From the NCBI GenBank assembly GCA_016795245.1, contig JAEUIA010000091.1, forward strand, positions 1 through 64,000: a stretch of DNA of 64,000 nt. The letters are read 5' to 3'. The notes beneath the pieces were generated by a model. It was not told where the DNA came from, did no database searches, and saw nothing but the letters and a program-made list of their open reading frames with translations. Below are positions 1 through 64,000 of the stretch, piece after piece. Position 1 is the stretch's first letter, and each line of letters starts with the position of its first letter. Origin of the DNA: Planctomycetota bacterium. Lineage in GTDB: Bacteria; Planctomycetota; UBA1135; GCA-002686595. Made by a program: the position numbers and the translations under genes.

Positions 1-126
1 CGCGCGGCTCTACGCCGGCGAAGATGCACCACACGAGCCTGGCTCGGTACGGTCAAACTCGGACGAACGCCACTGGAAAAATCGCGAACCAGGAGGTCAA
101 CAATGGGGTGGGGACAGGTGGGGTGA

Positions 127-283
127 GTTCGGTGTCGGACTCGAAGCGAACTTGGGTTGGGTTCGGTGTCGGTCTGGAAGCGTTTAGGGGCGGAGTTCGG
201 TGTCGGTCTGGAAGCGTGGCGGGATGAGTTCGCTGTCAGTCTTGAAGCCTTGACCGGTTGCGTTCGATGCCGGCCTGGATGCG
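127..283. repeat. Degenerate 34-bp tandem repeat, five copies
   Basis: Five copies of a unit close to GTTCGGTGTCGGTCTGGAAG begin at 127, 161, 195, 228 and 262, so the period is 34, 34, 33 and 34 bp. The conserved part is about 22 bases and the intervening 10-12 bases differ. Copies 2 and 3 are nearly identical and copies 4 and 5 are more diverged. The period is not a multiple of three and no convincing gene covers the array. The rest of 1-438 holds no gene that I can support. Confidence 0.75.
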
Positions 284-402
284 TGGATAGGCGTGCCTCT
301 GCGGTGGGCTCGCGCGCAGCCACTTCCGAGCGACTTCTCGAACGGGCGAAAACACGAGTCAGCACTCGTCGGCCCCAGGTTTCGTCCACCTGAGTCGCAC
401 AT

Positions 403-434
403 GCCGATGCAAGATCGGCTTCCCGTTCGAACGG
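403..434. terminator. Two adjacent hairpins downstream of the Nfn-like gene
   Basis: A 6-bp hairpin (GCCGAT, loop GCAAG, ATCGGC; 403-419) is followed by a perfect 12-base palindrome CCGTTCGAACGG (423-434). Both lie within 36 bases past the minus-strand stop at 439, so they are candidate termination or 3'-end processing structures. There is no clear T-tract, so the terminator role is inferred. Confidence 0.35.
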
Positions 435-438
435 ACCG

Positions 439-3400
439 CTAAAGCGTCGCCCAGATGGGCAGCTTGGCCTCGTGGACCAGGTGGTCGAGCCACAGGTTGG
501 CCAACTTCTCTGAGATCGAATTCGCCTTCAGGCGCTGCATCAGGTTCTCGAAGTCGACGTTGTCGAGCTTCTGGTCCTGGTTGAAGCAGGAGAAGACGGG
601 CGGGAGCTCCTTGCCCGTCTCGGGATCGACGTGCTTGCACAGGCACTGCGCGCAGATCTCTTTCATCATGCACTGCATGGGCGAATTGATCGAGCCGAGC
701 GCGATGTGGTCGGGCTTCAGATACGGCTTGAGAACGCCGCGCCGCGACTCCTTGAGCGCGTTCATCATGCGGTCGGAACCGATGACGATCATGCGATCAC
801 ATTCATCGAGGCCGACGCGCGTCTCGTAGAGTTCGCCGCGAGCGTAGGCCAGCATGGCCTGCACCACATTGCCGCGGAAATGCTTGTCGTAGGGGCGCAG
901 ACGATTGGGCTCGATTTCGTGCCCGCCGTCGGTAGACCAGATCACGACGTCGGCTGCGGATTCGATCTCTTCGCGCTTGAACAGGTCCTCGCCCTTGCGG
1001 AAGGCGGCAAAGTAGATGACCTCGCTCCCGCGTGCACGCATCGCGCGGCCGATCGAGAACAGCACGGCATTGCCGAGCCCGCCGCCGGCGAGGATGACTT
1101 TTTCGTTCTCGGGGATCTCGGTCGGCGCTCCCGTCGGTCCCATGACGACGACTCGTTCGCCAGGCTTCAAGAGCGCGCACAGACGCGAACTCGCGCCCAT
1201 CTCGAGCACGATCATCGACAACAGACCCTTCTCCGGGTCCGTCCACGCACCGGTGAGCGCGAGCCCTTCGAGCGCGAGTTTGGATCCGGCGACGACTTCC
1301 GAGTTCACCTCGAAATTCTGAAGCCGGTAGAACTGACCGGGCTCGAAGCGACGCGCAGCCGCGGGCGCGTGCACGACGACCTCGGTGATCGTCGGCGTCA
1401 AGCGATTGACTTCGTGCACGACAGCGTCGAGTTCGAAATCGAGCTTCTGCGTGAGCTTGCGCCATGCTGCCCGGCGCTCGGCCAACGCCGCGGGGGTGTT
1501 CGACAACGCCACGATGCGGTGAGCGAACGCGCGCACGACGCTCGAGTAGCCGTCGCGCGCCGAGGCCATGGCCTTGACGACGTTTCCGGCGTAGGCCGGA
1601 TGGTTGTCGCCGTAAACCGAAACGGTGTGCCCGCCCTGGTTGTACGAGGTGAAGAACGCGCCGCCCTGGTCGTCGCGACCCTTCTCGATCGGCTGGAAGG
1701 TGCCCGCATCCATGCGGCCGACTTTGAAGAAGCTCTTCCACTTGTCGAGTTGGAACGTGCCTGGACGTTCGTGTTCGTAGGTGACGTTCGGACTGGTGCC
1801 GGCGGCGACGAGGACGCTGTGCGCCTTGATCTCGACGATTTCACCCGTGCCCTTCCACTTGCCGTCGTCGAGCTTCTTCTGGCGCTCGAACAGGAGCGCG
1901 CGTACCGCGCCGTGCTTGTCGAGCAACGCCTCTGTCGGCGACAGGCACTCGACGAACGTGATGCCTTCCTCGAGCGCCTTGGCGACCTCCTCGTGGTTCA
2001 AGCGGTAGGCGGGCGAGTCCTCCATGTGCTTGCGATAGACGAGCTTGACGCCGCCCCACTGACGCACCAGCGTGATGAAATCCGGCTTGGTACCAGACTT
2101 CTGTGCGCGCGCGCGCTCACCGATGACCGCGTGGCCGTGAGCGATGAACTCGTCGAGGTGGGTTTGCTCTTCGTCGCTGAAGAAGCGGCGCACGATCGAC
2201 TCGCCGAATCGTTTGCACAAGATGTCGTAGCGCGCGGCGATCTTTTCGACCTGCAGTGGATAGTACGCCAGCGATTCCGTCGCCGTATCGATGCCGGTCA
2301 ACCCGCCGCCGATGACGATCACCGGCAGGCGCAACTGCAGGCTCGCCATCGAGTCCTTCTTGAAGGCGCCCGTGAGTTGCAGGGCCATCAAGAAATCGGA
2401 GGCCTTGCGGATCCCGCGCGACAGGTTGTTCTTCATGTCGACGATCGTGGGCTTGCCCGCGCCCGTGGCGATCGCGACGTGGTCGAAGCCGAGCTTCCAG
2501 GTCTCTTCGAGGTCGAAGGTTCCTCCGAAGCGCACGCCTCCGTAGAGCTCGAAGTTCTCGCGTCGCAAGAGCGACAAATACGGCAGCGTGAGGAAGTTCT
2601 TGTCCCAGCGAACGGTGATGCCGTACTCGGAAACGCCGCCGAATCCGAGCAAGACACGCTCGTCGAGTTCGGCCTTGATGCTCTCGTAGTGCTCGACCGG
2701 AATCGGCGGAACGTCGCGCTCGCCCGAGCCCAGCGATCCCGTCCAGCGGCTGGGGAGCGGCTCGATCTTGAGTCCGTCGACGCCGACCACGCCGAAGCCT
2801 TCGTTGCACAGGTAGTGCGACAGCGTGTAGCCTGCCGGTCCCATGCCCACGACCATCACGTTGATGCCGTTGTAGGGCAAGGCGAACGGTCGCTTCACGC
2901 GCAACGGATTCCAGCGCGTGAGCAAAAGGTAGATCTCCGGCCCCCACGGCAGATCGAGCGTATCGGTCAAGGCCTTGGTCTCGATCAACGGGATGTTGAC
3001 CGGTTCCTGCTTCTGGAAGATGCAGGCCTTCATGCAGTCATTGCAGATACGGTGGCCCGTGCCCGGGCACATCGGGTTGTCGATCGTGATCATCGACAGT
3101 GCGCCGATGGGATCGCCCTCCGAGTACAGCTTGTGCATCTCGCTGATGCGCTCGTCGAGCGGGCAGCCGTTGAGTTCGATGCCGAGCTGGTTTTTTTGGA
3201 CCTTATTGGTCTTCTTGTCGAGCAGGCCGCGCGAGCACGAGTCCTTCTCACGCTCGTGGCAGAAGATGCACTGGTGCACTTCGCTCAAGACCTGACCGTC
3301 GGTGCCGCGCGGATCTGTCAGCTTGAATCCGTCGCGCAGACGCATGTGTTCGGCCAGACCCTCGATCGCTTCGTGGAGCTCGGGGTGCGGGCGCACGTGG

Positions 3401-4083
3401 TGCACCAAGCCGTGCTCGAAATCGAGCTCCTTCAGTTCGCGCAGGCAGCGCCAACCGGCGACTTCCGGCGCTCCGGCCTCGCGCTGGAGCTTCAGAGAAA
3501 GTGCCAGCACGTCGAGCGCCTCGGCGACCGTCTCTTGCGCCTGCGGAGCGTAGGGCTCGCCCGCAGGACGCTCCAACAGGCTGAGCACGCGCGAGCAAAA
3601 ACGCTCTTCGGCGTCGGCGTCCGCGGGACGACCGGGCAGCGCATCCAGGATCTTCGCTGCCTGTGCGTGCACGGCGGCGGCAGTCTGTCCTTCTGCGAGT
3701 TGCACGCGCCGCACGGCCTTCTTCACGAAGCGGTCGCGCACCGCGTACACGATCTGCCGGTCGAGCAGCGCCGTGCGCCGCGAGCCGTGCTCACCCTCGA
3801 TCGCAAAGAGCTGTGCGATGAACTCGGACTGGTGACGCCCGACCGCGATCAACAGCTCGGATTCCTTCGGCCCGGTGAGCGGCGCCGTACCGTCGCTGTG
3901 AACGCTCCATGTCGCGTGCAACGCCGCGTCGCGCTGTTGCAGGTACGCGAGAAAGCGCGCGTGCAGGTCGGCCAACCGTTCCGCCTTGTGCAGATCCAGG
4001 AACGAGAACCCCGGTATTCCGAGGATCAGTTCGCGCGCGGCGGTCTTGGCGTTCGTCGGGGCGTTCTGAGTAGTGATATCCAT
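439..4083 (-). CDS. Nfn-like fused iron-sulfur flavoprotein oxidoreductase (GltD-like plus PyrK/FNR-like)
   Basis: This 1214-residue cytosolic flavoprotein has a domain order resembling NfnB joined to NfnA, the two subunits of NADH-dependent ferredoxin:NADP+ oxidoreductase. An N-terminal region of about 270 residues is not recognised. Cys clusters follow near residues 275-290 (CIFCHEREKDSC) and 335-355 (CPGTGHRICNDCMKAC). A GltD-type pyridine nucleotide-disulfide oxidoreductase core comes next, with two dinucleotide motifs (VVGMGPAG near 410, VIGGGLTG near 590). The C-terminal part resembles dihydroorotate dehydrogenase electron-transfer subunits: FAD contact GQFYRLQ near 915, NAD(P) loop ILAGGGLGNA near 1000, and Cys residues near 1145 (CMMKEICAQCLC, then a further Cys) that could hold a [2Fe-2S] cluster. 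The ATG at 4083 is chosen because the open frame upstream is Arg-rich and unlike the family; no strong Shine-Dalgarno is visible. It lies 73 bp after the serine hydrolase gene. Substrates and any electron bifurcation are inferred. Confidence 0.8.
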   Translation of the reverse strand: MDITTQNAPTNAKTAARELILGIPGFSFLDLHKAERLADLHARFLAYLQQRDAALHATWSVHSDGTAPLTGPKESELLIAVGRHQSEFIAQLFAIEGEHGSRRTALLDRQIVYAVRDRFVKKAVRRVQLAEGQTAAAVHAQAAKILDALPGRPADADAEERFCSRVLSLLERPAGEPYAPQAQETVAEALDVLALSLKLQREAGAPEVAGWRCLRELKELDFEHGLVHHVRPHPELHEAIEGLAEHMRLRDGFKLTDPRGTDGQVLSEVHQCIFCHEREKDSCSRGLLDKKTNKVQKNQLGIELNGCPLDERISEMHKLYSEGDPIGALSMITIDNPMCPGTGHRICNDCMKACIFQKQEPVNIPLIETKALTDTLDLPWGPEIYLLLTRWNPLRVKRPFALPYNGINVMVVGMGPAGYTLSHYLCNEGFGVVGVDGLKIEPLPSRWTGSLGSGERDVPPIPVEHYESIKAELDERVLLGFGGVSEYGITVRWDKNFLTLPYLSLLRRENFELYGGVRFGGTFDLEETWKLGFDHVAIATGAGKPTIVDMKNNLSRGIRKASDFLMALQLTGAFKKDSMASLQLRLPVIVIGGGLTGIDTATESLAYYPLQVEKIAARYDILCKRFGESIVRRFFSDEEQTHLDEFIAHGHAVIGERARAQKSGTKPDFITLVRQWGGVKLVYRKHMEDSPAYRLNHEEVAKALEEGITFVECLSPTEALLDKHGAVRALLFERQKKLDDGKWKGTGEIVEIKAHSVLVAAGTSPNVTYEHERPGTFQLDKWKSFFKVGRMDAGTFQPIEKGRDDQGGAFFTSYNQGGHTVSVYGDNHPAYAGNVVKAMASARDGYSSVVRAFAHRIVALSNTPAALAERRAAWRKLTQKLDFELDAVVHEVNRLTPTITEVVVHAPAAARRFEPGQFYRLQNFEVNSEVVAGSKLALEGLALTGAWTDPEKGLLSMIVLEMGASSRLCALLKPGERVVVMGPTGAPTEIPENEKVILAGGGLGNAVLFSIGRAMRARGSEVIYFAAFRKGEDLFKREEIESAADVVIWSTDGGHEIEPNRLRPYDKHFRGNVVQAMLAYARGELYETRVGLDECDRMIVIGSDRMMNALKESRRGVLKPYLKPDHIALGSINSPMQCMMKEICAQCLCKHVDPETGKELPPVFSCFNQDQKLDNVDFENLMQRLKANSISEKLANLWLDHLVHEAKLPIWATL

Positions 4084-4156
4084 GGCTGCAAAGGGCGAAC
4101 GGGACGCGAAAAGGGCCGACAGTCTACGCAATCCGGACGGCAGCCCGAAAGGCAGC

Positions 4157-5485
4157 TCACTTCGAAGTCGCTTCGGCCGCGGCATGCCGCGCCAGCAACT
4201 GACCCGCACGCCCGACGATCGCGAAAAAGCGTTCCTCGTCCAAGGCGGCCTGCGGGTCGTTCCAGGCGGCCGAGAGTGCGAACGTGCGCCCGTTCCTGGC
4301 TCGCAGCAGGAAAGTGGCGTTCAGAACGCCGGTCTCCGAGCCGCCCTTGAATCCGACCCACTCGAAAACGTCCTTCATCGCCGGCAGGCCCGGATTCACC
4401 GACAGCACCTCGCGCAGGCCGGCGGCCTGTTTGCCTGGTTCGGTCGCCGTGCGCAGGGCGTCCATCGCGGCGACCATGTCGCGCGGGCTCGCGAACCACT
4501 CGATCGTGTCGATGTGCGACGGCGATGCCAACAGCTGCAGTTCGAGGTCAGCCGGGCGCAGTTCGATCTGAGCCAGTTCGTTCGCGAGCAGCTTTCTGCG
4601 CCCGAGCTCATCACGCTCTAGGTAGGCGTCGGCCCACTTGCCGCCGTTCGTGAGCTTGAGCTTGAACATCTCACCCGTCGTTAGAAACGGCTTGTTCTGC
4701 GCGATCGAAGTGTTGTGCATCGGCTCGAGGATCGCTTCACACGCCGCGCGTGTCAGTGTCTGCATCAAGGTGTCTGTCGCCGTGTTGTCGCTTTCGGAGA
4801 TCATCGCCACCGCCAGCGTGTGCAGCGTGACCGGCGACCCCGCGGGCCAGGTGTGCATGCGACCCGAAGGCAGCGAGCGTGTGGCCGGCGTGAGCTGGAT
4901 CACATCCCCGAGCTTGCGCCGGCCGGTTTCGACCGCCTGCGCCAGAGCACCCAGCACGTAGAGCTTGAACGACGATCCGATCGCGAACGTCTCTTCAGCA
5001 TTGCGTGCCGCGATCACGGGCGTGTTCTCGACGCCGAGTTCGCGACACTCGAACCCGGTGCGGCCAGGGAGCTTCGCGAGCTCGGCGACCACGGCGTCGA
5101 AATCCTTCAGCGGGACGGACGGCGCCCCGAACCACAGACCGATGACGGCGTGCGGGGGTTGCGCCGCGAGCGTCAAGCTCATGGGCATGACCACTTCGCG
5201 TTCCAGAGACAGCTCGAAGCGCCCTGAGAACTCCGAATCCCGGCCCTTCAGAATGACGCCGGTCGCACTGCCATGCTTCTCGAAGAAGCCCGCGAAAATC
5301 GGCGCGAGCTTCGTGATCGGCAACTGCTTGAGCAGGGTCTTGTCGAATATCGCGGGGTCGATCGTCGGCTCCGCTGCGACCATTTTCGAGATCTCACGGG
5401 CGCGCACTTCCAGCACGGTGTCGGTGCCGGCGATGCTCGCCTGGGAAAGAGTGACCAGGGAGAGGAGCAGCAGGGGGCGGATCAT
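4157..5485 (-). CDS. Exported class A beta-lactamase-like serine hydrolase
   Basis: The 442-residue protein has a signal peptide (MIRPLLLLSLVTLSQASIAG), so it should act in the periplasm. The active-site Ser-X-X-Lys is SSFK at 171-174, the SDN motif is at 232-234, and a KGGSETG stretch near the C-terminus matches the KTG element. Residues of roughly 25-140 form an extra N-terminal domain like that of the ORF12/Cpe group of serine hydrolases. The third-motif variation and extra domain make a housekeeping esterase or peptidase role more likely than a true antibiotic resistance lactamase. The start at 5485 is chosen for the signal peptide; the frame is open further upstream to 5701 but lacks export features there. 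Confidence 0.85.
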   Translation of the reverse strand: MIRPLLLLSLVTLSQASIAGTDTVLEVRAREISKMVAAEPTIDPAIFDKTLLKQLPITKLAPIFAGFFEKHGSATGVILKGRDSEFSGRFELSLEREVVMPMSLTLAAQPPHAVIGLWFGAPSVPLKDFDAVVAELAKLPGRTGFECRELGVENTPVIAARNAEETFAIGSSFKLYVLGALAQAVETGRRKLGDVIQLTPATRSLPSGRMHTWPAGSPVTLHTLAVAMISESDNTATDTLMQTLTRAACEAILEPMHNTSIAQNKPFLTTGEMFKLKLTNGGKWADAYLERDELGRRKLLANELAQIELRPADLELQLLASPSHIDTIEWFASPRDMVAAMDALRTATEPGKQAAGLREVLSVNPGLPAMKDVFEWVGFKGGSETGVLNATFLLRARNGRTFALSAAWNDPQAALDEERFFAIVGRAGQLLARHAAAEATSK

Positions 5486-5542
5486 CCCTGGATTGTAGAA
5501 AACGGGCCGCATCCAGCCTCCACTGCCGAATGCGGCCCTCGA

Positions 5543-5579
5543 GAATCGGGCGGCCCCTCGCGAAGGGCCACCCGAATTC
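5543..5579. other. Strong hairpin between divergent genes
   Basis: The 12-base arms CGGGCGGCCCCT and AAGGGCCACCCG (5547-5574) pair with two mismatches around a 4-base loop, and GAAT/AATTC flanks extend the stem. It sits 58 bases upstream of the serine hydrolase start, in the 336-bp divergent region 5486-5821. It could be a transcript 3' end or a 5'-UTR structure. Apart from it and a weakly tRNA-like stretch to about 5720, that region holds no gene I can support. Confidence 0.4.
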
Positions 5580-5821
5580 ATGGCGCTCCAGGAATCGAAT
5601 TCGCCTCCAGAACGCTGACCTCCGGCGTCGAAGAACAACTCGGAAGTTTCAGGCGATCCCGAACTCCGGAGCGCGGAGCGCGTGTCCTGTGTCGGGACCA
5701 TTAGACGACGAACACGCCGATGTTTCGTTCAGACCTTGCAACGATTGTGCTCGAGCGGAGCGGACGTTCACGGTGGAGGCGAAACTGTGCGCTCGTGATC
5801 GAGAATCACCGGAGAATTTGG

Positions 5822-6919
5822 ATGTCGCGGAAGTTGTTCACTGCTCTTCTTGTCCTGGCCCTGTCGTACAACGCCGCACTCGCCCGTCCTCTCGCAGTTG
5901 CGCCGGAATCGACCGATTCGCCGGCAGTCGCGCGGTTGAGTGTCGGTGACGCTGCGCCGGAGCTGTCGATCGAGGTCTGGTTGAAGGGCGCGCGCGTCGA
6001 GAAGTTCAAGGCCGGCGAGGTCTATCTGATCGACTTCTGGGCCACGTGGTGCGGCCCCTGCATTCGCAGCATGCCGCACCTGAACGAGTTGCAGGCGCAG
6101 TACAAGGACAAGGGCTTCACGGTGATCGGTCTCAGCTCGACCGACAAGCGTGGCAACACCTTGCGTGCAGTCGAGTCGCTCCTGCAGACGCAGCCGGATC
6201 TGATGAGCTACACCGTCGCTTGGGACAAGGCGCGCGTCACCACCGACGCGTACATGGCGGCGGCCGGAAAGTCCTCGATTCCCACCGCGTTCCTGATCGA
6301 TCGCCAGGGCAAGATCGCGTTCATCGGGCATCCGTCGGAGGTCGATTCCGTGCTCGAGCAGGTGATCGCAGGCACGCACGACCTCGCCTCCTTGAGCGCG
6401 AAGTACAAAGTGCGGACTGCGATCGAGGAGCAAGCCAGGGTCTTGCAGGCGGAGTACGTCAAGGCCTTTCGCAAGAAGGACTGGGCCACCGTCCTGGAGC
6501 TGGCGGACAAGTTGCTCGCCCTGGATCCGTTCGAGTTCGGCGTGATGGCGGCGATCAAGTTCCGCATCAACGTGCGCGAACTCGACGACTGCGCCAAGGG
6601 CTACGCCTTCGCGCGCGCTCACTTCGCCGGACTGGGCAAGAACGATTGGATGGCGATGTCCGCCGTCGCTTTCGAAATCATCGATCCGGGCTCGAAGATC
6701 AAGACGCGCGACCTGGACTACGCGCTGCAACTCTGCTCGCGCGCGAATGAGCTGTCGGGCGGAGTCGAAGCGCCTGTGCTCGACGCGATCGCACGCATCT
6801 ACTACCTGAAGGGCGATCTGGTTCAGGCGGTCGCGTGGCAGACGAAGGCGGCGGCTGTCGACGCGAACCTCGAGACGACGCTGGAGCAGTACAAGGACGA
6901 ACTCGCGAAGAAGTCGTGA
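5822..6919 (+). CDS. Exported TlpA-like thioredoxin-fold protein with helical C-terminal half
   Basis: The 365-residue protein starts with a signal peptide (MSRKLFTALLVLALSYNAA), which fixes the ATG at 5822 over an upstream in-frame ATG at 5720. Residues of about 45-190 form a TlpA/AhpC-TSA thioredoxin domain with the redox motif WCGPC in the context FWATWCGPC, followed by the cis-Pro region SIPTAFLID. The C-terminal half (about 200-365) is helical, TPR-like, and carries no further active-site motif. The family reduces disulfides in exported proteins. The gene stands alone and diverges from the serine hydrolase; it faces 7073-7843 across a large inverted repeat. Confidence 0.88.
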   Translation: MSRKLFTALLVLALSYNAALARPLAVAPESTDSPAVARLSVGDAAPELSIEVWLKGARVEKFKAGEVYLIDFWATWCGPCIRSMPHLNELQAQYKDKGFTVIGLSSTDKRGNTLRAVESLLQTQPDLMSYTVAWDKARVTTDAYMAAAGKSSIPTAFLIDRQGKIAFIGHPSEVDSVLEQVIAGTHDLASLSAKYKVRTAIEEQARVLQAEYVKAFRKKDWATVLELADKLLALDPFEFGVMAAIKFRINVRELDDCAKGYAFARAHFAGLGKNDWMAMSAVAFEIIDPGSKIKTRDLDYALQLCSRANELSGGVEAPVLDAIARIYYLKGDLVQAVAWQTKAAAVDANLETTLEQYKDELAKKS

Positions 6920-6944
6920 CCCCGTCGAGCGCTCACGAAAGCTG

Positions 6945-7046
6945 TACCGTACACGGCTGTTTTCTCGCCGATTCGCCGGCGTAGAGCCGCGCACCGTCGC
7001 ACGGCACGTCTCCGGCGAATCGGGGAAAAAAGAGCCGTGTGCCGTA
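6945..7046. repeat. Long imperfect inverted repeat between convergent genes
   Basis: The arms 6945-6979 and 7012-7046 are complementary over about 35 bases with few mismatches; the inner part pairs ACACGGCT...CCGATTCGCCGG with its complement. The 32-base centre contains GCCGCGCACCGTCGCACGGC. It lies exactly between two convergent genes, so a bidirectional terminator is plausible. The T-runs fall inside the stem rather than after it, so it may instead be a small dispersed repeat. Bases 6972-6992 recur in reverse complement, without mismatch, at 2-22 of the window. Confidence 0.65.
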
Positions 7047-7072
7047 TTGAGAATCGGCTGTGGAGGCGCGCT

Positions 7073-7843
7073 TCACTTCGAGAACAGGAAGTCGCTCTCG
7101 GCTGACCAGGCCGTGTAGCGATAGAGGGGAATCAGTCTCAGCATCTCGGACAGGAGCTCGCGCGGGACGGCCGCGTCGAAGAGTTGGGTGCGCGCGTGCG
7201 CAGGTGCAGGCCAGCGGCGTTCGACGACGAGGGCATGTTCTGCGGGCTTGTAGTACTTCAAGAATTCCTCGAGCTTCTCGCGCCCCAGATTCCCGCACGG
7301 CCATTCGCCCTTCCAATCGGCGAGACGCAGGTGGTAGCCCTCGAGCGCATTCAACGCGCGCTTCCAACCGTCGAGCCCCTCGCGCTTGGTGCGATTCACG
7401 AGGTTCGCGCCGTCGAACCACGCGTCCGCGTGGATGCGCAAGCTGACTTCGAGCGCATCGCTCTCGACTGCGACACAGATGTAGGCGTTGCGGTAGGCCG
7501 CATCGAGGTCCTTCGCGAGGTCCGCGCCGATCACGCTCTTGAGGCGCTTCTTCTCGGCCTTCGAGCGCGCCGCGTAGCCCCACATGCGCTTCACCTGCAT
7601 GTGGTTGAAGCTGCTCGGCGCGTGCAGGCTCGTCCGCACGTCGAACCCGACGGCCTGCGCGAGTTCCGCGGCGGCGAAAACCTTGGCGAGGGACAACAAT
7701 TTCCGACGCAGGACGAGCCGGCGGTCGTTGAACTGCGGATCGCGCGCCAGGGCCGGCGAAAGGCAGTGGAAATCGCCCTCCTCGAACGGCAAGAGCTCCG
7801 CCTTCGCCTGGGGTTCGGGTTCGGGACGGGCCGCTTGGGTCAT
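7073..7843 (-). CDS. Hypothetical cytosolic protein
   Basis: I do not recognise this 256-residue protein. It has no signal peptide or membrane segment, and begins with a Glu/Pro-rich stretch (MTQAARPEPEPQAK). The body is rich in charged and aromatic residues, with a Trp-rich middle part (WFDGANL, DGWKRALNAL, DWKGEWPC) and a C-terminus ending in SDFLFSK. The ATG at 7843 is preferred to an in-frame ATG at 7885, whose extension is basic and short. It diverges from the kinase gene with 115 bp between the starts and converges on the thioredoxin gene. Confidence 0.7.
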   Translation of the reverse strand: MTQAARPEPEPQAKAELLPFEEGDFHCLSPALARDPQFNDRRLVLRRKLLSLAKVFAAAELAQAVGFDVRTSLHAPSSFNHMQVKRMWGYAARSKAEKKRLKSVIGADLAKDLDAAYRNAYICVAVESDALEVSLRIHADAWFDGANLVNRTKREGLDGWKRALNALEGYHLRLADWKGEWPCGNLGREKLEEFLKYYKPAEHALVVERRWPAPAHARTQLFDAAVPRELLSEMLRLIPLYRYTAWSAESDFLFSK

Positions 7844-7958
7844 GCCCTTCTTGTGCCACCTGTGGGCCGTCCGCGCCAGACGCACAAGTCAGACCGCAAC
7901 CGAGGCCGATCCTTCCGATAGGATCTTGGCCGGGGCCTCCCCCCCCCGGTTGATCGTC

Positions 7959-10073
7959 ATGCAATTCGCCCACTTCGAGTTCGACCCCAAGACCGACAAG
8001 CTCGGGGAAGGCCCCCTCTCGGAGGTCTACAAGGCCGTCGACCTGCAACTGGGCCGGACGGTCGCCCTGAAGATCCTGCGCGCCCACGCCGAGATCGACC
8101 CCGCCGCCGACCATCGGTTCCTGCGCGAGGCCAAGCACACGTCCAATCTCGAGCACGGGGCCATCGCGACGATCTTCGAATACGGCCGCGACCAGAACAC
8201 GTCGTACATCGCGATGGAGTTCCTGCAGGGGCGCACGCTCGACAAGATCATCAAGGATCAGACGCTCGGCTACGAAGAGTGCATGCGCATCGCCCTCGCC
8301 GTGACGAATGCTCTGGCGCACGTTCACAAGGCGGGTCTGATCCACCGCGACCTCAAGCCCGGCAACATCATGGTGCAGGACGACGGCACGGTGAAGCTGC
8401 TCGACTTCGGCATCGCGCGCGCCAACAACGAATCGAACATCACGCAGCACGGCATGCTCGTGGGCACGGTGCTCTACATGAGCCCGGAGCAAGTGCGCGG
8501 CGACGATCTGGATGTACGGTCGGACGTGTTCGCGCTGGGCTCGGTTTTCTATCACGCGATGACGGGCGTGCTGCCGTTCCCGGGCAAGAGCTTCCCCGAA
8601 GTCTGCATGGCGATCTTGGACGGCAAGCCGCGTCGCCCGTCCGAAGTGCGCCTGGGTTTCCCGGCTCCGCTCGAGGCCTACATTTTGCGCTGCTTGATGG
8701 CGCGCCCCGAGGACCGCTACTCCGACGCCGCTGCCGCTCACGGCGCCTTGCTCGCGATCGCCGACGGCATGGGCGCCAACAACGGCGCCACCTCCGCGGC
8801 GAATTTGTCCGGCGCGATCGTGATCCCGCGCATCACGTGCGGCGGCTCGACACCCGACAGCTGCAGTGTCCTCGCCGGTTCGTTGCGCCGCGATCTCGCA
8901 TCCGAACTCGGGCGCGTGAAGGGGCTGACGGTCACGACTTCCGAACACGAAGAATTGCCGGCGGACTCGGCCTTCGACTACGCCTTGCGCCTGAGCTTGT
9001 CCGTCGTCGACAACTCCGGCGAACTCGACATGTACCTCGAGCAGTACCACCGCCAGAACGGTGAAGCTCCGCGCCTGCGCGACATGTGGAAGGATCGCGT
9101 CACGTACAAGGGCGAGGACGACTGGGACCTGCAGGCGGGTCTGGTGCGCAGCGCCGTACGCACGGTGCGCAAGCGACTGACGGACATCGCGACTCGCCCG
9201 ATCGAGACCGTCAAGCGCAACGTCGAGGCCAGTGCATTGCACGCGGCGCATGCGCACGAGATCCTGCACCGTGGCACGACCAAGCATCTTCTGGCCGCGA
9301 TCTCGAGCTTCCGCCGCGCGATCGACGCCGATCCGCGCTGCGCCGTGGCCTACGCCGGCCTGGCCGAGGCGATGGTGCGCAAGTATCTGTACTGGGACGG
9401 CGATCACACGTTCCTGGACGAAGCGCGCGAAAACGCTGCGCGCGCGCTCGTGCTCGACCCGCACTCAGCCGAGGCCCACACCTCGCTCGGGTTCGCGTGG
9501 CACATGTCTGGGCACGCGACGGACGCGCAGCGCGAGTACCGTCTCGCGATCCAGTTCAACAACGACGAGTGGCTTGCGCATCGCCTCTTGGGTGCGAGCC
9601 TCGCGCGCGCCGGCAACTTCAAGAACGCCTCGCCGCTCCTGCAGCGCGCGATCGCGCTCAAGCCGATGCACATCGGCAGCTACGACCATCTCTACTCTGT
9701 CCTGCAGCGCCTGAACCGCTACGAGGAAGCGATCGAGATCGCCGACCAGGGCATCGCGGCTGCGCGCGCGCACCTGTCCAAAGTCCCCGACAGCCAGGAA
9801 GCGCGCCTGCACCTGGCCATGTTGCAGGGACGCATCGGCCTGGGCGACGAAGCGCGTTCGCAGGCCGTGCGCGCGCGCGAACTCGCGCCGAAGGACGGCT
9901 ACACCGCGTTCCATGCCGCCTGCGTGTTCGCCATCGTCGGCGACCTGCCCGAAGCCGTCGAAGCGCTGACGCAAGCCCAACATCGCGGCTTCTACATCCA
10001 CAGCGAACTGGTGCGCAACACGGACCTCGACATCCTGCGCGGAATGCCTGAGTTCCAGCAGCTCGTCACGTGA
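7959..10073 (+). CDS. Ser/Thr protein kinase with C-terminal tetratricopeptide repeats
   Basis: The 704-residue protein opens with a Hanks-type kinase domain (about 1-265). The ATP-binding Lys is K38 (VALKIL), the helix-C Glu is E57, the catalytic loop is HRD at 129-131 (LIHRDLKPGN), and DFG is at 149-151. The glycine loop GEGPLSEV is degenerate. A middle region of about 290-400 resembles the TolB-N/FlgO-like segment found in many kinase-TPR proteins, and TPR-type helices occupy about 430-690. No transmembrane segment is seen, so it is probably a cytosolic kinase that docks partners through the TPRs. It heads a plus-strand run with 10105 and 10638. A run of nine C residues (7939-7947) lies 11 bases before the start codon. 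Confidence 0.9.
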   Translation: MQFAHFEFDPKTDKLGEGPLSEVYKAVDLQLGRTVALKILRAHAEIDPAADHRFLREAKHTSNLEHGAIATIFEYGRDQNTSYIAMEFLQGRTLDKIIKDQTLGYEECMRIALAVTNALAHVHKAGLIHRDLKPGNIMVQDDGTVKLLDFGIARANNESNITQHGMLVGTVLYMSPEQVRGDDLDVRSDVFALGSVFYHAMTGVLPFPGKSFPEVCMAILDGKPRRPSEVRLGFPAPLEAYILRCLMARPEDRYSDAAAAHGALLAIADGMGANNGATSAANLSGAIVIPRITCGGSTPDSCSVLAGSLRRDLASELGRVKGLTVTTSEHEELPADSAFDYALRLSLSVVDNSGELDMYLEQYHRQNGEAPRLRDMWKDRVTYKGEDDWDLQAGLVRSAVRTVRKRLTDIATRPIETVKRNVEASALHAAHAHEILHRGTTKHLLAAISSFRRAIDADPRCAVAYAGLAEAMVRKYLYWDGDHTFLDEARENAARALVLDPHSAEAHTSLGFAWHMSGHATDAQREYRLAIQFNNDEWLAHRLLGASLARAGNFKNASPLLQRAIALKPMHIGSYDHLYSVLQRLNRYEEAIEIADQGIAAARAHLSKVPDSQEARLHLAMLQGRIGLGDEARSQAVRARELAPKDGYTAFHAACVFAIVGDLPEAVEALTQAQHRGFYIHSELVRNTDLDILRGMPEFQQLVT

Positions 10074-10104
10074 TCCGTCCGGGCTACGAAGCGAGTCGCA
10101 AGTC

Positions 10105-10605
10105 ATGCTGAGGAAGATTGCGTTCGCGCTCGTCGTTGGAGCGCTGTTGTGGATCGGCGTGCGTGCGATCGTCGGAGCCTTCGCGTCCGACGAGGACCGT
10201 ATCACAGCGCGACTCGAGGCGGCGTGCGAGGGGTTCGGCGCAACGCGCATGAATCCGATCCTCGAATTCCTGGCGCCGACTTTCGTCGACGAAACCTCAG
10301 GCTTCAGGCGCGAAGACGTGCGCGGAGCGATCGCGAGTGCCTTCTTCGGCGAACGCGATCCTGAAACCAAGGCGTTCCCCTACCGCGCGAGCGTCGTGCC
10401 CGATTCGCTCGTGATCCAGGTCGCCCGACCCGCCGCCGAGACCGCCGAAATCGCCTTCAAGATCCGCATCACCGACACGCGCGGCGGTGCCGAACGCGTG
10501 GCCTGGGAATTCGGCCTGCGGGGCACGCTGACCAACGCAGAGAGTGGCTGGCAGCTCGTCCGCGCGACGCACGATACGGCCTCCGGCAGCTGGAAGCTGC
10601 GCTGA
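10105..10605 (+). CDS. Small membrane-anchored or exported protein, NTF2-like
   Basis: The 166-residue product has an N-terminal hydrophobic segment (MLRKIAFALVVGALLWIGV) that is either a signal peptide or an anchor. The rest looks like a single alpha/beta domain with helices first and a strand-rich end (LVIQVARPAAETAEIAFKI), similar in layout to NTF2/SnoaL folds; that similarity is an inference from pattern only. It lies 31 bp after the kinase gene and 32 bp before the exonuclease gene, so co-transcription is likely. No catalytic residues can be proposed. Confidence 0.7.
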   Translation: MLRKIAFALVVGALLWIGVRAIVGAFASDEDRITARLEAACEGFGATRMNPILEFLAPTFVDETSGFRREDVRGAIASAFFGERDPETKAFPYRASVVPDSLVIQVARPAAETAEIAFKIRITDTRGGAERVAWEFGLRGTLTNAESGWQLVRATHDTASGSWKLR

Positions 10606-10637
10606 ACCGCCGCGCGGAGTCGTAGAATCCGCAGCCG

Positions 10638-11456
10638 ATGCCGCGCCCTCTAGTCGTCTTCGATACGGAAACCGCCACGACGCGGGGTGCTCCGCATCTG
10701 CTCGAAATCGGCGCGGTGCGCATCGAGGACGGCGACATCACGGGCCATTTCGAAGCGCTGGTCCGGCCCGAAGTCCGCATCGACGAGTTCGCCTTTCACG
10801 TGCACGGCATCGACGACGAGATGGTGCGCGATGCACGCCCGGCCAAGGAGGTGATCGCCGCTTTCCTGGCCTTCGCCGGCGACGACTGGCTCGTCGCGCA
10901 CAATGCGCCCTTCGATGCGGGTGTCCTCGCGTTCGAGGCGGCGCGCTACGGACTGACACTTCCGAGTTCGCCGCTCATCGACACACTCAAGCTGTCGCGG
11001 CGGTACCTGCCCGAAGCCAGCGACCACAAGCTCGACACGCTGACTGCCCACCTCGACATCGAAGTCGAAGTCCACCATCGCGCGCTGGCGGACGCCGTGT
11101 CGTGCTCGAGGGTTCTCGAGGCCTGCATCGAACGCATGACCGCGGACGATGCGGCGTGCAGCGGCGAGGCGCTGTTTTTCGAGTTGCTCGCGCGCGGCAG
11201 CAGCCGCCTGACTCTCGCTTCCGCGGCACCGCAAACGCCGCGCATCCCGACTCGCCTGCGCGGTCTGGCGCACGCGTGCCGCGACCGTTCGGCGGTGACG
11301 CTCTTGTACGGTGAAGACGGCGCCCCTGCGCGCTTGCCGGTCGCACCGCGACTGCTCTTCAAACTGGGGGCGCGCGACTACCTCGAAGCCGAATGTGTCC
11401 GCTCGGGCACGCTCAAGACCTACCGTCTCGACCGCGTGCAGCGCCTGGTCGATTAG
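10638..11456 (+). CDS. DnaQ-type 3'-5' exonuclease with WYL-like C-terminal domain
   Basis: The 272-residue protein begins with a DEDDh exonuclease domain (about 1-170). Motif I is FDTETA, motif II is in LVAHNAPFDAGVL, and motif III is HHRALADAV with the His and Asp of the DEDDh class. This is the fold of DNA polymerase III epsilon and RNase T. The last 60 residues or so read like a WYL domain (AVTLLYGEDG, RLPVAPRLL, YLEAEC, KTYRLDRVQRL). WYL domains are known as ligand or nucleic-acid sensing modules. It is not a replicative epsilon subunit by context: it follows the kinase operon and precedes typA by 82 bp. Confidence 0.85.
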   Translation: MPRPLVVFDTETATTRGAPHLLEIGAVRIEDGDITGHFEALVRPEVRIDEFAFHVHGIDDEMVRDARPAKEVIAAFLAFAGDDWLVAHNAPFDAGVLAFEAARYGLTLPSSPLIDTLKLSRRYLPEASDHKLDTLTAHLDIEVEVHHRALADAVSCSRVLEACIERMTADDAACSGEALFFELLARGSSRLTLASAAPQTPRIPTRLRGLAHACRDRSAVTLLYGEDGAPARLPVAPRLLFKLGARDYLEAECVRSGTLKTYRLDRVQRLVD

Positions 11457-11538
11457 CGGCGCCTTTTGAGCCTTGCGGGTTGTCGCCGAGCAGGCGCCCG
11501 GATACCTTCTTTCGCCCGAAATTACGCCGAAAGCCCCC

Positions 11539-13386
11539 ATGCCCAACTCCAAGAAACAGATCCGCAACATCGCAATCGTCGCACACGTCGACCACGGCAA
11601 GACGACGCTCGTCGACACGATGTTCCAGTTCGCGGGTACGTTCCGCAAGAACCAGCAGGTTCAAGAGCGCGCGATGGACAGCGACGCGCAAGAGCGCGAG
11701 CGCGGCATCACGATCCTCGCCAAGAACACGGCGATCGACTACCACGGTTATCGCATCAACATCGTCGACACCCCCGGCCACGCCGACTTCGGCGGCCAGG
11801 TGGAGCGCACGCTGCGCATGGCTGATGCCGTGCTGCTGCTCGTCGACGCAGCCGAAGGCCCGATGCCGCAAACCCGATTCGTGCTGCGCAAGGCCTTCGA
11901 AAACGGCCTGCGCGCGTTGGTGATGATCAACAAGATCGACCGGCCCGATGCGCGTGTGAACGAAGTCCTCGACGAGGTCTTCGAGCTCTTCATCGAACTC
12001 GGTGCGCACGACGACCAGCTCGACTTCCCGGTCGTGTACGGCTCCGGGCGCGACGGTTACGCGATGGCGGACATGAAGGACGAGAAGTCGGACCTCAAGC
12101 CGCTCTTCGACATGCTCCTGAAGCACGTCCCCGCACCCGTGCAGGACGACGCCGGCGCGCTGCAGTTCCAAGCGGCGACGCTCGATCACGACGACTTCCT
12201 CGGACGCATCGCGATCGGGCGCGTGAAGCGCGGCGTGCTCAGGAACGGCGCGCGCGTCGCCGTGTGCCACCCCGATCGGTCGAAGGCCACGTTCCTGCCG
12301 ATCAAGGGTCTCTTCCGCTACGAGGGACTCAACCGCGTCGCCACGGAAGAGGTGCATTGCGGCGACATCGCCGTCGTGGCCGGCATCGAAGACTTGATGA
12401 TCGGCGACACGCTGTGCCCCGTTGAGCAACAAGACCCGTTGCCGGCGATCGTGATGGACGAGCCGACGATCGCGATGGAGTTCTTCGTCTCGAACTCGCC
12501 GTTCGCCGGACAGGAGGGCCAGTTCGTCACGAGCCGCCAGATCCTCGGACGACTGGAGAAGGCCGCGCAGCGCGACGTGGCGCTCGTGCTGATGCCGCCC
12601 GATGCTTCGATCGCGGGCGAGGGCTACGAGCTCAAAGGGCGCGGCGTCATGCACCTCGGCGTCCTGATCGAGAACATGCGCCGCGAAGGCTACGAATTCA
12701 GCGTCGGCAAGCCGCGCGTCGTGCTCAAGAAGATCGACGGCAAGACCCACGAACCGTACGAGCGCGCGAGCATCGACGTGCCCACCGTGCACGCCGGCAA
12801 GATCATCGAATACTTCGGCCGCCGCCGCGGCGAGATGACGCACATGGAGCCGTTCGAGAACTCGTCGCGCATCGAGTTCCTGATCCCCTCGCGCGGCCTG
12901 ATCGGCGCGCGCACGGCGTTGATGACGCTCAGCCAGGGCATGGCGATCTTGAGCCACGTGTTCGAGTGCTGGCGCCCCGACGGCGGTCCGTTGCCGATGC
13001 GTCAGAACGGCGTGTTGATCGCCGACCGCACCGGTGACTCGATCCCCTACGGCATGTTCGGCCTGCTCGACCGCGGCACGTTCTTCATCGAGCCCGGCAC
13101 GCCCGTCTACGAGGGCATGATCATCGGCGAGAACAACAAGGACAACGACCTGGGCGTCAACGTCTGCCGCGAGAAGAAGCTCACGAACATCCGTTCGGCC
13201 GGCAAGGACGACAACGTCAAGCTGCCCCCGCCGCACGTCATGTCGCTCGAGGAATCGCTCGAATACCTCGAGGACGACGAGCTGCTCGAAGTCACGCCCA
13301 AGACCTTGCGCCTGCGCAAGCGCGTCCTGTCCGAGATGGAACGCAAGAAGCAGACGCGCAAGGACAACAAGGCCGCGCGCGTCTGA
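11539..13386 (+). CDS. typA: Ribosome-associated translational GTPase TypA/BipA
   Basis: The 615-residue protein is full length for TypA/BipA. G1 is [11 protein letters not shown] near residue 15, the switch region is ERERGITI, G3 is [10 protein letters not shown], and G4 is NKIDRPDAR. The EF-G-like domains follow, then the TypA-specific C-terminus ([20 protein letters not shown]). TypA binds the ribosome at the EF-G site and is needed for growth under cold and other stress. The ATG at 11539 puts the first residues in the usual place; an upstream in-frame ATG at 11473 would add a non-conserved tail. The stop is 3 bp from the stop of the convergent sigma factor gene. Confidence 0.97.
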
Positions 13387-13389
13387 GGT

Positions 13390-14148
13390 TCACTCGTTCA
13401 GGTCCAGCTCAGGGTGCGCGGCGCAGAGCCGCGTGATCATGAACTGGACTTCCTGGTCGAGGTCTTCGCGCGTCGAAACCATCGGGCGCAATTCCTCGAG
13501 CAACGCGGCCTTGAGCTTCAGCCGCGCGCGGTGCAACGCGACGTGCAGAGTGCCGGGCGCGATGTTGCGTGAACGCGCGATTTCATCGCCGCTCATGCGT
13601 TCGTGCCCTGACAGGCCGTAGAAGCGCTGGATCAGATCCGCGTCGCGCGGCGCATCGCGGTGCAACCGCGCCAGCCCGTGAGTCAGGATGGCCAAGGCCC
13701 AGGCGACCTCCTCGTCGTGCTCGACTTCGTTCTCGTCCGCGGCCGCGACGTCGAGCGATTCGACGTCCTTGGCGAACGACACGCTGTGCCCGCGTTTCCA
13801 CTGCAGCGCATAGCGCCGGGCGACGCCCTGGATGTAGCAGCGGAAGCGTCCCTGTTCGGGATCGGCGCGGTGCAGGATCTGTTGCTTCTGAAACAGGTCG
13901 CTGAAGAAGTCGTTGGTCGCATCCTCGACGGACGGATCGCCGCGCAGGTGGCGCTTCAGAATGCGGCGCACGGGCGCCTGGTAGCGGTGGATCAGTGTCA
14001 GCCAGGCCTTTTCGCGGTCGACCTCGGGCGCGCTTCCGGAGGCCTGGCGGATCAGGCCCCAATCCGTCTCCCCGCCCCAGGAATCGGTACCCAGGGGGCT
14101 ATCGCCGTCGCTGCGGCCGGACACTTTTTCGGACATGTGAGTCGTCAT
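13390..14148 (-). CDS. Sigma-70 family RNA polymerase sigma factor (ECF-like)
   Basis: The 252-residue protein has sigma region 2 around residues 40-105 (HRYQAPVRRILKRHL, DATNDFFSDLF) and region 4 around 165-205 (MSGDEIARSRNIAPGTLHVA, with a helix-turn-helix). It is longer than minimal ECF sigmas, with a 35-residue leader and a C-terminal acidic tail (LDLNE end). Region 3 is absent. No anti-sigma gene is adjacent. The ATG at 14148 and one four codons later (14136) are both possible. It converges on typA with 3 bp between stops, and 201 bp separate it from apbE upstream. Confidence 0.85.
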   Translation of the reverse strand: MTTHMSEKVSGRSDGDSPLGTDSWGGETDWGLIRQASGSAPEVDREKAWLTLIHRYQAPVRRILKRHLRGDPSVEDATNDFFSDLFQKQQILHRADPEQGRFRCYIQGVARRYALQWKRGHSVSFAKDVESLDVAAADENEVEHDEEVAWALAILTHGLARLHRDAPRDADLIQRFYGLSGHERMSGDEIARSRNIAPGTLHVALHRARLKLKAALLEELRPMVSTREDLDQEVQFMITRLCAAHPELDLNE

Positions 14149-14290
14149 TGTATTCGTTCCTTGGACAAGAGGAAGCGGGGTACGCCCGTGTCCGCGGACG
14201 CACCCCGCCAGGGTAACCCGTGAGACACGATCATGAGCGAGCCCATCAAGGTGTACGCGAGTTACCCGTGCGAAGGGTGGCCTGCGTTGG

Positions 14291-14307
14291 GCCGGGAAGA
14301 TCCCGGC
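14291..14307. terminator. Hairpin downstream of apbE
   Basis: A perfect 7-bp stem (GCCGGGA / TCCCGGC) with a 3-base loop lies 43 bases after the apbE stop and about 140 bases before the sigma factor start on the minus strand. The region 14149-14349 has several other GC-rich short inverted repeats, such as GGGTAACCC near 14213. No T-tract follows on the minus strand, so the terminator role is tentative. Confidence 0.35.
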
Positions 14308-14349
14308 GCAAGTCACCCGCATCGCTCCTCGCGACCGCGCCAATGGTCC

Positions 14350-15387
14350 TTACAGGCGATCCCTGTTCTTTCGAAAGCGCGCGTGGAGCCCGGGTGTGAT
14401 CCTGACGTGACGGTTAGATTCGTATTCCTCGGACAACCACGCCTCGACGCCTTCGAAGCGCCGCAGCAGCTCGAGTGCGCGCTCGACTCCCAGCGTGGAA
14501 AGTGCGGTCGCGAGCGCGTCGGACGTCGCTCCGTCGCGCGCGAGGACGACGACGTGCGCGCGATTTTCGAGCCCCAGACCGGTGCGCGGATCGACGACGT
14601 GCGAGTAACGCCGGCCGTCGATTTCGACCCACTGCTCGCGGTCGCCCGAAGTCGAAACGGCGCAGTGCTCGACGCTCAGGCGGTCGTGGCCCGCTGCATC
14701 ATCCCAGGCCGGGTCGATGTCCCAACCTGCGCGCCCCGGCGGCGCTCTGGAACAGACGATGTCGCCGCCCATTTCGACCAGTGCGCTCGCGATGCCGAGG
14801 CGCGCGAGAGTCTCGATTGCGCGCTGACAAGCGTAACCCTTGCCGATGCCGCCCAGATCGAGGCGCATGCCGGCGCGCGTGAGCCGCACGGCTTGCGCGC
14901 GCTCGTCGAGTTCCAAACCGTCGATGCCGACCAGCGCCCGCGCTGCAGCGAGCGCTTCAGGCGCCGGCAGTACGTGCGACGTGCGCGCCGCACGCCACAG
15001 CGCGACCAGCGGTCCGATCGTCGGATCGAAAGCTCCGTCGGTCTGTCGCGCGATCGCAACCGAGCGTTGCAGGACCTCGAACAGATCGGCGGAGACCGCG
15101 ACGGGGGCGCTGTGAGCCGCGCGTACGAGGCGCTCGAGTTCGCTGTTCGCATTCCAATCGCTGAGGGTCGCGTCCAGGTCTGCGATCGCAGCGAAAGCAG
15201 CGTCTGCGGCGGAGTCCCCAGCGAGCGCCGAGGGCGCGTAGAGTACGATGCGCGCCTCGACCCCCATGGCGAGACGCGAGTACTCGAAACGATCGAGTTC
15301 GACACGCGACACGGCGCAAGCCGCTGAATTCCAGAGAATCGAGCAGATGAGGAAAGCGAACCACGGCATTCGTCTCGCGCTGTTCAT
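14350..15387 (-). CDS. apbE: FAD:protein FMN transferase (ApbE family), exported
   Basis: The 345-residue protein has the ApbE signatures in order: GAFDPTIGPL, LDLGGIGKGYA, the GGDI turn, AVSTSGD, HVVDPRTG, and a C-terminal ATALSTLG segment that binds Mg and FAD. The family transfers FMN from FAD to Thr residues of exported flavoproteins such as NqrB/C and RnfD/G. A hydrophobic N-terminus (FAFLICSILW) with a possible lipobox-like NSAAC suggests export, perhaps with a lipid anchor. The start could be 15387 or 15369. Either way its 5' end overlaps the divergent FGE-like gene, so its promoter must lie inside that neighbour. No obvious FMN acceptor protein is encoded in the window. Confidence 0.92.
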   Translation of the reverse strand: MNSARRMPWFAFLICSILWNSAACAVSRVELDRFEYSRLAMGVEARIVLYAPSALAGDSAADAAFAAIADLDATLSDWNANSELERLVRAAHSAPVAVSADLFEVLQRSVAIARQTDGAFDPTIGPLVALWRAARTSHVLPAPEALAAARALVGIDGLELDERAQAVRLTRAGMRLDLGGIGKGYACQRAIETLARLGIASALVEMGGDIVCSRAPPGRAGWDIDPAWDDAAGHDRLSVEHCAVSTSGDREQWVEIDGRRYSHVVDPRTGLGLENRAHVVVLARDGATSDALATALSTLGVERALELLRRFEGVEAWLSEEYESNRHVRITPGLHARFRKNRDRL

Positions 15388-16183
15388 GGCCTTGTTGGCG
15401 TCGTGCGCGAGCGAGCAGACGGCACAAGGGCCGCTTGCGCAAGCGGAACCCGCGCCGACGCGGCCGAATCCAGTTCCGTTTCACATCGCCGTGCCGGGCA
15501 CGACCGTGAAGCTCGAATTCGTCCCGATTCCGCGGGACGAGCGCACTCCAGGTGCACGCGAGTACTACCTGGCCGCAACCGAGACGACTTGGGACATGTA
15601 CGACGCGTTCGTGTTCGCGATGGACCGCGCCGAGGGTCAGGTCGATCCGCCCGATGCGTGGGCGCGACCCAGCAAGCCGTACATCCTGATGGATCGCGGG
15701 TTCGGTCACGCCGGCTACCCCGCGATCTCGGTCAGCTACAAAGGCGCGAGCGAGTTCTGCAAGTGGCTTGCGCACAAGACCGGCAAGCGTCTGCGCCTGC
15801 CGAGCGAGGCCGAGTGGGAGCACGCCTGTCGCGCCGGCACGAGTGCGATCACGAACCTGAACGACATCGCCTGGTTCAAGGAGAACAGCGCCGTCGACAT
15901 GCGCGAAACGACGCACCCCATCGCGACGAAATCACCCGATGCGCTGGGCCTCTACGACATGCTCGGCAATGCTGCGGAGTGGACGACGAGCGCGGCGGGC
16001 ACCGGCGTCGCGCGCGGCGGCTCGTTCAAGGAACCGGCCGACGCCGTGACCGCGATCGCGCGCCGCCCCGACGACAAGTCCCTGAACCGCACCGATCCGC
16101 AGATCCCACGCAGCGTGTGGTGGCTCGCCGACGGTGGCTTCATCGGCTTCCGCGTGCTGTGCGAGATCGAGCCGGATCGCTGA
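15347..16183 (+). CDS. Lipoprotein with formylglycine-generating-enzyme (FGE/sulfatase-modifying) domain
   Basis: The 278-residue protein has a lipoprotein signal ending in the lipobox LASC. The FGE-sulfatase domain covers about 45-275, with VSYKGASEFCKWL, RLRLPSEAEWEHACRAGT, GLYDMLGNAAEWT, VARGGSF and the terminal GFRVLCE. True FGEs oxidise a Cys of sulfatases to formylglycine, but this fold is used widely for other roles. No sulfatase gene is in the window, so a binding or hydroxylase-type function is as likely. The ATG at 15347 starts the signal peptide; an in-frame ATG at 15386 would cut it. It leads a plus-strand run ending at 21894. Confidence 0.88.
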   Translation: MRKANHGIRLALFMALLASCASEQTAQGPLAQAEPAPTRPNPVPFHIAVPGTTVKLEFVPIPRDERTPGAREYYLAATETTWDMYDAFVFAMDRAEGQVDPPDAWARPSKPYILMDRGFGHAGYPAISVSYKGASEFCKWLAHKTGKRLRLPSEAEWEHACRAGTSAITNLNDIAWFKENSAVDMRETTHPIATKSPDALGLYDMLGNAAEWTTSAAGTGVARGGSFKEPADAVTAIARRPDDKSLNRTDPQIPRSVWWLADGGFIGFRVLCEIEPDR

Positions 16184-16242
16184 GCCTTGCTAGACTGATC
16201 CAGTCCATTTCTGCCTGCAAACGCTTCGAAACGAGACCAGTC

Positions 16243-17541
16243 ATGACTCACGCCCCCCTCGATCGTCGCTCGCTCCTGAAGGCTTCCGCCGCCACGGCGG
16301 CCGGTGCGCTGATCGTGTCGCGACTGTCCGCCCAAGGCGCCGGCACCACGAAGAAACTCGACCCGATCAGGGTCGGACTCGTCGGTTGCGGCGGACGCGG
16401 CACGGGGGCGGCGATGAATGCGCTCGAAGCGGACGCGGGAGTCGTCATCACGGCGCTCGGCGACTGTCTCGCGGATCGGTTGGAGATCAGTCACAAGCAC
16501 CTCGTCGAAAGTCATCCCGAGCGGGTGAAGGTCGACGCCGACAAGCGCTTCGTCGGCTTCGACGCGATCGACCGCGTGCTCGCGACCGACATCGACGTCG
16601 TGTTGCTCGCGACGCCGCCGCATTGGCGCCCGGCGCAGATCGAGGCCGCGGTCAAGGCCGGCAAGCACGTCTTCGCCGAAAAACCGATGGCCGTCGACGC
16701 GCCTGGCGTGCGCGCGATCATCGAATCGTGCAAGCGCGCCGAGCAGAAGAAGCTCTCGGTGGTATCAGGCTTCTGCTGGCGCTCGTCCAAGCCGGAGCGC
16801 GCCACCTACCAGAAGATCCACGAGGGCGCGATCGGCGCGGTGCGCACGGTCTACGCAACCTACAACAGCTCGCCGCTCACGCCGGTCGCGCGCAAGCCGG
16901 AGTGGAGTGAAATGGAGTACCAGATCCGCAACTGGTACCACTACCTGTGGCTGGGCGGCGACCACCTCGTCGAACAAGCGTGTCACTCGGTCGACAAGAT
17001 CAACTGGGCGATGAACAACGAAGCGCCGCTGCGCTGCTGGGCTGTCGGCGGCCGCGCGCAGCGACTGGACACCGAACCGGGCAACATCTTCGATCACTTC
17101 AGTGTCACGTACGAGTACAGCGGGGATCGGCGTGGATACTTGATGGCGCGCCAGTGGGACAACTGCCCCAGCGACAACAGCGACTGGGTCTACGGCGAGA
17201 AAGGCATCGCGCGCATCAACGGCTGGGGTCCGGAGCATTGGATCCGCGGCGAGAACAACTGGCGCTACGACGCGCCGGCTGAATCCGCGGGCGACATGTA
17301 CGTCCACGAACACGAGGAGTTTTTCGCCGGGATTCGCAGCGGGAAACACCGCAACGACAGTGCGTGGATGAACCAGAGCACGCTCATGGCGATCATGGGC
17401 CGCATGGCGGCGTACACAGGGCAAGCCGTCACGTGGGAACAGGCTCTCGCCTCGGTCGAACGCCTCGGGCCCGATGTGTACGCCATGGGTGACGTGACCA
17501 CGTCAGCGGTCCCGCGACCGGGCCACACGAAGTTCTCCTGA
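16243..17541 (+). CDS. Tat-exported Gfo/Idh/MocA family oxidoreductase
   Basis: The 432-residue protein begins with a twin-arginine signal (LDRRSLLKASAATAAGAL) and should be exported folded with its NAD(P) cofactor. The Rossmann domain has VGLVGCGGRGTG near residue 45 and the family motif FAEKPMAVD. The catalytic region carries HLVEQACHSVDKINWAM. The family oxidises or reduces sugar hydroxyls, and exported members are very common in planctomycetes. Long antisense and upstream open frames here are ignored because the Tat signal fixes the ATG at 16243. It lies 59 bp after the FGE-like gene. The substrate cannot be read from the sequence. Confidence 0.92.
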   Translation: MTHAPLDRRSLLKASAATAAGALIVSRLSAQGAGTTKKLDPIRVGLVGCGGRGTGAAMNALEADAGVVITALGDCLADRLEISHKHLVESHPERVKVDADKRFVGFDAIDRVLATDIDVVLLATPPHWRPAQIEAAVKAGKHVFAEKPMAVDAPGVRAIIESCKRAEQKKLSVVSGFCWRSSKPERATYQKIHEGAIGAVRTVYATYNSSPLTPVARKPEWSEMEYQIRNWYHYLWLGGDHLVEQACHSVDKINWAMNNEAPLRCWAVGGRAQRLDTEPGNIFDHFSVTYEYSGDRRGYLMARQWDNCPSDNSDWVYGEKGIARINGWGPEHWIRGENNWRYDAPAESAGDMYVHEHEEFFAGIRSGKHRNDSAWMNQSTLMAIMGRMAAYTGQAVTWEQALASVERLGPDVYAMGDVTTSAVPRPGHTKFS

Positions 17542-17576
17542 GCGCGCCGCACGAATCCAAGTCCGGAATCCGCGCG

Positions 17577-19328
17577 GTGTGGCAACCGCTCGCGGTCCTC
17601 GGCGTGTGGCTGTGGATGTCGGCTGCGCTCTGGAATTACGTCGCGACGCACGCCGCGCGCATCCCGTTGCGCGACGACCTGGAGCTCGTGCCCTTCGTCC
17701 GGCCCGGCGTGCCGTGGGATTGGGGCCTCTTGTGGGCGCTGCACAACGAACACCGCGTGCCGTTGCCGCGCATGATCGCTTCGGGCTTGTTCGGGATCTT
17801 CGACGACGTGCGCGCGGGCATGTTCTTCGACGTCGTGCTGCTAGCGCTGCTCGCGGCCGCGATGATCCTCGTCGCGCGCAAGATCCGCGGCCGTACGCTC
17901 GTCGTCGACGCCGTGTTTCCGCTCTTGTGGCTCTCGACGGGGAACGCCGAGAACCTGCTCATGTCGTTTCAGGTGGCGTTGATCCTCCCCACCGTTCTGG
18001 CGTGCACCCTGTGGTTGATCGTGTTGCGGCGCGCGCGATCCGGATTCACGCGGGCCGAAGCGCTGGTGATCGGCCTGTGCCTGGTGCTGCTGCCGCTGTG
18101 CGGCGGGCCGGGCATCACACAATTGCCGGCGTTCGCCGCCGGCGTCGTCGCGGCCTTGATCTGGTTGCGCGGGACGACGGAGCCGCGCTCGCGTGCCGCG
18201 CGGTGGGTGCTCGCAGGCCTGCTCCTCGCTGCGCTCGCGGTCGTCGCGTTGTACATGGTCGGCTACCGAAGGCCCGACACCGAGACTCCGGCGCATGATC
18301 TGGCGCGCATGTTCGAGACTGCGGCGCACGTCGTGAGCCTCGCCTTCGGCATCGCAGGTTCGAAGTGGTGGCCCTGGTCCGGCGTCGTCTGCGGCCTGTG
18401 TGCGATCTTGACGACGATTCTATGCCTGCGGGCGTGGCGCGAGCGCAGCGACGAGAGGCCGCGCATCGTCGCGCTGCTTTCTGGAATGGGCGCCGTGGCG
18501 ACACTCGCACTCGCGATCGGCTGGGGCCGCGGCGGCGGCGGCAGCGAAGTCGGCTTCGCGGCGCGCTACATCACCTTGCCTGGGCCATGGATCGCGATCA
18601 CCGTGTTCGCGTGCATCCTCTACGGCGGTCGGCTCACGAGTGTCCTCGTTCCGGCTGCACTCGCGTTCGTGCTGTGGGCCGGCAACTACACCATCAACAC
18701 ACCGTTCGGGCGCGAATACGGCGGCGCTTACAGCAACATCGGAAGGCAGTTCACGGACGATTTGAAAGGTCCGCTGCCGGCACAACGTGTCGTGAACAAG
18801 TGGACCGGCATCGCCTACCCCAATCGCCAGCGTCTGTACCAGTTGCTCGGCTACATGGCGAACGCCGAGGTCTACCCGTTCGACGGCGGTGACGTCGCGC
18901 TGCGGCGCAAGTACGCCGAATCGATCCTGGATCTTCCGCCCGCGTCCATCCAAGCGCCCGTGCCGCCGCTGCGGCGCTTCTTCCACGAGTTGTGCGACGT
19001 GCTCGCGGTGCCGACGGACAGCCGGTTGTTCCTCGAAGTGCCGGCCGGCGCACGCAGCTTCGCCGGCGTCTTCGGGGTCCCGCCGATCTGGGTGGAGCGC
19101 GGAACGACCGCCGGAATTCGTGCGATCGTGCGCGCTGAACCGGGCGGAACCGTACTGTTCGACGGCGTCATCGATCCGGTGCGCGTCGAAAAAGACCGCG
19201 GTCCGCAGCGATTCGAGGCCACGTTCGAGCCCGGGGCTGTGCAGCGCCTCGTGCTGGAAATCACCTGGCCGGAGGGTGCCCCGCACGTCGCGGACTGGGG
19301 TTATTGGGCCGACGTGTACTTCGACTGA
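17577..19328 (+). CDS. Polytopic membrane protein, paralogue of the C-terminal part of the next gene
   Basis: The product of about 583 residues has roughly ten hydrophobic segments in its first 400 residues and a soluble strand-rich C-terminal domain of about 180 residues. It aligns by eye over its full length with residues of about 230-832 of the following gene: shared blocks are WALHNEHR-PLPR, ARK-RGRT--VD-VFP-LWL-TGN-ENLLM-FQ-AL, LMLPLCGG and KEWWPW/SKWWPW. The topology is like GT-C glycosyltransferases or sugar-processing membrane proteins, but I do not see a GT-C catalytic motif. The start is uncertain: GTG at 17577, or CTG at 17538 overlapping the previous stop, which would give an N-terminus resembling that of the paralogue. 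Confidence 0.8.
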   Translation: MWQPLAVLGVWLWMSAALWNYVATHAARIPLRDDLELVPFVRPGVPWDWGLLWALHNEHRVPLPRMIASGLFGIFDDVRAGMFFDVVLLALLAAAMILVARKIRGRTLVVDAVFPLLWLSTGNAENLLMSFQVALILPTVLACTLWLIVLRRARSGFTRAEALVIGLCLVLLPLCGGPGITQLPAFAAGVVAALIWLRGTTEPRSRAARWVLAGLLLAALAVVALYMVGYRRPDTETPAHDLARMFETAAHVVSLAFGIAGSKWWPWSGVVCGLCAILTTILCLRAWRERSDERPRIVALLSGMGAVATLALAIGWGRGGGGSEVGFAARYITLPGPWIAITVFACILYGGRLTSVLVPAALAFVLWAGNYTINTPFGREYGGAYSNIGRQFTDDLKGPLPAQRVVNKWTGIAYPNRQRLYQLLGYMANAEVYPFDGGDVALRRKYAESILDLPPASIQAPVPPLRRFFHELCDVLAVPTDSRLFLEVPAGARSFAGVFGVPPIWVERGTTAGIRAIVRAEPGGTVLFDGVIDPVRVEKDRGPQRFEATFEPGAVQRLVLEITWPEGAPHVADWGYWADVYFD

Positions 19329-19395
19329 TCCGGCGTAGTCCGCACGAGCGCGCAGACGTTATCTTGTTCGGGCGTTTCTTCGCCCCCCCCCTGCT

Positions 19396-21894
19396 TTGAG
19401 TCCTGAGCCGAACACTGCCTCGAGTCAGGCATCGAAGATCAGCGTCGTCGTTCCCGTCTACAACGAACGCGAGAACATCGGTGCGTGTCTGCGCGGTCTG
19501 TGGAAGGCGCTGGCCGAGGTGCCGCACGAGATCCTCGTGTGCTACGACTTCGACGAGGACACGACCCTTGTCGGCATCCGTGAGATGGGTGATGCGCCGC
19601 CCTCCTTGCGGCTCGTGAAGAACACGCGCGGTCGCGGCGCGGCCAACGCACTGCGCGCCGGGTTCGATGCCGCGCAAGGCGATGTCGTCGTCACGACGAT
19701 GGGCGATCTGTCGGACCCGCCCGAGAACATCATCAAGATGGCGGAGCTGATGCGGCGCGAAAAGCTCGCCGTCGTCGCCGGCTCGCGTTACATGCGCGGT
19801 GGTTCGCAGACCGGCGGACCGCTCTTGAAGCGCACGCTTTCGCACATCGCGGGCGTGTCTCTCAACTGGATCACCGGTGTCGGCACGAAAGACGCCACCA
19901 GCAACTTCCGCGCGTACTCGAAAGAGTTCCTGAAAAACGCCTGGGAAGAGGACAAGACCGGTTTCGAGATCGCGCTCGAATTGACGGTCAAAGCCCACCT
20001 GCAAGGCCGGGGCGTCGGCGAAGTGCCGTCGACCTGGACCGACCGCACGGCGGGTGAAAGCCGCTTTCGCCTCTGGAAATGGATGCCGAACTACCTGCGC
20101 TGGTGGTTCCGCGCGGCGTGGCGACCGCTGCTCGTGGGGCTCGTCGCGCTGATCATGTCGGTGCAACTCGTGAGCTACGTGCACACGAATTCGTCGCCGT
20201 TCCCGATGTGGGACGACCTGGAATACGTGCCGCTGATCCAGCCGGACTTCCACTGGACGGCTGACGAAGCCTGGGCGCTGCACAACGAACACCGCATTCC
20301 GCTCCCACGCTGGCTGGGATCACAGATCTACGGCTGGACGCACGACATCCGCACGGTGATGTACTTCAACGCGGCGCTCCTGATCGGTCTGGCGTTCGCG
20401 ATGATGCTCGTCGCGCGCAAGGTGCGCGGTCGCACCAGCCTCGTCGATGTCGTGTTCCCGTTCTTGTGGTTGCACACCGGCAATTCCGAGAACCTGCTGA
20501 TGGGATTTCAGATCGCGTTGACGCTGCCGACCCTGCTCGTGTCGGCGGTGCTCTTGATCGCCATTGCAAAGAAGCGCGCGGGCTTGGGACCGATCGCCGC
20601 GATCGGCATCGGAGTCTGCGTCCTGATGCTGCCCTTGTGCGGCGGCATGGGGATGGCCCAGTCCCCGGTGTTCGTGATCGCGCTGCTCTCAGCCGTGATC
20701 GCGGCGTTGTGGAGCAAGCGCAAGGGCTTGAAGAGTGGCGCCGCGCTGACTGTGTTGTTCGTCGCCGGAACCGTCACCCTGTTCGTGCTCTATCTGATCG
20801 GATTCGTCTACCCGAACAACTCGTTGCGCTCGTCGGACCCGAGCCTGATCCTCGGTGCCGCCACGCGCGTCGCGTCGCTCGCGTTCGGAACCGCCGGCAA
20901 GGAATGGTGGCCGTGGGCGGGCTACGGCATCGTGCTGCTCGTGCTGGCGACGACGGCCCTGCTGGTGTGGGCCTGGTTCAATCGGCGCGAGGAGCGTTGG
21001 CGCGTCGCAGCCTTGTTCTTCTGTTTCGGTGCGACGGTCGCCCTAGTGCTGTCGATCGGCTACGGCCGCTCGGCTGCGGGGCCGGAAGCGGGCTTTGCGC
21101 TGCGCTACATCACGCTGCCCGCGCCGCTCATCTCCACGGCCGTGTTCGCGTGGGTCCTGTTCGGCGGCCGCATCGCGCGCTGGGCGGTGCCGGCGGCGCT
21201 GGCGCTCACGCTGGGCATCGCCAACTGGACCGTGAACGTCCACGACGGCGCCGAATTCGCCGTCGCGCGCAAGCAACTCGGCGAAGACCTGATGGGCGAG
21301 GTCGCGCGCGGCACTCCGCCGGGGGTGCTGATCGAGCGCTGGACCGATCGCATCTACCCGGATGAGGGACGCCTCTATTACGTGCTGCGCTTGATGGCAT
21401 TGATGCAGCTCAAGCCCTTCGACGACATGCCGGCGGAAGCGCGCGATCTGTACACGTGGTGGATGTTCAATCTGCCGCCGACGAAGATCGAGTCGCCCGT
21501 GCCCGTGTCGCGCCGCTTCATCAACGGTGCCTGGGAAGTGCTGGTCGTGCCGACCGGCAGCGAGATCACGTTCGACGTCCCGCAGAGCCTGCATCACCTC
21601 GCCGGCAGCTTCGGTGTACCGCCGGCGTGGCAGCGGGTCATGACGTCGAACGGCGTCCGGGTGCAGGTGTTCGTGTCCTACGGCCCGAACGGTGCACGCG
21701 AACTCCTGGTCGACAGGACGCTGGACCCCTTGAACGTTCCGGGCGACCGCATCGGCCAGGTATTCGACGTCGAAATCAAGCCGATCGCGCGCAAGCGCCA
21801 GGTCGTGTTGAGCGTGACGTGGCCCGCGGAACTCCCGGAGGAAGCAGTTCGGGAAACGGACTGGGTCTTCTTCGGAGACACCTACTTCCGCTGA
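19396..21894 (+). CDS. GT2 glycosyltransferase fused to a polytopic membrane domain
   Basis: The 832-residue protein starts with a GT2 domain of the dolichol-phosphate mannosyltransferase type (about 15-225): ISVVVPVYNERENIG, CYDFDEDT, the acidic MGDLSDPPENI in the DXD region, AGSRYMRGG and TSNFRAYS. Membrane segments begin near residue 238 (WRPLLVGLVALIMSVQLV), followed by a polytopic domain and soluble C-terminal domain paralogous to the preceding gene. It probably transfers a sugar to a lipid carrier or surface glycan at the inner membrane. The start is TTG, the first possible start after an in-frame stop at 19336. Nine C residues (19383-19391) lie four bases before it. Confidence 0.87.
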   Translation: MSPEPNTASSQASKISVVVPVYNERENIGACLRGLWKALAEVPHEILVCYDFDEDTTLVGIREMGDAPPSLRLVKNTRGRGAANALRAGFDAAQGDVVVTTMGDLSDPPENIIKMAELMRREKLAVVAGSRYMRGGSQTGGPLLKRTLSHIAGVSLNWITGVGTKDATSNFRAYSKEFLKNAWEEDKTGFEIALELTVKAHLQGRGVGEVPSTWTDRTAGESRFRLWKWMPNYLRWWFRAAWRPLLVGLVALIMSVQLVSYVHTNSSPFPMWDDLEYVPLIQPDFHWTADEAWALHNEHRIPLPRWLGSQIYGWTHDIRTVMYFNAALLIGLAFAMMLVARKVRGRTSLVDVVFPFLWLHTGNSENLLMGFQIALTLPTLLVSAVLLIAIAKKRAGLGPIAAIGIGVCVLMLPLCGGMGMAQSPVFVIALLSAVIAALWSKRKGLKSGAALTVLFVAGTVTLFVLYLIGFVYPNNSLRSSDPSLILGAATRVASLAFGTAGKEWWPWAGYGIVLLVLATTALLVWAWFNRREERWRVAALFFCFGATVALVLSIGYGRSAAGPEAGFALRYITLPAPLISTAVFAWVLFGGRIARWAVPAALALTLGIANWTVNVHDGAEFAVARKQLGEDLMGEVARGTPPGVLIERWTDRIYPDEGRLYYVLRLMALMQLKPFDDMPAEARDLYTWWMFNLPPTKIESPVPVSRRFINGAWEVLVVPTGSEITFDVPQSLHHLAGSFGVPPAWQRVMTSNGVRVQVFVSYGPNGARELLVDRTLDPLNVPGDRIGQVFDVEIKPIARKRQVVLSVTWPAELPEEAVRETDWVFFGDTYFR

Positions 21895-21915
21895 GTGTGT
21901 GTCGGGGAAAATGAC

Positions 21916-21942
21916 CGAGGGAGACCGCGCCGGTCTCCCTCG
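21916..21942. terminator. Bidirectional intrinsic-type terminator
   Basis: A perfect 12-bp stem (CGAGGGAGACCG / CGGTCTCCCTCG) with a 3-base loop lies between the convergent glycosyltransferase (stop 21894) and epimerase (stop 21986) genes. On the minus strand the stem is followed by GTCATTTTCC, giving a short T-run, so it should serve best for the sugar operon read leftward. Confidence 0.75.
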
Positions 21943-21985
21943 TATGCGATCGAGCGTGACGCGAACTCCGTCGCGTGCCCGTGGC

Positions 21986-23008
21986 TCAGATGTTCCCGAG
22001 CTTCACTTGCTCGGTCACCCACGGCACGACCTCGTCGAGGATTTCCTCGAGCGGCGTCGTGGCCTCGAAGCCGAGAACGCGCTTCGACTTCGAAACATCC
22101 GGCACGCGCTTTTGCACGTCGTGCTCGAACGGGTCGTCGCTCGTCCACTTGAAGGGCTTCTTCGGGCCGTGGATCTTCTTCCAGATCATCTCGGCCAGTT
22201 CGAGCACAGTCGTCGAGCGCGCGGTCGAGATATTGAAGTCCTCGTTGATCGTCTTCGGGTGCTCGATGCACACGCGGATGCCCTTGGCGAGGTCGCCGCC
22301 GTAGGTGTAGTGACGCACTTGCTTGCCGTCGCCGAGGATGCGCAGCGGGTCCTGCCCCTTCACGATCTTCTGCACGAGGTCCGGAACGACGTGGCTCATC
22401 GCCAGCTTGACGTTGCCCGAGAACACTTCGGCCTCACCGAGCGCACGGCCTTCGCCGATGCCGACGCAGTTGAAGGGGCGCACGATCGTGTACGGCAACC
22501 CGTACTGCATCTGGGCGCCGCGTGCGAAGTACTCGGTCGCGAGCTTCTGGAACCCGTACGTCGAGAGCGGCGGCGGACTCTTGAGTTCGGCGCCTTCGGG
22601 CGACGGGTAGATGGTCGTCGACTCGTACACCATCGACGACGAGAGGACAGTGACCTTCTTGAGCTTCTTTTCCTTGTACGCCCAGATCGCCGCGTCGAAC
22701 GAAGCGGCAGTGATGCGCTCGTTCTCCGCGATCAAGTCGTAGGCGTACTTGTGGAAGTAGCTGATGCCCCCGATCATCGCCGCGCAGGCGACGAAATGAT
22801 CGCAGTCGGCGCTGAGCTTCTTGAGGAGGTCGATGTCCTTGACGTCTCCCTCGACCAGCTTGTATTTCGGGTGGCTGTCGTACGACTTCTGAACGCGGCC
22901 GTACTTGCTGAAGTTGTCGACACCGACGACTTCGTGCCCGTGTTCGAGCAGCTCCGCGACGAGATAACCGGCGATGAAGCCGTTCGAACCTGTAACCAAA
23001 GTCTTCAT
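21986..23008 (-). CDS. NAD-dependent epimerase/dehydratase (nucleotide-sugar, extended SDR)
   Basis: The 340-residue extended short-chain dehydrogenase begins MKTLVTGSNGFIAGYL with the GxxGxxG NAD motif. The catalytic triad is visible as SSSMVYE and the Tyr-X-X-X-Lys in STYGFQKLATE. Family members epimerise, dehydrate or reduce the sugar of an NDP-sugar. Its ATG overlaps the TGA of the upstream dehydrogenase gene by 4 bases (23005-23008), implying translational coupling. It is the last gene of a minus-strand operon that starts at 26101 and ends at a strong hairpin. With the dehydrogenase upstream, a UDP-uronic-acid or aminosugar path is likely, but the exact sugar is not shown. Confidence 0.9.
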   Translation of the reverse strand: MKTLVTGSNGFIAGYLVAELLEHGHEVVGVDNFSKYGRVQKSYDSHPKYKLVEGDVKDIDLLKKLSADCDHFVACAAMIGGISYFHKYAYDLIAENERITAASFDAAIWAYKEKKLKKVTVLSSSMVYESTTIYPSPEGAELKSPPPLSTYGFQKLATEYFARGAQMQYGLPYTIVRPFNCVGIGEGRALGEAEVFSGNVKLAMSHVVPDLVQKIVKGQDPLRILGDGKQVRHYTYGGDLAKGIRVCIEHPKTINEDFNISTARSTTVLELAEMIWKKIHGPKKPFKWTSDDPFEHDVQKRVPDVSKSKRVLGFEATTPLEEILDEVVPWVTEQVKLGNI

Positions 23009-24192
23009 AGAACCGTGATGCCTTCCTTCGTGGCATGCCAAATGTCGACGACGGGCTTCTTGCCGAAGTCATAAGTCTTGTAAGCGGTGTGCGGCGTCCC
23101 GATGAAGATGAGGTCGGCTTGCTTGACCGCTTCTTCGATCGTGACGAACCCGGGCGAGTTGATGAACGGATCGGAGCACAAGACTTTCTTGCACTCGACT
23201 TCGAGGCCCTTCTTCAACTTGTACGAAAGCGAGTCGCGCGGATCGTCGGAGTCGCCTTTGAAGGCCATGCCTAGAATCGCGCAAGTCATGTTCTGCAGGT
23301 CCCAGCGCTTGGCGGCGCGGCGCACCACGTAGCTCGGCAAACCTTCGTTCACGAGCATCGCGGCGTGTCCGAGGAAGAACGTGTTCCGGTTGAACGCCGA
23401 GAGCTGCATCGTGTCCTTGAACAGGCACGGACCGGCGGCGAATCCGGCCTTCGGGAAGCTCTTCGTGCGCGGATAGTTCTCCGTCATCGCGTGGTGCACG
23501 GCGTAGAAGTCGACGCCGTAGTCGTTCGCCATCTGATAGAACTGGTTCGCCGCGGCGAATTGGATGTAGCGCCACGCGTTCGAGTACAGCTTGGCCAGCT
23601 CGGCGGCGATCGGCTCGAGCGGAATGGTCTGCTTCGTGAGCAGCTTGAAAAGCTTGTCGGCACGCTGTTGCGCCTTCGGCGTGACGCCCGAGACGAGTTG
23701 CGGCAGCGAGTGGATTTCCTCGAGCGCCACGCCCTCCGCGACGCGCTCGGGGCAGAAAGCCACGTCGATGTTCAGGCCGGCGTCTTTCAGATGGCGCGCG
23801 ACCAGCGCCGTCGTGCCCGGGTAGACCGTGCTGCGCAGCACCAGCAATTGTCCGTCGCGCAGGAAGGTCCCGAACTCGCCGACCAGGGTGCGAAACACGT
23901 CGAGGCGCGGGTTCAAGTGCTCATCGAGCGGCGTACCGATGACGGTCACCACCGTGTCGGCACCGGACACCACGTCGGGGTCGGTCGAGCACGAGAAGGT
24001 CTTGTTCTTCAAGACCTTCAACAGCAACTCATCCGCGCCCTTGTCGAGGAACGGCATCCGGCCCGCATTCGTCTCAGCGACCTTCTTCGCGTCGCGGTCG
24101 AGCGCGATGACGTTCTTGCCGGCGTCCGCAAAGGCCAGACCCAACGGCAAACCTACGTGGCCGCAGCCACCGATGATCACGATGTCGCTCAA
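23005..24192 (-). CDS. UDP-glucose/UDP-ManNAc-type nucleotide-sugar dehydrogenase
   Basis: The 395-residue protein has the three-domain layout of UDP-sugar 6-dehydrogenases. The N-terminal Rossmann motif is IGGCGHVGLPLGLAFADAG. The middle domain has the conserved ELAKLYSNAWRY (Lys and Asn), and the catalytic Cys lies in GFAAGPCLFKDTMQL. The enzyme oxidises the sugar C6 alcohol twice to the uronic acid using NAD+. The start is TTG at 24192, preceded by GAGAGGAAG as Shine-Dalgarno; an upstream ATG would add over 200 unrelated residues. The 3' end overlaps the epimerase start by 4 bases. I infer a role in making an acidic surface sugar. Confidence 0.92.
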   Translation of the reverse strand: MSDIVIIGGCGHVGLPLGLAFADAGKNVIALDRDAKKVAETNAGRMPFLDKGADELLLKVLKNKTFSCSTDPDVVSGADTVVTVIGTPLDEHLNPRLDVFRTLVGEFGTFLRDGQLLVLRSTVYPGTTALVARHLKDAGLNIDVAFCPERVAEGVALEEIHSLPQLVSGVTPKAQQRADKLFKLLTKQTIPLEPIAAELAKLYSNAWRYIQFAAANQFYQMANDYGVDFYAVHHAMTENYPRTKSFPKAGFAAGPCLFKDTMQLSAFNRNTFFLGHAAMLVNEGLPSYVVRRAAKRWDLQNMTCAILGMAFKGDSDDPRDSLSYKLKKGLEVECKKVLCSDPFINSPGFVTIEEAVKQADLIFIGTPHTAYKTYDFGKKPVVDIWHATKEGITVL

Positions 24193-24221
24193 GGGACTTC
24201 CTCTCGATTCTTCAGTGTTCG

Positions 24222-25253
24222 CTATTTTCGGTTCAGGGATGCCAGTTCCGCGAGCAGGATGCGCGTGACACCGGCCGAGTCTGTGAGGTCGACCGCAGCA
24301 CGCGTCCGCCCCTCCGCCACGCATTTCAGCGCATGACGAATCTCGCCATCGTATCCGGTACCCGCTCCGGTGTCGACGGCCTCGACAGCGCCCCCGACCG
24401 TGATTTCCAGCGGGGAATCGCGTCTGGAATCGAATTCCGCGGTCGCGCGCTCGAAGTTGACGACGTAGCGCATGCGGAAGGCGAACCCGGGCGCGTGATC
24501 CCAGCCGCCTTCCGCCGTGACGTGTGCGGGGCCGTGGGAGTAGCGAAACAAGGTTGTGAGATGGTCGCGCGTACCTGACGAGTGCACCGCGTCGGGGTCG
24601 CCAAAGAGGCTTCGCACGATATCGACGTCGTGAACGTGCAAGTCGAACAGCGCGCCGCCGGAGCGCGACGAGTCCGAGTAGAACCCCTCCCCCCACGTCG
24701 GACGGCTGCCGAGTCGCTGAAATGCGGCACTCGTCACCCGACCGTAGCGTGCATCGCGCACCGCATCGGCGAGCCAGGACCAGCCCGGCCAGAAGCGCAT
24801 ACACATCGCCGGCATGCACATACGCCGCGTCTCGATCGCCACGGCTGCCAGACGATCGATCTCGTCTGGATCGAGTGACACGGGCTTCTCGACCAGGACA
24901 TGCTTTCCGGATCGCAACGCGGCGATCGCCAGTTCGACGTGGCTGTCCGTCGGTGTGCAGATGCTGACGAGTTCGACCTCATCGTTCGCGAACACTTCAC
25001 GCGGATCGGCCGTGACTGCAACTCGAGCAGGGTCGAACAGCACCTTGCCCGCCGCGTCCGCCTGCACGTTGCCCCCCGGAGCGGCGCGTCCTGTCAGGCG
25101 TTCGTGACGACGATCACTGACGGCGACGAGACGACAAGGCAGTCCCTCCCGCGCCGCCGCAGCGTAGGCCTCGATGTGGACGCGCCCCATGAGACCGAGT
25201 CCGACGACTCCGACTCCGATTGTGCGCGGAGACTTCGCGGCCGGATCGCTCAA
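24222..25253 (-). CDS. Gfo/Idh/MocA family oxidoreductase (cytosolic)
   Basis: The 343-residue protein has the NAD(P) motif VGVVGLGLMGRVHIEAY and the family motif KHVLVEKPVSLD. It lacks any export signal, unlike the homologue at 16243. Members are sugar or inositol dehydrogenases. The start is TTG at 25253, whose bases overlap the TGA of the upstream isomerase gene (TTGA, 25250-25253). This coupling and the conserved N-terminus rule out the longer frame reaching 25433. It is 29 bp upstream of the nucleotide-sugar dehydrogenase gene. Confidence 0.9.
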   Translation of the reverse strand: MSDPAAKSPRTIGVGVVGLGLMGRVHIEAYAAAAREGLPCRLVAVSDRRHERLTGRAAPGGNVQADAAGKVLFDPARVAVTADPREVFANDEVELVSICTPTDSHVELAIAALRSGKHVLVEKPVSLDPDEIDRLAAVAIETRRMCMPAMCMRFWPGWSWLADAVRDARYGRVTSAAFQRLGSRPTWGEGFYSDSSRSGGALFDLHVHDVDIVRSLFGDPDAVHSSGTRDHLTTLFRYSHGPAHVTAEGGWDHAPGFAFRMRYVVNFERATAEFDSRRDSPLEITVGGAVEAVDTGAGTGYDGEIRHALKCVAEGRTRAAVDLTDSAGVTRILLAELASLNRK

Positions 25254-26101
25254 GTGCGCGCGGCTCCGGTCACGGAGCGCACGAAATCGCGCGCCTGCTT
25301 CACATCGGCGATGCGCTGCGTGCCGGCTTCGCGCTCGATCATCAGGTCCACGGACGGCGCCACGTCGTCGAGCACCGCGAAGAACTGCGGCCAGTCCACT
25401 TCGCCCTGTCCGACGATGACCTCCTGCCCCCATGCGCCCGGCTGTTTCGCGGCACGCGCATCCTTGACGTGGACCTGGGCGACGAGGCGACCGAGTTCCT
25501 CGAGCGCGACGACCGGATCGCCCATCCCGTACAGAATCATGTTCGCCGGATCGAAGTTGACACCGGCTGTGTCACGGTCCAGATCGGACAAGAACTCGAG
25601 CAGGGTCGCAGCGGATTCTTGCCCGGTCTCGAAACCGACATTCAGTCCGCGGTCGGCGAAAACGTCGACGATGGTCTGCAGTCGCTCCAGCAATTTCGGT
25701 CGTTCGGGGTCGGTGCGGTCGTGCGGCAAGAACCCCGCGTGGAAGGTCACGAGTTCGAGTCCGAGCGCACTGGCATTGTCGGCATCAGCGCGCGCGATCG
25801 CGAGGTTCTCACGCCAGTGAGCATCAAGCCGGATGCCGCCGGTGCGACGGATGGACTCCAAGCTCGAATAGTCTTCGCCGCGCATCGCCGTCATCCCCGA
25901 ACGAATCGTGATGCCGGCATCGGACAGCGCATCCGAAGTTCGTTCACGATCGAAGGATCGCGTGCGCAGCGAAGCGAGGGACAGCTGAATGCACTCGACT
26001 CCGCACGCGCGCACGCTGCGCACGAGTTCTTCGACTGAATGCGGCTGCAACGACCACGAGCAGACGCCCAGGCGGCGCGGCAGTTTCGGCATGGTGGCCA
26101 T
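25250..26101 (-). CDS. Sugar phosphate isomerase/epimerase, xylose isomerase-like TIM barrel
   Basis: The product of about 283 residues is an AP-endonuclease-2/xylose-isomerase-like TIM barrel. Metal-site and strand motifs visible are LVTFHAGFLPH, NVGFETGQES, GVNFDPANM and AQVHVKDAR, with a C-terminal LMIEREAGTQR. These enzymes isomerise or epimerise keto sugars, and some act on 3-keto-glycosides made by Gfo/Idh enzymes. The start may be ATG 26101 or 26092. It is the first gene of the leftward operon, diverging from the DUF1080 gene with only 58 bp between starts, so the two directions probably share a control region. Confidence 0.88.
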   Translation of the reverse strand: MATMPKLPRRLGVCSWSLQPHSVEELVRSVRACGVECIQLSLASLRTRSFDRERTSDALSDAGITIRSGMTAMRGEDYSSLESIRRTGGIRLDAHWRENLAIARADADNASALGLELVTFHAGFLPHDRTDPERPKLLERLQTIVDVFADRGLNVGFETGQESAATLLEFLSDLDRDTAGVNFDPANMILYGMGDPVVALEELGRLVAQVHVKDARAAKQPGAWGQEVIVGQGEVDWPQFFAVLDDVAPSVDLMIEREAGTQRIADVKQARDFVRSVTGAART

Positions 26102-26159
26102 GGGGTCTGATATCCTAACTGCGCTTCGGCGCCCGTCGTCAATCCTGGAGTATCCGCAC

Positions 26160-27464
26160 ATGCTCAGCCCCATTCTGCTCGCGTTTCTCGCCACCTCGGC
26201 GGCGGAGACGCGGATCACCGAACCGGTTTCGATCTTCGACGGCAAGTCGCTCGCGGGCTGGGTCACGCGCGGCGGACGATACGACGGCAACGCCGAGTGG
26301 ACAGTCGAGGACGGCGCGCTCGTCGGGCGACAGAACGCAAAGCGCGAAGGCGGATTGATCTACACGGCGCGCCCCTATACCGAATTCCTGCTGACGCTCG
26401 AGTGCAAGCTCGACCGCCCGTTCGATTCGGGCATCTTCCTGCGCATGGCGCCCAAGGGCAAAGGCGCGCAGGTGACGCTCGACTACCGCGATGGCGGCGA
26501 GATCGGCGCGATCTACTCCGACGGATTCCTGAAGCACAATCCGGACGGCATCAAGCTGTGGAAACACGACGAGTGGAACAAGGTCGTCGTGCGTTCGACA
26601 GGCCTGGCCGGCCAGTTGCGTGTCGTCGTGCACCTGAACGATGCGCTGCTCGTCGACTACACGCTGCCCGAAGACGCGAGCGACTTCGCACCCACAGGGT
26701 TGATCGGCCTGCAGGTGCACGGTGATCGCGATGACCCGGCACAGAACGCGTGTCGCTTCAGGAACATCATGATCACGGAGCTCTCACCCACGCAGGTCGA
26801 CGAGTTCGTCGCCGACAGCCGCGGCCGGCTCGCCCGCACTCCGTGGGGCAATGCACGCGGCTGGAAGTTGCTCTTCGACGGCCGGTCACTCGCGGGCTGG
26901 AAACCGGCCGAAGGCACGACCGGGTTCGAAGTGCGGACGGACGAGATCGCACTGCTGACGCAGGGCGACAGCACGCACTTGTGCACGAATGACGATTTCA
27001 AGGACTTCGCCTTGCGCCTCGACTTCAAGCTGGCCGCGATGACCAACAGCGGGCTGTTTCTGCGCGGCGACCGCGCCGGCGGTGATCCGGCCTGGACCGG
27101 CTGCGAAATCCAAATCATCGATGACTTCAATTGGGAAGAGCGCACCAAGACGAAGCTCAAGCCCTGGCAATTCACAGGCTCGCTGTACGGATCGGTCGCG
27201 CCGCAAGCCAAGGCACTCAAGCCGCTCGGCGAATGGAATACGTTCGAGATCGAGTACGCCGGCACGCGCCTCAAGACCGTTCTGAACGGCGTCGAGCTGT
27301 ACGACGTCGACACGACCACGGTGAGCGTTCCCGAAGGCCGTCTGCCGTTCGCCAGGCGGTCGGCTGGCGGCTTCATCGGCCTGCAACGCCACGCGCCCGA
27401 GGGCATCGAAGGCGAGGCCTACGCCTGGTTTCGGAACATCTGGGTGCGTCCGCTGAATCCGTAG
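26160..27464 (+). CDS. Exported protein with two DUF1080 (3-keto-disaccharide hydrolase-like) domains
   Basis: The 434-residue protein starts with a short signal peptide (MLSPILLAFLATSAAETR). Two concanavalin-like DUF1080 domains follow: about 22-205 (SIFDGKSLAGW, GIFLRMAPKG, NKVVVRSTG) and about 225-432 (LLFDGRSLAGWKP, GLFLRGDR, WNTFEIEYAG). The repeated FDGxSLAGW opening shows internal duplication. Some DUF1080 proteins cleave 3-keto-glucosides, which fits the neighbouring Gfo/Idh oxidoreductase and isomerase. A GGAG element precedes the ATG at 26160. Domain recognition is strong, whereas the enzymatic role is inferred. Confidence 0.9.
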   Translation: MLSPILLAFLATSAAETRITEPVSIFDGKSLAGWVTRGGRYDGNAEWTVEDGALVGRQNAKREGGLIYTARPYTEFLLTLECKLDRPFDSGIFLRMAPKGKGAQVTLDYRDGGEIGAIYSDGFLKHNPDGIKLWKHDEWNKVVVRSTGLAGQLRVVVHLNDALLVDYTLPEDASDFAPTGLIGLQVHGDRDDPAQNACRFRNIMITELSPTQVDEFVADSRGRLARTPWGNARGWKLLFDGRSLAGWKPAEGTTGFEVRTDEIALLTQGDSTHLCTNDDFKDFALRLDFKLAAMTNSGLFLRGDRAGGDPAWTGCEIQIIDDFNWEERTKTKLKPWQFTGSLYGSVAPQAKALKPLGEWNTFEIEYAGTRLKTVLNGVELYDVDTTTVSVPEGRLPFARRSAGGFIGLQRHAPEGIEGEAYAWFRNIWVRPLNP

Positions 27465-27561
27465 TGCGGTGCATGATCGTAGGTCCGATGGTCCGATGAG
27501 TTGCACGGTCTAGTCCCGTTTTCGGACGCTAGGATCCGCGACGACACCGCTCTGCCGATTC

Positions 27562-28542
27562 ATGTCACAGCCAACCAGATTCAGGCCCGGACGCGCAACG
27601 CTCTTCGCGCTCGGCGTCACGCTGATCGCGTTGGCCTGGACGCGCACGCTGGTCAGCCGGGCCGAGCGTGATTTTCCGCCGCAAGGCAAGTTCATCACCG
27701 TCGAGGGACACCGCGTCCACTACATCGAAAAGGGCGCCGGCATGCCGATCGTGCTGCTGCACGGCGCGTACGGCGGGCTAGGTGATTGGACGGCGACCAT
27801 TTTCGACGAGGTCGCTGCGCGCGGTCGCGCGATCGCTCTCGATCGCCCTGGTCACGGTTACAGCGAGCGCAGCGACGACGACCTGCTGACTCCCGCTGCG
27901 CAAGCGCGCTTCGTGCACGCGTTCCTGCGCGAGTTGGGGATCGAGCGCGCCGTGCTGGTCGGCTTCTCGTGGTCGGGCGGGTTGGCACTCTCGCACGCAC
28001 TGCAATTCGAAGAGTCGACCGCCGGCGTCATGACGTTGAACGGCGCCTTGTACGAGTGGGAGAACATCTCGAGTCTGTCGGACGCCGCACTCGGACTGCC
28101 GGTCGTCGGACCGCTTTTTGCCGCCACTTTCGCGATGCCGGCCGGACAACTCGTCGTCGAGCGCGGAGTCGGCAAGGCCTTCTACCCGGCCATGGTCGAT
28201 GCGCGCTTCGCACGCTCGCCGGTCGCGCTCGAACTGCGTCCGTTGAGTCTGCTCGCGACGGCGGCCGAACTGCGTACGCTGAAGCCCGCCTTGCGCCTGC
28301 AGAGCCCGCACTATCGTGAGATCAAGGTCCCGGTGACGATCGTCACCGGCCTGGGCGACAAGATCACGTACGCGCGCTTCCACAGCTATCGCTTGAACGA
28401 GGAAGTGCGCGGCTCGCGCCTCGTGCCGGTCGAAGGCGCCGGACACCAGCTCTTGTATTCGCACTCCGGCGCAGTGATTTCGGCGCTGGATCTATTGCTG
28501 GCCGACGTCCAAGCGCGCGAGCGCGAACGCTCAGAACATTAG
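27562..28542 (+). CDS. Membrane-anchored alpha/beta hydrolase
   Basis: The 326-residue protein has an N-terminal transmembrane segment (ATLFALGVTLIALAW) and an alpha/beta hydrolase fold. HGAYGGLGDW follows the oxyanion strand, the nucleophile elbow is GFSWSGG (Ser near residue 140), an acid is likely in VTGLGDK, and the catalytic His is in GAGHQLLYSH. Substrates are small esters, amides or haloalkanes in this family, and nothing here narrows that. Its last 12 bases overlap the convergent C25-like gene. It lies 97 bp after the DUF1080 gene. Confidence 0.88.
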   Translation: MSQPTRFRPGRATLFALGVTLIALAWTRTLVSRAERDFPPQGKFITVEGHRVHYIEKGAGMPIVLLHGAYGGLGDWTATIFDEVAARGRAIALDRPGHGYSERSDDDLLTPAAQARFVHAFLRELGIERAVLVGFSWSGGLALSHALQFEESTAGVMTLNGALYEWENISSLSDAALGLPVVGPLFAATFAMPAGQLVVERGVGKAFYPAMVDARFARSPVALELRPLSLLATAAELRTLKPALRLQSPHYREIKVPVTIVTGLGDKITYARFHSYRLNEEVRGSRLVPVEGAGHQLLYSHSGAVISALDLLLADVQARERERSEH

Positions 28543-30507
28543 GGGCGCATTGGGCCCGGCGTCGAGACGATCCGCGGCCACGCGCGCCGCGCGGCGCGCG
28601 TCCGCAGGGGTCGCTTCGTCCACGCTGAGCGAGCGGAGTGCGCGCGTGATTTCAGCGCGACGCGGCGAGTACGCGTACCAGGACAGCGTATCGATTGCCG
28701 CCGCCCGCACAGCCTGAGGCGCGTCGGCGGATGTCGCCACAGCCAGGATCGGTTCCAACGCGCGGTGCACGCGCTGTTCGCAGAACTCGTAGATGGCGCG
28801 GGCGCGCGCTGCCTGGTCGGCCTGCGGGTCGGCGAGCAGAGCGATGCGTGCGTCGATGGGCGCGCGCGCCAGTGTGACGAGCGCGTCGAGTGCTTCGACG
28901 GTTCCGAAGAGTGCCGCGGATTCGCCGGCCTGCGCCGACCAGTCGTCGACGGCGTTCGTGATGAGCGTCACGTCGAAATTCAGCAAGCCCGCACGCGCGC
29001 ACGCGACCACACGCGGCGAGGCGTCGTTCAGATACGCCGTCAAGAGCGGCGCGAGGAAGTCGCCTCTGCCGATCTCGCCCATCAACAGCGCGACGTTCGC
29101 GCGCACGACCTCCGCCGGATCCGAGAGTGCTGTGCGCAAGACGCCCGGCAACAGCTCCGATCGTCTGCGCGCCAGCGCTTCCAATGCAGCGAGGCGAACG
29201 ACCATCGACGGGTCGCTCTTCACCGCCTGTACGAGGCCGCTGTCACCGCCCGCTGAACTGCGCCGTGCGCGTTCGACCAGCGCCTGCGCACGCAGCACGG
29301 CGGGCGCAGAAGGACCGCACAGCGCGTCGATGACTTCGTCATCCTGTGAACGCACATCGAGGAGCCCTCTGCCGGTCTTCGACAGCGCTCCGGTCGCGAA
29401 CGCCAGCGTCGGGTCGCCATGCAATCCCGCTTCAAAATACGGTGAACGACGCTGCACGCGCCCGATCGCCTCGCCGAGCGCGAGCAAGCCTAGCGCCGTG
29501 GGACTCTCTACGTCGCCGCCGATGCCGTCCGCCGTCGCGACGGTCGCGCTGCTTCCGAAGAGGAGCGGGTTGGACCATCCGGCCTCACCCGTGACGTCGG
29601 AGTTCAATACGACCCTTGCGCGTGTCGCGGCGCTCAGGATGACGTCCGCGAGTGCGGCGCTGAAGCCGGACTGCCCACGGATGAGAACCGCGTCGAGGTC
29701 AGGGCCGCTGAGTTGCCGCGCGATGCCTGATCGCGTCTCGCGCTCGCTGCGGGGCAACACGTTGACGAGCGCGCGACCTGGACGGCGGAAATCGGGCAGA
29801 CACTCGCGCGCGCAATCGAGCCAACTTTCGAACACACTTTGCTGCTCAGATAGCGGACCGACCGCAACGATATGCGTGAGTTCGCGCCGTTCGGCGTGCG
29901 CACGCGCCGCGGCCGCGAAGAACCTGCGCAGTCGCTCGATCCTCTCCGCTGCCGGCGCTCCCGCTTGAATGCGCGCGACGAAGAGTTCGCGCTCGATGCG
30001 CGCACTCGATTCGGGACTCAGCGCAAAGCGCTGCACGTCGCCTGCACCCGCGGGAGAAGCCAGAGCATCGAAACGCAGATCGAAATCGGCGTAGTACGCA
30101 TCGCCGACGATCGCGGCGTTCTTTAACCATGGGCCGCGCTGGGTCAGCAACTCGCGCGTAGTCGGCGCGACGAGGTGCTCGACGCCGACGACCTCCGCGT
30201 GTGGAACCTGGCCGACGAGCACCGCGCCCTCGATCGCCGGCGCCTCACGCGCGAGCTTCATCAACACCTCGCGCACGTCCTCGCAACGCGTCCAGCGATC
30301 GACGACGAGCCATGTCGCCCAACCGTCCGCTTCGACCGCGTCGCGCCAGGCACGGATCTCGGGCTCGAGTTCGCGTGCGGTGTCGGTGTCGACGACGATT
30401 CCCACGGCGGTGGGCCAGAGCTTGCGCGGCGCCGAAAGAACGCGCTCGGCGCCCTCGAGCGGAACTTGGAGCAGGGCAACCAGGACGATTCCAAGACTGC
30501 TACGCAT
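28531..30507 (-). CDS. Exported C25 (gingipain-like) fold protein with HEAT-like repeats, apparently inactive
   Basis: The 658-residue protein has a signal peptide (IVLVALLQVPLEGA). The N-terminal half matches the C25 peptidase layout: AIEGAVLVGQVPHAE at 91-105, GDAYYADFD at 135-143, and the terminal HGDPTLAF at 363-370. Where C25 enzymes carry the catalytic GHG and SC motifs, this protein has RGQSG at 277-281 and LNSDVTG at 301-307, so both catalytic residues appear to be lost. The second half (about 400-650) consists of repeated Ala/Leu/Arg-rich helical pairs like HEAT repeats (VRLAALEALARR, VRANVALLMGEIG). It may be a binding or scaffolding protein. The start at 30507 opens the signal peptide. 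Its 3' end overlaps the convergent hydrolase gene by 12 bases. Confidence 0.75.
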   Translation of the reverse strand: MRSSLGIVLVALLQVPLEGAERVLSAPRKLWPTAVGIVVDTDTARELEPEIRAWRDAVEADGWATWLVVDRWTRCEDVREVLMKLAREAPAIEGAVLVGQVPHAEVVGVEHLVAPTTRELLTQRGPWLKNAAIVGDAYYADFDLRFDALASPAGAGDVQRFALSPESSARIERELFVARIQAGAPAAERIERLRRFFAAAARAHAERRELTHIVAVGPLSEQQSVFESWLDCARECLPDFRRPGRALVNVLPRSERETRSGIARQLSGPDLDAVLIRGQSGFSAALADVILSAATRARVVLNSDVTGEAGWSNPLLFGSSATVATADGIGGDVESPTALGLLALGEAIGRVQRRSPYFEAGLHGDPTLAFATGALSKTGRGLLDVRSQDDEVIDALCGPSAPAVLRAQALVERARRSSAGGDSGLVQAVKSDPSMVVRLAALEALARRRSELLPGVLRTALSDPAEVVRANVALLMGEIGRGDFLAPLLTAYLNDASPRVVACARAGLLNFDVTLITNAVDDWSAQAGESAALFGTVEALDALVTLARAPIDARIALLADPQADQAARARAIYEFCEQRVHRALEPILAVATSADAPQAVRAAAIDTLSWYAYSPRRAEITRALRSLSVDEATPADARRAARVAADRLDAGPNAPLMF

Positions 30508-30611
30508 CAGATGGTGCACGCCCGCATCGTAGCGGACGCGCCCCGGCCCCATACCGCCGCCTCCCCGTCGACTTTGCCCCGGCCCGCCCGCTAAGCTGCT
30601 CCCCCACAAAT

Positions 30612-30687
30612 GCGGGCGTAGCTCAGTTGGTAGAGCGCAACCTTCCCAAGGTTGATGTCGAGGGTTCGAGTCCCTTCGCCCGCTCCA
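30612..30687 (+). tRNA. tRNA-Gly (anticodon CCC)
   Basis: A full cloverleaf can be drawn. The acceptor stem GCGGGCG (30612-30618) pairs with CGCCCGC (30677-30683). The D-arm contains AGCTCAGTTGGTAGAGC. The anticodon stem CAACC/GGTTG encloses the loop TTCCCAA, giving CCC and glycine. The T-arm is GAGGGTTCGAGTCCCTT. The CCA end is encoded. No other tRNA adjoins it. The 267 bp that follow (30688-30954) hold no gene I can support besides the marR promoter. Confidence 0.97.
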
Positions 30688-30919
30688 ACTTTTTCGCCCG
30701 CGCGTTCTGCCACGTGAGAATGACCGCGCAGGGCCACGGCGGTCGATCCCCGATATGGACCGATGGGGCCAACCTGTGGCGGCCCTCATGCCCGAGCGCA
30801 AGCGCGACGGGGTGCAGCTTGGGGTCGCTCTGGACCGATCACGCGGGTCACACCCCGGGCCACCTGGCTGCGGGCCCCGCCCCACCGCAATCCACGCTGG
30901 GCCACGCTCAGGATTTTAC

Positions 30920-30948
30920 TTGACTAGTCAATCATTGTCGTCGATAGT
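30920..30948 (+). promoter_or_regulatory. marR promoter with palindromic operator
   Basis: TTGACT at 30920 and GATAGT at 30943 form a sigma-70-like promoter with a 17-base spacer, just upstream of the marR ATG at 30955. The -35 hexamer is the left half of a perfect 12-base palindrome TTGACTAGTCAA (30920-30931). A second copy of its core lies over the doxX start codon, so MarR autoregulation and doxX control through this site are likely. Confidence 0.65.
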
Positions 30949-30954
30949 GATCTC

Positions 30955-31461
30955 ATGAGCCCCCGAAAGTCGAAGACCGCAGCCTCGCCCGTCCCGCGGG
31001 TCGCAGACGAGATCCAGCAGACCCGCCCCTTTCGCTCGTCTGCCCAGGAAGCCCTGTTGGCCCTGATCCTGACCAGCGACCGTGTGCTCGCGCGCACGGC
31101 GACCGAACTGGCGCGCGTCGCGGACATCACTCCGCAGCAATACAACGTGCTGCGCATCCTGCGCGGAGCTGGGCCTGAAGGCTTGCCGACCTTGGCCATC
31201 GCCGATCGCATGATCGAGCGCACGCCGGGCATCACGCGCCTGCTCGACCGGCTGGAGCGCAAGGGCTGGATCGAACGCGAGCGCCTGGCCGACGACCGAC
31301 GCCAGGTGTTGTGCCGCGCCACGAAGACTGCGCTCAAGCTGCTGGCGAAGCTCGATCCGCTGATGGACGAGCTGGACGACCTGCCCGGGCGCGAGCTCAA
31401 CGGCGCCGAGACCAAACAGCTCATCGCGCTGCTCGACCGCGTGCGTGCGGCCTTCGCCTGA
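30955..31461 (+). CDS. MarR family transcriptional regulator
   Basis: The 168-residue protein has the MarR winged helix-turn-helix in the middle: DITPQQYNVLRILRG, LAIADRMIERTPGITRLLDR (recognition region) and the wing GWIERERLADDRRQV. N- and C-terminal helices form the dimer interface of the family. These proteins are dimeric repressors that release DNA when they bind phenolics or are oxidised. No conserved redox Cys is seen apart from one in VLCRATK. It sits 72 bp upstream of doxX, and palindromes before both genes suggest it represses both. Confidence 0.93.
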   Translation: MSPRKSKTAASPVPRVADEIQQTRPFRSSAQEALLALILTSDRVLARTATELARVADITPQQYNVLRILRGAGPEGLPTLAIADRMIERTPGITRLLDRLERKGWIERERLADDRRQVLCRATKTALKLLAKLDPLMDELDDLPGRELNGAETKQLIALLDRVRAAFA

Positions 31462-31533
31462 ACTCACGGCCCGCGTGTGCGGGACGCTGAAACCTTCCCA
31501 ACCGACAACCACTCGATACCACGGAGTAATTAC

Positions 31534-31545
31534 ATGACTAGTCAA
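31534..31545 (+). promoter_or_regulatory. Second MarR operator, overlapping the doxX start codon
   Basis: ATGACTAGTCAA contains the 10-base palindrome TGACTAGTCA (31535-31544), matching the operator at 30921-30930. The reverse complement shares 13 bases, ACTTGACTAGTCA, with that site. The first ATG of doxX is part of the site, so a bound repressor would block elongation or initiation right at the start codon. Confidence 0.6.
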
Positions 31546-32025
31546 GTGATGACAGGACAACTGATTGCCGCACAACGCCCTTCTCTCTGGAGCCGCGTGC
31601 TCGACACTTCGCCTGACGCGGCACCGACCGTCGCACGCGTGATGCTCGCGCTCGTGATGTTCCCGCACGGGGCGCAGAAGCTCTTCGGCTGGTTCGGCGG
31701 GTACGGCTGGGAAGGAACGATGGGCTTCATGACGGGGCAGATCGGCCTGCCGACGCCGCTTGCGGCCGGCTTGATCCTGCTCGAGTCCGTCGGCTCGGTC
31801 TTGCTGTTGCTGGGACTGCTGACGCGTCCCATCGCGCTGGGTTTCATCGGCATCATGCTCGGCGCGATCTTCAGCGTGCACGCGCAGTTCGGCTTCTTCA
31901 TGAACTGGTCCGGCGCGCAAGCCGGCGAAGGATTCGAATACCACCTGCTCGTGATCGCCCTGTCGATCGTGCTCGTCCTGCGTGGCGGCGGGCGGTGGGC
32001 GCTGGACAGGCGCCTGGCACCCTGA
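31534..32025 (+). CDS. DoxX family membrane protein
   Basis: The 163-residue protein has four hydrophobic segments. DoxX hallmarks are the early VARVMLALVMFPHGAQKLFGW and GLILLESVGSVLLLLGL, with the conserved HGxQKLFGWFGG. DoxX proteins are inner-membrane proteins of ill-defined redox role; some associate with thiosulfate:quinone oxidation or with superoxide dismutase complexes. A Tat-exported superoxide dismutase is encoded 4 kb downstream. The ATG at 31534 lies within the MarR palindrome; an in-frame ATG at 31477 is less likely. Regulation by the adjacent MarR protein is strongly suggested. Confidence 0.92.
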   Translation: MTSQVMTGQLIAAQRPSLWSRVLDTSPDAAPTVARVMLALVMFPHGAQKLFGWFGGYGWEGTMGFMTGQIGLPTPLAAGLILLESVGSVLLLLGLLTRPIALGFIGIMLGAIFSVHAQFGFFMNWSGAQAGEGFEYHLLVIALSIVLVLRGGGRWALDRRLAP

Positions 32026-32103
32026 TCTTGGAGCAGATTCGGCGAAACGCGTGCGACCTTCCTGGTTGATTCACATGATGGCTGAGGTCCAGGAGGAGAT
32101 TCC

Positions 32104-34668
32104 ATGCGCGGAACGTTGGTCTTCGTTTTCGTGGGGTGCGTGCTGGCGCTCGCGGCGTTTTTCTTCTTCAGCCGACAGCGTCCGGTACGCGCCCCGGTCG
32201 CAATCCCCTCGCCCGCATCTACGAGCTCGACTGCCAGCGTGCTGGAGTCCACGCCCAACCTCGCACCTGCGCCCGAGATCGACCGCGAACTCGCGCCGAC
32301 GAGTTCCGTTGCGGAGGCGCCGCCCGACGTCGCGGACTCCGAGGCCTGGCCGCGTGCCCGCGTTTTCGGCCGCGCGGTCGACGACGAAGGTCAACCGGTG
32401 GCGAAGCTCCACTTGAGCCTCAGCTCCGTCAGCAAGGAGTGGGCGCCGGGGCAGAAGATCCCCACCGTGAAGCTCGGTCGCTACCAGATGTCGGGCTTCG
32501 AGACGAAGAGCGATGACGACGGCCGCTTCGAATTCGATGTCCCCGTGCCGACTTCGGATTGGATCTCGCTGCACACGGATGCGCCGGATTTCCTCGGCAT
32601 CGCGGGGCGCGACTTCGGTACTGCCGGCGGACGCAATCGACCGCCGCTCAAGGCGGGTGACAATGACGTGGGTGATCTGATCCTCGCCGTCACGGGCGCT
32701 GTGAGCGGTGAAGTGCGCGCGGCTGACGGCGGAGTCATCCCCAAGGCCGAGGTGCGACTCGAAGGCAGCTTTCCTGGGGGCTTCAGCGTTCAGACCGTGA
32801 GCGACGCGAATGGCCGCTTCGTGTTGGGGCACGTACCGGAGGGCACCTTCGCGATCGGTGCCAAGGCCGAGGGCTACCTGTCCGCGACAGTGAGCAATGT
32901 CGAAGTCAAGAAGCGCGCGACGACACCGGGCATCGCGTTCCGACTCGAACCCGCGCCGCAGATTTCGGGGCGAGTCCTCGATGAACACGGGAACCCGATC
33001 GAGGGCGTGCGCATGTGGGGCTGGCCGGTGAGTTCAGGTCAGGGTGCCGGCGCGCGGTCAAAGAGCGACGGGTCCTTCACGATTCACCTACCGCAGAATG
33101 AGCCCTATCAACTGGAAGTGCAGAGCAAGGGATTCGAGCCTTGGGGAGGCCACGGCAGCGACAAGACGTTTGGGCCTGGAACCAGCGACGTAGTCGTGAG
33201 CCTGAAGCGCGTGGCCAGCGTGACGTTCGTCGTGGTCGATGCGGCGCGCGGTGAGGCGATCGAACGCTACGGCATCTTGATCGAAGATCGTCCGCGCGAA
33301 GGCCAGATGTTCGGATCGTCGCGCACGGAACCTGAAATCAAACAGCGCAAGCAAGGTGAATGCACGGCGCCCGCGGATCCCGCTCGCCATGTCGTGCGCA
33401 TCGTGGCCCCGGGCTACGCGGACTCCGAAGCCGATGTCCGCTACGACGAACCTGCGGTTGCGCGCCAGACGCTGCGGCTGAAAACGGGCGCGACATTGCA
33501 CGGACGCGTGAGCCAGAAGCAGCAACCGGTCCCCGGTGCGACCCTCAAGTTGGAGCGCGACCGGATCAAGATCGACCCGTCCAAAGCAGACGATCCGGAC
33601 GACATCTTCAGCATGAATTTCACGCACGACCTGAGTGACTTCCTTGGCCGTCCACGCATGCGTTCCGCGGACGAACAAGGCACTTTCCGCATCGAAGATC
33701 TGCCGCCCGGCACGTATCGCCTGACGGCCTCGGGTGGGACGGGCGCTCCGCGCACCCTGGGTGCGCTGCGTGTCGAGGACGGAGCCACGCGCGATCTCGG
33801 TGTGATCGAGCTCGAAGACGCCGGTGTGGTGAACGGTCGAGTGGTGCTCGGCCCGGGCCAGGTTGCGACCGAGATCGAACTCCACCTGGACGACGATTGG
33901 ACTGCGCGCAGCCCCATCACGTCGGCGACCGGCGCGTTCACCTTCAAGAATGTTGCAGCCGGTGCACACGTCTTGCACGTGAGAAGCGGCCGCGGAGATG
34001 TCGAGCAGGTCCCGTTCGATATCGCTGCGGGCGAAACGAAGGAACTCGTCGTCGACATCTCGTCGAAGGCACCCTGCACCGTGCGCGTCCGCGTGACTCG
34101 CGGGGGACGCCCGGAGGCCGGCGTCACCGTCGACTTCCGGGTCCAGAGTGGAGAAGTCCTGCACGACGGAGGTCGATTGGGAACAACCGGGGCTGACGGC
34201 ATCGCAACCGGCAGCTTGCCGGGTGGCATGCGAGCGCAATTCGTTGCGCGCGCCGACAGTCAGTTCCTCATCGGGCGCGGCACCGTCACCGCAGATCTGG
34301 TCGCGGGTGCGCTGTACGAGACGGAGATCGCGGTGCGCAGCGGCGAACTCGTGGTTCTGTTCCCGGCGACGATGAAGATCCCGGACAAGGGCGGATTCAG
34401 TGTGACCCTCAAGGCGAGCGACGACCCGGACGGCATGTTCCAGCACACCAATTGGAGCACCGCGCAATCGGCCTTCCATATCGGCAAGGACATCTGGAAG
34501 GACCATCGTTGCGTGATCGGCGCCTTGGCCCCGGGCGAGTACGATGCCAGGGTCGGCACGTTGTATTTCGGTGGCGCTCCCGATCAGAGCCCGCTGTTCA
34601 AGCCTTTCCAAGGCAAGATCAAGATCGAAGACGACAAGACAACGGTCGTCGAGATCGAATCGCTCTGA
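32104..34668 (+). CDS. Large surface or periplasmic protein of repeated carboxypeptidase-regulatory-like domains
   Basis: The 854-residue protein has a single N-terminal transmembrane segment (LVFVFVGCVLALAAFFFF) and then a Pro/Ala/Ser-rich linker. The rest is made of beta-sandwich units of the carboxypeptidase D regulatory-like type: ARVFGRAVDDEGQPV, AVSGEVRAADGGVIPKAEV, QISGRVLDEHGNPIEGV, TLHGRVSQKQQPVPGATL, GVVNGRVVLGPGQV. Four or five such units alternate with 'FRIEDLPPGTYRLTA' type strands. No enzyme motif is present. Such proteins are thought to be adhesive or structural. A strong AGGAGGAG Shine-Dalgarno precedes the ATG. Confidence 0.85.
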   Translation: MRGTLVFVFVGCVLALAAFFFFSRQRPVRAPVAIPSPASTSSTASVLESTPNLAPAPEIDRELAPTSSVAEAPPDVADSEAWPRARVFGRAVDDEGQPVAKLHLSLSSVSKEWAPGQKIPTVKLGRYQMSGFETKSDDDGRFEFDVPVPTSDWISLHTDAPDFLGIAGRDFGTAGGRNRPPLKAGDNDVGDLILAVTGAVSGEVRAADGGVIPKAEVRLEGSFPGGFSVQTVSDANGRFVLGHVPEGTFAIGAKAEGYLSATVSNVEVKKRATTPGIAFRLEPAPQISGRVLDEHGNPIEGVRMWGWPVSSGQGAGARSKSDGSFTIHLPQNEPYQLEVQSKGFEPWGGHGSDKTFGPGTSDVVVSLKRVASVTFVVVDAARGEAIERYGILIEDRPREGQMFGSSRTEPEIKQRKQGECTAPADPARHVVRIVAPGYADSEADVRYDEPAVARQTLRLKTGATLHGRVSQKQQPVPGATLKLERDRIKIDPSKADDPDDIFSMNFTHDLSDFLGRPRMRSADEQGTFRIEDLPPGTYRLTASGGTGAPRTLGALRVEDGATRDLGVIELEDAGVVNGRVVLGPGQVATEIELHLDDDWTARSPITSATGAFTFKNVAAGAHVLHVRSGRGDVEQVPFDIAAGETKELVVDISSKAPCTVRVRVTRGGRPEAGVTVDFRVQSGEVLHDGGRLGTTGADGIATGSLPGGMRAQFVARADSQFLIGRGTVTADLVAGALYETEIAVRSGELVVLFPATMKIPDKGGFSVTLKASDDPDGMFQHTNWSTAQSAFHIGKDIWKDHRCVIGALAPGEYDARVGTLYFGGAPDQSPLFKPFQGKIKIEDDKTTVVEIESL

Positions 34669-34728
34669 CGACCACGGAACCCAGAGCGGCCTGTTCCCGT
34701 CGAATGACAGCTCGTTTCGGAGAACGCA

Positions 34729-35226
34729 GTGGTTGCCGTCGTCATCGAATACGCCGCCTCTCGCCATGCGCAGTCCATCGCCGAACTCGAGGCGCACGCG
34801 TTCACGATCAACGCCGAGCAGCTCGAAGAGGTGAAACGAAGTCGCGCGCGAGACCCAGGCGTTCGGCTCGTTGCGGTCGCCGAGCAGGGTGTAGCAGGAT
34901 TCGTCGTCGGCTCGTGGTTCGTCTGCGCTGAGGCTTCGAATCCAAGCCTGGTGCGGCGCCGCCTGTGGATCAACGCCGTCGCAGTCGGCACCCCCTTCAG
35001 GCGCAACGGTATCGGACGTCGCTTGATGAACGCGCTTTTCGAACGGGCTGAGGCACGCGGCGCACACGGCTATGCCCTCATGGTGCAAGTCGAGAACCTG
35101 GCCGCGATCGAGCTGTACAAGTCGCTGGGATTCAAGCGCTCGCAGTTGGCACAGTCTGCCTACGGGAAGGGACTGCACGGCCTCATCATGAAGCGCCGGG
35201 TGAAGCAACTGGACGGGCCGGGCTGA
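34729..35226 (+). CDS. GNAT family N-acetyltransferase
   Basis: The 165-residue protein is a single GNAT domain. The acetyl-CoA pyrophosphate loop is VGTPFRRNGIGRRLMNALF (motif A, R-X-X-G-X-G), preceded by the beta-4 strand LWINAVAV. Motif B is in VQVENLAAIELYKSLGFKR, like RimI-type enzymes that acetylate protein N-termini. The start is GTG at 34729, 60 bp after the repeat protein gene. The acceptor substrate cannot be deduced. It is followed after 35 bp by the LURP-one-related gene. Confidence 0.88.
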   Translation: MVAVVIEYAASRHAQSIAELEAHAFTINAEQLEEVKRSRARDPGVRLVAVAEQGVAGFVVGSWFVCAEASNPSLVRRRLWINAVAVGTPFRRNGIGRRLMNALFERAEARGAHGYALMVQVENLAAIELYKSLGFKRSQLAQSAYGKGLHGLIMKRRVKQLDGPG

Positions 35227-35261
35227 ACAGCCTCGCGCTGCGCTAGAATCGTCGCCGCACG

Positions 35262-35747
35262 ATGCGCTACGTGATGAAGCAGAAGTGGCTCGCCTTCGGC
35301 GAAGACTTCACGGTCCAAGATGCCGAGGGTGAAGCGCGCTACTTCGTGGATGGACGGGCCTTCAGCATTGGCGACAAGCTGTCGTTCCAAGATCTCCGCG
35401 GCAACGAATTGGTGTACATCCGCCAGCGGCTCCTGGCCTGGGGCCCGACCTACGAGATCTTGCGCGACGGCGATGTTCTCGCACTCGTGAAGAAGGAGCT
35501 GTTCACTTTGTTCAAGTGCAGATTCGACATCGACGTCCCGGGCCCACGCGACATCGAGGCCGTCGGTGATTTCCTGGATCACGAGTACGCTTTCGAGCGC
35601 GAAGGCCAGACCATCGCGAGGGTTTCGAAGCGTTGGTTCGCCTGGACAGACACGTATGGAATCGACATCGCGCGCGGTGTAGACGACGTGCTGCTTCTCG
35701 CGAGCGCAGTCGTGATCGACATGGCCTGTCACGACCGCAGTCGCTGA
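35262..35747 (+). CDS. LURP-one-related (YxjI/LOR) family protein
   Basis: The 161-residue protein matches the LURP-one-related family over its whole length: MRYVMKQKWLAFGEDFTV, ARYFVDGRAFSIGDKLSFQD, RLLAWGPTYEI, DFLDHEYAFEREG, SKRWFAWTDTYGIDI. The fold is a 12-stranded beta-barrel around a central helix, as in Tubby and phospholipid scramblases. A cytosolic or membrane-associated lipid-binding role is inferred for the family, and no enzyme activity is established. It follows the GNAT gene closely and may be co-transcribed. Confidence 0.9.
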   Translation: MRYVMKQKWLAFGEDFTVQDAEGEARYFVDGRAFSIGDKLSFQDLRGNELVYIRQRLLAWGPTYEILRDGDVLALVKKELFTLFKCRFDIDVPGPRDIEAVGDFLDHEYAFEREGQTIARVSKRWFAWTDTYGIDIARGVDDVLLLASAVVIDMACHDRSR

Positions 35748-35908
35748 TCGCCGCAGCGTTTCGTGGGCTGCGCGGCACGATTGCGCACGGTTGGAGTTAT
35801 AGTGCTGCGGCCACCCGCGTGCAGACCCCACTGTGAAGCGCATCTGACCGCGGCGCAGCCGAGCCGCCGTCTGCCCGTCCCCATCACCGATTCGAACGGA
35901 GAACGAAC

Positions 35909-36652
35909 ATGAATCTCAAAGACACTCACTCGTCGATCTCGCGCCGAATTTTCCTAGCAGGCACGGCCGCTGCGATCGGTGCTCAGGCCATCGCAGGCGG
36001 AAAGGGCGTATCAAGCGCGGAGACCGCGGCTGCACGCGGGCCGATCCCGTCGCTCGATGGCCCGTTCACTCTCCCGCCGCTCCCCTACGCCGAGGATGCG
36101 CTGGCTCCGCACATCAGCGCGCAGACGATGGGCATCCACTACGGCAAGCACCACAAGGGTTACGTCGACAAGCTGAACAAGTCCGTCGAAGGGCAGAAGT
36201 ACGCCGACCTGACACTCGACGAGTTGATCGTCGTCACGGTCAAGGACCCCGAACAGACTGCGATGTTCAACTCAGCCGCCCAGGCCTGGAACCACACGTT
36301 CTACTGGCAGAGCATGAAACCGAAGGGCGGCGGCGAACCGACGGGCAAGCTGGCGGACAAGTTGAAGTCCGACCTCGGCGGCCTCGCGGGCTTCAAGAAG
36401 GCGTTCGCTGAAGCCGCGCTGGGTCAGTTCGGCAGCGGTTGGGCCTGGCTCGTCGTCAAGGACGGCAAGCTCGCCATCCAGAAGACCAGCAACGCCGACA
36501 CTCCGATCGCACACGGCGTCAAGCCGCTGCTCGTCATCGACGTGTGGGAGCACGCCTACTACCTCGACTACCAGAACAAGCGCGCCGACTACACGACGGC
36601 GTATCTCGAGCACCTCGTGAATTGGGACTTCGCGGCGGCGAACCTGGGCTAG
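35909..36652 (+). CDS. Tat-exported Fe-type superoxide dismutase
   Basis: The 247-residue protein begins with a twin-arginine signal (SISRRIFLAGTAAAIGAQ), so a folded metal-loaded enzyme is exported. The SOD domain starts near residue 52 (FTLPPLPYAEDALAPH). Metal ligands by alignment are H77 (IHYGKHH), H129 (AWNHTFYW), D211 and H215 (DVWEHAYYLDY). Gln125 in AAQAWNH is in the position typical of iron enzymes rather than manganese ones. It dismutates superoxide in the periplasm. GGAG precedes the ATG. The TAG stop shares the bases CTAG with the stop of the convergent DUF1579 gene. Confidence 0.95.
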   Translation: MNLKDTHSSISRRIFLAGTAAAIGAQAIAGGKGVSSAETAAARGPIPSLDGPFTLPPLPYAEDALAPHISAQTMGIHYGKHHKGYVDKLNKSVEGQKYADLTLDELIVVTVKDPEQTAMFNSAAQAWNHTFYWQSMKPKGGGEPTGKLADKLKSDLGGLAGFKKAFAEAALGQFGSGWAWLVVKDGKLAIQKTSNADTPIAHGVKPLLVIDVWEHAYYLDYQNKRADYTTAYLEHLVNWDFAAANLG

Positions 36653-37113
36653 TTCTTCCTCTGGTAGACGCCGTCGAACATCGCCTTCCACGCCTTGCCG
36701 TCCTGGGACATCTCCATCTTCATGCGCATGATCCCCGCCTCACGGAAATCGTAGGTGAGGCGGTGTTGGCCCATCGGACTGCTGCTCAGCAACGCGATCG
36801 TCTGGCCTTCCCACTTACCGCGGAAGATGTCGACGCCCATCCCCATCGAATCGAACCAGTGCGAAACGACTTCGCCCTTCTTCTCGTCGAACCCGAACAC
36901 GGAGTGCCCGCGGAACGTGACCTGACCGCCGCGGCTCTGCTCGTAGTCGCCGGCGACGTAGAAGCCGTCGCAGATCACCCGCGCGACGGTCGTCGCGGTC
37001 GCGACGCCGCCCTTCGGATCCCAGACGGACGGGTACATCGTCTCCTCACCGCTCCATGATCCTGCGAACGCTTCCAGCTTCTTGTGATTGGGACCGGGCT
37101 TGGGCATTTCCAT
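36649..37113 (-). CDS. DUF1579 family protein
   Basis: The 154-residue protein fits DUF1579: KKLEAFAGSWSGEETMYPS, GFYVAGDYEQ, GHSVFGFDEKKGEVVSHWFDSMG, and a strand-rich C-terminal half. It has no signal peptide. The fold is probably a lipocalin-like barrel, and the function is unknown. CAGGAG precedes the ATG at 37113. It is 30 bp downstream of the DinB gene and likely co-transcribed with it. Its stop codon overlaps that of the superoxide dismutase gene in the CTAG at 36649-36652. Confidence 0.88.
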   Translation of the reverse strand: MEMPKPGPNHKKLEAFAGSWSGEETMYPSVWDPKGGVATATTVARVICDGFYVAGDYEQSRGGQVTFRGHSVFGFDEKKGEVVSHWFDSMGMGVDIFRGKWEGQTIALLSSSPMGQHRLTYDFREAGIMRMKMEMSQDGKAWKAMFDGVYQRKN

Positions 37114-37143
37114 GATTCGTACTCCTGTAACTCTTGTCGAAGT

Positions 37144-37674
37144 TCAGTGCGGACGCGCGGCGAGCATCGCGCCGGTCACATCCGCGGTGGGACCGTAGAT
37201 CGGCGGGAGCGGCACATCGCACATGCGCAAGTAGACAGTCAATTGACCGCGGTGGTGGATCAGATGATTCATCACGAATGTCCGGACGCACGCGGCGCGC
37301 GGCAGCGTGAACAAGGACTGTCCGCCGCGCCTCAACGTCCACGCGACCGATAGCTCTAGATCGGTTGCGTCAGCCAGCGCAGCACGCGCCGCCAGCGCGT
37401 TCGTGTCGAACACGCGCAGGGTGGCCGCGGCCGATTCGAACTTCGGCGACGGCAACGCAGGGCCGCCGGGCGGCGACAAGTCGACTTCGGTGTGTTGCAA
37501 CGTCAGCGGCAACCACGTCAGCACATGCGCTACGTGCAACGACAACTCGCCTAGCGTCCAGGATTTCGCATGCGGCCGGAATCCGATCTGCGCTTCCGGC
37601 ACGAGTTCGACCAGACGCCGCGTCGAGGGCAGTTCTTGATCGAGCTCATTCAGCAGTGAATCGCGCAGCGCCAT
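37144..37674 (-). CDS. DinB family protein (putative metal-dependent thiol transferase fold)
   Basis: The 176-residue protein has the DinB/YfiT four-helix arrangement with its three-His metal site: LSLHVAHVLTW supplies the first His, and NHLIHHRGQLTVYLR gives the HxxxH pair. The conserved KSWTLGELSLHVAH is typical. Members include mycothiol- and bacillithiol-dependent S-transferases, but most are uncharacterised. GGAGGG lies before the ATG at 37674. It is the first gene of a two-gene unit with the DUF1579 gene and diverges from the VIT/VWA gene with 185 bp between. Confidence 0.88.
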   Translation of the reverse strand: MALRDSLLNELDQELPSTRRLVELVPEAQIGFRPHAKSWTLGELSLHVAHVLTWLPLTLQHTEVDLSPPGGPALPSPKFESAAATLRVFDTNALAARAALADATDLELSVAWTLRRGGQSLFTLPRAACVRTFVMNHLIHHRGQLTVYLRMCDVPLPPIYGPTADVTGAMLAARPH

Positions 37675-37859
37675 TTGCAGGTCCCTCCGGAGACCATCGC
37701 AGTGTAGCGCTGTGCTCCTGAACCCGTGCCGGTGCCGCTGAGAGGCGCTGAGTGCCCGTTACGAACCGGTGACCATGTTCTGCGGCGCTCGGGCGTACCT
37801 TCGATCTGACCCTTCCGAGGCCCGCTGTGCCTCGCAACGCCGACTTCACGAGGACACTC

Positions 37860-40163
37860 ATGCGACTTTCCATCCCGCTCATCGCACTGTTCGCCGCGAC
37901 TGCATGGGCAGCGCAATCCCCCACCTCGAGCACCTCGAGCGCACTGCGCAACCGACCCTGGTCTTCGAACATCGTTCTGCCGCAATCGCGCGCGTTTCAC
38001 GTCGACAGGCAGGCCCCGGCCGTGCGCGTGAATCATGTCCGAGCCGACATCCTGCTCGTCGACGGCGTCGCCACGACGACGCTCGACGTGGCGGTCGTAA
38101 ACCAAAGCGACCGCGATTCTATGGCCGAATTGCTGCTACCGGTGCCGGACGGAGCCGTCGTCAGCGGATTCGATTTCGAGGGCAAGGCCGCCGACTCGAC
38201 TGCGGTCGTTCTGGCGCGCGACGAAGCGCGCTCGACTTTCGACTCGATCGTCGCGCGCTTGCGCGATCCGGCGTTGCTCGAATTCGCCGGCGCGGCGCTG
38301 GTGCGTTCCAGCGTGCTTCCGGTGCCGAAGCTCGGCACGCAGATGGTGCGCGTGCGCTACGAGCACATCATGCCCGTCGAAGGCTCGCGCTGGGATTACG
38401 TCCTGCCGCGCAGCGAGAGCCTCGCGAGCGACGTTCAGTGGGACGTGACGGTCGAAGTCCGTTCGGCACGATCCATCGCCGACGTCTACTCCCCCACGCA
38501 CGACTTGCCGCGCGTGAACGGCGATGCCCACCGCGTGAGTCTGCGCGCGCGCGCCGGCATGCCCATGGAGGCCGGCCCGCTGCGCGTCTCCGTGCTGCTC
38601 GGCGAGGGCCCGCTTTCGACGACCTTGTTCACGAGTGCGGACGCCGAAGGCCCCGGCGGATGGTTCTTGCTGCTCGCCGGGATCGGCGAAGCGCGCGCGG
38701 ATGCAGTCCTGCCGCCGCGCGAAGTGACGCTCGTGTTGGATCGCTCCGGCAGCATGGCCGGCAACAAGTTCGATCAAGCGCGCGCCGCTGCGCGACAAGT
38801 GATCGAAGGACTGGCCGTCGGCGAAGCCATTCAAATCATCGACTACTCCGACACCGTCGAGCGCTTCGCCGCGGAACCGGTCGTGAAATCGGCCGACACG
38901 TTGCCGGCACTACGCGCCTATTTGGACGGCCTCACGACCAACGGTGGAACGAACCTGGCCGGCGCTCTGGAGGCCGCGCTCGCCGCACCCGTGGGCGCCG
39001 GACGATTCCCCGTCGTGCTGGTCTTGACCGACGGACTCGCGACTGTGGGCGAGAAGCGCGAGCACATGATCCGCGCGCAGGTCGAGACCGCCAACGCGCA
39101 CGGGCGCCGGGTGTTCACGTTCGGCGTGGGCAACGATGTCAACGCCTCCTTGCTCGACGCGGTCGCGGTGCAGAGTCGTGCGCGCGCGACCTACGTGCGT
39201 CCGGACGAGGATGTCGAAGTCGCCGTCGGACGCGTGTTCAAGGACTTGAGCGGACCGACCGTGACCGATCTCGCGCTCGCCGTGCGCAGCGCTTCGGGCA
39301 ACGCGGACACGCGCATCGTGCGCGACATCTACCCGCGCGTCATGCCGGACTTGTACCGCAGCGATCGCCTGGTCGTCGTCGGCCGCTACACGGCCGCTGA
39401 AGGCGCGCGTTTCGAATTGAAAGGCAAGCGCGCCGGCGTCGAGGCGACCTGGACTCTCGATTACGACTTCGCGCGCGCGCTGCCGCGCAACGACTTCGTG
39501 AGGCGTCTGTGGGCCATGCGCCGCATCGCGGGGCTGGAGGACGAACTGCGGCTCGCCGGCGCCGATCCGAGCAAGCTCGCTGCGTTGAAGGACGACGCGC
39601 GCTTCAGTGAGATCGCGAGCGAGATGCTCACCCTCGCAACGCGCTTCGGAATCCTCACGAATTCCACGGCGTTTCTCGCGCTCGAAGGAACACAGCTCGG
39701 CAACGGTAGCGCATTGCTGGCCGAGGCCTGCTCGAGCGCGCTGCAGCAAGCGGACGCGCGCAGCGGATTGGGTTCGGTCGTTTCGCAACAGAACATCGCC
39801 CTCAACCGCAGCCAGGCCTGGGTCAACGGCGCCAACTGCCAGTACGGCGCAGACGGGGTGATGCAGACGACGAACGCCGTACAGACGGTGCAAGGTCGGA
39901 CGTTCTTCCGGCGCGGGTCGCAGTGGATCGACGGACGCCTGGCGCTCGCTGAGGGTGTCACCGCGCCTGATCGCGTGATCGAGTTCGGCACGCCGGAGTA
40001 CATGGCGCTCGTGAATCATCTCAGCACCCGTGGCCAGGCCGGCCAATTGTCGATCGGCGGCGAGATCTTGTTGCGTGACGGCAACGAGACGATCCTCGTG
40101 CGTCCGCCGTCGGCGGCGGTCGAGCCTGTTGAGGCGCAAGCTCCGGTGGATGACGGGTGCTGA
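37860..40163 (+). CDS. Exported VIT and von Willebrand factor A domain protein
   Basis: The 767-residue protein has a signal peptide (MRLSIPLIALFAATAWAAQ). A VIT domain (about 55-195) is followed by a VWA domain (about 285-470) with the MIDAS residues DRSGSMAGNK, TNGGTNLAG and VLTDGLAT. The order matches inter-alpha-trypsin-inhibitor heavy-chain-like proteins. A C-terminal third (about 540-767) is helical and then Gln/Asn-rich. It probably mediates metal-dependent protein contacts in the periplasm or at the surface. GAGGA precedes the ATG at 37860. It is 60 bp upstream of the two-component pair. Confidence 0.9.
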   Translation: MRLSIPLIALFAATAWAAQSPTSSTSSALRNRPWSSNIVLPQSRAFHVDRQAPAVRVNHVRADILLVDGVATTTLDVAVVNQSDRDSMAELLLPVPDGAVVSGFDFEGKAADSTAVVLARDEARSTFDSIVARLRDPALLEFAGAALVRSSVLPVPKLGTQMVRVRYEHIMPVEGSRWDYVLPRSESLASDVQWDVTVEVRSARSIADVYSPTHDLPRVNGDAHRVSLRARAGMPMEAGPLRVSVLLGEGPLSTTLFTSADAEGPGGWFLLLAGIGEARADAVLPPREVTLVLDRSGSMAGNKFDQARAAARQVIEGLAVGEAIQIIDYSDTVERFAAEPVVKSADTLPALRAYLDGLTTNGGTNLAGALEAALAAPVGAGRFPVVLVLTDGLATVGEKREHMIRAQVETANAHGRRVFTFGVGNDVNASLLDAVAVQSRARATYVRPDEDVEVAVGRVFKDLSGPTVTDLALAVRSASGNADTRIVRDIYPRVMPDLYRSDRLVVVGRYTAAEGARFELKGKRAGVEATWTLDYDFARALPRNDFVRRLWAMRRIAGLEDELRLAGADPSKLAALKDDARFSEIASEMLTLATRFGILTNSTAFLALEGTQLGNGSALLAEACSSALQQADARSGLGSVVSQQNIALNRSQAWVNGANCQYGADGVMQTTNAVQTVQGRTFFRRGSQWIDGRLALAEGVTAPDRVIEFGTPEYMALVNHLSTRGQAGQLSIGGEILLRDGNETILVRPPSAAVEPVEAQAPVDDGC

Positions 40164-40223
40164 TCGCGAGCGCGTCGCACAGGGCCGCACCTGCGGACCT
40201 GTTAGACTCGTCAGGGACAGTCC

Positions 40224-40931
40224 ATGCAGCCTGCACGCTCCATCTGCGTCATCGAGGACGACCCGGCTATTCGACGCGGCCTGGTCGACAGCCTGACGTT
40301 TGCCGGATTCACCGTGCACGCCTGCGCCGACGGTGATTCGGCGCGGCGTACGCTCGCGCACACGGACCTCGACCTCGTGTTGCTAGACGTCGTGCTTCCT
40401 GGACTCGACGGAATCGAGTACCTGCCGACCTTGCGCGCGGCACGCCCGACGTTGCCCGTCATCCTCGTCACGGCGCGCGGCGCCGAAGAGGATCGTGTGC
40501 GCGGACTGCAGAACGGTGCGGACGACTACGTGGTCAAGCCCTTCAGTTCGACCGAGTTGCTCGCGCGCGTCGAAGCGGTGCTGCGGCGCAGTCCGGCGCG
40601 GCCGAGCGACGTGCGCACCCTCATCTTCGCGGGCGGACGTGTCGAGTTCGAGCGGCGTGAAATCGTGTTCGACAGCGGCGACAAGCAGCAACTGACCGAC
40701 CGCGAGGCTGCGCTGCTGGCCTATCTCGCCCGCAACGACACGCGCGCGATCGAGCGCGCGGAGCTACTGAGCGGCGTGTGGGGCCTGGATCCGCGCGGCG
40801 TCGACACGCGCACGATCGACATGGCCGTCGTGCGACTGCGCGAAAAACTGGGCGTTGCCGGTGGCGACATCGTCTGCACCGTCCGTGGCAAGGGCTACAT
40901 GTTGGGGCAGGGCCTCGAGGTGCAGCGATGA
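40224..40931 (+). CDS. OmpR/PhoB family response regulator
   Basis: The 235-residue protein has a receiver domain (1-125) with acidic residues EDD at 11-13, the phosphoacceptor D55 in LVLLDVVLPGLDG and the conserved Lys in YVVKPFSS. The C-terminal OmpR-type winged helix (about 140-230) includes LTDREAALLAYLARN, ELLSGVWGLDP, TRTIDMAVVRLREKLG and VRGKGYML. It should bind DNA as a dimer on phosphorylation. Its TGA overlaps the ATG of the sensor kinase gene (40928-40931). Confidence 0.95.
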   Translation: MQPARSICVIEDDPAIRRGLVDSLTFAGFTVHACADGDSARRTLAHTDLDLVLLDVVLPGLDGIEYLPTLRAARPTLPVILVTARGAEEDRVRGLQNGADDYVVKPFSSTELLARVEAVLRRSPARPSDVRTLIFAGGRVEFERREIVFDSGDKQQLTDREAALLAYLARNDTRAIERAELLSGVWGLDPRGVDTRTIDMAVVRLREKLGVAGGDIVCTVRGKGYMLGQGLEVQR

Positions 40932-42550
40932 ACCTGCGCCGTCGACCGCTCGTACTGTTGTACGCCCTCGGCAGCATCGTCGTCGTGGCGGCACTGTGCA
41001 TCGTCACGCTGATGGTCGTGCGCCAACAGCGCGCGCATGCAATCGCAGTCGCAGATGCGCTCTACCACGAGGACGTTCGAACCGCGCTGTGGCGCATGGA
41101 TACGCGCGTCGGAAGCCTGCTCGCTACGACGACCAATCGCGTGGGAGCAGCGAGCCGCAAGGACTCGACCTACAACGGCGCGTGGATCGACCCGACGTCG
41201 AATCGAGTCAACGCCGAGCCGTCTCCGACCGACGAACTCCAGCAGCGCGTCATCGATGCCGCCGACCAGGCCTACGCAGTGGCGTGCGCCGCGGAATTGG
41301 CGCCGAGCACGGGATCGGCTATCGACGCGCCGAGCGCTCCCTCGGCCCTGAGCCAAACGCGCATCGAGGATCGCGGCGAGCAGCGTACGCTGAACGAGTA
41401 CGAACGCCGACAAGGGGCGAACGTCATGTCGCAGATCTCCAATGCGAGCGTGGGTCCAGACTCGTGCAGCGTGGGTCCGCTTGCACCTGTCTGGGAACGA
41501 GCTGGATCGGCGCTCAATTTGCACATGACGCGTCGTGTCGAAGATGGTGGATCTGCCTGGCATGAGAGCTACCGCCTCGAATGGACTGCCCTTCAACAGA
41601 CGCTGCTCGGCGAGGTGCGCGATCTGTTTCCAACTGCGCAGCTCATGCCTGTCGATCAAGGCGAGATCCAGCCCGAGGACGGACGCGCACTGCGCCTCGC
41701 GACGATTCCAGCGCGCTTCGTGGCTCCGCGCCCCACACCTGTGGAAGGACTGCCGCGCGGGCATCTGTGGACGCTCGCGGGTGCCTGGTCCGCGCTGCTG
41801 TTCGCGCTCTTCGCCGGGGCGTTGGCGCTGCGCTCCAGCTACGACTACGCCGAGAAACACCGCCGTTTCACGCACGCTGTGACGCACGAACTGCGCACGC
41901 CGCTGACGACGTTTCGCATGTACAGCGAGATGCTTGCGCGCGGGATGGCGCCCGAAGCCTCGCGCGCAGAATACCTCGCGACGCTGGAGTCGGAAGCGGC
42001 TCGGCTGTCCAGGCTCGTCGACAACGTGCTGCGCTACGCTCGCCTGGAAGACGGCAGCTCCGGCCCGCCGCGGACGGTGACAGAGATCGGACAGCTCGTC
42101 GAGCGTTGCGTGCCCGAACTCTCGCGCACCTGCACCGCCGCCGGCACGCAACTCGAAGTTCAGCAGGTGGAGGTGCGCGACGTCAAGGTGGCGACAGATG
42201 CCGACGCCGTACAGCAGATCCTATCGAACCTGGTCGAGAATGCGTGTAAGTACGGATTCACGACCGCGGAATCGACCGGCGCACCACGAGCGGTGATCGT
42301 GTTGCGCGCATCCTGCGACAGCAAGTTCGTGCACCTCGACATCGTCGATCAGGGCCCAGGCGTCCCGCCTGCGATCGCACGCTCGATCTTCGCGCCGTTC
42401 GACCGCGGTGGTCGCGACTCATCGGATCGTGCGCCGGGCGTTGGATTGGGCTTGGCGTTGGCGCGCTCCCTCGCACGTGAACTGGGCGGCTCGCTCACGC
42501 TCGAGCCGGCGCAGCAGGGCGCAACGTTTCGGCTCTCGCTGCCGCGCTGA
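40928..42550 (+). CDS. Membrane sensor histidine kinase
   Basis: The 540-residue protein has two membrane segments (about 8-30 and 285-305) around a 250-residue periplasmic sensor region that I do not recognise. The H-box is AVTHELRTPLTTF with the phosphoacceptor His at 320. The ATPase domain has the N-box LSNLVENACKYG, G1 DQGPGVPP and G2 GVGLGLALARSLARE. There is no HAMP domain evident between the second membrane helix and the H-box. It pairs with the preceding response regulator by translational coupling. The upstream VIT/VWA gene may be a target or a signal partner. Confidence 0.95.
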   Translation: MNLRRRPLVLLYALGSIVVVAALCIVTLMVVRQQRAHAIAVADALYHEDVRTALWRMDTRVGSLLATTTNRVGAASRKDSTYNGAWIDPTSNRVNAEPSPTDELQQRVIDAADQAYAVACAAELAPSTGSAIDAPSAPSALSQTRIEDRGEQRTLNEYERRQGANVMSQISNASVGPDSCSVGPLAPVWERAGSALNLHMTRRVEDGGSAWHESYRLEWTALQQTLLGEVRDLFPTAQLMPVDQGEIQPEDGRALRLATIPARFVAPRPTPVEGLPRGHLWTLAGAWSALLFALFAGALALRSSYDYAEKHRRFTHAVTHELRTPLTTFRMYSEMLARGMAPEASRAEYLATLESEAARLSRLVDNVLRYARLEDGSSGPPRTVTEIGQLVERCVPELSRTCTAAGTQLEVQQVEVRDVKVATDADAVQQILSNLVENACKYGFTTAESTGAPRAVIVLRASCDSKFVHLDIVDQGPGVPPAIARSIFAPFDRGGRDSSDRAPGVGLGLALARSLARELGGSLTLEPAQQGATFRLSLPR

Positions 42551-42701
42551 TCGACGCGCGGGCGCCATGATTCGTGGGCTTGCCTCCGCATCCGCAACCA
42601 GTGGAGTTGCGCGTGCGCTACGCGCTCCCTCCAGCAATCCGAGTGAGATCGCGCACCGACGCCCTAGATTGCGAGCGGGACGTTGTGCAAACTTCGCCTC
42701 C

Positions 42702-43211
42702 ATGAACAACATCCTCCGCCTGTCCTTGATCCAATCCGCAGCAGCGCTGCTCCTCGTCACCCTGGCCGCATGCAAGTGCACGGACGGAGGCGCGGCGACG
42801 TCTTGCTCGACTTCGCTGTCCAAGGCCGACCGCACCGCGATCACGGCCAACACGATGACGTGGTTGAAAGCCGTGCGCGCCGCCGATTGGAAGGCCGTCG
42901 CTGCGACGTACACGCAAGACGCCATGCTCTTGCCGCCGAACGAGCCCTCGGTTTCCGGTCGCGCGACGATTCGCACCTGGTTCGAAGCCTTCCCGCCGAT
43001 CGTTTCGATGGACGTCGAGGAGACGGAGGTCGAAGGCTGCTGCGACGTGGCGTACGTGCGCGGCACCTACCGCTTTGCGTTCTCGCCTCCGGGTGCCGGG
43101 ACTCTGCACGACACGGGCAAGTACCTCGAGATTCACCGCAAGCAGTCTGACGGCTCGTGGTTGAAGTCGCGCGACATGTTCAGCTCGGATCAAGCCGCTC
43201 CGAATCCCTGA
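42702..43211 (+). CDS. Lipoprotein with SnoaL/DUF4440-like (NTF2) domain
   Basis: The 169-residue protein has a lipoprotein signal ending in LAAC, followed by a short Cys-containing linker. The domain (about 45-160) has the NTF2-like pattern of DUF4440 proteins: MTWLKAVRAADWKAVAATYT, AMLLPPNEP, GRATIRTWFEAF and a terminal WLKSRDMFSSD. Such domains often bind or turn over small molecules, with no fixed function. The gene stands alone 151 bp after the kinase gene, in a stretch where 42551-42701 holds nothing else visible. Confidence 0.8.
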   Translation: MNNILRLSLIQSAAALLLVTLAACKCTDGGAATSCSTSLSKADRTAITANTMTWLKAVRAADWKAVAATYTQDAMLLPPNEPSVSGRATIRTWFEAFPPIVSMDVEETEVEGCCDVAYVRGTYRFAFSPPGAGTLHDTGKYLEIHRKQSDGSWLKSRDMFSSDQAAPNP

Positions 43212-43223
43212 GTCGAGCGCGCG

Positions 43224-43766
43224 CTACTGGTCTTTGTCCGGCGGCGCCGGAACGACAGGATCCGGGACGAACTGGGCTTCGCCTAGTTCGACTGCGCCCA
43301 TCATCGGTGCCTCGACGACATCCCCCAGCAGGGTCGTCGGACACACCCTGCCCATCAACGTGGACGACTGACCTGCATTCGGCACCACCGCAGGATCCGT
43401 TGTCGTGGATTCCGGCACGCTGCCGTGGCACGCGGCGAGCACTCCCGCAGCGGCGGTGGCGGCCCAGCGTGACAGGCGGGCCAGACCAGACTTGGGCGCG
43501 TTGCGCGCGTTTGCGACGACTGCTTGTGAGTCGCGAAAGAGCGGTGCGCCGCTTGCGTCGTATTCGACCTTCATGCAGACGCGTGCATCCGCCTGCGTGA
43601 CCAGCGCGTGCGCTTCATCCCTGCTCAGTTCCGACGCGTTGTGCACGTGCAGCGAGCAGGCGGAGCAGAAGCGTTGCTTGTCGCCTCCGACCAATTCGTC
43701 CCAGCTCATGGGGCACGGAGTCTTGATTTGGAGCCTGGCTTTGGCGTTCGACGGTTGCTCGGACAT
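43224..43766 (-). CDS. Hypothetical protein with N-terminal Cys-rich motif and a membrane segment
   Basis: The 180-residue protein begins with a probable metal-binding motif seen at the start of many planctomycete and Bacteroidetes proteins: CPMSWDELVGGDKQRFCSAC followed by LHVHNASELSRDEA. Four Cys residues could hold one metal. A hydrophobic stretch follows in the middle (WAATAAAGVLAAC), then a Pro-rich low-complexity tail ending in PAPPDKDQ. It is likely a membrane-attached protein with the Cys motif in the cytosol. The start at 43766 is chosen because that motif begins there; the open frame upstream overlaps the AlkD-like gene and is out of character. Confidence 0.7.
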   Translation of the reverse strand: MSEQPSNAKARLQIKTPCPMSWDELVGGDKQRFCSACSLHVHNASELSRDEAHALVTQADARVCMKVEYDASGAPLFRDSQAVVANARNAPKSGLARLSRWAATAAAGVLAACHGSVPESTTTDPAVVPNAGQSSTLMGRVCPTTLLGDVVEAPMMGAVELGEAQFVPDPVVPAPPDKDQ

Positions 43767-43927
43767 GGCGTGAATCTCGTGTGGTTCCTTGGAAGGTTCG
43801 ACCACAAGACGCTCGCCACCGGACGATTCTTGGTCGTTCAGGGAGAATCGTGTTGGAAGCCTTTTCCAACTGCCTCGACAGCACGCCGCCGGCCAGGCCA
43901 GGTTTCTGAGCCCGGCTGCGAGCAGGG

Positions 43928-44692
43928 CTACTGGTCGCGCAAGCGGCGATCGCGACTGGAGAAGCGCTTGATCAGCGCCGGTCCGGTGAGCTGCTTGAGC
44001 GCGTCCTTGCCGATCCAGCGCGGCGTGGAGTCCTGCGACTGCGCCAGCCGTTTTGCCAACTTGATCGCGGCTGCATTCAAGATCGCAGATCGACCGCCCA
44101 CTGCGCGCAAGGCCCAGTTGACGGACTTCTTGACGAAGTTGCGCGGGTCGTCGGAAGCCTCCTCGATCCACTTCAGGCTGGATGTAAACGGAGCCTGGTC
44201 CGTGCTCTTGTCGTGCAGGGCCACGCTCGCCAACAGCGCGAACGCGGCGCGCTTTTCGAACTCGGGTTTCCGTCTGCGCCACTGCTCGATCTTGCGCCAG
44301 GCGTGCGGCGTGCGGTCGAACAGGTGCATGCAGGCCGTGTCGCAGATCGCCCAGTTGTCGAAGTCCTTGCACCAGCGGTCCATCTGGGCAGCCTTGACCC
44401 GTTCGGGCTCGTCCACGAGCGTCGCCAGCATGCGCGCCTCGTACCACCCGGTGTCCCAGAGCGCAGCTGCTAATTCGTGACTACGTCCGTACTCCTTCGC
44501 CAGGACCCGCATGTTCGCCATCGAAACGCCGAACGATTGCGTCGTGGTGATCGCGAAGCGCGACAGGTTCTCGCGGTCCCGCTTGGTGCTCTTGCGCTCG
44601 AGCCAGGCCAGTGCATGTTCGACCTGTGATTTCACGCCGTGCGAGATGGCCTTCGAACTTGCTCGTGCGGCCGTGCTTTTCTTGTCAGACAT
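43928..44692 (-). CDS. AlkD-like DNA alkylation repair protein (HEAT-like)
   Basis: The 254-residue protein fits the AlkD/AlkC DNA glycosylase superfamily of HEAT-like helical repeats: FGVSMANMRVLAKEYGRSHE, LWDTGWYEARMLATLVDEP, FDNWAICDTACMHLF, KRAAFALLASVALHDK, DDPRNFVKKSVNWALR. The paired Trp/Asp positions near DNWAICD are typical of the DNA-binding cleft. It should excise bulky or charged alkylpurines, although the family also includes non-enzymatic members. The N-terminal 30 residues are basic. AAGGAG lies before the ATG at 44692. Confidence 0.87.
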   Translation of the reverse strand: MSDKKSTAARASSKAISHGVKSQVEHALAWLERKSTKRDRENLSRFAITTTQSFGVSMANMRVLAKEYGRSHELAAALWDTGWYEARMLATLVDEPERVKAAQMDRWCKDFDNWAICDTACMHLFDRTPHAWRKIEQWRRRKPEFEKRAAFALLASVALHDKSTDQAPFTSSLKWIEEASDDPRNFVKKSVNWALRAVGGRSAILNAAAIKLAKRLAQSQDSTPRWIGKDALKQLTGPALIKRFSSRDRRLRDQ

Positions 44693-44776
44693 TCCTGCGC
44701 TCCTTCGGCGAAGAGTCAGGAGCGGAGCCTAACAGCAGGCCGAGCGCCAGGGGCGTGCGGGCGTGCCGCAAATCGG

Positions 44777-44914
44777 TCAGCGTCGCTGCTCGGGACGCTT
44801 GCTAGGCGCATGGTCTATGGCACGAAACTCGCGAACGGTGAGGAGAAGCCCGCCACTCAGCAAGAGCGTCGCGAAGACACCGAAGGCGAAAATCACCAGA
44901 TCTGCCGTGCTCAT
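44777..44914 (-). CDS. Tiny membrane protein, 45 residues
   Basis: This short frame encodes one hydrophobic segment (LVIFAFGVFATLLLSGGLLL) and a basic C-terminal tail (APSKRPEQRR), a typical single-pass topology. GGGAGGGCGG lies before the ATG. The start is one base after the TAG stop of the 60-residue membrane protein gene (44918), so the two are almost certainly translated together. I do not recognise the family. It may be a small subunit or regulator of a membrane complex. Confidence 0.6.
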   Translation of the reverse strand: MSTADLVIFAFGVFATLLLSGGLLLTVREFRAIDHAPSKRPEQRR

Positions 44915-44915
44915 G

Positions 44916-45098
44916 CTACCGCCCTCCCGTTTTCTGCTTGAAGTAGATGCCCAGGCCCAAGATGGAAGGAACCCAGATGCCGACGAAAATCCCGGCCTGC
45001 TTGTCGGGTGCGGCGCCGAGGCCGAACCACAATGAGATGGAGAACAAGAGCGACAAAAGCGCGGCTCCCAGGATCAGCACATCGGACTTCTTGAACAT
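44916..45098 (-). CDS. Small two-pass membrane protein, 60 residues
   Basis: The product has two hydrophobic helices (VLILGAALLSLLFSISLW and GIFVGIWVPSILGLGIYF) joined by a short loop APDKQA, and a basic end KQKTGGR. AGGAG lies before the ATG at 45098. It forms a two-gene unit with the 45-residue protein. I do not recognise it. Such small hydrophobic proteins are often accessory subunits. The 203 bp upstream (45099-45301) show nothing else. Confidence 0.65.
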   Translation of the reverse strand: MFKKSDVLILGAALLSLLFSISLWFGLGAAPDKQAGIFVGIWVPSILGLGIYFKQKTGGR

Positions 45099-45301
45099 TG
45101 CATCTCCTGATCAGGCCTTCTTGAGTGTGGTCATCACTGTGTCGATCAGGCGGCCGTACCGACAGGCGGCAAGACTTCCACGATCTGCTTCACCGTGTTG
45201 TTCGCTGGATCGAGGCGTGCAGATCCACAAATCCTGTCATTCGCAGGTCGCTTCTCACCGACACGCTCGGTCCGCTCGCCGGCCGGTTCACGACCAGTGA
45301 C

Positions 45302-45868
45302 CTAATGGGGGGCCAGTTTCCGCGCCATCGCATCCAGGGCGAGCGCGTGGCTCGGCGAGAAGCCGCGGTCGTGAAACCACACCACGCGACCCGCCTCATC
45401 AAGCAGGAGCACGCGCGCGTTGCGGGGCTTTTCGTTCCCGGTTGTCGCGACGATGCGTGCGGCCTGATCGCCATAGACGGTGATCACGGCGGGCCAGTCC
45501 TCATCGGGGATGCCGCTGCGCATACCGTCGTCGATCCACCCAGAGATCATGGTCGGCACGAGGCCTTTGATCGTCGGGACTTCGAACACGCGCGCAGGTG
45601 TTTTCTGTTGGATCAGCGTCATGATCCAACGGTCGATGTCGAACTGGGCCCCTTGCGCATACCCGACGAGCAGAACAGCTGGGGCACCAGCCAGGCCGTC
45701 GGGAAGCGTCTGCGACGCGCCGTCGAGCGACTCGCCTTTGACGGTTGGGAACCGCGTTCCGGTCGGATCTACATTCGCAACGCTGCTCGCGCACCCAGGA
45801 AACGCGAACAAGCAGAAACCCGCCACTAGGGCCAGACACGCCGAACTCAGGACTCTGTATCGCTTCAT
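45302..45868 (-). CDS. Lipoprotein with thioredoxin-like (ATP10-type) domain
   Basis: The 188-residue protein has a lipoprotein signal (FCLFAFPGC). The domain has the peroxiredoxin-like opening GTRFPTVKGESLDG, then APAVLLVGYAQGAQFDIDRW and a C-terminal RVLLLDEAGRVVWFHDRGFS, as in ATP10-type thioredoxin folds. It lacks a CXXC motif, so any redox role is doubtful. ATP10 proteins assist assembly of the ATP synthase membrane sector, and a similar chaperone role is possible but not shown. It diverges from the DUF4230 gene across a 245-bp region. Confidence 0.7.
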   Translation of the reverse strand: MKRYRVLSSACLALVAGFCLFAFPGCASSVANVDPTGTRFPTVKGESLDGASQTLPDGLAGAPAVLLVGYAQGAQFDIDRWIMTLIQQKTPARVFEVPTIKGLVPTMISGWIDDGMRSGIPDEDWPAVITVYGDQAARIVATTGNEKPRNARVLLLDEAGRVVWFHDRGFSPSHALALDAMARKLAPH

Positions 45869-45900
45869 CTTGCTCCAATCTCAAACCCGCTCGATCTGAT

Positions 45901-45925
45901 TGAGCCGTACAAACTGCACGGCTCA
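45901..45925. other. Inverted repeat in a divergent intergenic region
   Basis: TGAGCCGT and ACGGCTCA form a perfect 8-bp stem around 9 bases. It is 33 bases upstream of the lipoprotein gene start (minus) and about 190 bases upstream of the DUF4230 gene (plus), so it may be an operator or a 5'-UTR hairpin. Confidence 0.35.
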
Positions 45926-46113
45926 CGGGAGGCTCCTGCGCAGGGCACATCCCAAGGTGAGGCGTTCGACGCTTCCCGCAGCATGGCTTCCCGAAGCATC
46001 GGAACGGCGTTCACTCACGTATGGCTTCGTCGCCCAGATTCGCTTGGATGCCGCTGATCGCCAGGAATCCAGCAGAAGCCCATCTCGCCCTCACGGGGCC
46101 GTACAATTCCAGG

Positions 46114-46803
46114 ATGATGGAGATTCTGATCGGAATCGTGATCGGCGCCGTCGTAGCGCTGATTCTCGCCTGGACGCTGCGCAACAAGGCCGGGTCTGGG
46201 ATGCGCGTCGACGTGCACCACTCGATCGAGGGCATGCGGGCCGTCGGCGAGTTGATCGTATTCCGACTCATCACGCAGCAGATCGTCACGGCTGAACAGC
46301 ACGTAGCGGGCCGCTACAAGGAGTTCTTCAAGTGGCTGGTATCCACGCAGAAGCTCGCCGTGATCATCGAATACGGGATCGACTTCAAATACAACCTGCG
46401 CGACTCGCGCTTCAAGATCGAGGCCCAGGAAGACGGCACGGTTCGCCTCGTCATGCCGCCGTGCGACTACCAGGCGCACATTCGCGACATCAAGTTCTAC
46501 GACGAACGCAACGCGCGCGTCCTGCCCTGGCTGCTCGGTGACATGACTGAAGCGTTGGGGCCGGGATTCAAGGAAGCCGACAAGAACAAGCTGCTCGACG
46601 CCGCCCGCGCGGAGGCCGACACGAAGGCACGTACCCTCGTCGAACAGTTGCAGACGGAAGCCCAGAGTTCGGCGCGCCAGACTTTGGAGTACATGGCGCG
46701 GGGTTTCGGCGTGGAGCGCATCACTGTCGATTTCACGCGCTCCGCGGTGGGTCACGCGGAGCCGACTACGGTCGAGGCCAAGCCGCCCGACTCGCCGCGC
46801 TGA
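46114..46803 (+). CDS. DUF4230 family membrane-anchored protein
   Basis: The 229-residue protein has one N-terminal membrane helix (ILIGIVIGAVVALILAWTL) and a DUF4230 domain: RAVGELIVFRLITQQIVTAE, LAVIIEYGIDFKYNL, SRFKIEAQEDGTVRLVMPPC. The C-terminal part is a long amphipathic helix rich in Glu, Ala and Lys (about 150-205). This layout is reminiscent of SPFH-type membrane scaffolds. The function is unknown. Two ATG codons, 46114 and 46117, are possible starts. It converges on the channel gene, 15 bp between stops. Confidence 0.82.
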   Translation: MMEILIGIVIGAVVALILAWTLRNKAGSGMRVDVHHSIEGMRAVGELIVFRLITQQIVTAEQHVAGRYKEFFKWLVSTQKLAVIIEYGIDFKYNLRDSRFKIEAQEDGTVRLVMPPCDYQAHIRDIKFYDERNARVLPWLLGDMTEALGPGFKEADKNKLLDAARAEADTKARTLVEQLQTEAQSSARQTLEYMARGFGVERITVDFTRSAVGHAEPTTVEAKPPDSPR

Positions 46804-46818
46804 CTCGGAGCCCATTCG

Positions 46819-47649
46819 TTACGTCAGGCGCGCACCGCAGCGCTTGCAGTGCAAGGCATCGGCATCATGCCGCGTCGCGTCACAGCTGCGGCACGCTCTC
46901 GCAGACAGGGAACGATCGCCGCCTTGCGTCAGCTCCGCCGTGATGATGCCGGTCGGCACGGCGATGATGCCGTAGCCCAAGACCATGATGACGGCCGCCA
47001 CAGCCTGGCCCAGGTTCGTCTGCGGAGCGATGTCGCCGTACCCGACCGTCGTGAGCGTGACCACCGCCCAGTACACGCCGCGCGGGATGCTGGTGAAGCC
47101 GCTGTCCGGACCTTCGATCAAGTACATCAGCGAGCCGAATACGACGACCAACGTGAACACCGCGAAGATGAACACCGAGATCTTGCGCCGGCTGGCGACG
47201 AGCGCGCGCAGCAGGGTCTCGGATTCACGCACATAGTGAGCGAGTTTCAGAACCCTGAACACGCGCAAGATCCGCAGCGTGCGGATCACGAGCAAGGCCT
47301 GCGCGCCGGGGACCAGCACACTCGCGTAGGTCGGGATGATCGAAAGCAGATCGACGAGACCGAAGAAACTCCGCGCGTAGCGCAGCGGTCGTTCCGTGCA
47401 CATGAGACGCAGCGCGTACTCGATCGTGAACAGGATCGTGAAGGCCCACTCGGCGACGCGCAGCAGCTCGCCGTGTCGCTCTCTCACGGTGGTGATGCTC
47501 TCCAGCATCACCGTCAGGATGCTGAGCAAGATCGCCGCGATCAGGATGACGTCGAAGGCTTTGCCCGCCGGCGTGTCGGCCTCGAAGATGATCCGGTAGT
47601 ACCTGGCGCGCCACCCCTCCGCGCCGCGCTCTTGTCCCCCGCCTGCCAT
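46819..47649 (-). CDS. Voltage-gated potassium-channel-like ion transporter with C-terminal zinc ribbon
   Basis: The 276-residue protein has six membrane helices. S4 carries regularly spaced arginines (R123, R126, R129, R132 in RTLRILRVFRVLK), and the pore loop has the potassium selectivity filter TVGYGD at 201-206. After S6 (about 215-240) comes a short tail with C253, C256, C268 and C271, spaced as a zinc ribbon (RSCDATRHDADALHCKRC). The channel should gate K+ by voltage, and the ribbon may add metal, redox or partner control. It lies 48 bp downstream of the mscS gene at 47698-48624. Confidence 0.92.
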   Translation of the reverse strand: MAGGGQERGAEGWRARYYRIIFEADTPAGKAFDVILIAAILLSILTVMLESITTVRERHGELLRVAEWAFTILFTIEYALRLMCTERPLRYARSFFGLVDLLSIIPTYASVLVPGAQALLVIRTLRILRVFRVLKLAHYVRESETLLRALVASRRKISVFIFAVFTLVVVFGSLMYLIEGPDSGFTSIPRGVYWAVVTLTTVGYGDIAPQTNLGQAVAAVIMVLGYGIIAVPTGIITAELTQGGDRSLSARACRSCDATRHDADALHCKRCGARLT

Positions 47650-47697
47650 TCAGTGAGCCTACTTCCGCGCCGTGCGCGCATTCAACACGCGATACGC

Positions 47698-48624
47698 CTA
47701 CTTCGGATTCCGCAGCTCGATCGGCGGCAGACCGACGACCTCGAACGTCGCCGACGCCAGGGCAACACGGCCCCCGGTTCGCTCCACATCGTCCAGAATC
47801 CGTGTGAACAACTGGTCCTTCGTGAGCCGCCGCTTCCGGTAATAGACGACGTAGCGCACCGTGAATTCGATCCAGTTGTCGTTCGCGACCATGGTGACGA
47901 GTGGATCGACCGACGCATTTTCGATGCGAAACTTGGATACCATCCCGCGCCAGGCTTCGCGCGCACTGTCGACGTAGTCGCCGGCCACATCCTTCACAGC
48001 AACTTCCAGGATGCGGCGCGCCTCGGCGCGATCGCTGCCGAAGCGAATGGGAACGGTGATCTCGTCCCAGAGGAACTCGAAGTCGCCCGAGTAATTGAAG
48101 ACCGGTTCCTTGAACACGAAACTGTTGGCGATGCGCACGACGCGGCCGTTGTAGAGGTCGCCGTTCACCCACTGTCCGAGCTCCATGAGCGTCGTGCGCA
48201 ACACGCCGATGTCGATCACATCGCCGCGAATGCCGCCGAGTTGCACGCGATCACCGGTTCGGTAGAAGCCGCCGAACGAGATGGCGACCCAACCGGCGAT
48301 ACTGGCGATCATCTCCTGCAGTGCGAAGGCGATACCCACGCCTGCGACACCGAAGACGACCGACAGTTCTCCGAGCCTGTAGTCGAACACCACGACCAGA
48401 TAGAAAAGCGCCAGGAGATAGGCCGCAAACGTCATCAGCTTGCGCATCCGGTAGCGCGTGTCGACGTTTTCGACTCGCGCGACCACCGCCCGACGAGCGA
48501 AGCGCACGATCACGACGATCACCAACACTCCCACCACCGCCGCGACCAGCTTGGCCACGATCGGGTCGCTGAGGAGCCGCATCACGTGGCCTTCGATGGT
48601 TTCGTCTTGGGGGCTGGTCGACAT
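47698..48624 (-). CDS. MscS family mechanosensitive channel
   Basis: The 308-residue protein has three or more N-terminal membrane helices and the MscS core: VVFGVAGVGIAFALQEMIAS (pore helix TM3), GWVAISFGGFYRTGDRV (start of the beta domain), and a C-terminal alpha/beta domain that widens the cytosolic vestibule. The channel opens under membrane tension to release solutes. The start at 48624 (MSTSPQDETIEG) is preferred to a far upstream frame of basic composition. It is read with the potassium-channel-like gene downstream and diverges from the ATPase-MscS operon, sharing a region that holds a 10-bp inverted repeat. Confidence 0.92.
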   Translation of the reverse strand: MSTSPQDETIEGHVMRLLSDPIVAKLVAAVVGVLVIVVIVRFARRAVVARVENVDTRYRMRKLMTFAAYLLALFYLVVVFDYRLGELSVVFGVAGVGIAFALQEMIASIAGWVAISFGGFYRTGDRVQLGGIRGDVIDIGVLRTTLMELGQWVNGDLYNGRVVRIANSFVFKEPVFNYSGDFEFLWDEITVPIRFGSDRAEARRILEVAVKDVAGDYVDSAREAWRGMVSKFRIENASVDPLVTMVANDNWIEFTVRYVVYYRKRRLTKDQLFTRILDDVERTGGRVALASATFEVVGLPPIELRNPK

Positions 48625-48654
48625 GTGCGGTGCTCTGCAGGGTGATCCCACGCC

Positions 48655-48720
48655 CCGATCAAGAGTGCGCGTTCGGGGTTTATACAACCTGCACGGCGGC
48701 GTGGCTCGCTTCTTGATCGG
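48655..48720. promoter_or_regulatory. Spaced inverted repeat in divergent channel-gene control region
   Basis: CCGATCAAGA (48655-48664) and TCTTGATCGG (48711-48720) are perfect 10-base inverted repeats separated by 46 bases, between the divergent starts 48624 and 48832. A -10-like TATACA lies at 48681. The arrangement could hold one regulator that acts on both MscS loci. The rest of 48625-48831 shows no gene. Confidence 0.45.
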
Positions 48721-48831
48721 CAGCTCGCCCCGGCCGCGGCGCACGCGGTTCTCGGCGCTTAATCGCCGCGTATCCCCGCGTACCCTGAGCGCGTCCGGAA
48801 TCGCGGCGCCCATTCCGGTTACAACTCAGGC

Positions 48832-50046
48832 ATGCCCTCAAGAAAAAGCCGGCATTTCAACGCACTCTGGTCCAGGGTCCGTGGCCTGGTCGGCGCGGAG
48901 GTGACCCCCGTTTCCGAGGATGTGGCGCTCGAGGCGGCCGCGCTGCCTTCGTATGAGGAGTTGCAAACGGGTTGTGCGGAGTTGCCTGCGCAGTACGCCG
49001 ACCTGTTCCTGCGAGAGCGCAGCGGTCCCGAGGTTTCGATCAAGCTTCAGCAGTCCAACCTGAAGACCTTGGACGACGCGCTGCTCGCGTGGCTGGGTGG
49101 GATGCCGACCACATTGGCTTTGATCGGTCCCTCGGGCAGCGGCCTTGGATCGACCCTCGCCGCCTTCGCGACCGATGTCGAGTCGCGCGGACTCCGCGCG
49201 ACGACGGTCGTGCCGCAAGCACGCGTCGATTCGGCGGCCGCACTGATTGCACAGCTGGTCGATGCACTATCACTGCCGCCTGCGATCGCAAGTTTGGACG
49301 AACTCGTCGATGAACTGGTTCGTGATCAGCAGCGCGTGGTCTTGATCGAAGATGCGCAGCGCTGGTTCGTGCGCCGGATGGGCGTGCGCGCGGCGCTGGC
49401 CACGCTCGTCGAGTTGATCCTACGCACACGCAGGCGGTGCCTCTGGGTCGTGTCCGCCGGGAGCCTGGCGTGGTCTCGACTTGACGCACTGGGAGGCTTG
49501 TCGTCGGTGATGTCCGAGGTCATCGAATGCGAAACTCCGGACGCCGACGAGTTGCGAGCCATCGTCCTGACGCGGCACTCACTGAGCGGATTGGAACTCC
49601 ACGTGGCCGGCGGCCCCGACAAGCCGCCGCTGCTTCCGCCCACGCCTGAATACGAAAAGGCTCTGGCAGAGTACTTCAGCAAGCTGCACACCCTGTGCGG
49701 CGGCCATCCGACGACAGCCATCTACTACTGGCGCATGTCGGTCGAAGCGAGTGAGTCCGACCAAGCGCTGATGCTGACGCGTTGTCCGCGGCTGGTCTTG
49801 GGGGACATCGGGTCGATCGCGACGCTTCCGCGGCTGATCCTTGCGGAGCTCAGCGTTCACGGCGGACTCGTCATCGACTACGTGGCCGACATCTTCCCGG
49901 TTTCGACCGACGAAGCGCGCCAATACCTCGAACGCTTGCGTCGCTCCGGGCTCGTCGAGCGTGATGATGACGGTGAATACACGCTCAACCCGCTCGTGGG
50001 CCCGCATGTCTATCCGGCGCTTTCACGCGCACACCTGCTCTACTGA
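48832..50046 (+). CDS. P-loop ATPase-like protein with defective Walker A and C-terminal winged helix, in an operon with mscS
   Basis: The 404-residue protein has an AAA/STAND-like nucleotide-binding fold. The P-loop region is LALIGPSGSGLGSTLAAF (about 96-112), but the usual GKS/T is replaced: residue 105 is Leu and no Lys is present. A Walker B-like strand RVVLIEDAQRWF follows at 168-179, and a sensor-type LWVVSAGS later. The C-terminal 60 residues look like a winged helix (LAELSVHGGLVIDYVADIF, LRRSGLVERDDDGEY). The protein probably binds a nucleotide or partner without classical hydrolysis. It lies 2 bp upstream of an mscS gene. It may gate or assemble that channel, or regulate it, but no such system is known to me. 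Confidence 0.75.
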   Translation: MPSRKSRHFNALWSRVRGLVGAEVTPVSEDVALEAAALPSYEELQTGCAELPAQYADLFLRERSGPEVSIKLQQSNLKTLDDALLAWLGGMPTTLALIGPSGSGLGSTLAAFATDVESRGLRATTVVPQARVDSAAALIAQLVDALSLPPAIASLDELVDELVRDQQRVVLIEDAQRWFVRRMGVRAALATLVELILRTRRRCLWVVSAGSLAWSRLDALGGLSSVMSEVIECETPDADELRAIVLTRHSLSGLELHVAGGPDKPPLLPPTPEYEKALAEYFSKLHTLCGGHPTTAIYYWRMSVEASESDQALMLTRCPRLVLGDIGSIATLPRLILAELSVHGGLVIDYVADIFPVSTDEARQYLERLRRSGLVERDDDGEYTLNPLVGPHVYPALSRAHLLY

Positions 50047-50048
50047 CC

Positions 50049-50834
50049 ATGCCTGACGAGAAGATCCTCGAGCTGTTCTCGGTTGCCAACGCGCTGTCGT
50101 TGTCAGCCCTGCTCGTCGCCACGTTGCTCAGCGTGACGATCTACAGGCGCCTGGCGGATTTCGTCGCAAGGAAGCTTCCGAAGTGGCGCTTCCAGATTCT
50201 CGGCAGCGTACCGATACTGCGCCTGATCGCCTGGCTCCTGGCCACTCTCATCGCGGTGTTCGGAGTGCTGAAGCCACCGCAAGAGAGCTTGATCGCTGTC
50301 GCAGCATCGCTCGGCCTGGCTTTGGGTCTCGCCATTCAAGACATCGTCAAGAACGTACTCGCGGGGATCGTCATGATCTTTCAGCGCCCTCTCACCGTCG
50401 GCGACATGGTGTCCGCCGGTGGTCACTACGGTGAGGTCGTCGGCATGGACCTGATGGCCATTCGCCTGCGAACATTCGACGACAGCATCGTCACCATTCC
50501 GAACGCCCTGGCCTGTCAAGAAGCGCTGTTGAACTCGAATTCCGGGAGTGTCCATGAGCTGGTCAAGGTGGAGTTCACCGTGCTCGGAGACGTGGACGTG
50601 GCACAGGTGACCCGGCTGGCGTCAGAGGCAGCGGCGTGTTCGCCGTACGTGTTTTTGAAGTCGCCGATCTTCGTGATCGTTGAAGATCGCACGGAGCGTC
50701 GTCGCGCGACCCGCTTCACGGTCAAGGCCTACGTCATCGACGTCAGGCTGGAGCGCGCGATGGCGACAGACGTGTTCACGCGCATCACCCGCACCGTGGC
50801 TCTGCCCGATACGCTGGTCATGGACGTCGCCTGA
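50049..50834 (+). CDS. MscS family channel, partner of the upstream ATPase
   Basis: The 261-residue protein is a short MscS homologue with three membrane helices (about 10-35, 52-75, 80-105). The pore helix is VAASLGLALGLAIQDIVKNV, followed by LAGIVMIFQRPLTVGDMVSAG and the beta domain with DSIVTIPNALACQEAL. The C-terminal alpha/beta domain is present. Only 2 bp separate it from the ATPase gene, so the two products are probably made together. Its last 17 bases overlap the convergent DUF2156 gene. Confidence 0.92.
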   Translation: MPDEKILELFSVANALSLSALLVATLLSVTIYRRLADFVARKLPKWRFQILGSVPILRLIAWLLATLIAVFGVLKPPQESLIAVAASLGLALGLAIQDIVKNVLAGIVMIFQRPLTVGDMVSAGGHYGEVVGMDLMAIRLRTFDDSIVTIPNALACQEALLNSNSGSVHELVKVEFTVLGDVDVAQVTRLASEAAACSPYVFLKSPIFVIVEDRTERRRATRFTVKAYVIDVRLERAMATDVFTRITRTVALPDTLVMDVA

Positions 50835-52215
50835 ATTCGCGCCGCACTCCGCGCCACAGGACTGCTGCCGCGAAGAGCGGAGCCGCGCAGCCGATGATCA
50901 CGATGCCCGCATCGCCAGTCCCGCGCAGGCGCGGTACGTTCCACAATGCCGCTTGTGCGAGGGTCAAGACTGCATCGCAGCTGACGGCGATCGCGGTCGC
51001 CACTGCCAGTGTTCGCTGGAAACGGTTCGCCAGGCTGATCATCGCCGCGCACACGACGACATCGAAAGCGATCCAAGCGTACTTGATCTCCGGAGACGGA
51101 AACCACAGCGCGCCGTCGGACAACGCCAAGGCGACGGTCCATGGAATCAGCATCAAAGCCAGGATCCACAACACCAAGGCCGGTCCCTCGATCAACGTGC
51201 GCACGGCGAAGCTGGCGATGCCGCCTCCGGCGAACGCGCGCAGCGCATCGAGCACGGCGAGCGGCGTGCTGACGTCGCGCGGGTGCGTCACGAACACCGG
51301 CTCCCAGGCAACAGGCGCGAGCCTGGCTTTGAAGCGATGCAACCCGGCGAAATCGAAGAGCGGTTTGCCGACGTTGCCGATGCGTCGCATCCAACTCGGA
51401 ACAGGGCCGGCTAGAGGCGCGAGACCAAGCGTGACCCAGGTACTGCCCTCCCCTGCCGCCTGTTCCATCACTGCATCCACGAGCAACTCCACGGTTCCGT
51501 TCGGCGCATCGGCAGCGCGAATCAAGTCCTCGATGAACCACCCGTTGCGCGCGTACACGGGGACAGCGGACACGAACCCGATGACTTCGCCCGCGCGTTC
51601 GGCGACGAAGGACCGACGCTCTTCGGCGAACGAGAATGGTTGGACATGCACGAGGAACGCCATCGGCGACATCCTCCGATTTCCGAGCCAGCGCTCGATC
51701 AGACGCTCGATGGAGCGCCGCATCGAGGAATTCGGATCGGTCAGTTCGGTCGCAGCCAACCGACGCACGACGACAGTCTTGTTGCGCGCACGATTGAGCT
51801 GATAGCGCAGCGAACTCGAAGCCTGTGCGTTTGCGTGCCAGGTGCTCGGATCCCAGATCGGCTGAAGCCCGACTTGCGTACTCACCATCTCGGGCAGTTC
51901 GGCCAGGCGCTGTTGTGACGCAAAGAACACGCAGCGTCTCCCGGCCCTTCGCGCCGCTTCCACGAAGCGCGCCGCCACAGCACCACAATTTTCAGGAGAC
52001 GCGAGCGGCGCTCCGGCGGCAACCCATGCCCGTCCGGTGTCGGCGTACGCAACGCACGCCTCGGGTGAATCCCACCAGTACGACAGCCCGTCCTCGAGTA
52101 CCTGAAAGGAAGTGGTGTTGAAGCCGTGTCGCCGCAAGAGCTGCAGCACGCGCAGGCGTTCCGTTGCTAGCGACTGCGCAGCGACGGTCTGTGTGGGGTT
52201 GGTTCCGGAATTCAT
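50818..52215 (-). CDS. MprF-like protein with DUF2156 (lysyltransferase-type) domain and membrane helices
   Basis: The 465-residue protein starts with a DUF2156 domain (about 20-320), the double-GNAT fold used by phosphatidylglycerol lysyltransferase MprF to move an amino acid from aminoacyl-tRNA to a lipid. Visible blocks are YWWDSPEACVAYADTGRAWV, SLRYQLNRARNKTV, SFVAERAGEVIGFVSAVPV and FDFAGLHRFKARLAPVAWEP. About four membrane helices follow at the C-terminus, the reverse of MprF order. It may modify envelope lipids. The ATG at 52215 is chosen because the upstream frame is basic and lacks conserved features. Confidence 0.82.
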   Translation of the reverse strand: MNSGTNPTQTVAAQSLATERLRVLQLLRRHGFNTTSFQVLEDGLSYWWDSPEACVAYADTGRAWVAAGAPLASPENCGAVAARFVEAARRAGRRCVFFASQQRLAELPEMVSTQVGLQPIWDPSTWHANAQASSSLRYQLNRARNKTVVVRRLAATELTDPNSSMRRSIERLIERWLGNRRMSPMAFLVHVQPFSFAEERRSFVAERAGEVIGFVSAVPVYARNGWFIEDLIRAADAPNGTVELLVDAVMEQAAGEGSTWVTLGLAPLAGPVPSWMRRIGNVGKPLFDFAGLHRFKARLAPVAWEPVFVTHPRDVSTPLAVLDALRAFAGGGIASFAVRTLIEGPALVLWILALMLIPWTVALALSDGALWFPSPEIKYAWIAFDVVVCAAMISLANRFQRTLAVATAIAVSCDAVLTLAQAALWNVPRLRGTGDAGIVIIGCAAPLFAAAVLWRGVRREFRRRP

Positions 52216-52394
52216 CGTGCTCGCCGACGGAGGTTCTACTTCTTCGTGGCAGGTTCGTGGTCCGCGAGGTCGCAAGACTCGCCGCCCTGCGTGTCGTGAC
52301 CGCAACCTGCTGTAGATGGGTTTTGCTCGCTACACTCGTCGCCCATGGGTGGTGTACGCATCCGCGCTTCGCCACGAGAAAGTCCGGCCCTCAG

Positions 52395-53825
52395 TTGTCA
52401 CTGAAGATCAAGCTCCTGCTCTGCCTCGGGTTCCTCGTGTTGCTGCTCGGCTTCGTGTTCGCGGGCATCATCATCGGCGGCACGCGGCGCGCGACCGAGG
52501 GGCTGGAGAAGATTCGTGCGCTGGGTGAGCCGACGCGTGTCGCAGACATCGCTTTCGATGCGGAAGTGCCGCGCAGCGACTTGCACGAACGCTTGAAACG
52601 ATTCGGTTCCATCCATGATCGGTCGGTCACGATTTCGCTCGGCGACGATTCGGTGGCCGACGAACTGACGGAACTCGAGCATTGGCCTGAAGGACGGTCA
52701 GCCGCGCCGATCGTCGCGGAGTTCTTGAGTTGCATATGGAAGGAGAAGCCGGCGCCCGAGGAGTACTCGTGGTCCGACCTCCTCGAGGCCTGTCTGGACC
52801 CACGCAGACTCGATCAGCTGAGTGAGTGCGAGCGCCGTGGACTCGCTGCGCTGCGCTTGCTGAACGAACCCTGCGTTCCCGCTGCGCTCGAGGTCTGCGC
52901 CGCGACGCGCGAGACCGGTGAGTTCGCCGCGCGCGAGTGGCGACCTGCCCTGGGCCTTCTGCAGATGGACGACGCGCCGGCCCTGTATTCGACCACGATC
53001 ACCCTCTCGGCCACGATCCCGGCGCTACTGGAAGACTCGAGCACAGAGGAAGCGCGCGCCAGAACGGACAGCATCCTCACGCTCGCCTGGAACACGCGCG
53101 GCATTCCCAATGTGATGGCTCACCTATTCTGGATGCACACCGTGCATCACGGCCTCATCGGCTGCAGATACGTGATGGCTTCGCGCGCCGAGACGCTCGA
53201 CTGGAGCCGTGCACGCGCGTTGCTGGCTGACTTCGACTCGCGCGCCAACTTCGAACGTGCGCTGATCGGCGAGCGCGCCTTCACCATCGAGTTGTTTCAG
53301 GCTCTGGCCGACGGCACGCTCTCGACCGAGAGTGACGACTTCATCGCGCCGGGCGAGATGCCCTTGTTCTGGAAGATCTCGAACCAATACGACCTGGCGC
53401 TGTACCTCGAAATCTTCGAAACGGCGTTAGCGCGCTCGCGCGCGGAAGAATGGAGCCCCATGCCGGACGCCGTCGATCCCGCGCGTTTCACGTGGTGGGC
53501 TCCGATGTCCAAGTTGCTCGTGCCGAATTTGGATCGACAGCGCGCGCTCGCCCTGGTGTTGGACGCGGAAATCCGCGTCACACGCGCAGCGCTTGAAGCC
53601 TACGAGCACGGGGCAGCAGCCGCGCAGGAACTGGCGGCGATACTGCGCGATCCCTTCGACGGTCAACCGCTGCGAACGCGTCTAGAGGATGGCGTCCTCG
53701 TGCTGTGGTCCATCGGTCCCGATCAGATCGACGATGGCGGTTCTTCGGAGGCTGGAGAGCCCGAACAAGCGGGCCGCAGATTCGACGACGCCCGAGATAT
53801 CGTCTGTCGCGTGCGGCTGCGCTGA
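52395..53825 (+). CDS. Membrane-anchored hypothetical protein
   Basis: The product of about 476 residues has one N-terminal membrane helix (LLLCLGFLVLLLGFVFAGII) and a large helical exported part with many Glu/Leu repeats. The end has LWSIGPDQIDDGG and RFDDARDIVCRV, a pattern that I associate with planctomycete exported proteins and pilin-like C-termini. I do not recognise the family. The start is probably TTG at 52395, just before the membrane helix; a frame continues upstream to 52164 but lacks suitable features. It diverges from the DUF2156 gene. Confidence 0.7.
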   Translation: MSLKIKLLLCLGFLVLLLGFVFAGIIIGGTRRATEGLEKIRALGEPTRVADIAFDAEVPRSDLHERLKRFGSIHDRSVTISLGDDSVADELTELEHWPEGRSAAPIVAEFLSCIWKEKPAPEEYSWSDLLEACLDPRRLDQLSECERRGLAALRLLNEPCVPAALEVCAATRETGEFAAREWRPALGLLQMDDAPALYSTTITLSATIPALLEDSSTEEARARTDSILTLAWNTRGIPNVMAHLFWMHTVHHGLIGCRYVMASRAETLDWSRARALLADFDSRANFERALIGERAFTIELFQALADGTLSTESDDFIAPGEMPLFWKISNQYDLALYLEIFETALARSRAEEWSPMPDAVDPARFTWWAPMSKLLVPNLDRQRALALVLDAEIRVTRAALEAYEHGAAAAQELAAILRDPFDGQPLRTRLEDGVLVLWSIGPDQIDDGGSSEAGEPEQAGRRFDDARDIVCRVRLR

Positions 53826-53878
53826 ACCTGCTGGTCGAGTTCGACTACGGAGGTCCGGCTAGTTGTTAGCCTGGGTCC

Positions 53879-54472
53879 ATGACGTTGGAAGCTGATTCCG
53901 ATCCGGCCGACGCACGCGAGGGATCGAACGCGGAAGTGGTCGCCACGCTCGTCGAGAACCATCGGCGATTCCTGACCTATCTGGAGAAGCGCCTGGGCAA
54001 TCGCGCGCTGGCCGAGGACATCCTGCAAGCGGCGTTCGTGCGCGGCATCGAACACGCAGGCTCCGTGCGTTCGAACGAGTCAGCAGTCGGATGGTTCTTT
54101 CGCGTGCTGCGCAATGCGATCATCGATCACCATCGGCGCGCCGACATCTCCGGTCGTGCGACTGCGGACCTGGACCCGGAACGCGAACCGGCCCAGCCCG
54201 ACGACGAGACGACGAACGAAATCTGCCGCTGCATCCTCGGTCTGGCTGACACACTGAAACCCGAATACGCGCTGGCGCTGAGACGAGTCGAAGTCGAAGG
54301 ACTGTCCGTGCAGGACTTCGCCGCTGAAACGGGAATCAGCGCGAACAACGCCGCCGTGCGCCTCTACCGCGCGCGTGAAGCGCTGAAGAAGCGCGTCGGC
54401 GCGACCTGCCGCACCTGCGCCGACCACGGGTGCCTGGACTGCACGTGTGGCTCCAAAGGCACGCGCCGGTAG
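53879..54472 (+). CDS. ECF sigma factor with Cys-rich C-terminal tail
   Basis: The 197-residue protein has sigma region 2 (about 25-90, LEKRLGNRALAEDILQAAFV and WFFRVLRNAIIDHHRR) and region 4 (about 115-172, EVEGLSVQDFAAETGISANN). The tail CRTCADHGCLDCTCG has Cys at 177, 180, 185, 188 and 190. Such a tail marks an ECF group thought to sense metals directly in place of an anti-sigma factor. The gene lies 73 bp upstream of a copper ATPase, which fits metal-responsive control. A small hairpin (53857-53871) lies in its leader. Confidence 0.88.
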   Translation: MTLEADSDPADAREGSNAEVVATLVENHRRFLTYLEKRLGNRALAEDILQAAFVRGIEHAGSVRSNESAVGWFFRVLRNAIIDHHRRADISGRATADLDPEREPAQPDDETTNEICRCILGLADTLKPEYALALRRVEVEGLSVQDFAAETGISANNAAVRLYRAREALKKRVGATCRTCADHGCLDCTCGSKGTRR

Positions 54473-54545
54473 GATCAGACAAGTTCGAAGTGAGGTGTAA
54501 GGATTCGTGGGCCGCTCCGTCTGCGTGACTGAGCCTGTAGAACCC

Positions 54546-56951
54546 ATGGACCGCACACACATGTCCCACCAACACGCGCACGCTCCGTCACCCTCACGCA
54601 CGGCGCCCGATCCCGTCTGCGGAATGACCGTCGACCCCGCCAAGGCGCGCGGCGGCGCTCTCGTGCACGAAGGCGTCGAGTACGCGTTCTGCAGTGCCGG
54701 GTGTAGGGCGCAATTCGACGCGAATCCGGCGCAGTTCCACAAACCCGCGTCGGCCGCGAGTCATTCCTGCTGCAGTACTCCAAGCAGGGACGCGGACGAG
54801 AAGCAGTCCGAGACTCCAGTTGCTCCACCAAGTGCAGCACCGGGCGCGATCTACACCTGCCCGATGCATCCGGAGATCGAGCAAGTCGGTCCCGGTGATT
54901 GTCCACTCTGCGGCATGGCGCTCGAGCCGAAATTCGTCAGCGCGGAAGCTCCAGACGATTCCGAGCTGCGCGACATGTCGCGACGTTTCTGGATCAGCCT
55001 CGCGCTCGCACTGCCGACGCTGATCCTCGCCATGGCGGACATGATCCCAGGGCTCGCCGGACGCATTCCGGCCGGACCGTCCGCCTGGTGGCAGTTCGCT
55101 TTGGCCACTCCGGTCGTCCTGTGGGGCGGGTGGCCGTTTTTCGTGCGCGGTTGGGCTTCGATCAGGCTGCGCAGCGCGAACATGTTCACGCTGATCGCGC
55201 TGGGGACGAGCGCGGCGTACCTGTTCAGCCTCTTCGTGCTGCTGTTTCCGGCCTGGATTCCGCATGCGCTTCAGCACGATGGAGTCTCGCCGGTCTACTT
55301 CGAGAGCGCGGCCGTCATCGTCACGCTCGTGCTGCTCGGGCAAGTGCTCGAACTGCGCGCGCGTTCAGCGACATCCGGCGCCATTCGCGCGCTGCTCGGG
55401 ATGAGCCCGAAAGTCGCTCGACGTGTGCGCGACGACGGCAGCGAAGAGGAGATCGCGCTGGAACACATCCGACTCGGTGATCGGCTGCGCGTACGCCCTG
55501 GTGAGCGCTTGCCGGTCGACGGAGTCGTGACCGAGGGTGCCAGTTCGGTCGACGAATCGATGCTCACCGGCGAACCCATCCCCGTCGAAAAGCACACGGG
55601 CGAGAAGGTCACGGGAGGGACGCTGAACGGCTCCGGCAGTTTCGTCATACGGGCCGAACTCGTGGGTGCCGAGACCTTGCTGGCGCGCATCGTCGCACAA
55701 GTCGGCGAAGCGCAGCGCAGTCGGGCGCCCGTGCAGAAGCTGGTCGACAAGATCTCGGCCTGGTTCGTGCCGACCGTCGTCGCCGTGGCCGTCATCACCG
55801 CAGCCGTGTGGTGGTTCGTCGGACCTGAGCCGCGCCTGGCTCATGCTCTCGTCAACGCCGTCGCGGTCTTGATCATCGCCTGCCCCTGTGCCCTTGGACT
55901 CGCGACTCCGATGTCGGTGATGGTCGGCATCGGTCGGGGTGCAGAGCTCGGGGTCCTGGTGCGCGATGCGGAAGCGCTGGAACGACTGGAGAAGATCGAC
56001 ACGCTGGTCGTCGACAAGACCGGCACGCTGACGGAAGGCAAGCCGCGGCTGATCTCGATCGTGACTTCCGGCGGCAGCGACGAGAACACGCTGCTCTCCG
56101 CCGCGGGTGCCTTGGAGCGCGCGAGCGAACACCCGCTCGCGGCGGCCGTCCTCGCCGGGCTGCGCGAACGCGGCATTCCCCTCGCCGACGCCGAGGATTT
56201 TGCCGCGCATCACGGGCGCGGCGTCACCGGGATTGTCAACGGGCGCTCCGTTGCACTGGGCAACGCGCGCTTGTTCGACGAGCTCGGTATCGGACTCGGG
56301 ACTTTGGCCGAGCGCGCCGAGGAATTGCGGCGCGCGGGCCAGACCGTCGTATTCGTCGCCGTCGATGCGCGCGCTGCGGGTTTGCTCGGTGTCGCGGATC
56401 CGATCAAGGAGTCCTCGCGCGACGCGCTGGAAGGTCTGCGAGAGAGCGGAATTCAAGTCATCCTCGCCAGCGGTGACGCACGCACGACGGCGGAGGCCGT
56501 GGCTCGCGAACTCGGTTTGACCGAGGTCCACGCCGAGATGCAGCCCGCCGACAAGGCCGCGCTGATCCAACGGCTCAAGCAATCCGGCCGCCGCGTGGCC
56601 ATGGCCGGTGACGGCGTGAACGACGCACCTGCGCTCGCCGGCGCGGATGTCGGCATCGCGATGGGCACCGGCAGCGACGTCGCGCTCGAGAGTGCGGCGA
56701 TTACGCTGGTCAAGGGCGACTTGCGCGGCATCGCGCGCGCGCGCCAGATCTCGCACGCGACGATGAGGAACATCCGTCAAAACCTGGTGTTCGCGTTCCT
56801 CTACAACGCGCTCGGAGTGCCGATCGCCGCGGGTGTGCTCTACCCGGTATTCGGGTTGCTGCTCTCCCCGATGATCGCCGGCCTTGCAATGAGCTTGTCA
56901 TCGGTCTCGGTCATCACGAACGCGCTCAGGTTGCGGCGCGCGGCGAGCTGA
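54546..56951 (+). CDS. copA: Copper-translocating P1B-type ATPase (CopA-like) with YHS and heavy-metal-binding N-terminal domains
   Basis: The protein of about 801 residues starts with a His-rich leader ([10 protein letters not shown]), a YHS domain ([12 protein letters not shown] and [10 protein letters not shown]) and a heavy-metal-binding motif ([20 protein letters not shown]). The P1B core has CPC at 446-448 ([13 protein letters not shown]), DKTGT with the phosphorylated Asp at 490, the SEHPLAAAV motif and [10 protein letters not shown]. Helix motifs [11 protein letters not shown] and [14 protein letters not shown] indicate Cu(I) specificity. It should export copper from the cytosol. The start may be ATG 54546 or 54561, or GTG 54507. 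It follows the Cys-tailed sigma factor gene. Confidence 0.95.
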
Positions 56952-57056
56952 TGGGGCGCGCCTCGAGCACTGTGCCGAACCGTCCGTGCGCAAGGCTTGG
57001 CTGCGACACGGTCAGGCTGCCCGTTTTCGCGTGAGCGCTCCCGCCTGCACCGTGAA

Positions 57057-57302
57057 TCAGGCGCGCTTGAACACGCGCACGATTGCGATCAGGACGATGG
57101 CGCCGACCAGCGCCGTGACGAGCGACGCGATCAACCCACCGTCGGGGTAGATCCCGAGTGCACCGAACAGCCAGCCACCGAAGATGGCTCCTAGGATCCC
57201 CAGCACCAGGTTGCCGAGCAGGCCGAAGCCGCCGCCCTTCATGATCATCCCCGCCAGGAAACCGGCGGTCGCACCGATGAGCAGAAACCAGATGAATTCC
57301 AT
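57057..57302 (-). CDS. GlsB/YeaQ/YmgE family stress-response membrane protein
   Basis: The 81-residue protein has three hydrophobic helices full of Gly: FLLIGATAGFLAGMIMKGG, GLLGNLVLGILGAIFGGWLF and LVTALVGAIVLIAIVRVF. This is the transglycosylase-associated/GlsB family, inner-membrane proteins induced by stress whose role is unknown. The ATG at 57302 (MEFIWF) is preferred to one at 57323 because the family begins there. It sits alone between the copper ATPase gene and a divergent mscS gene, in keeping with the envelope-stress setting. Confidence 0.9.
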   Translation of the reverse strand: MEFIWFLLIGATAGFLAGMIMKGGGFGLLGNLVLGILGAIFGGWLFGALGIYPDGGLIASLVTALVGAIVLIAIVRVFKRA

Positions 57303-57446
57303 GATCGAAAAGCCTCGCGCCAAGACGGCGTGGGGTCAGCTTAGGGAATCGACCATCGGCGTGCAGACAATCCGGACAACTTCCGGGACAGTGCACGGCT
57401 GAACATCAGCTCGAGATCGGTTACGGTCCCCGCTTCGGAGGACCCC

Positions 57447-59270
57447 ATGATCGATCGTCGAACCACTCCCGCGGCCGCCGCTGTGCTGCTCGCGTGGTTG
57501 CGTGTAGCTCTCGCAGCATTCTTGATCCTGACGCCGGCGAGCGCCCTCGTCGAGGATCCGAACACCACCGAAGCCGCGAGCAGCGGGAGCACGGAGCCCG
57601 CAGCTCAGTCACCGACGGGAGAGAAGCCGCCGGAGGACCCGTGGAATCGCGGTACACCGCGCAGCTCACTGTACGGCTATCTGGTTGCGTGTCGCGAAGC
57701 ACGCTGGGCGGACGCGGCGAATTACCTCGACCTTTCGCAGATCGCAGCGACCGCACGTACGCAACGCGGGCCGGTGCTGGCGCGGCAGCTGAAGTTCATC
57801 CTCGATCGTGAACTGTGGGTGAACCTCGACGAAGTCAGCGACGAGCCTCACGGCAATTCCGAGGATCGTCTGCCCGAGGGGCGCGAACTGGTCGGGACGA
57901 TCCCGCGCGAACGCGGTGACTTCAACGTGTTCATGGAGCGCGTCCCACGCGAAGACGGCGTGCTCATCTGGATGCTGTCGAGTGCAGCGATCAGCCGCGT
58001 CCCGAGCCTGTACGACGAGATCGGGCTGCCCAAGGTCATCGAAGATCTGCCCAGAGTCTTCGTGGACGTGCGCTTGCTCGAGATCGCGCTGTGGCAGTGG
58101 ATCGGGCTGATTCTGCTGACCGTCGCCGGATGGCTCGTGGCCTGGATGGCGTCGTCGGTCGTCGTGCGCGTACTCAAGCCGCTCACTCTCAAGTCGGAGA
58201 CCGACGTCGACGATCGTCTGCTGGCGCTGATGGTCGGGCCTGTACGGCTGCTGATGACGATCGGCGTTTTCAACGCGGGATTGCACTTCCTGCGCTTGTC
58301 CGTGCCTGCCAACAACTTCGCTCGCGAAGTGAGCAAGTTCCTGGTGATTGCGGGCATCGCGTGGTTCGTGATGCGCGTCATCGACCTGTTCGGCACGATC
58401 ATGAAGGAGCGCTTCATCAGTGCCGGTCAAGCCGGCGCTGCGCACCTAGTGCCGGTCGGCGCACGCGCCATCAAGGTCACGGTGTTCCTGCTGACAGTGC
58501 TCGCGACACTCGACACGTTCGGATTCGACGTGACTGCGCTCATCGCCGGTCTGGGTGTCGGCGGTCTGGCTGTGGCGTTGGCTGCGCAAAAGACGGTGGA
58601 AAACGTCTTCGGCGGCGTCTCGGTGCTCATCGATCAGCCGGTGAGACCCGGCGACTTCTGCAAGTTCGGCGACAAGTCCGGCACGGTCGAAGACATCGGA
58701 CTGCGCTCGACGCGCATCCGCACTCTGGATCGAACGGTGGTCTCCGTTCCGAACTCCGAGTTCTCGAACATCCAGATCGAAAACCTGGCCCCGCGCGATC
58801 GCATCCGATTGATCACGACTTTGGGTCTGCGCTACGAGACGACGCCGGACCAGTTGCGCCATGTGATCGCGGGCCTGCGTCGCATCCTGCTCTCGCACCC
58901 CAAGGTGCTGCCGGAACCGTTGCGCGTGCGTTTCGTCGGATTCGGAGCGTACTCGTTGGACATCGAGATGTTCGCCTACGTCAACACCCAAGACATCAAC
59001 GAGTTTCACGCGGTGCGCGAAGACGTGTTCCTGCGCGTGATGGATGTCGTCGCGCAGAGCGGCAGCGGCTTTGCATTCCCCTCCAACACGACCTATCTGG
59101 CTCGCGACGGTGGGCTGGACCTCGAACGCGGCAAGGCGGCCGAGGCCGAAATCGCACGGTTGCGTGCCGAGGGCAAGCTCATGTATCCCAATTTCTCGGC
59201 CGCTGAGATCGCAGCGATGGACGACACGCTCGATTGGCCGCCGAAGGGCTCCGTGGTTGCGTCGCCGTGA
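57447..59270 (+). CDS. Large MscS family mechanosensitive channel with periplasmic domain
   Basis: The 607-residue protein has a signal-like N-terminus, a soluble region of about 170 residues, and five membrane helices from about 205. The MscS core is ALIAGLGVGGLAVALAAQKT followed by VENVFGGVSVLIDQPVRPGD and RTVVSVPNSEFSNIQIENLA. A C-terminal extension of about 50 residues (LERGKAAEAEIARLRAEGKL) is helical. It is longer than the other two MscS homologues here and probably answers a different stress threshold. GGAGGA precedes the ATG. It diverges from the GlsB-like gene with 144 bp between. Confidence 0.93.
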   Translation: MIDRRTTPAAAAVLLAWLRVALAAFLILTPASALVEDPNTTEAASSGSTEPAAQSPTGEKPPEDPWNRGTPRSSLYGYLVACREARWADAANYLDLSQIAATARTQRGPVLARQLKFILDRELWVNLDEVSDEPHGNSEDRLPEGRELVGTIPRERGDFNVFMERVPREDGVLIWMLSSAAISRVPSLYDEIGLPKVIEDLPRVFVDVRLLEIALWQWIGLILLTVAGWLVAWMASSVVVRVLKPLTLKSETDVDDRLLALMVGPVRLLMTIGVFNAGLHFLRLSVPANNFAREVSKFLVIAGIAWFVMRVIDLFGTIMKERFISAGQAGAAHLVPVGARAIKVTVFLLTVLATLDTFGFDVTALIAGLGVGGLAVALAAQKTVENVFGGVSVLIDQPVRPGDFCKFGDKSGTVEDIGLRSTRIRTLDRTVVSVPNSEFSNIQIENLAPRDRIRLITTLGLRYETTPDQLRHVIAGLRRILLSHPKVLPEPLRVRFVGFGAYSLDIEMFAYVNTQDINEFHAVREDVFLRVMDVVAQSGSGFAFPSNTTYLARDGGLDLERGKAAEAEIARLRAEGKLMYPNFSAAEIAAMDDTLDWPPKGSVVASP

Positions 59271-59407
59271 GCACGCCGCGGGCGAGCCGAAGCTCCGAAC
59301 ACGTTCCCGTGTGAGCGGGCATTGGATATCTGCCGCATGACTTCGCCCGCTGTGCTGCTCGAAGCCGACTCTGTTCCAAGCGTCGCGCGCTGGAAGCACG
59401 TTTCGCG

Positions 59408-60529
59408 ATGACGACGAAGGCGCTGGCACTCGTTGCCACGGCGACGATTCTGGACGCAGCGATCCTCACGTGGATCCTGCTCCGACAGCGCCACAAACCC
59501 ATCGACATGCCACGCGTGAGCCTGGTCGCCTGCACGGCGGCAGGGTTGTGCGCGCTGCACGTCATCGTGGCGCTGTTCGTATCGAGGTCGTTCTTCCTCG
59601 TGGTCGCCGTGGTATACGCGCACCTATTGGTGCTCGTTCCAGTGATCGCGGCAGTGGTGCTGTGCTTGTCTCTACGGCTCGAGATCACGCGCGGAGCACG
59701 GCGCACCGCCTGGGCCGGACTGCTGATCGCGCCTGTTTTCGTGTACGCGACTTTCGTCGAGCCGTACCGGCTCGTCACCGAGTCCGCGGAGATCATGATC
59801 GCGAAGGAGCGATCTCTCACGCGACCGCTCTCGATCGGCGTGTTGGCGGATATCCAGTGCGTAGCGGTCACCGACCGCGAGCGCGAAGCCGTCGCGCGCG
59901 TCCTGGCCGCGAAGCCCGACCTGATCGTCCTTCCGGGAGATCTGCAACAGTCCGGCTTCGACCAGGCCCACGTCATCGGCCCACAGTTGCGCGAATTGCT
60001 CGCTCCCCTCTCGGCGCCGCTGGGCGTTTGGTACGTCGAAGGCAACACCGAAACGACCTGGGAAGCGAGGCAATTGCTCGCCGGGACCCGTGTTCGGATC
60101 CTCGACGACGAGATCGTGCACCTCGAACATGAAGGTGCGCGCGTGACGCTGTGCGGCGTGGGTCTGGGGTTCTCCAGCGCGAAGGCCCAGGTCGTGTTGC
60201 GCGAGATCCAAAGCTCGACCGCGGATGACGACGTGCGCATCGTGCTCGCGCATCGGCCGGACGTGATCCTGGCATTGAATTCGAATTCACGCGTGGATCT
60301 CGTGATCGCCGGACACACGCACGGAGGGCAGGTGCAATTGCCGTTCATCGGGCCGCTCATCACGCTGTCTGACGTGCCGCGCCGCATCGCCGCCGGCGGC
60401 TTGCATGACCTGGACGGCCGAAGGATCTACGTCAGCCGCGGCATCGGCTGGGAGCACGGGCACGCGCCGCGTGTGCGCTTCCTGTGCGCGCCGGAAGTCA
60501 GTCTGCTGACGTTGATGCCGGAGAACTAA
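59408..60529 (+). CDS. Membrane-anchored metallophosphoesterase-like protein with altered metal-site motifs
   Basis: The 373-residue protein has four N-terminal membrane helices (about 5-125) and a calcineurin-type phosphoesterase domain, like YkuE/YaeI proteins. The last two metal motifs are intact (AHRPDVI and GHTHGGQ). The earlier ones differ from the consensus: D-X-H reads DIQ in VLADIQ, GDXXD reads GDLQQ, and GNHE reads GNTE. Members act on UDP-diacylglucosamine or other pyrophosphates; with these changes activity is uncertain. Its ATG overlaps the stop of a 24-codon frame (59337-59411). Confidence 0.82.
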   Translation: MTTKALALVATATILDAAILTWILLRQRHKPIDMPRVSLVACTAAGLCALHVIVALFVSRSFFLVVAVVYAHLLVLVPVIAAVVLCLSLRLEITRGARRTAWAGLLIAPVFVYATFVEPYRLVTESAEIMIAKERSLTRPLSIGVLADIQCVAVTDREREAVARVLAAKPDLIVLPGDLQQSGFDQAHVIGPQLRELLAPLSAPLGVWYVEGNTETTWEARQLLAGTRVRILDDEIVHLEHEGARVTLCGVGLGFSSAKAQVVLREIQSSTADDDVRIVLAHRPDVILALNSNSRVDLVIAGHTHGGQVQLPFIGPLITLSDVPRRIAAGGLHDLDGRRIYVSRGIGWEHGHAPRVRFLCAPEVSLLTLMPEN

Positions 60530-60530
60530 A

Positions 60531-60574
60531 GAGTCGCTCCGCGCGAGGAAGATCGCGCGGAGCCGATTCGACTC
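60531..60574. terminator. Bidirectional terminator hairpin
   Basis: GCTCCGCGCGA (60536-60546) and TCGCGCGGAGC (60553-60563) form a perfect 11-bp stem around a 6-base loop, and GAGTC/GACTC flanks can extend it. It fills the 54-bp gap between convergent stops at 60529 and 60584, which supports a shared terminator role even though T-runs are weak. Confidence 0.7.
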
Positions 60575-60583
60575 AAGCCGCGA

Positions 60584-62848
60584 TCACGGCCCCCACACGA
60601 GGGTCAAGCCCTGCGTGAGGTTGTAGTTGTTGGGCCCGCACAGACCGGGCACCGATCGATACCAACACTGGTAGTGCTTCGTCTGACCGTTCGCCGTCCC
60701 ACCCTGGAAGTGGATCGGGTTCGGAGTCAAGCCACCCGGATACGTCGCAACACCGGACGACGGGAACACGACACCGAGGCGGATGATCCCGACTGCGGCG
60801 CACAGATGTCCGTCGCCGAAGTTGGCGGGAGCACCGAGCAGAGCGTTCGATTGGAAGAACAGGCCCGGTCCGGGGATGTCCGTCGCCGTCAACACGAGCG
60901 TGTCGGTGCCGGGCGATGCGCCGGCCACGCCGCTGCTCGTCAAGATCGCGCCGCCCGCGTAGGCGAGACTGCGACAACCGTGCCCCGCGGCACCGGTGTT
61001 TCCGCACGGGCACGGCGCGCCCGTGCCGTCACCCAGACAGAACGGTGTCGAGGGTGTGCTGCAGGTGCTTCCGACCTCGGAGATCGCGAAGCTGCCGACG
61101 AGGTTTGCCGTCGTGCTGAAGCCGCCGAGTTGGATCGCGTAAACCGACCCGCACGAAACCGGCCACGACAGCGTCGTCTCGAGACCAGACTGCGCGCACG
61201 ACGCAGCGCCGTCGTCATCCTTGCAGGCGAGTGCTGAACCGGTGGGGCAACCGCTGCCGGCGTAGATCGCGATCTTGGTGTCGAATGTCGGCGACGTCAG
61301 CAGGCCGCACGTCGTGATCGTCGCAGTGCCGTTCGAGATCGCGGTGTAGGTGTACCAGAGGTCCTTGCCGATTCCAGTCGCGCCGGAGAACAGGCAGATA
61401 CCTTCGTTCTGCCCCTGAACTCCGGTCGTCGCGCCGGTCGTGTCGAACGGATAGGTTCCAGGGCCGTGCAAGTTGATGGGCAACGTGCACTCGTCGTTAT
61501 CGTAGAGCATCCGCGTGCGCAGCGTGAACGTCGTGCCGGCGCCCGTACCCTTGTCGCCGATTCGGATGAGTACAGTCTGGCCCGGGTTCATGGGCAAGGT
61601 CACGCAAGACGATGTCGCGGCGCACGGTGAACCGCCGCAATCGTCGTTGCAAGTCAACTCGGTTCCTCCGCACGCGCTGAACACCGAGAGGACCGTGTCC
61701 GCGACGCTCCCACAGGTGTCCGCGTGAAGCGTTCTGACGACCGCACTGGGATTCGTGATCGAGTACCACACGTCGCGCGAGGCAGCGCCGCCCGGGTCAC
61801 AGCTCGCGAGGCTCGTGTTGGTCGCGTTGAGGAAGCTGCCGGTGTGCGTGCCTCCGGTGCCCACGTTGATCGCCGTCGCGCACGTGTTGTTGGGCGTCAC
61901 GACAGGCGGAGCGCCGACGACAACGGTCATCTTCCACCACGAGACTTCGTAAGGAGAGAACGCCGGGATCAGATTCGGCTGGTTGTGCAGTCCGTTCGCG
62001 CCGTTGATCGTAAACGTCCAGTCTTGCGTGCCCGTCGGGAAGTTGATGCTGCGCACCAGACAGTTGGGGAAGTCCATCAACGCCCCGGTGACGTACGCGT
62101 CGTCCGCCGGCGCCGGGTGGTTCCAGGCCGTGTTGTTCCGCGCCATGGCGATGTAGTACACGCCGGCTGCAAGCGTGCGCGTCAGTTCACAGTTGACGCC
62201 GTTCGCAGGGTGCACGTCGTCGTTGGACGCGCCCGGAATCGCATCCAGGTTTGCGTCGTAGAGGTGCACCATCGTGTCGTTCGTCGTGAGCCCGACGGTG
62301 CTGATCGTGATCGGCCCGGCCTCGAACGTCGGCGTGATGTTCGTCGCCGTGACCGGGATGGTCGTGAAGGTCACGAGATAGGGCGAGGTCGTCGTCGCAT
62401 CCCCGAGGATGCGCCAGTAGACCTCTTCTTGCTTGCCGAACCCGTACCACTGATTGAACAGCTGCGGGCTCGTGATCGTCGCGGTTTGGGCAGTGATATC
62501 GGCCACGCCCGGCGTTCCGCCTACGCCTGCGGTCCCGGTTTGATCGAGGCCACGGATCGACGTCACGACGCCGGTGTGCGGCTGCGACAAACGGTGCTTG
62601 TAGATGCCGATCGGAAGCGCTGCCGTCCGCACGCGGAAGTAATCGGCCGTCGTGATGAGCGTCGAACCGAGCGTGGTGTCCGTGCCGGTGATGGTCCCGC
62701 CGATCGTGTCGCCGTTGACGATTCCGAAGATCGGAGTCGCCTCGGACTTCTGACTGTTGGGCTCGATCTCGACGAATGTCTGAGCGAAGCCGGAGGCGGG
62801 AACGAGCATCGACATGATCGCGCTGATCGCCAGGTGACGGGGAAGCAT
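60584..62848 (-). CDS. Large secreted protein with planctomycete-type C-terminal Cys-rich domain
   Basis: The 754-residue protein has a signal peptide (HLAISAIMSMLVPASGFAQ). The first part has EIEPNSQKSEATPI, typical of bacterial pre-peptidase C-terminal-like domains. Two later units are beta-rich and Cys-containing (CATAINVGTGGTHTGSF with RDVWYSITNP; CTLPINLHGPGTYPF with KDLWYTYTA), each like a pre-peptidase unit. The final 130 residues contain FCLGDGTGAPCPCGNTG and AAGHGCRSLAYAGGAIL, a module found at the C-terminus of many exoproteins of some planctomycetes, perhaps for surface attachment. No enzyme motif is visible. The start at 62848 opens the signal peptide. Confidence 0.87.
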   Translation of the reverse strand: MLPRHLAISAIMSMLVPASGFAQTFVEIEPNSQKSEATPIFGIVNGDTIGGTITGTDTTLGSTLITTADYFRVRTAALPIGIYKHRLSQPHTGVVTSIRGLDQTGTAGVGGTPGVADITAQTATITSPQLFNQWYGFGKQEEVYWRILGDATTTSPYLVTFTTIPVTATNITPTFEAGPITISTVGLTTNDTMVHLYDANLDAIPGASNDDVHPANGVNCELTRTLAAGVYYIAMARNNTAWNHPAPADDAYVTGALMDFPNCLVRSINFPTGTQDWTFTINGANGLHNQPNLIPAFSPYEVSWWKMTVVVGAPPVVTPNNTCATAINVGTGGTHTGSFLNATNTSLASCDPGGAASRDVWYSITNPSAVVRTLHADTCGSVADTVLSVFSACGGTELTCNDDCGGSPCAATSSCVTLPMNPGQTVLIRIGDKGTGAGTTFTLRTRMLYDNDECTLPINLHGPGTYPFDTTGATTGVQGQNEGICLFSGATGIGKDLWYTYTAISNGTATITTCGLLTSPTFDTKIAIYAGSGCPTGSALACKDDDGAASCAQSGLETTLSWPVSCGSVYAIQLGGFSTTANLVGSFAISEVGSTCSTPSTPFCLGDGTGAPCPCGNTGAAGHGCRSLAYAGGAILTSSGVAGASPGTDTLVLTATDIPGPGLFFQSNALLGAPANFGDGHLCAAVGIIRLGVVFPSSGVATYPGGLTPNPIHFQGGTANGQTKHYQCWYRSVPGLCGPNNYNLTQGLTLVWGP

Positions 62849-62879
62849 GGGCAGATCCTCAGGGTGAGACGGTCTGGTG

Positions 62880-62911
62880 GGTTCGGGATTCGGAATCCGA
62901 ATCCCTGAACC
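62880..62911. terminator. Hairpin between the SPFH gene and the secreted-protein gene
   Basis: GGTTCGGGATTCGG and CCGAATCCCTGAACC pair around a 3-base centre with one bulge. It is 89 bases past the SPFH stop at 63000 and 32 bases before the next gene start on the minus strand. It could end the upstream transcript or structure the leader of the secreted-protein mRNA. A smaller palindrome (CCGAG/CTCGG) adjoins it. Confidence 0.45.
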
Positions 62912-62999
62912 GAGAGTACTCGGCCCGCGCGTTTTCCGCTCGTCCAACCTGCGCGCGACACAGGCATTACCGTGGCTCACCAGGTCCGTTGACTGCCAA

Positions 63000-64000
63000 C
63001 TACTGCGTGTCGCCGACGAGCAGCCGCACCAGTTCGTCCAAGTCGAGCACGCTGGGGTTGCGCGGATCGTTGGAGTTCAGAGTGACTTGCTTGATCCTCA
63101 GGTTTTCGGCCGCTTGCCGTGCCAGGAGCAGCTTGCCGCCCAGTGAACCGTACCCTTGGTTCTCCGCCGCGATGCGGACCTGCTCGACCTGGGTCACGGA
63201 TCGTTCACCTTCGGATACCAGGCGCTCGTACTCGGAAGTCGCCTGGGCCTTGCGCGTCTGGTCGTAGTAGCGTGCTTCGGCCAGACGGGCCTCGATGCGC
63301 TTGCGGCCCGCGTCGTTTTCGGCGTCGATCTGCTTCTTGAGTTCGATCGTCAAGTCCGAGTCGGCGCGCTCGATCTCGCGCAGGATCTCGTCGATCTTGT
63401 TCTGTTCGACGTCCACGGCCGCCTTGGTCGTGTCGACGATCGTCCGCAGGGCGTCCATCTGGACTTGCTGCAGCCGGTCTTCGTATTCCGGGTTGAAGCG
63501 GAAGTTCTCGACCAGGATCGCCTGCGCCTCGACGTGCAGCGGCGACAGTTCACGATTCAGTTTGGGCAGCGCAGCGAGAGTGCACGCGTCGCGCTTGTCC
63601 GTGTCCCAGAATTCCTCCGTCTTGAGGCGGCCGAATTCCGTGGTCAGGACCTTCTCGATCGCCGTCTGAACCCGCTGGCGATACGTGCTCTTGAGTCCGT
63701 CCTCGACCAGCTTGTGCGCCTCACCGCGGATCACGCGAAACGGCACGGCCAGGCCAATACGCACGTAGTTGCCGTCGGCCGTGCGCACCTTGAGGTGCTC
63801 GGCATCGTACGGTTCGGCGCTCCAACCGTAGGAGATGAGCTGCGTACGCCCGTCGATCGCGTGCCAGGAGTGGTAGACCTTCAATCCGAAGTGCAGGCCG
63901 CTCGCGTAATCTTCGTGCACGACGCCCCCGCCGCCGAAATTGACCTGCTTGACTCCGATCGTGCCCGGCGGAACGCGCTGGAAGGCAGCCCACGCGACGA
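63000..64000 (-). CDS. SPFH (band 7)-domain protein, 5' end outside the window
   Basis: The visible 333 residues are the C-terminal part of a flotillin/prohibitin-like protein. An SPFH core is at the start of what can be seen (RVPPGTIGVKQVNFGGGG, YVRIGLAVPFRVI, RQRVQTAIEKVLTTE), and then a long Glu/Lys/Arg/Ala-rich coiled coil of about 150 residues (VDVEQNKIDEILREIERA). SPFH proteins oligomerise on membranes as scaffolds and protease regulators. A GTG at 63920 is not the true start because conserved residues continue upstream to the edge. The stop is TAG at 63000. Confidence 0.85.
   Translation of the reverse strand, partial: VAWAAFQRVPPGTIGVKQVNFGGGGVVHEDYASGLHFGLKVYHSWHAIDGRTQLISYGWSAEPYDAEHLKVRTADGNYVRIGLAVPFRVIRGEAHKLVEDGLKSTYRQRVQTAIEKVLTTEFGRLKTEEFWDTDKRDACTLAALPKLNRELSPLHVEAQAILVENFRFNPEYEDRLQQVQMDALRTIVDTTKAAVDVEQNKIDEILREIERADSDLTIELKKQIDAENDAGRKRIEARLAEARYYDQTRKAQATSEYERLVSEGERSVTQVEQVRIAAENQGYGSLGGKLLLARQAAENLRIKQVTLNSNDPRNPSVLDLDELVRLLVGDTQ

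Follow-up and report, generated by a model that had tools for sequence, protein, structure and literature searches.

A predicted ORC/Cdc6-type AAA+ module forms a conserved gene pair with a distinct clade of MscS channels

Genes and features of the locus

The window (the whole 64-kb stretch of planctomycete DNA that was analysed) contains two neighboring plus-strand genes, one for an ATPase-like protein and one for a short MscS channel, which we call MscS-A (Table 1). The ATPase stop and the mscS-A start are 2 bp apart. The gene for a second channel of a different type, MscS-B, is transcribed divergently from the ATPase gene; the start given for it is our choice, the longest ORF beginning at 48813. 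No sigma-70-like site was found in the intergenic region between these two genes. A voltage-gated-type (Kv-like) ion channel gene follows MscS-B and may be a further member of a local ion-transport cluster; its product ends in a zinc-ribbon-like tail. The genome carries four MscS genes, three of them within the window (MscS-A, MscS-B and a third about 7 kb downstream), and a single copy of the ATPase gene.

On the other side of the pair, an MprF-type gene is convergent with mscS-A and overlaps its end by 17 bp. The window also contains a 553-aa ORF without any Pfam match, which has an ECF sigma factor gene and a P-type metal ATPase gene as neighbors.

Table 1. Coordinates of the features discussed. 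Positions without a locus prefix refer to the window.
Feature	Position	Strand	Remarks and evidence
ATPase-like ORF, predicted AAA+ (ORC/Cdc6-type) module, soluble subtype	48832-50046	+	404 aa, no TM segment
Walker A, degenerate, GPSGSGLGST (Leu for Lys)	49126-49155	+	residues 99-108; sequence, family alignment
Walker B, VVLIED, kept	49336-49353	+	residues 169-174; sequence, family alignment
Winged-helix domain, C-terminal	49822-50028	+	residues ~331-399; AlphaFold2 model, family alignment
MscS-A channel gene, partner of the ATPase	50049-50834	+	261 aa; Pfam, structure alignment, tree
Second channel gene, MscS-B (divergent)	47698-48636	-	Pfam, identity
Intergenic region between MscS-B and ATPase genes	48637-48831		~195 bp
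Voltage-gated-type (Kv-like) ion channel	46819-47649	-	48 bp downstream of MscS-B, same strand
Third window MscS	57447-59270	+	607 aa, N-terminal extension
MprF-type gene (phosphatidylglycerol lysyltransferase C-terminal)	50818-52305	-	
ORF without Pfam match	52164-53825	+	553 aa
ECF sigma factor	53879-54472		
P-type metal ATPase	54507-56951		
Membrane protein with C-terminal Usp domain	L062:4103-6304		Myxococcota
Membrane protein with C-terminal Usp domain	L070:1-606		Myxococcota
Membrane protein with C-terminal Usp domain	L071:5019-6379		Myxococcota
Split ATPase, Halomonas plasmid	L018:4252-5399		two reading frames
AA_permease-AAA+ fusion, Plesiocystis pacifica	L166:2471-7969	-	

Fold and family of the two proteins

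The P-loop of the window ATPase departs from the consensus GxxxxGK[ST], with Leu at the Lys position. Pfam returned a weak match to AAA_22 alone (E 0.0011, below the cut-off). AlphaFold2, given an alignment of 43 sequences, produced a model (mean pLDDT 86) with a P-loop core, a lid and, at the C-terminus, a winged helix. These are the elements of ORC/Cdc6-type ATPases, and the best PDB matches of the model by Foldseek were archaeal Cdc6/Orc proteins (E about 7e-10 to 1e-9, TM about 0.5). Close to the winged helix lies RAHLLY, the window protein's version of the C-terminal tail of the family. On this model, the window ATPase is predicted to be an AAA+ module of the ORC/Cdc6 type. The sequence-only reading of this DNA had described a P-loop protein that lacks the catalytic Lys and has a Walker B motif and a winged-helix tail, 2 bp from a short mscS gene, and in each of these points it was correct. 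It had also suggested a comparison with ORC and STAND ATPases, of which the ORC half stands; on the STAND side, NACHT and nSTAND profiles match few relatives and match them weakly, and Pfam detected no repeat or variable sensor domain of the STAND kind in the window protein. Pfam likewise found no Na_H_Exchanger domain in this protein and, in the pair as a whole, only AAA_22 and MS_channel_2nd, with no RCK/TrkA_N regulatory domain or K+ channel subunit. When the soluble copies were tested for an amphipathic N-terminal membrane helix, the window copy scored no better than shuffled sequences.

MscS-A matches MS_channel_2nd (PF00924, E 3.2e-17) and aligns to MscS structures over residues 13-192, with the beta-domain and the preceding pore helices present. 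Judged by these alignments, it is a true MscS homologue.

The ATPase and its channel are a conserved unit

The pair recurs at roughly 100 loci in bacteria and one archaeon, its carriers being Myxococcota, Alpha- and Gammaproteobacteria, a haloarchaeon and the window's own phylum, Planctomycetota. We searched from both sides. An alphaproteobacterial channel alignment scanned against a species-genome collection returned 57 loci, five of them ordinary MscS and one of the other 52 without upstream sequence. Among the 51 clade loci that remained, the ATPase gene lay directly upstream in about 50, including two where it consists of broken or partial frames; the exception (L064) has an MscS-A of the clade and no ATPase upstream. 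In the reverse direction, an ATPase profile had matches in 70 of 189 Myxococcota genomes, and MscS-A was the adjacent downstream gene in all of the 30 best Myxococcota loci. The genome of Plesiocystis (G715) encodes 12 MscS proteins in 10.6 Mb, and at 3/3 loci it is an MscS that follows the ATPase. Therefore the ATPase and MscS-A genes are a real and old two-gene unit, not a chance association, and the earlier suggestion that they belong together is confirmed.

Plasmids carry the unit as well. A tblastn search of plasmids with the ATPase gave three weak matches (Novosphingobium pLA3 and PP1Y, and Halomonas), each followed by an MscS gene, and the best plasmid MscS matches led to two further pairs, in Caulobacter and in the archaeon Salinirubellus. 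The ATPase of the Halomonas plasmid is split over two reading frames beside an intact MscS gene and is either a pseudogene or a sequencing error.

Within Planctomycetota, a single-sequence ATPase search of the window's own class found nothing reliable, its 16-18 bit matches being chance. A five-row ATPase profile found three genomes besides the window's; MscS is directly downstream in two of them, whereas the contig of the third stops just past the ATPase. This makes 4 of 392 sampled genomes of the phylum, the window's own included; scans of two classes gave 2 of 12 and 2 of 249.

At 42 of 55 loci the ATPase stop codon lies in an ATGA, GTGA or TTGA context in which the following gene can begin with an overlap of 4 bases, which suggests translational coupling; the downstream starts overlap this stop or lie very close to it. 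Clustering of the flanking genes revealed no widespread conserved neighbor beyond the ATPase, MscS-A and MscS-B. In three Myxococcota loci the module adjoins a transporter-like membrane protein that carries a Usp domain at its C-terminus.

The linked channels share an origin

In a maximum-likelihood tree, the ATPase-linked MscS proteins form one clade (support 96/90) that takes in the window, archaeal and Myxococcota channels and is separate from 33 other MscS, most of which come from the same genomes as the linked channels; one clade row labelled as an ordinary MscS is a Plesiocystis gene present twice. The linked channels therefore have a common origin. The channels of L122 and L123, which follow ATPases of the third architecture described below, are very divergent and their placement is unsure.

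A Caulobacter plasmid carries a three-gene module of ATPase, MscS-A and MscS-B, and the window's MscS-B shares 54% identity with the second MscS of that module. At 8 of 58 other module loci an MscS-B scores above 250 bits, and in two of these 8 (L056 and L070) it is divergent and upstream exactly as in the window. Its relatives are found on many plasmids and we therefore regard MscS-B as an optional companion.

Three architectures of the ATPase

Three different architectures were found. Type I proteins, of about 830-1350 aa, have an N-terminal coiled-coil region and ~4 TM helices followed by the AAA+ module, and all 49 aligned sequences keep the Walker A Lys; for a few of these rows the alignment block was clipped and Walker A was read outside that alignment. 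An MscK-like N-terminal domain was considered for type I and rejected, as Pfam gave it no support.

Type II proteins are soluble, like that of the window. In none of the seven copies (L091 being assigned to the type of L028) is the Lys present: Leu, Arg or His takes its place, except where the whole loop is missing. Types I and II share a Trp after the third strand, a motif resembling GNP-x-x-A-x-x-x-W, and a less strictly conserved C-terminal R-x-x-L-L tail.

Type III proteins reach 1350-1900 aa. An N-terminal Na_H_Exchanger domain is present in 15 of 20 and an AA_permease domain in one, and MscS is directly next in 18, the exceptions being L156, which has no adjoining MscS, and L173, where it is 2 kb off. 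The Lys is kept in 19 of the 20, often as GKR. In these proteins (L154-L173) Walker A often reads GxxGxGKR, an unusual variant with Arg at the Ser/Thr position. In the AA_permease protein (L166) a long linker connects the transporter with the AAA+ module, and the MscS gene overlaps the end of the fusion; by eye the transporter resembles cation-chloride cotransporters.

Loss of the Walker A Lys therefore correlates with the soluble form. In the module tree the deep branches of the type II copies have no firm order, so the seven losses are not to be counted as independent events. The "broken Walker A" noted at the outset is real for the window copy, although it is limited to the soluble subtype and most relatives keep the Lys. 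As the Lys is lost in all soluble copies, hydrolysis is presumably not needed there, and "ATP-driven" cannot be a general mechanism. The window module, being soluble and Lys-less, is probably a pseudo-ATPase variant that serves as a non-hydrolysing scaffold or sensor binding the channel.

A proposed role in ion and turgor balance

The nearly obligate MscS partner, the exchanger fusions and the ion-transport neighbors point to ion and turgor balance. Among 85 flanking genes, in raw counts, there were eight for MscS, four for Na/H exchangers, two for CorA and two for ion channels. We lean, by a modest degree, toward a model that makes the AAA+ module a gating or licensing factor for its MscS-A in ion and turgor homeostasis. 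Assembled on the cytoplasmic face of MscS-A, the module would read the nucleotide or ionic state and adjust the opening of the channel, which would keep solute release through MscS in step with the uptake or exchange of ions. Relatives carry this module as part of a Na+/H+ exchanger, of a permease, or of a membrane protein that has a large coiled-coil region; the window's version would bind the channel as a separate, soluble scaffold or sensor. Nucleotide- or partner-dependent gating, which the sequence-only reading had raised as a possibility, is the most natural interpretation. The data establish the pairing, the channel clade, the fold and the architectures, whereas physical contact, gating, the signal behind it and any part in balancing turgor and ions are inferred.

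Alternative explanations

The linkage could instead reflect assembly or expression control. One possibility is that the AAA+ module, rather than gating MscS-A at work, is an assembly or quality-control factor: it would see to the insertion and assembly of MscS-A, or to its removal, and in type III would do the same for the exchanger. AAA+ proteins often do such work, the operon is tight, the pairing is one to one and types I and III are anchored in the membrane. We nevertheless consider this unlikely, because Pfam found no protease or chaperone-type domain, other MscS channels need no such factor, a covalent fusion to an exchanger is better suited to regulation, and loss of Walker A in type II removes the motor function.

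Another possibility is a transcription regulator that contacts DNA through its winged helix and does no more than control the mscS operon or else MscS-B, the divergent gene. The C-terminal winged helix, its weak matches to ArsR, MarR and TrmB models and the divergent arrangement in the window are consistent with this; however, winged helices are standard in ORC and STAND ATPases, the module sits behind TM domains in types I and III, and a repressor has no reason to be fused to an exchanger. This explanation appears distinctly improbable.

It could also be speculated, as in the earlier reading, that the pair is an abortive phage defence in which the ATPase would detect an infection and kill the host cell by opening the MscS pore. 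Some members are indeed weakly akin to STAND/NACHT ATPases, a membrane-opening effector would fit that logic, the distribution is patchy and some copies are on plasmids. On the other hand, PADLOC gave no match above noise for three window proteins (the sole match, AbiEi at E 0.0055, lay over the ATPase winged helix, with none for the channels), and a scan of viral contigs contained no homologue. Defence-like genes among the module's neighbors are few and scattered and do not amount to a defence island; the neighbors are often ion transporters, and so are the fusion partners, among them the Na+/H+ exchangers. The module's frequency in Myxococcota also argues against it, as does the fact that the window protein has no domain of its own for sensing. 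We therefore rejected the defence-island idea and regard phage defence as very improbable indeed.

Hitch-hiking of unrelated genes, by chance or on a mobile island, would suit the rarity of the pair in Planctomycetota and can practically be dismissed, as it is contradicted by the linkage found from both sides in Myxococcota, Alpha- and Gammaproteobacteria and a haloarchaeon, where all other neighbors change.

Relation to known systems and significance

MscS proteins are textbook pores opened by membrane tension alone, and to our knowledge the known members (E. coli MscS, YnaI, MscK/MscM) function without a dedicated ATPase gene. The window channel is homologous to these, but the linked channels are a clade of their own. 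As for the module, archaeal Cdc6/Orc proteins are its best fold match, and its relatives weakly match ORC-CDC6-like, NACHT and nSTAND profiles; TnsC and STAND/NACHT ATPases are more distant kin. Unlike ORC/Cdc6 and TnsC, it has channels and transporters as gene neighbors or fusion partners and is not tied to replication or transposition, and, again unlike ORC/Cdc6-type ATPases, it has a soluble subtype that has lost Walker A.

Two known systems offer partial parallels. In KtrAB/TrkAH K+ uptake a separate cytosolic, nucleotide-binding RCK ring is encoded with the membrane channel; in working principle this is the nearest known kind of system, but the unit does not belong to that family, as RCK has a Rossmann fold rather than an AAA+ fold and the channel is not an MscS. 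The bCNG channels have an MscS core with a fused cyclic-nucleotide domain as sensor. Both they and, on our model, the present unit combine an MscS core with a ligand-responsive part, whereas here the sensor would be a separate AAA+ protein. We found no description of the ATPase-MscS unit in the literature searched (open PMC papers). Each part comes from a known family; what appears to be undescribed is their combination, how widely it is distributed, and the fusions to exchangers. The divergent MscS-B, the adjoining Kv-like channel and the relatives with an intact Walker A go beyond what had first been noticed at this locus.

Regulation of MscS-A by its AAA+ partner could be one instance of a general prokaryotic cell-volume controller, in which an energy- or ion-sensing AAA+ module couples a fused uptake or exchange transporter to an MscS release valve and hydrolysis-dead soluble versions still control the channel; we put this wider proposal forward tentatively and hold it to be possible rather than probable. 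The unit is an unusual case in that the P-loop Lys is missing from every copy without a membrane anchor, and it offers clear, testable partners for electrophysiology. If gating by the module is correct, a whole branch of the MscS family would be under nucleotide- or partner-dependent control, and bacteria would tie ion exchange and emergency release into one unit.
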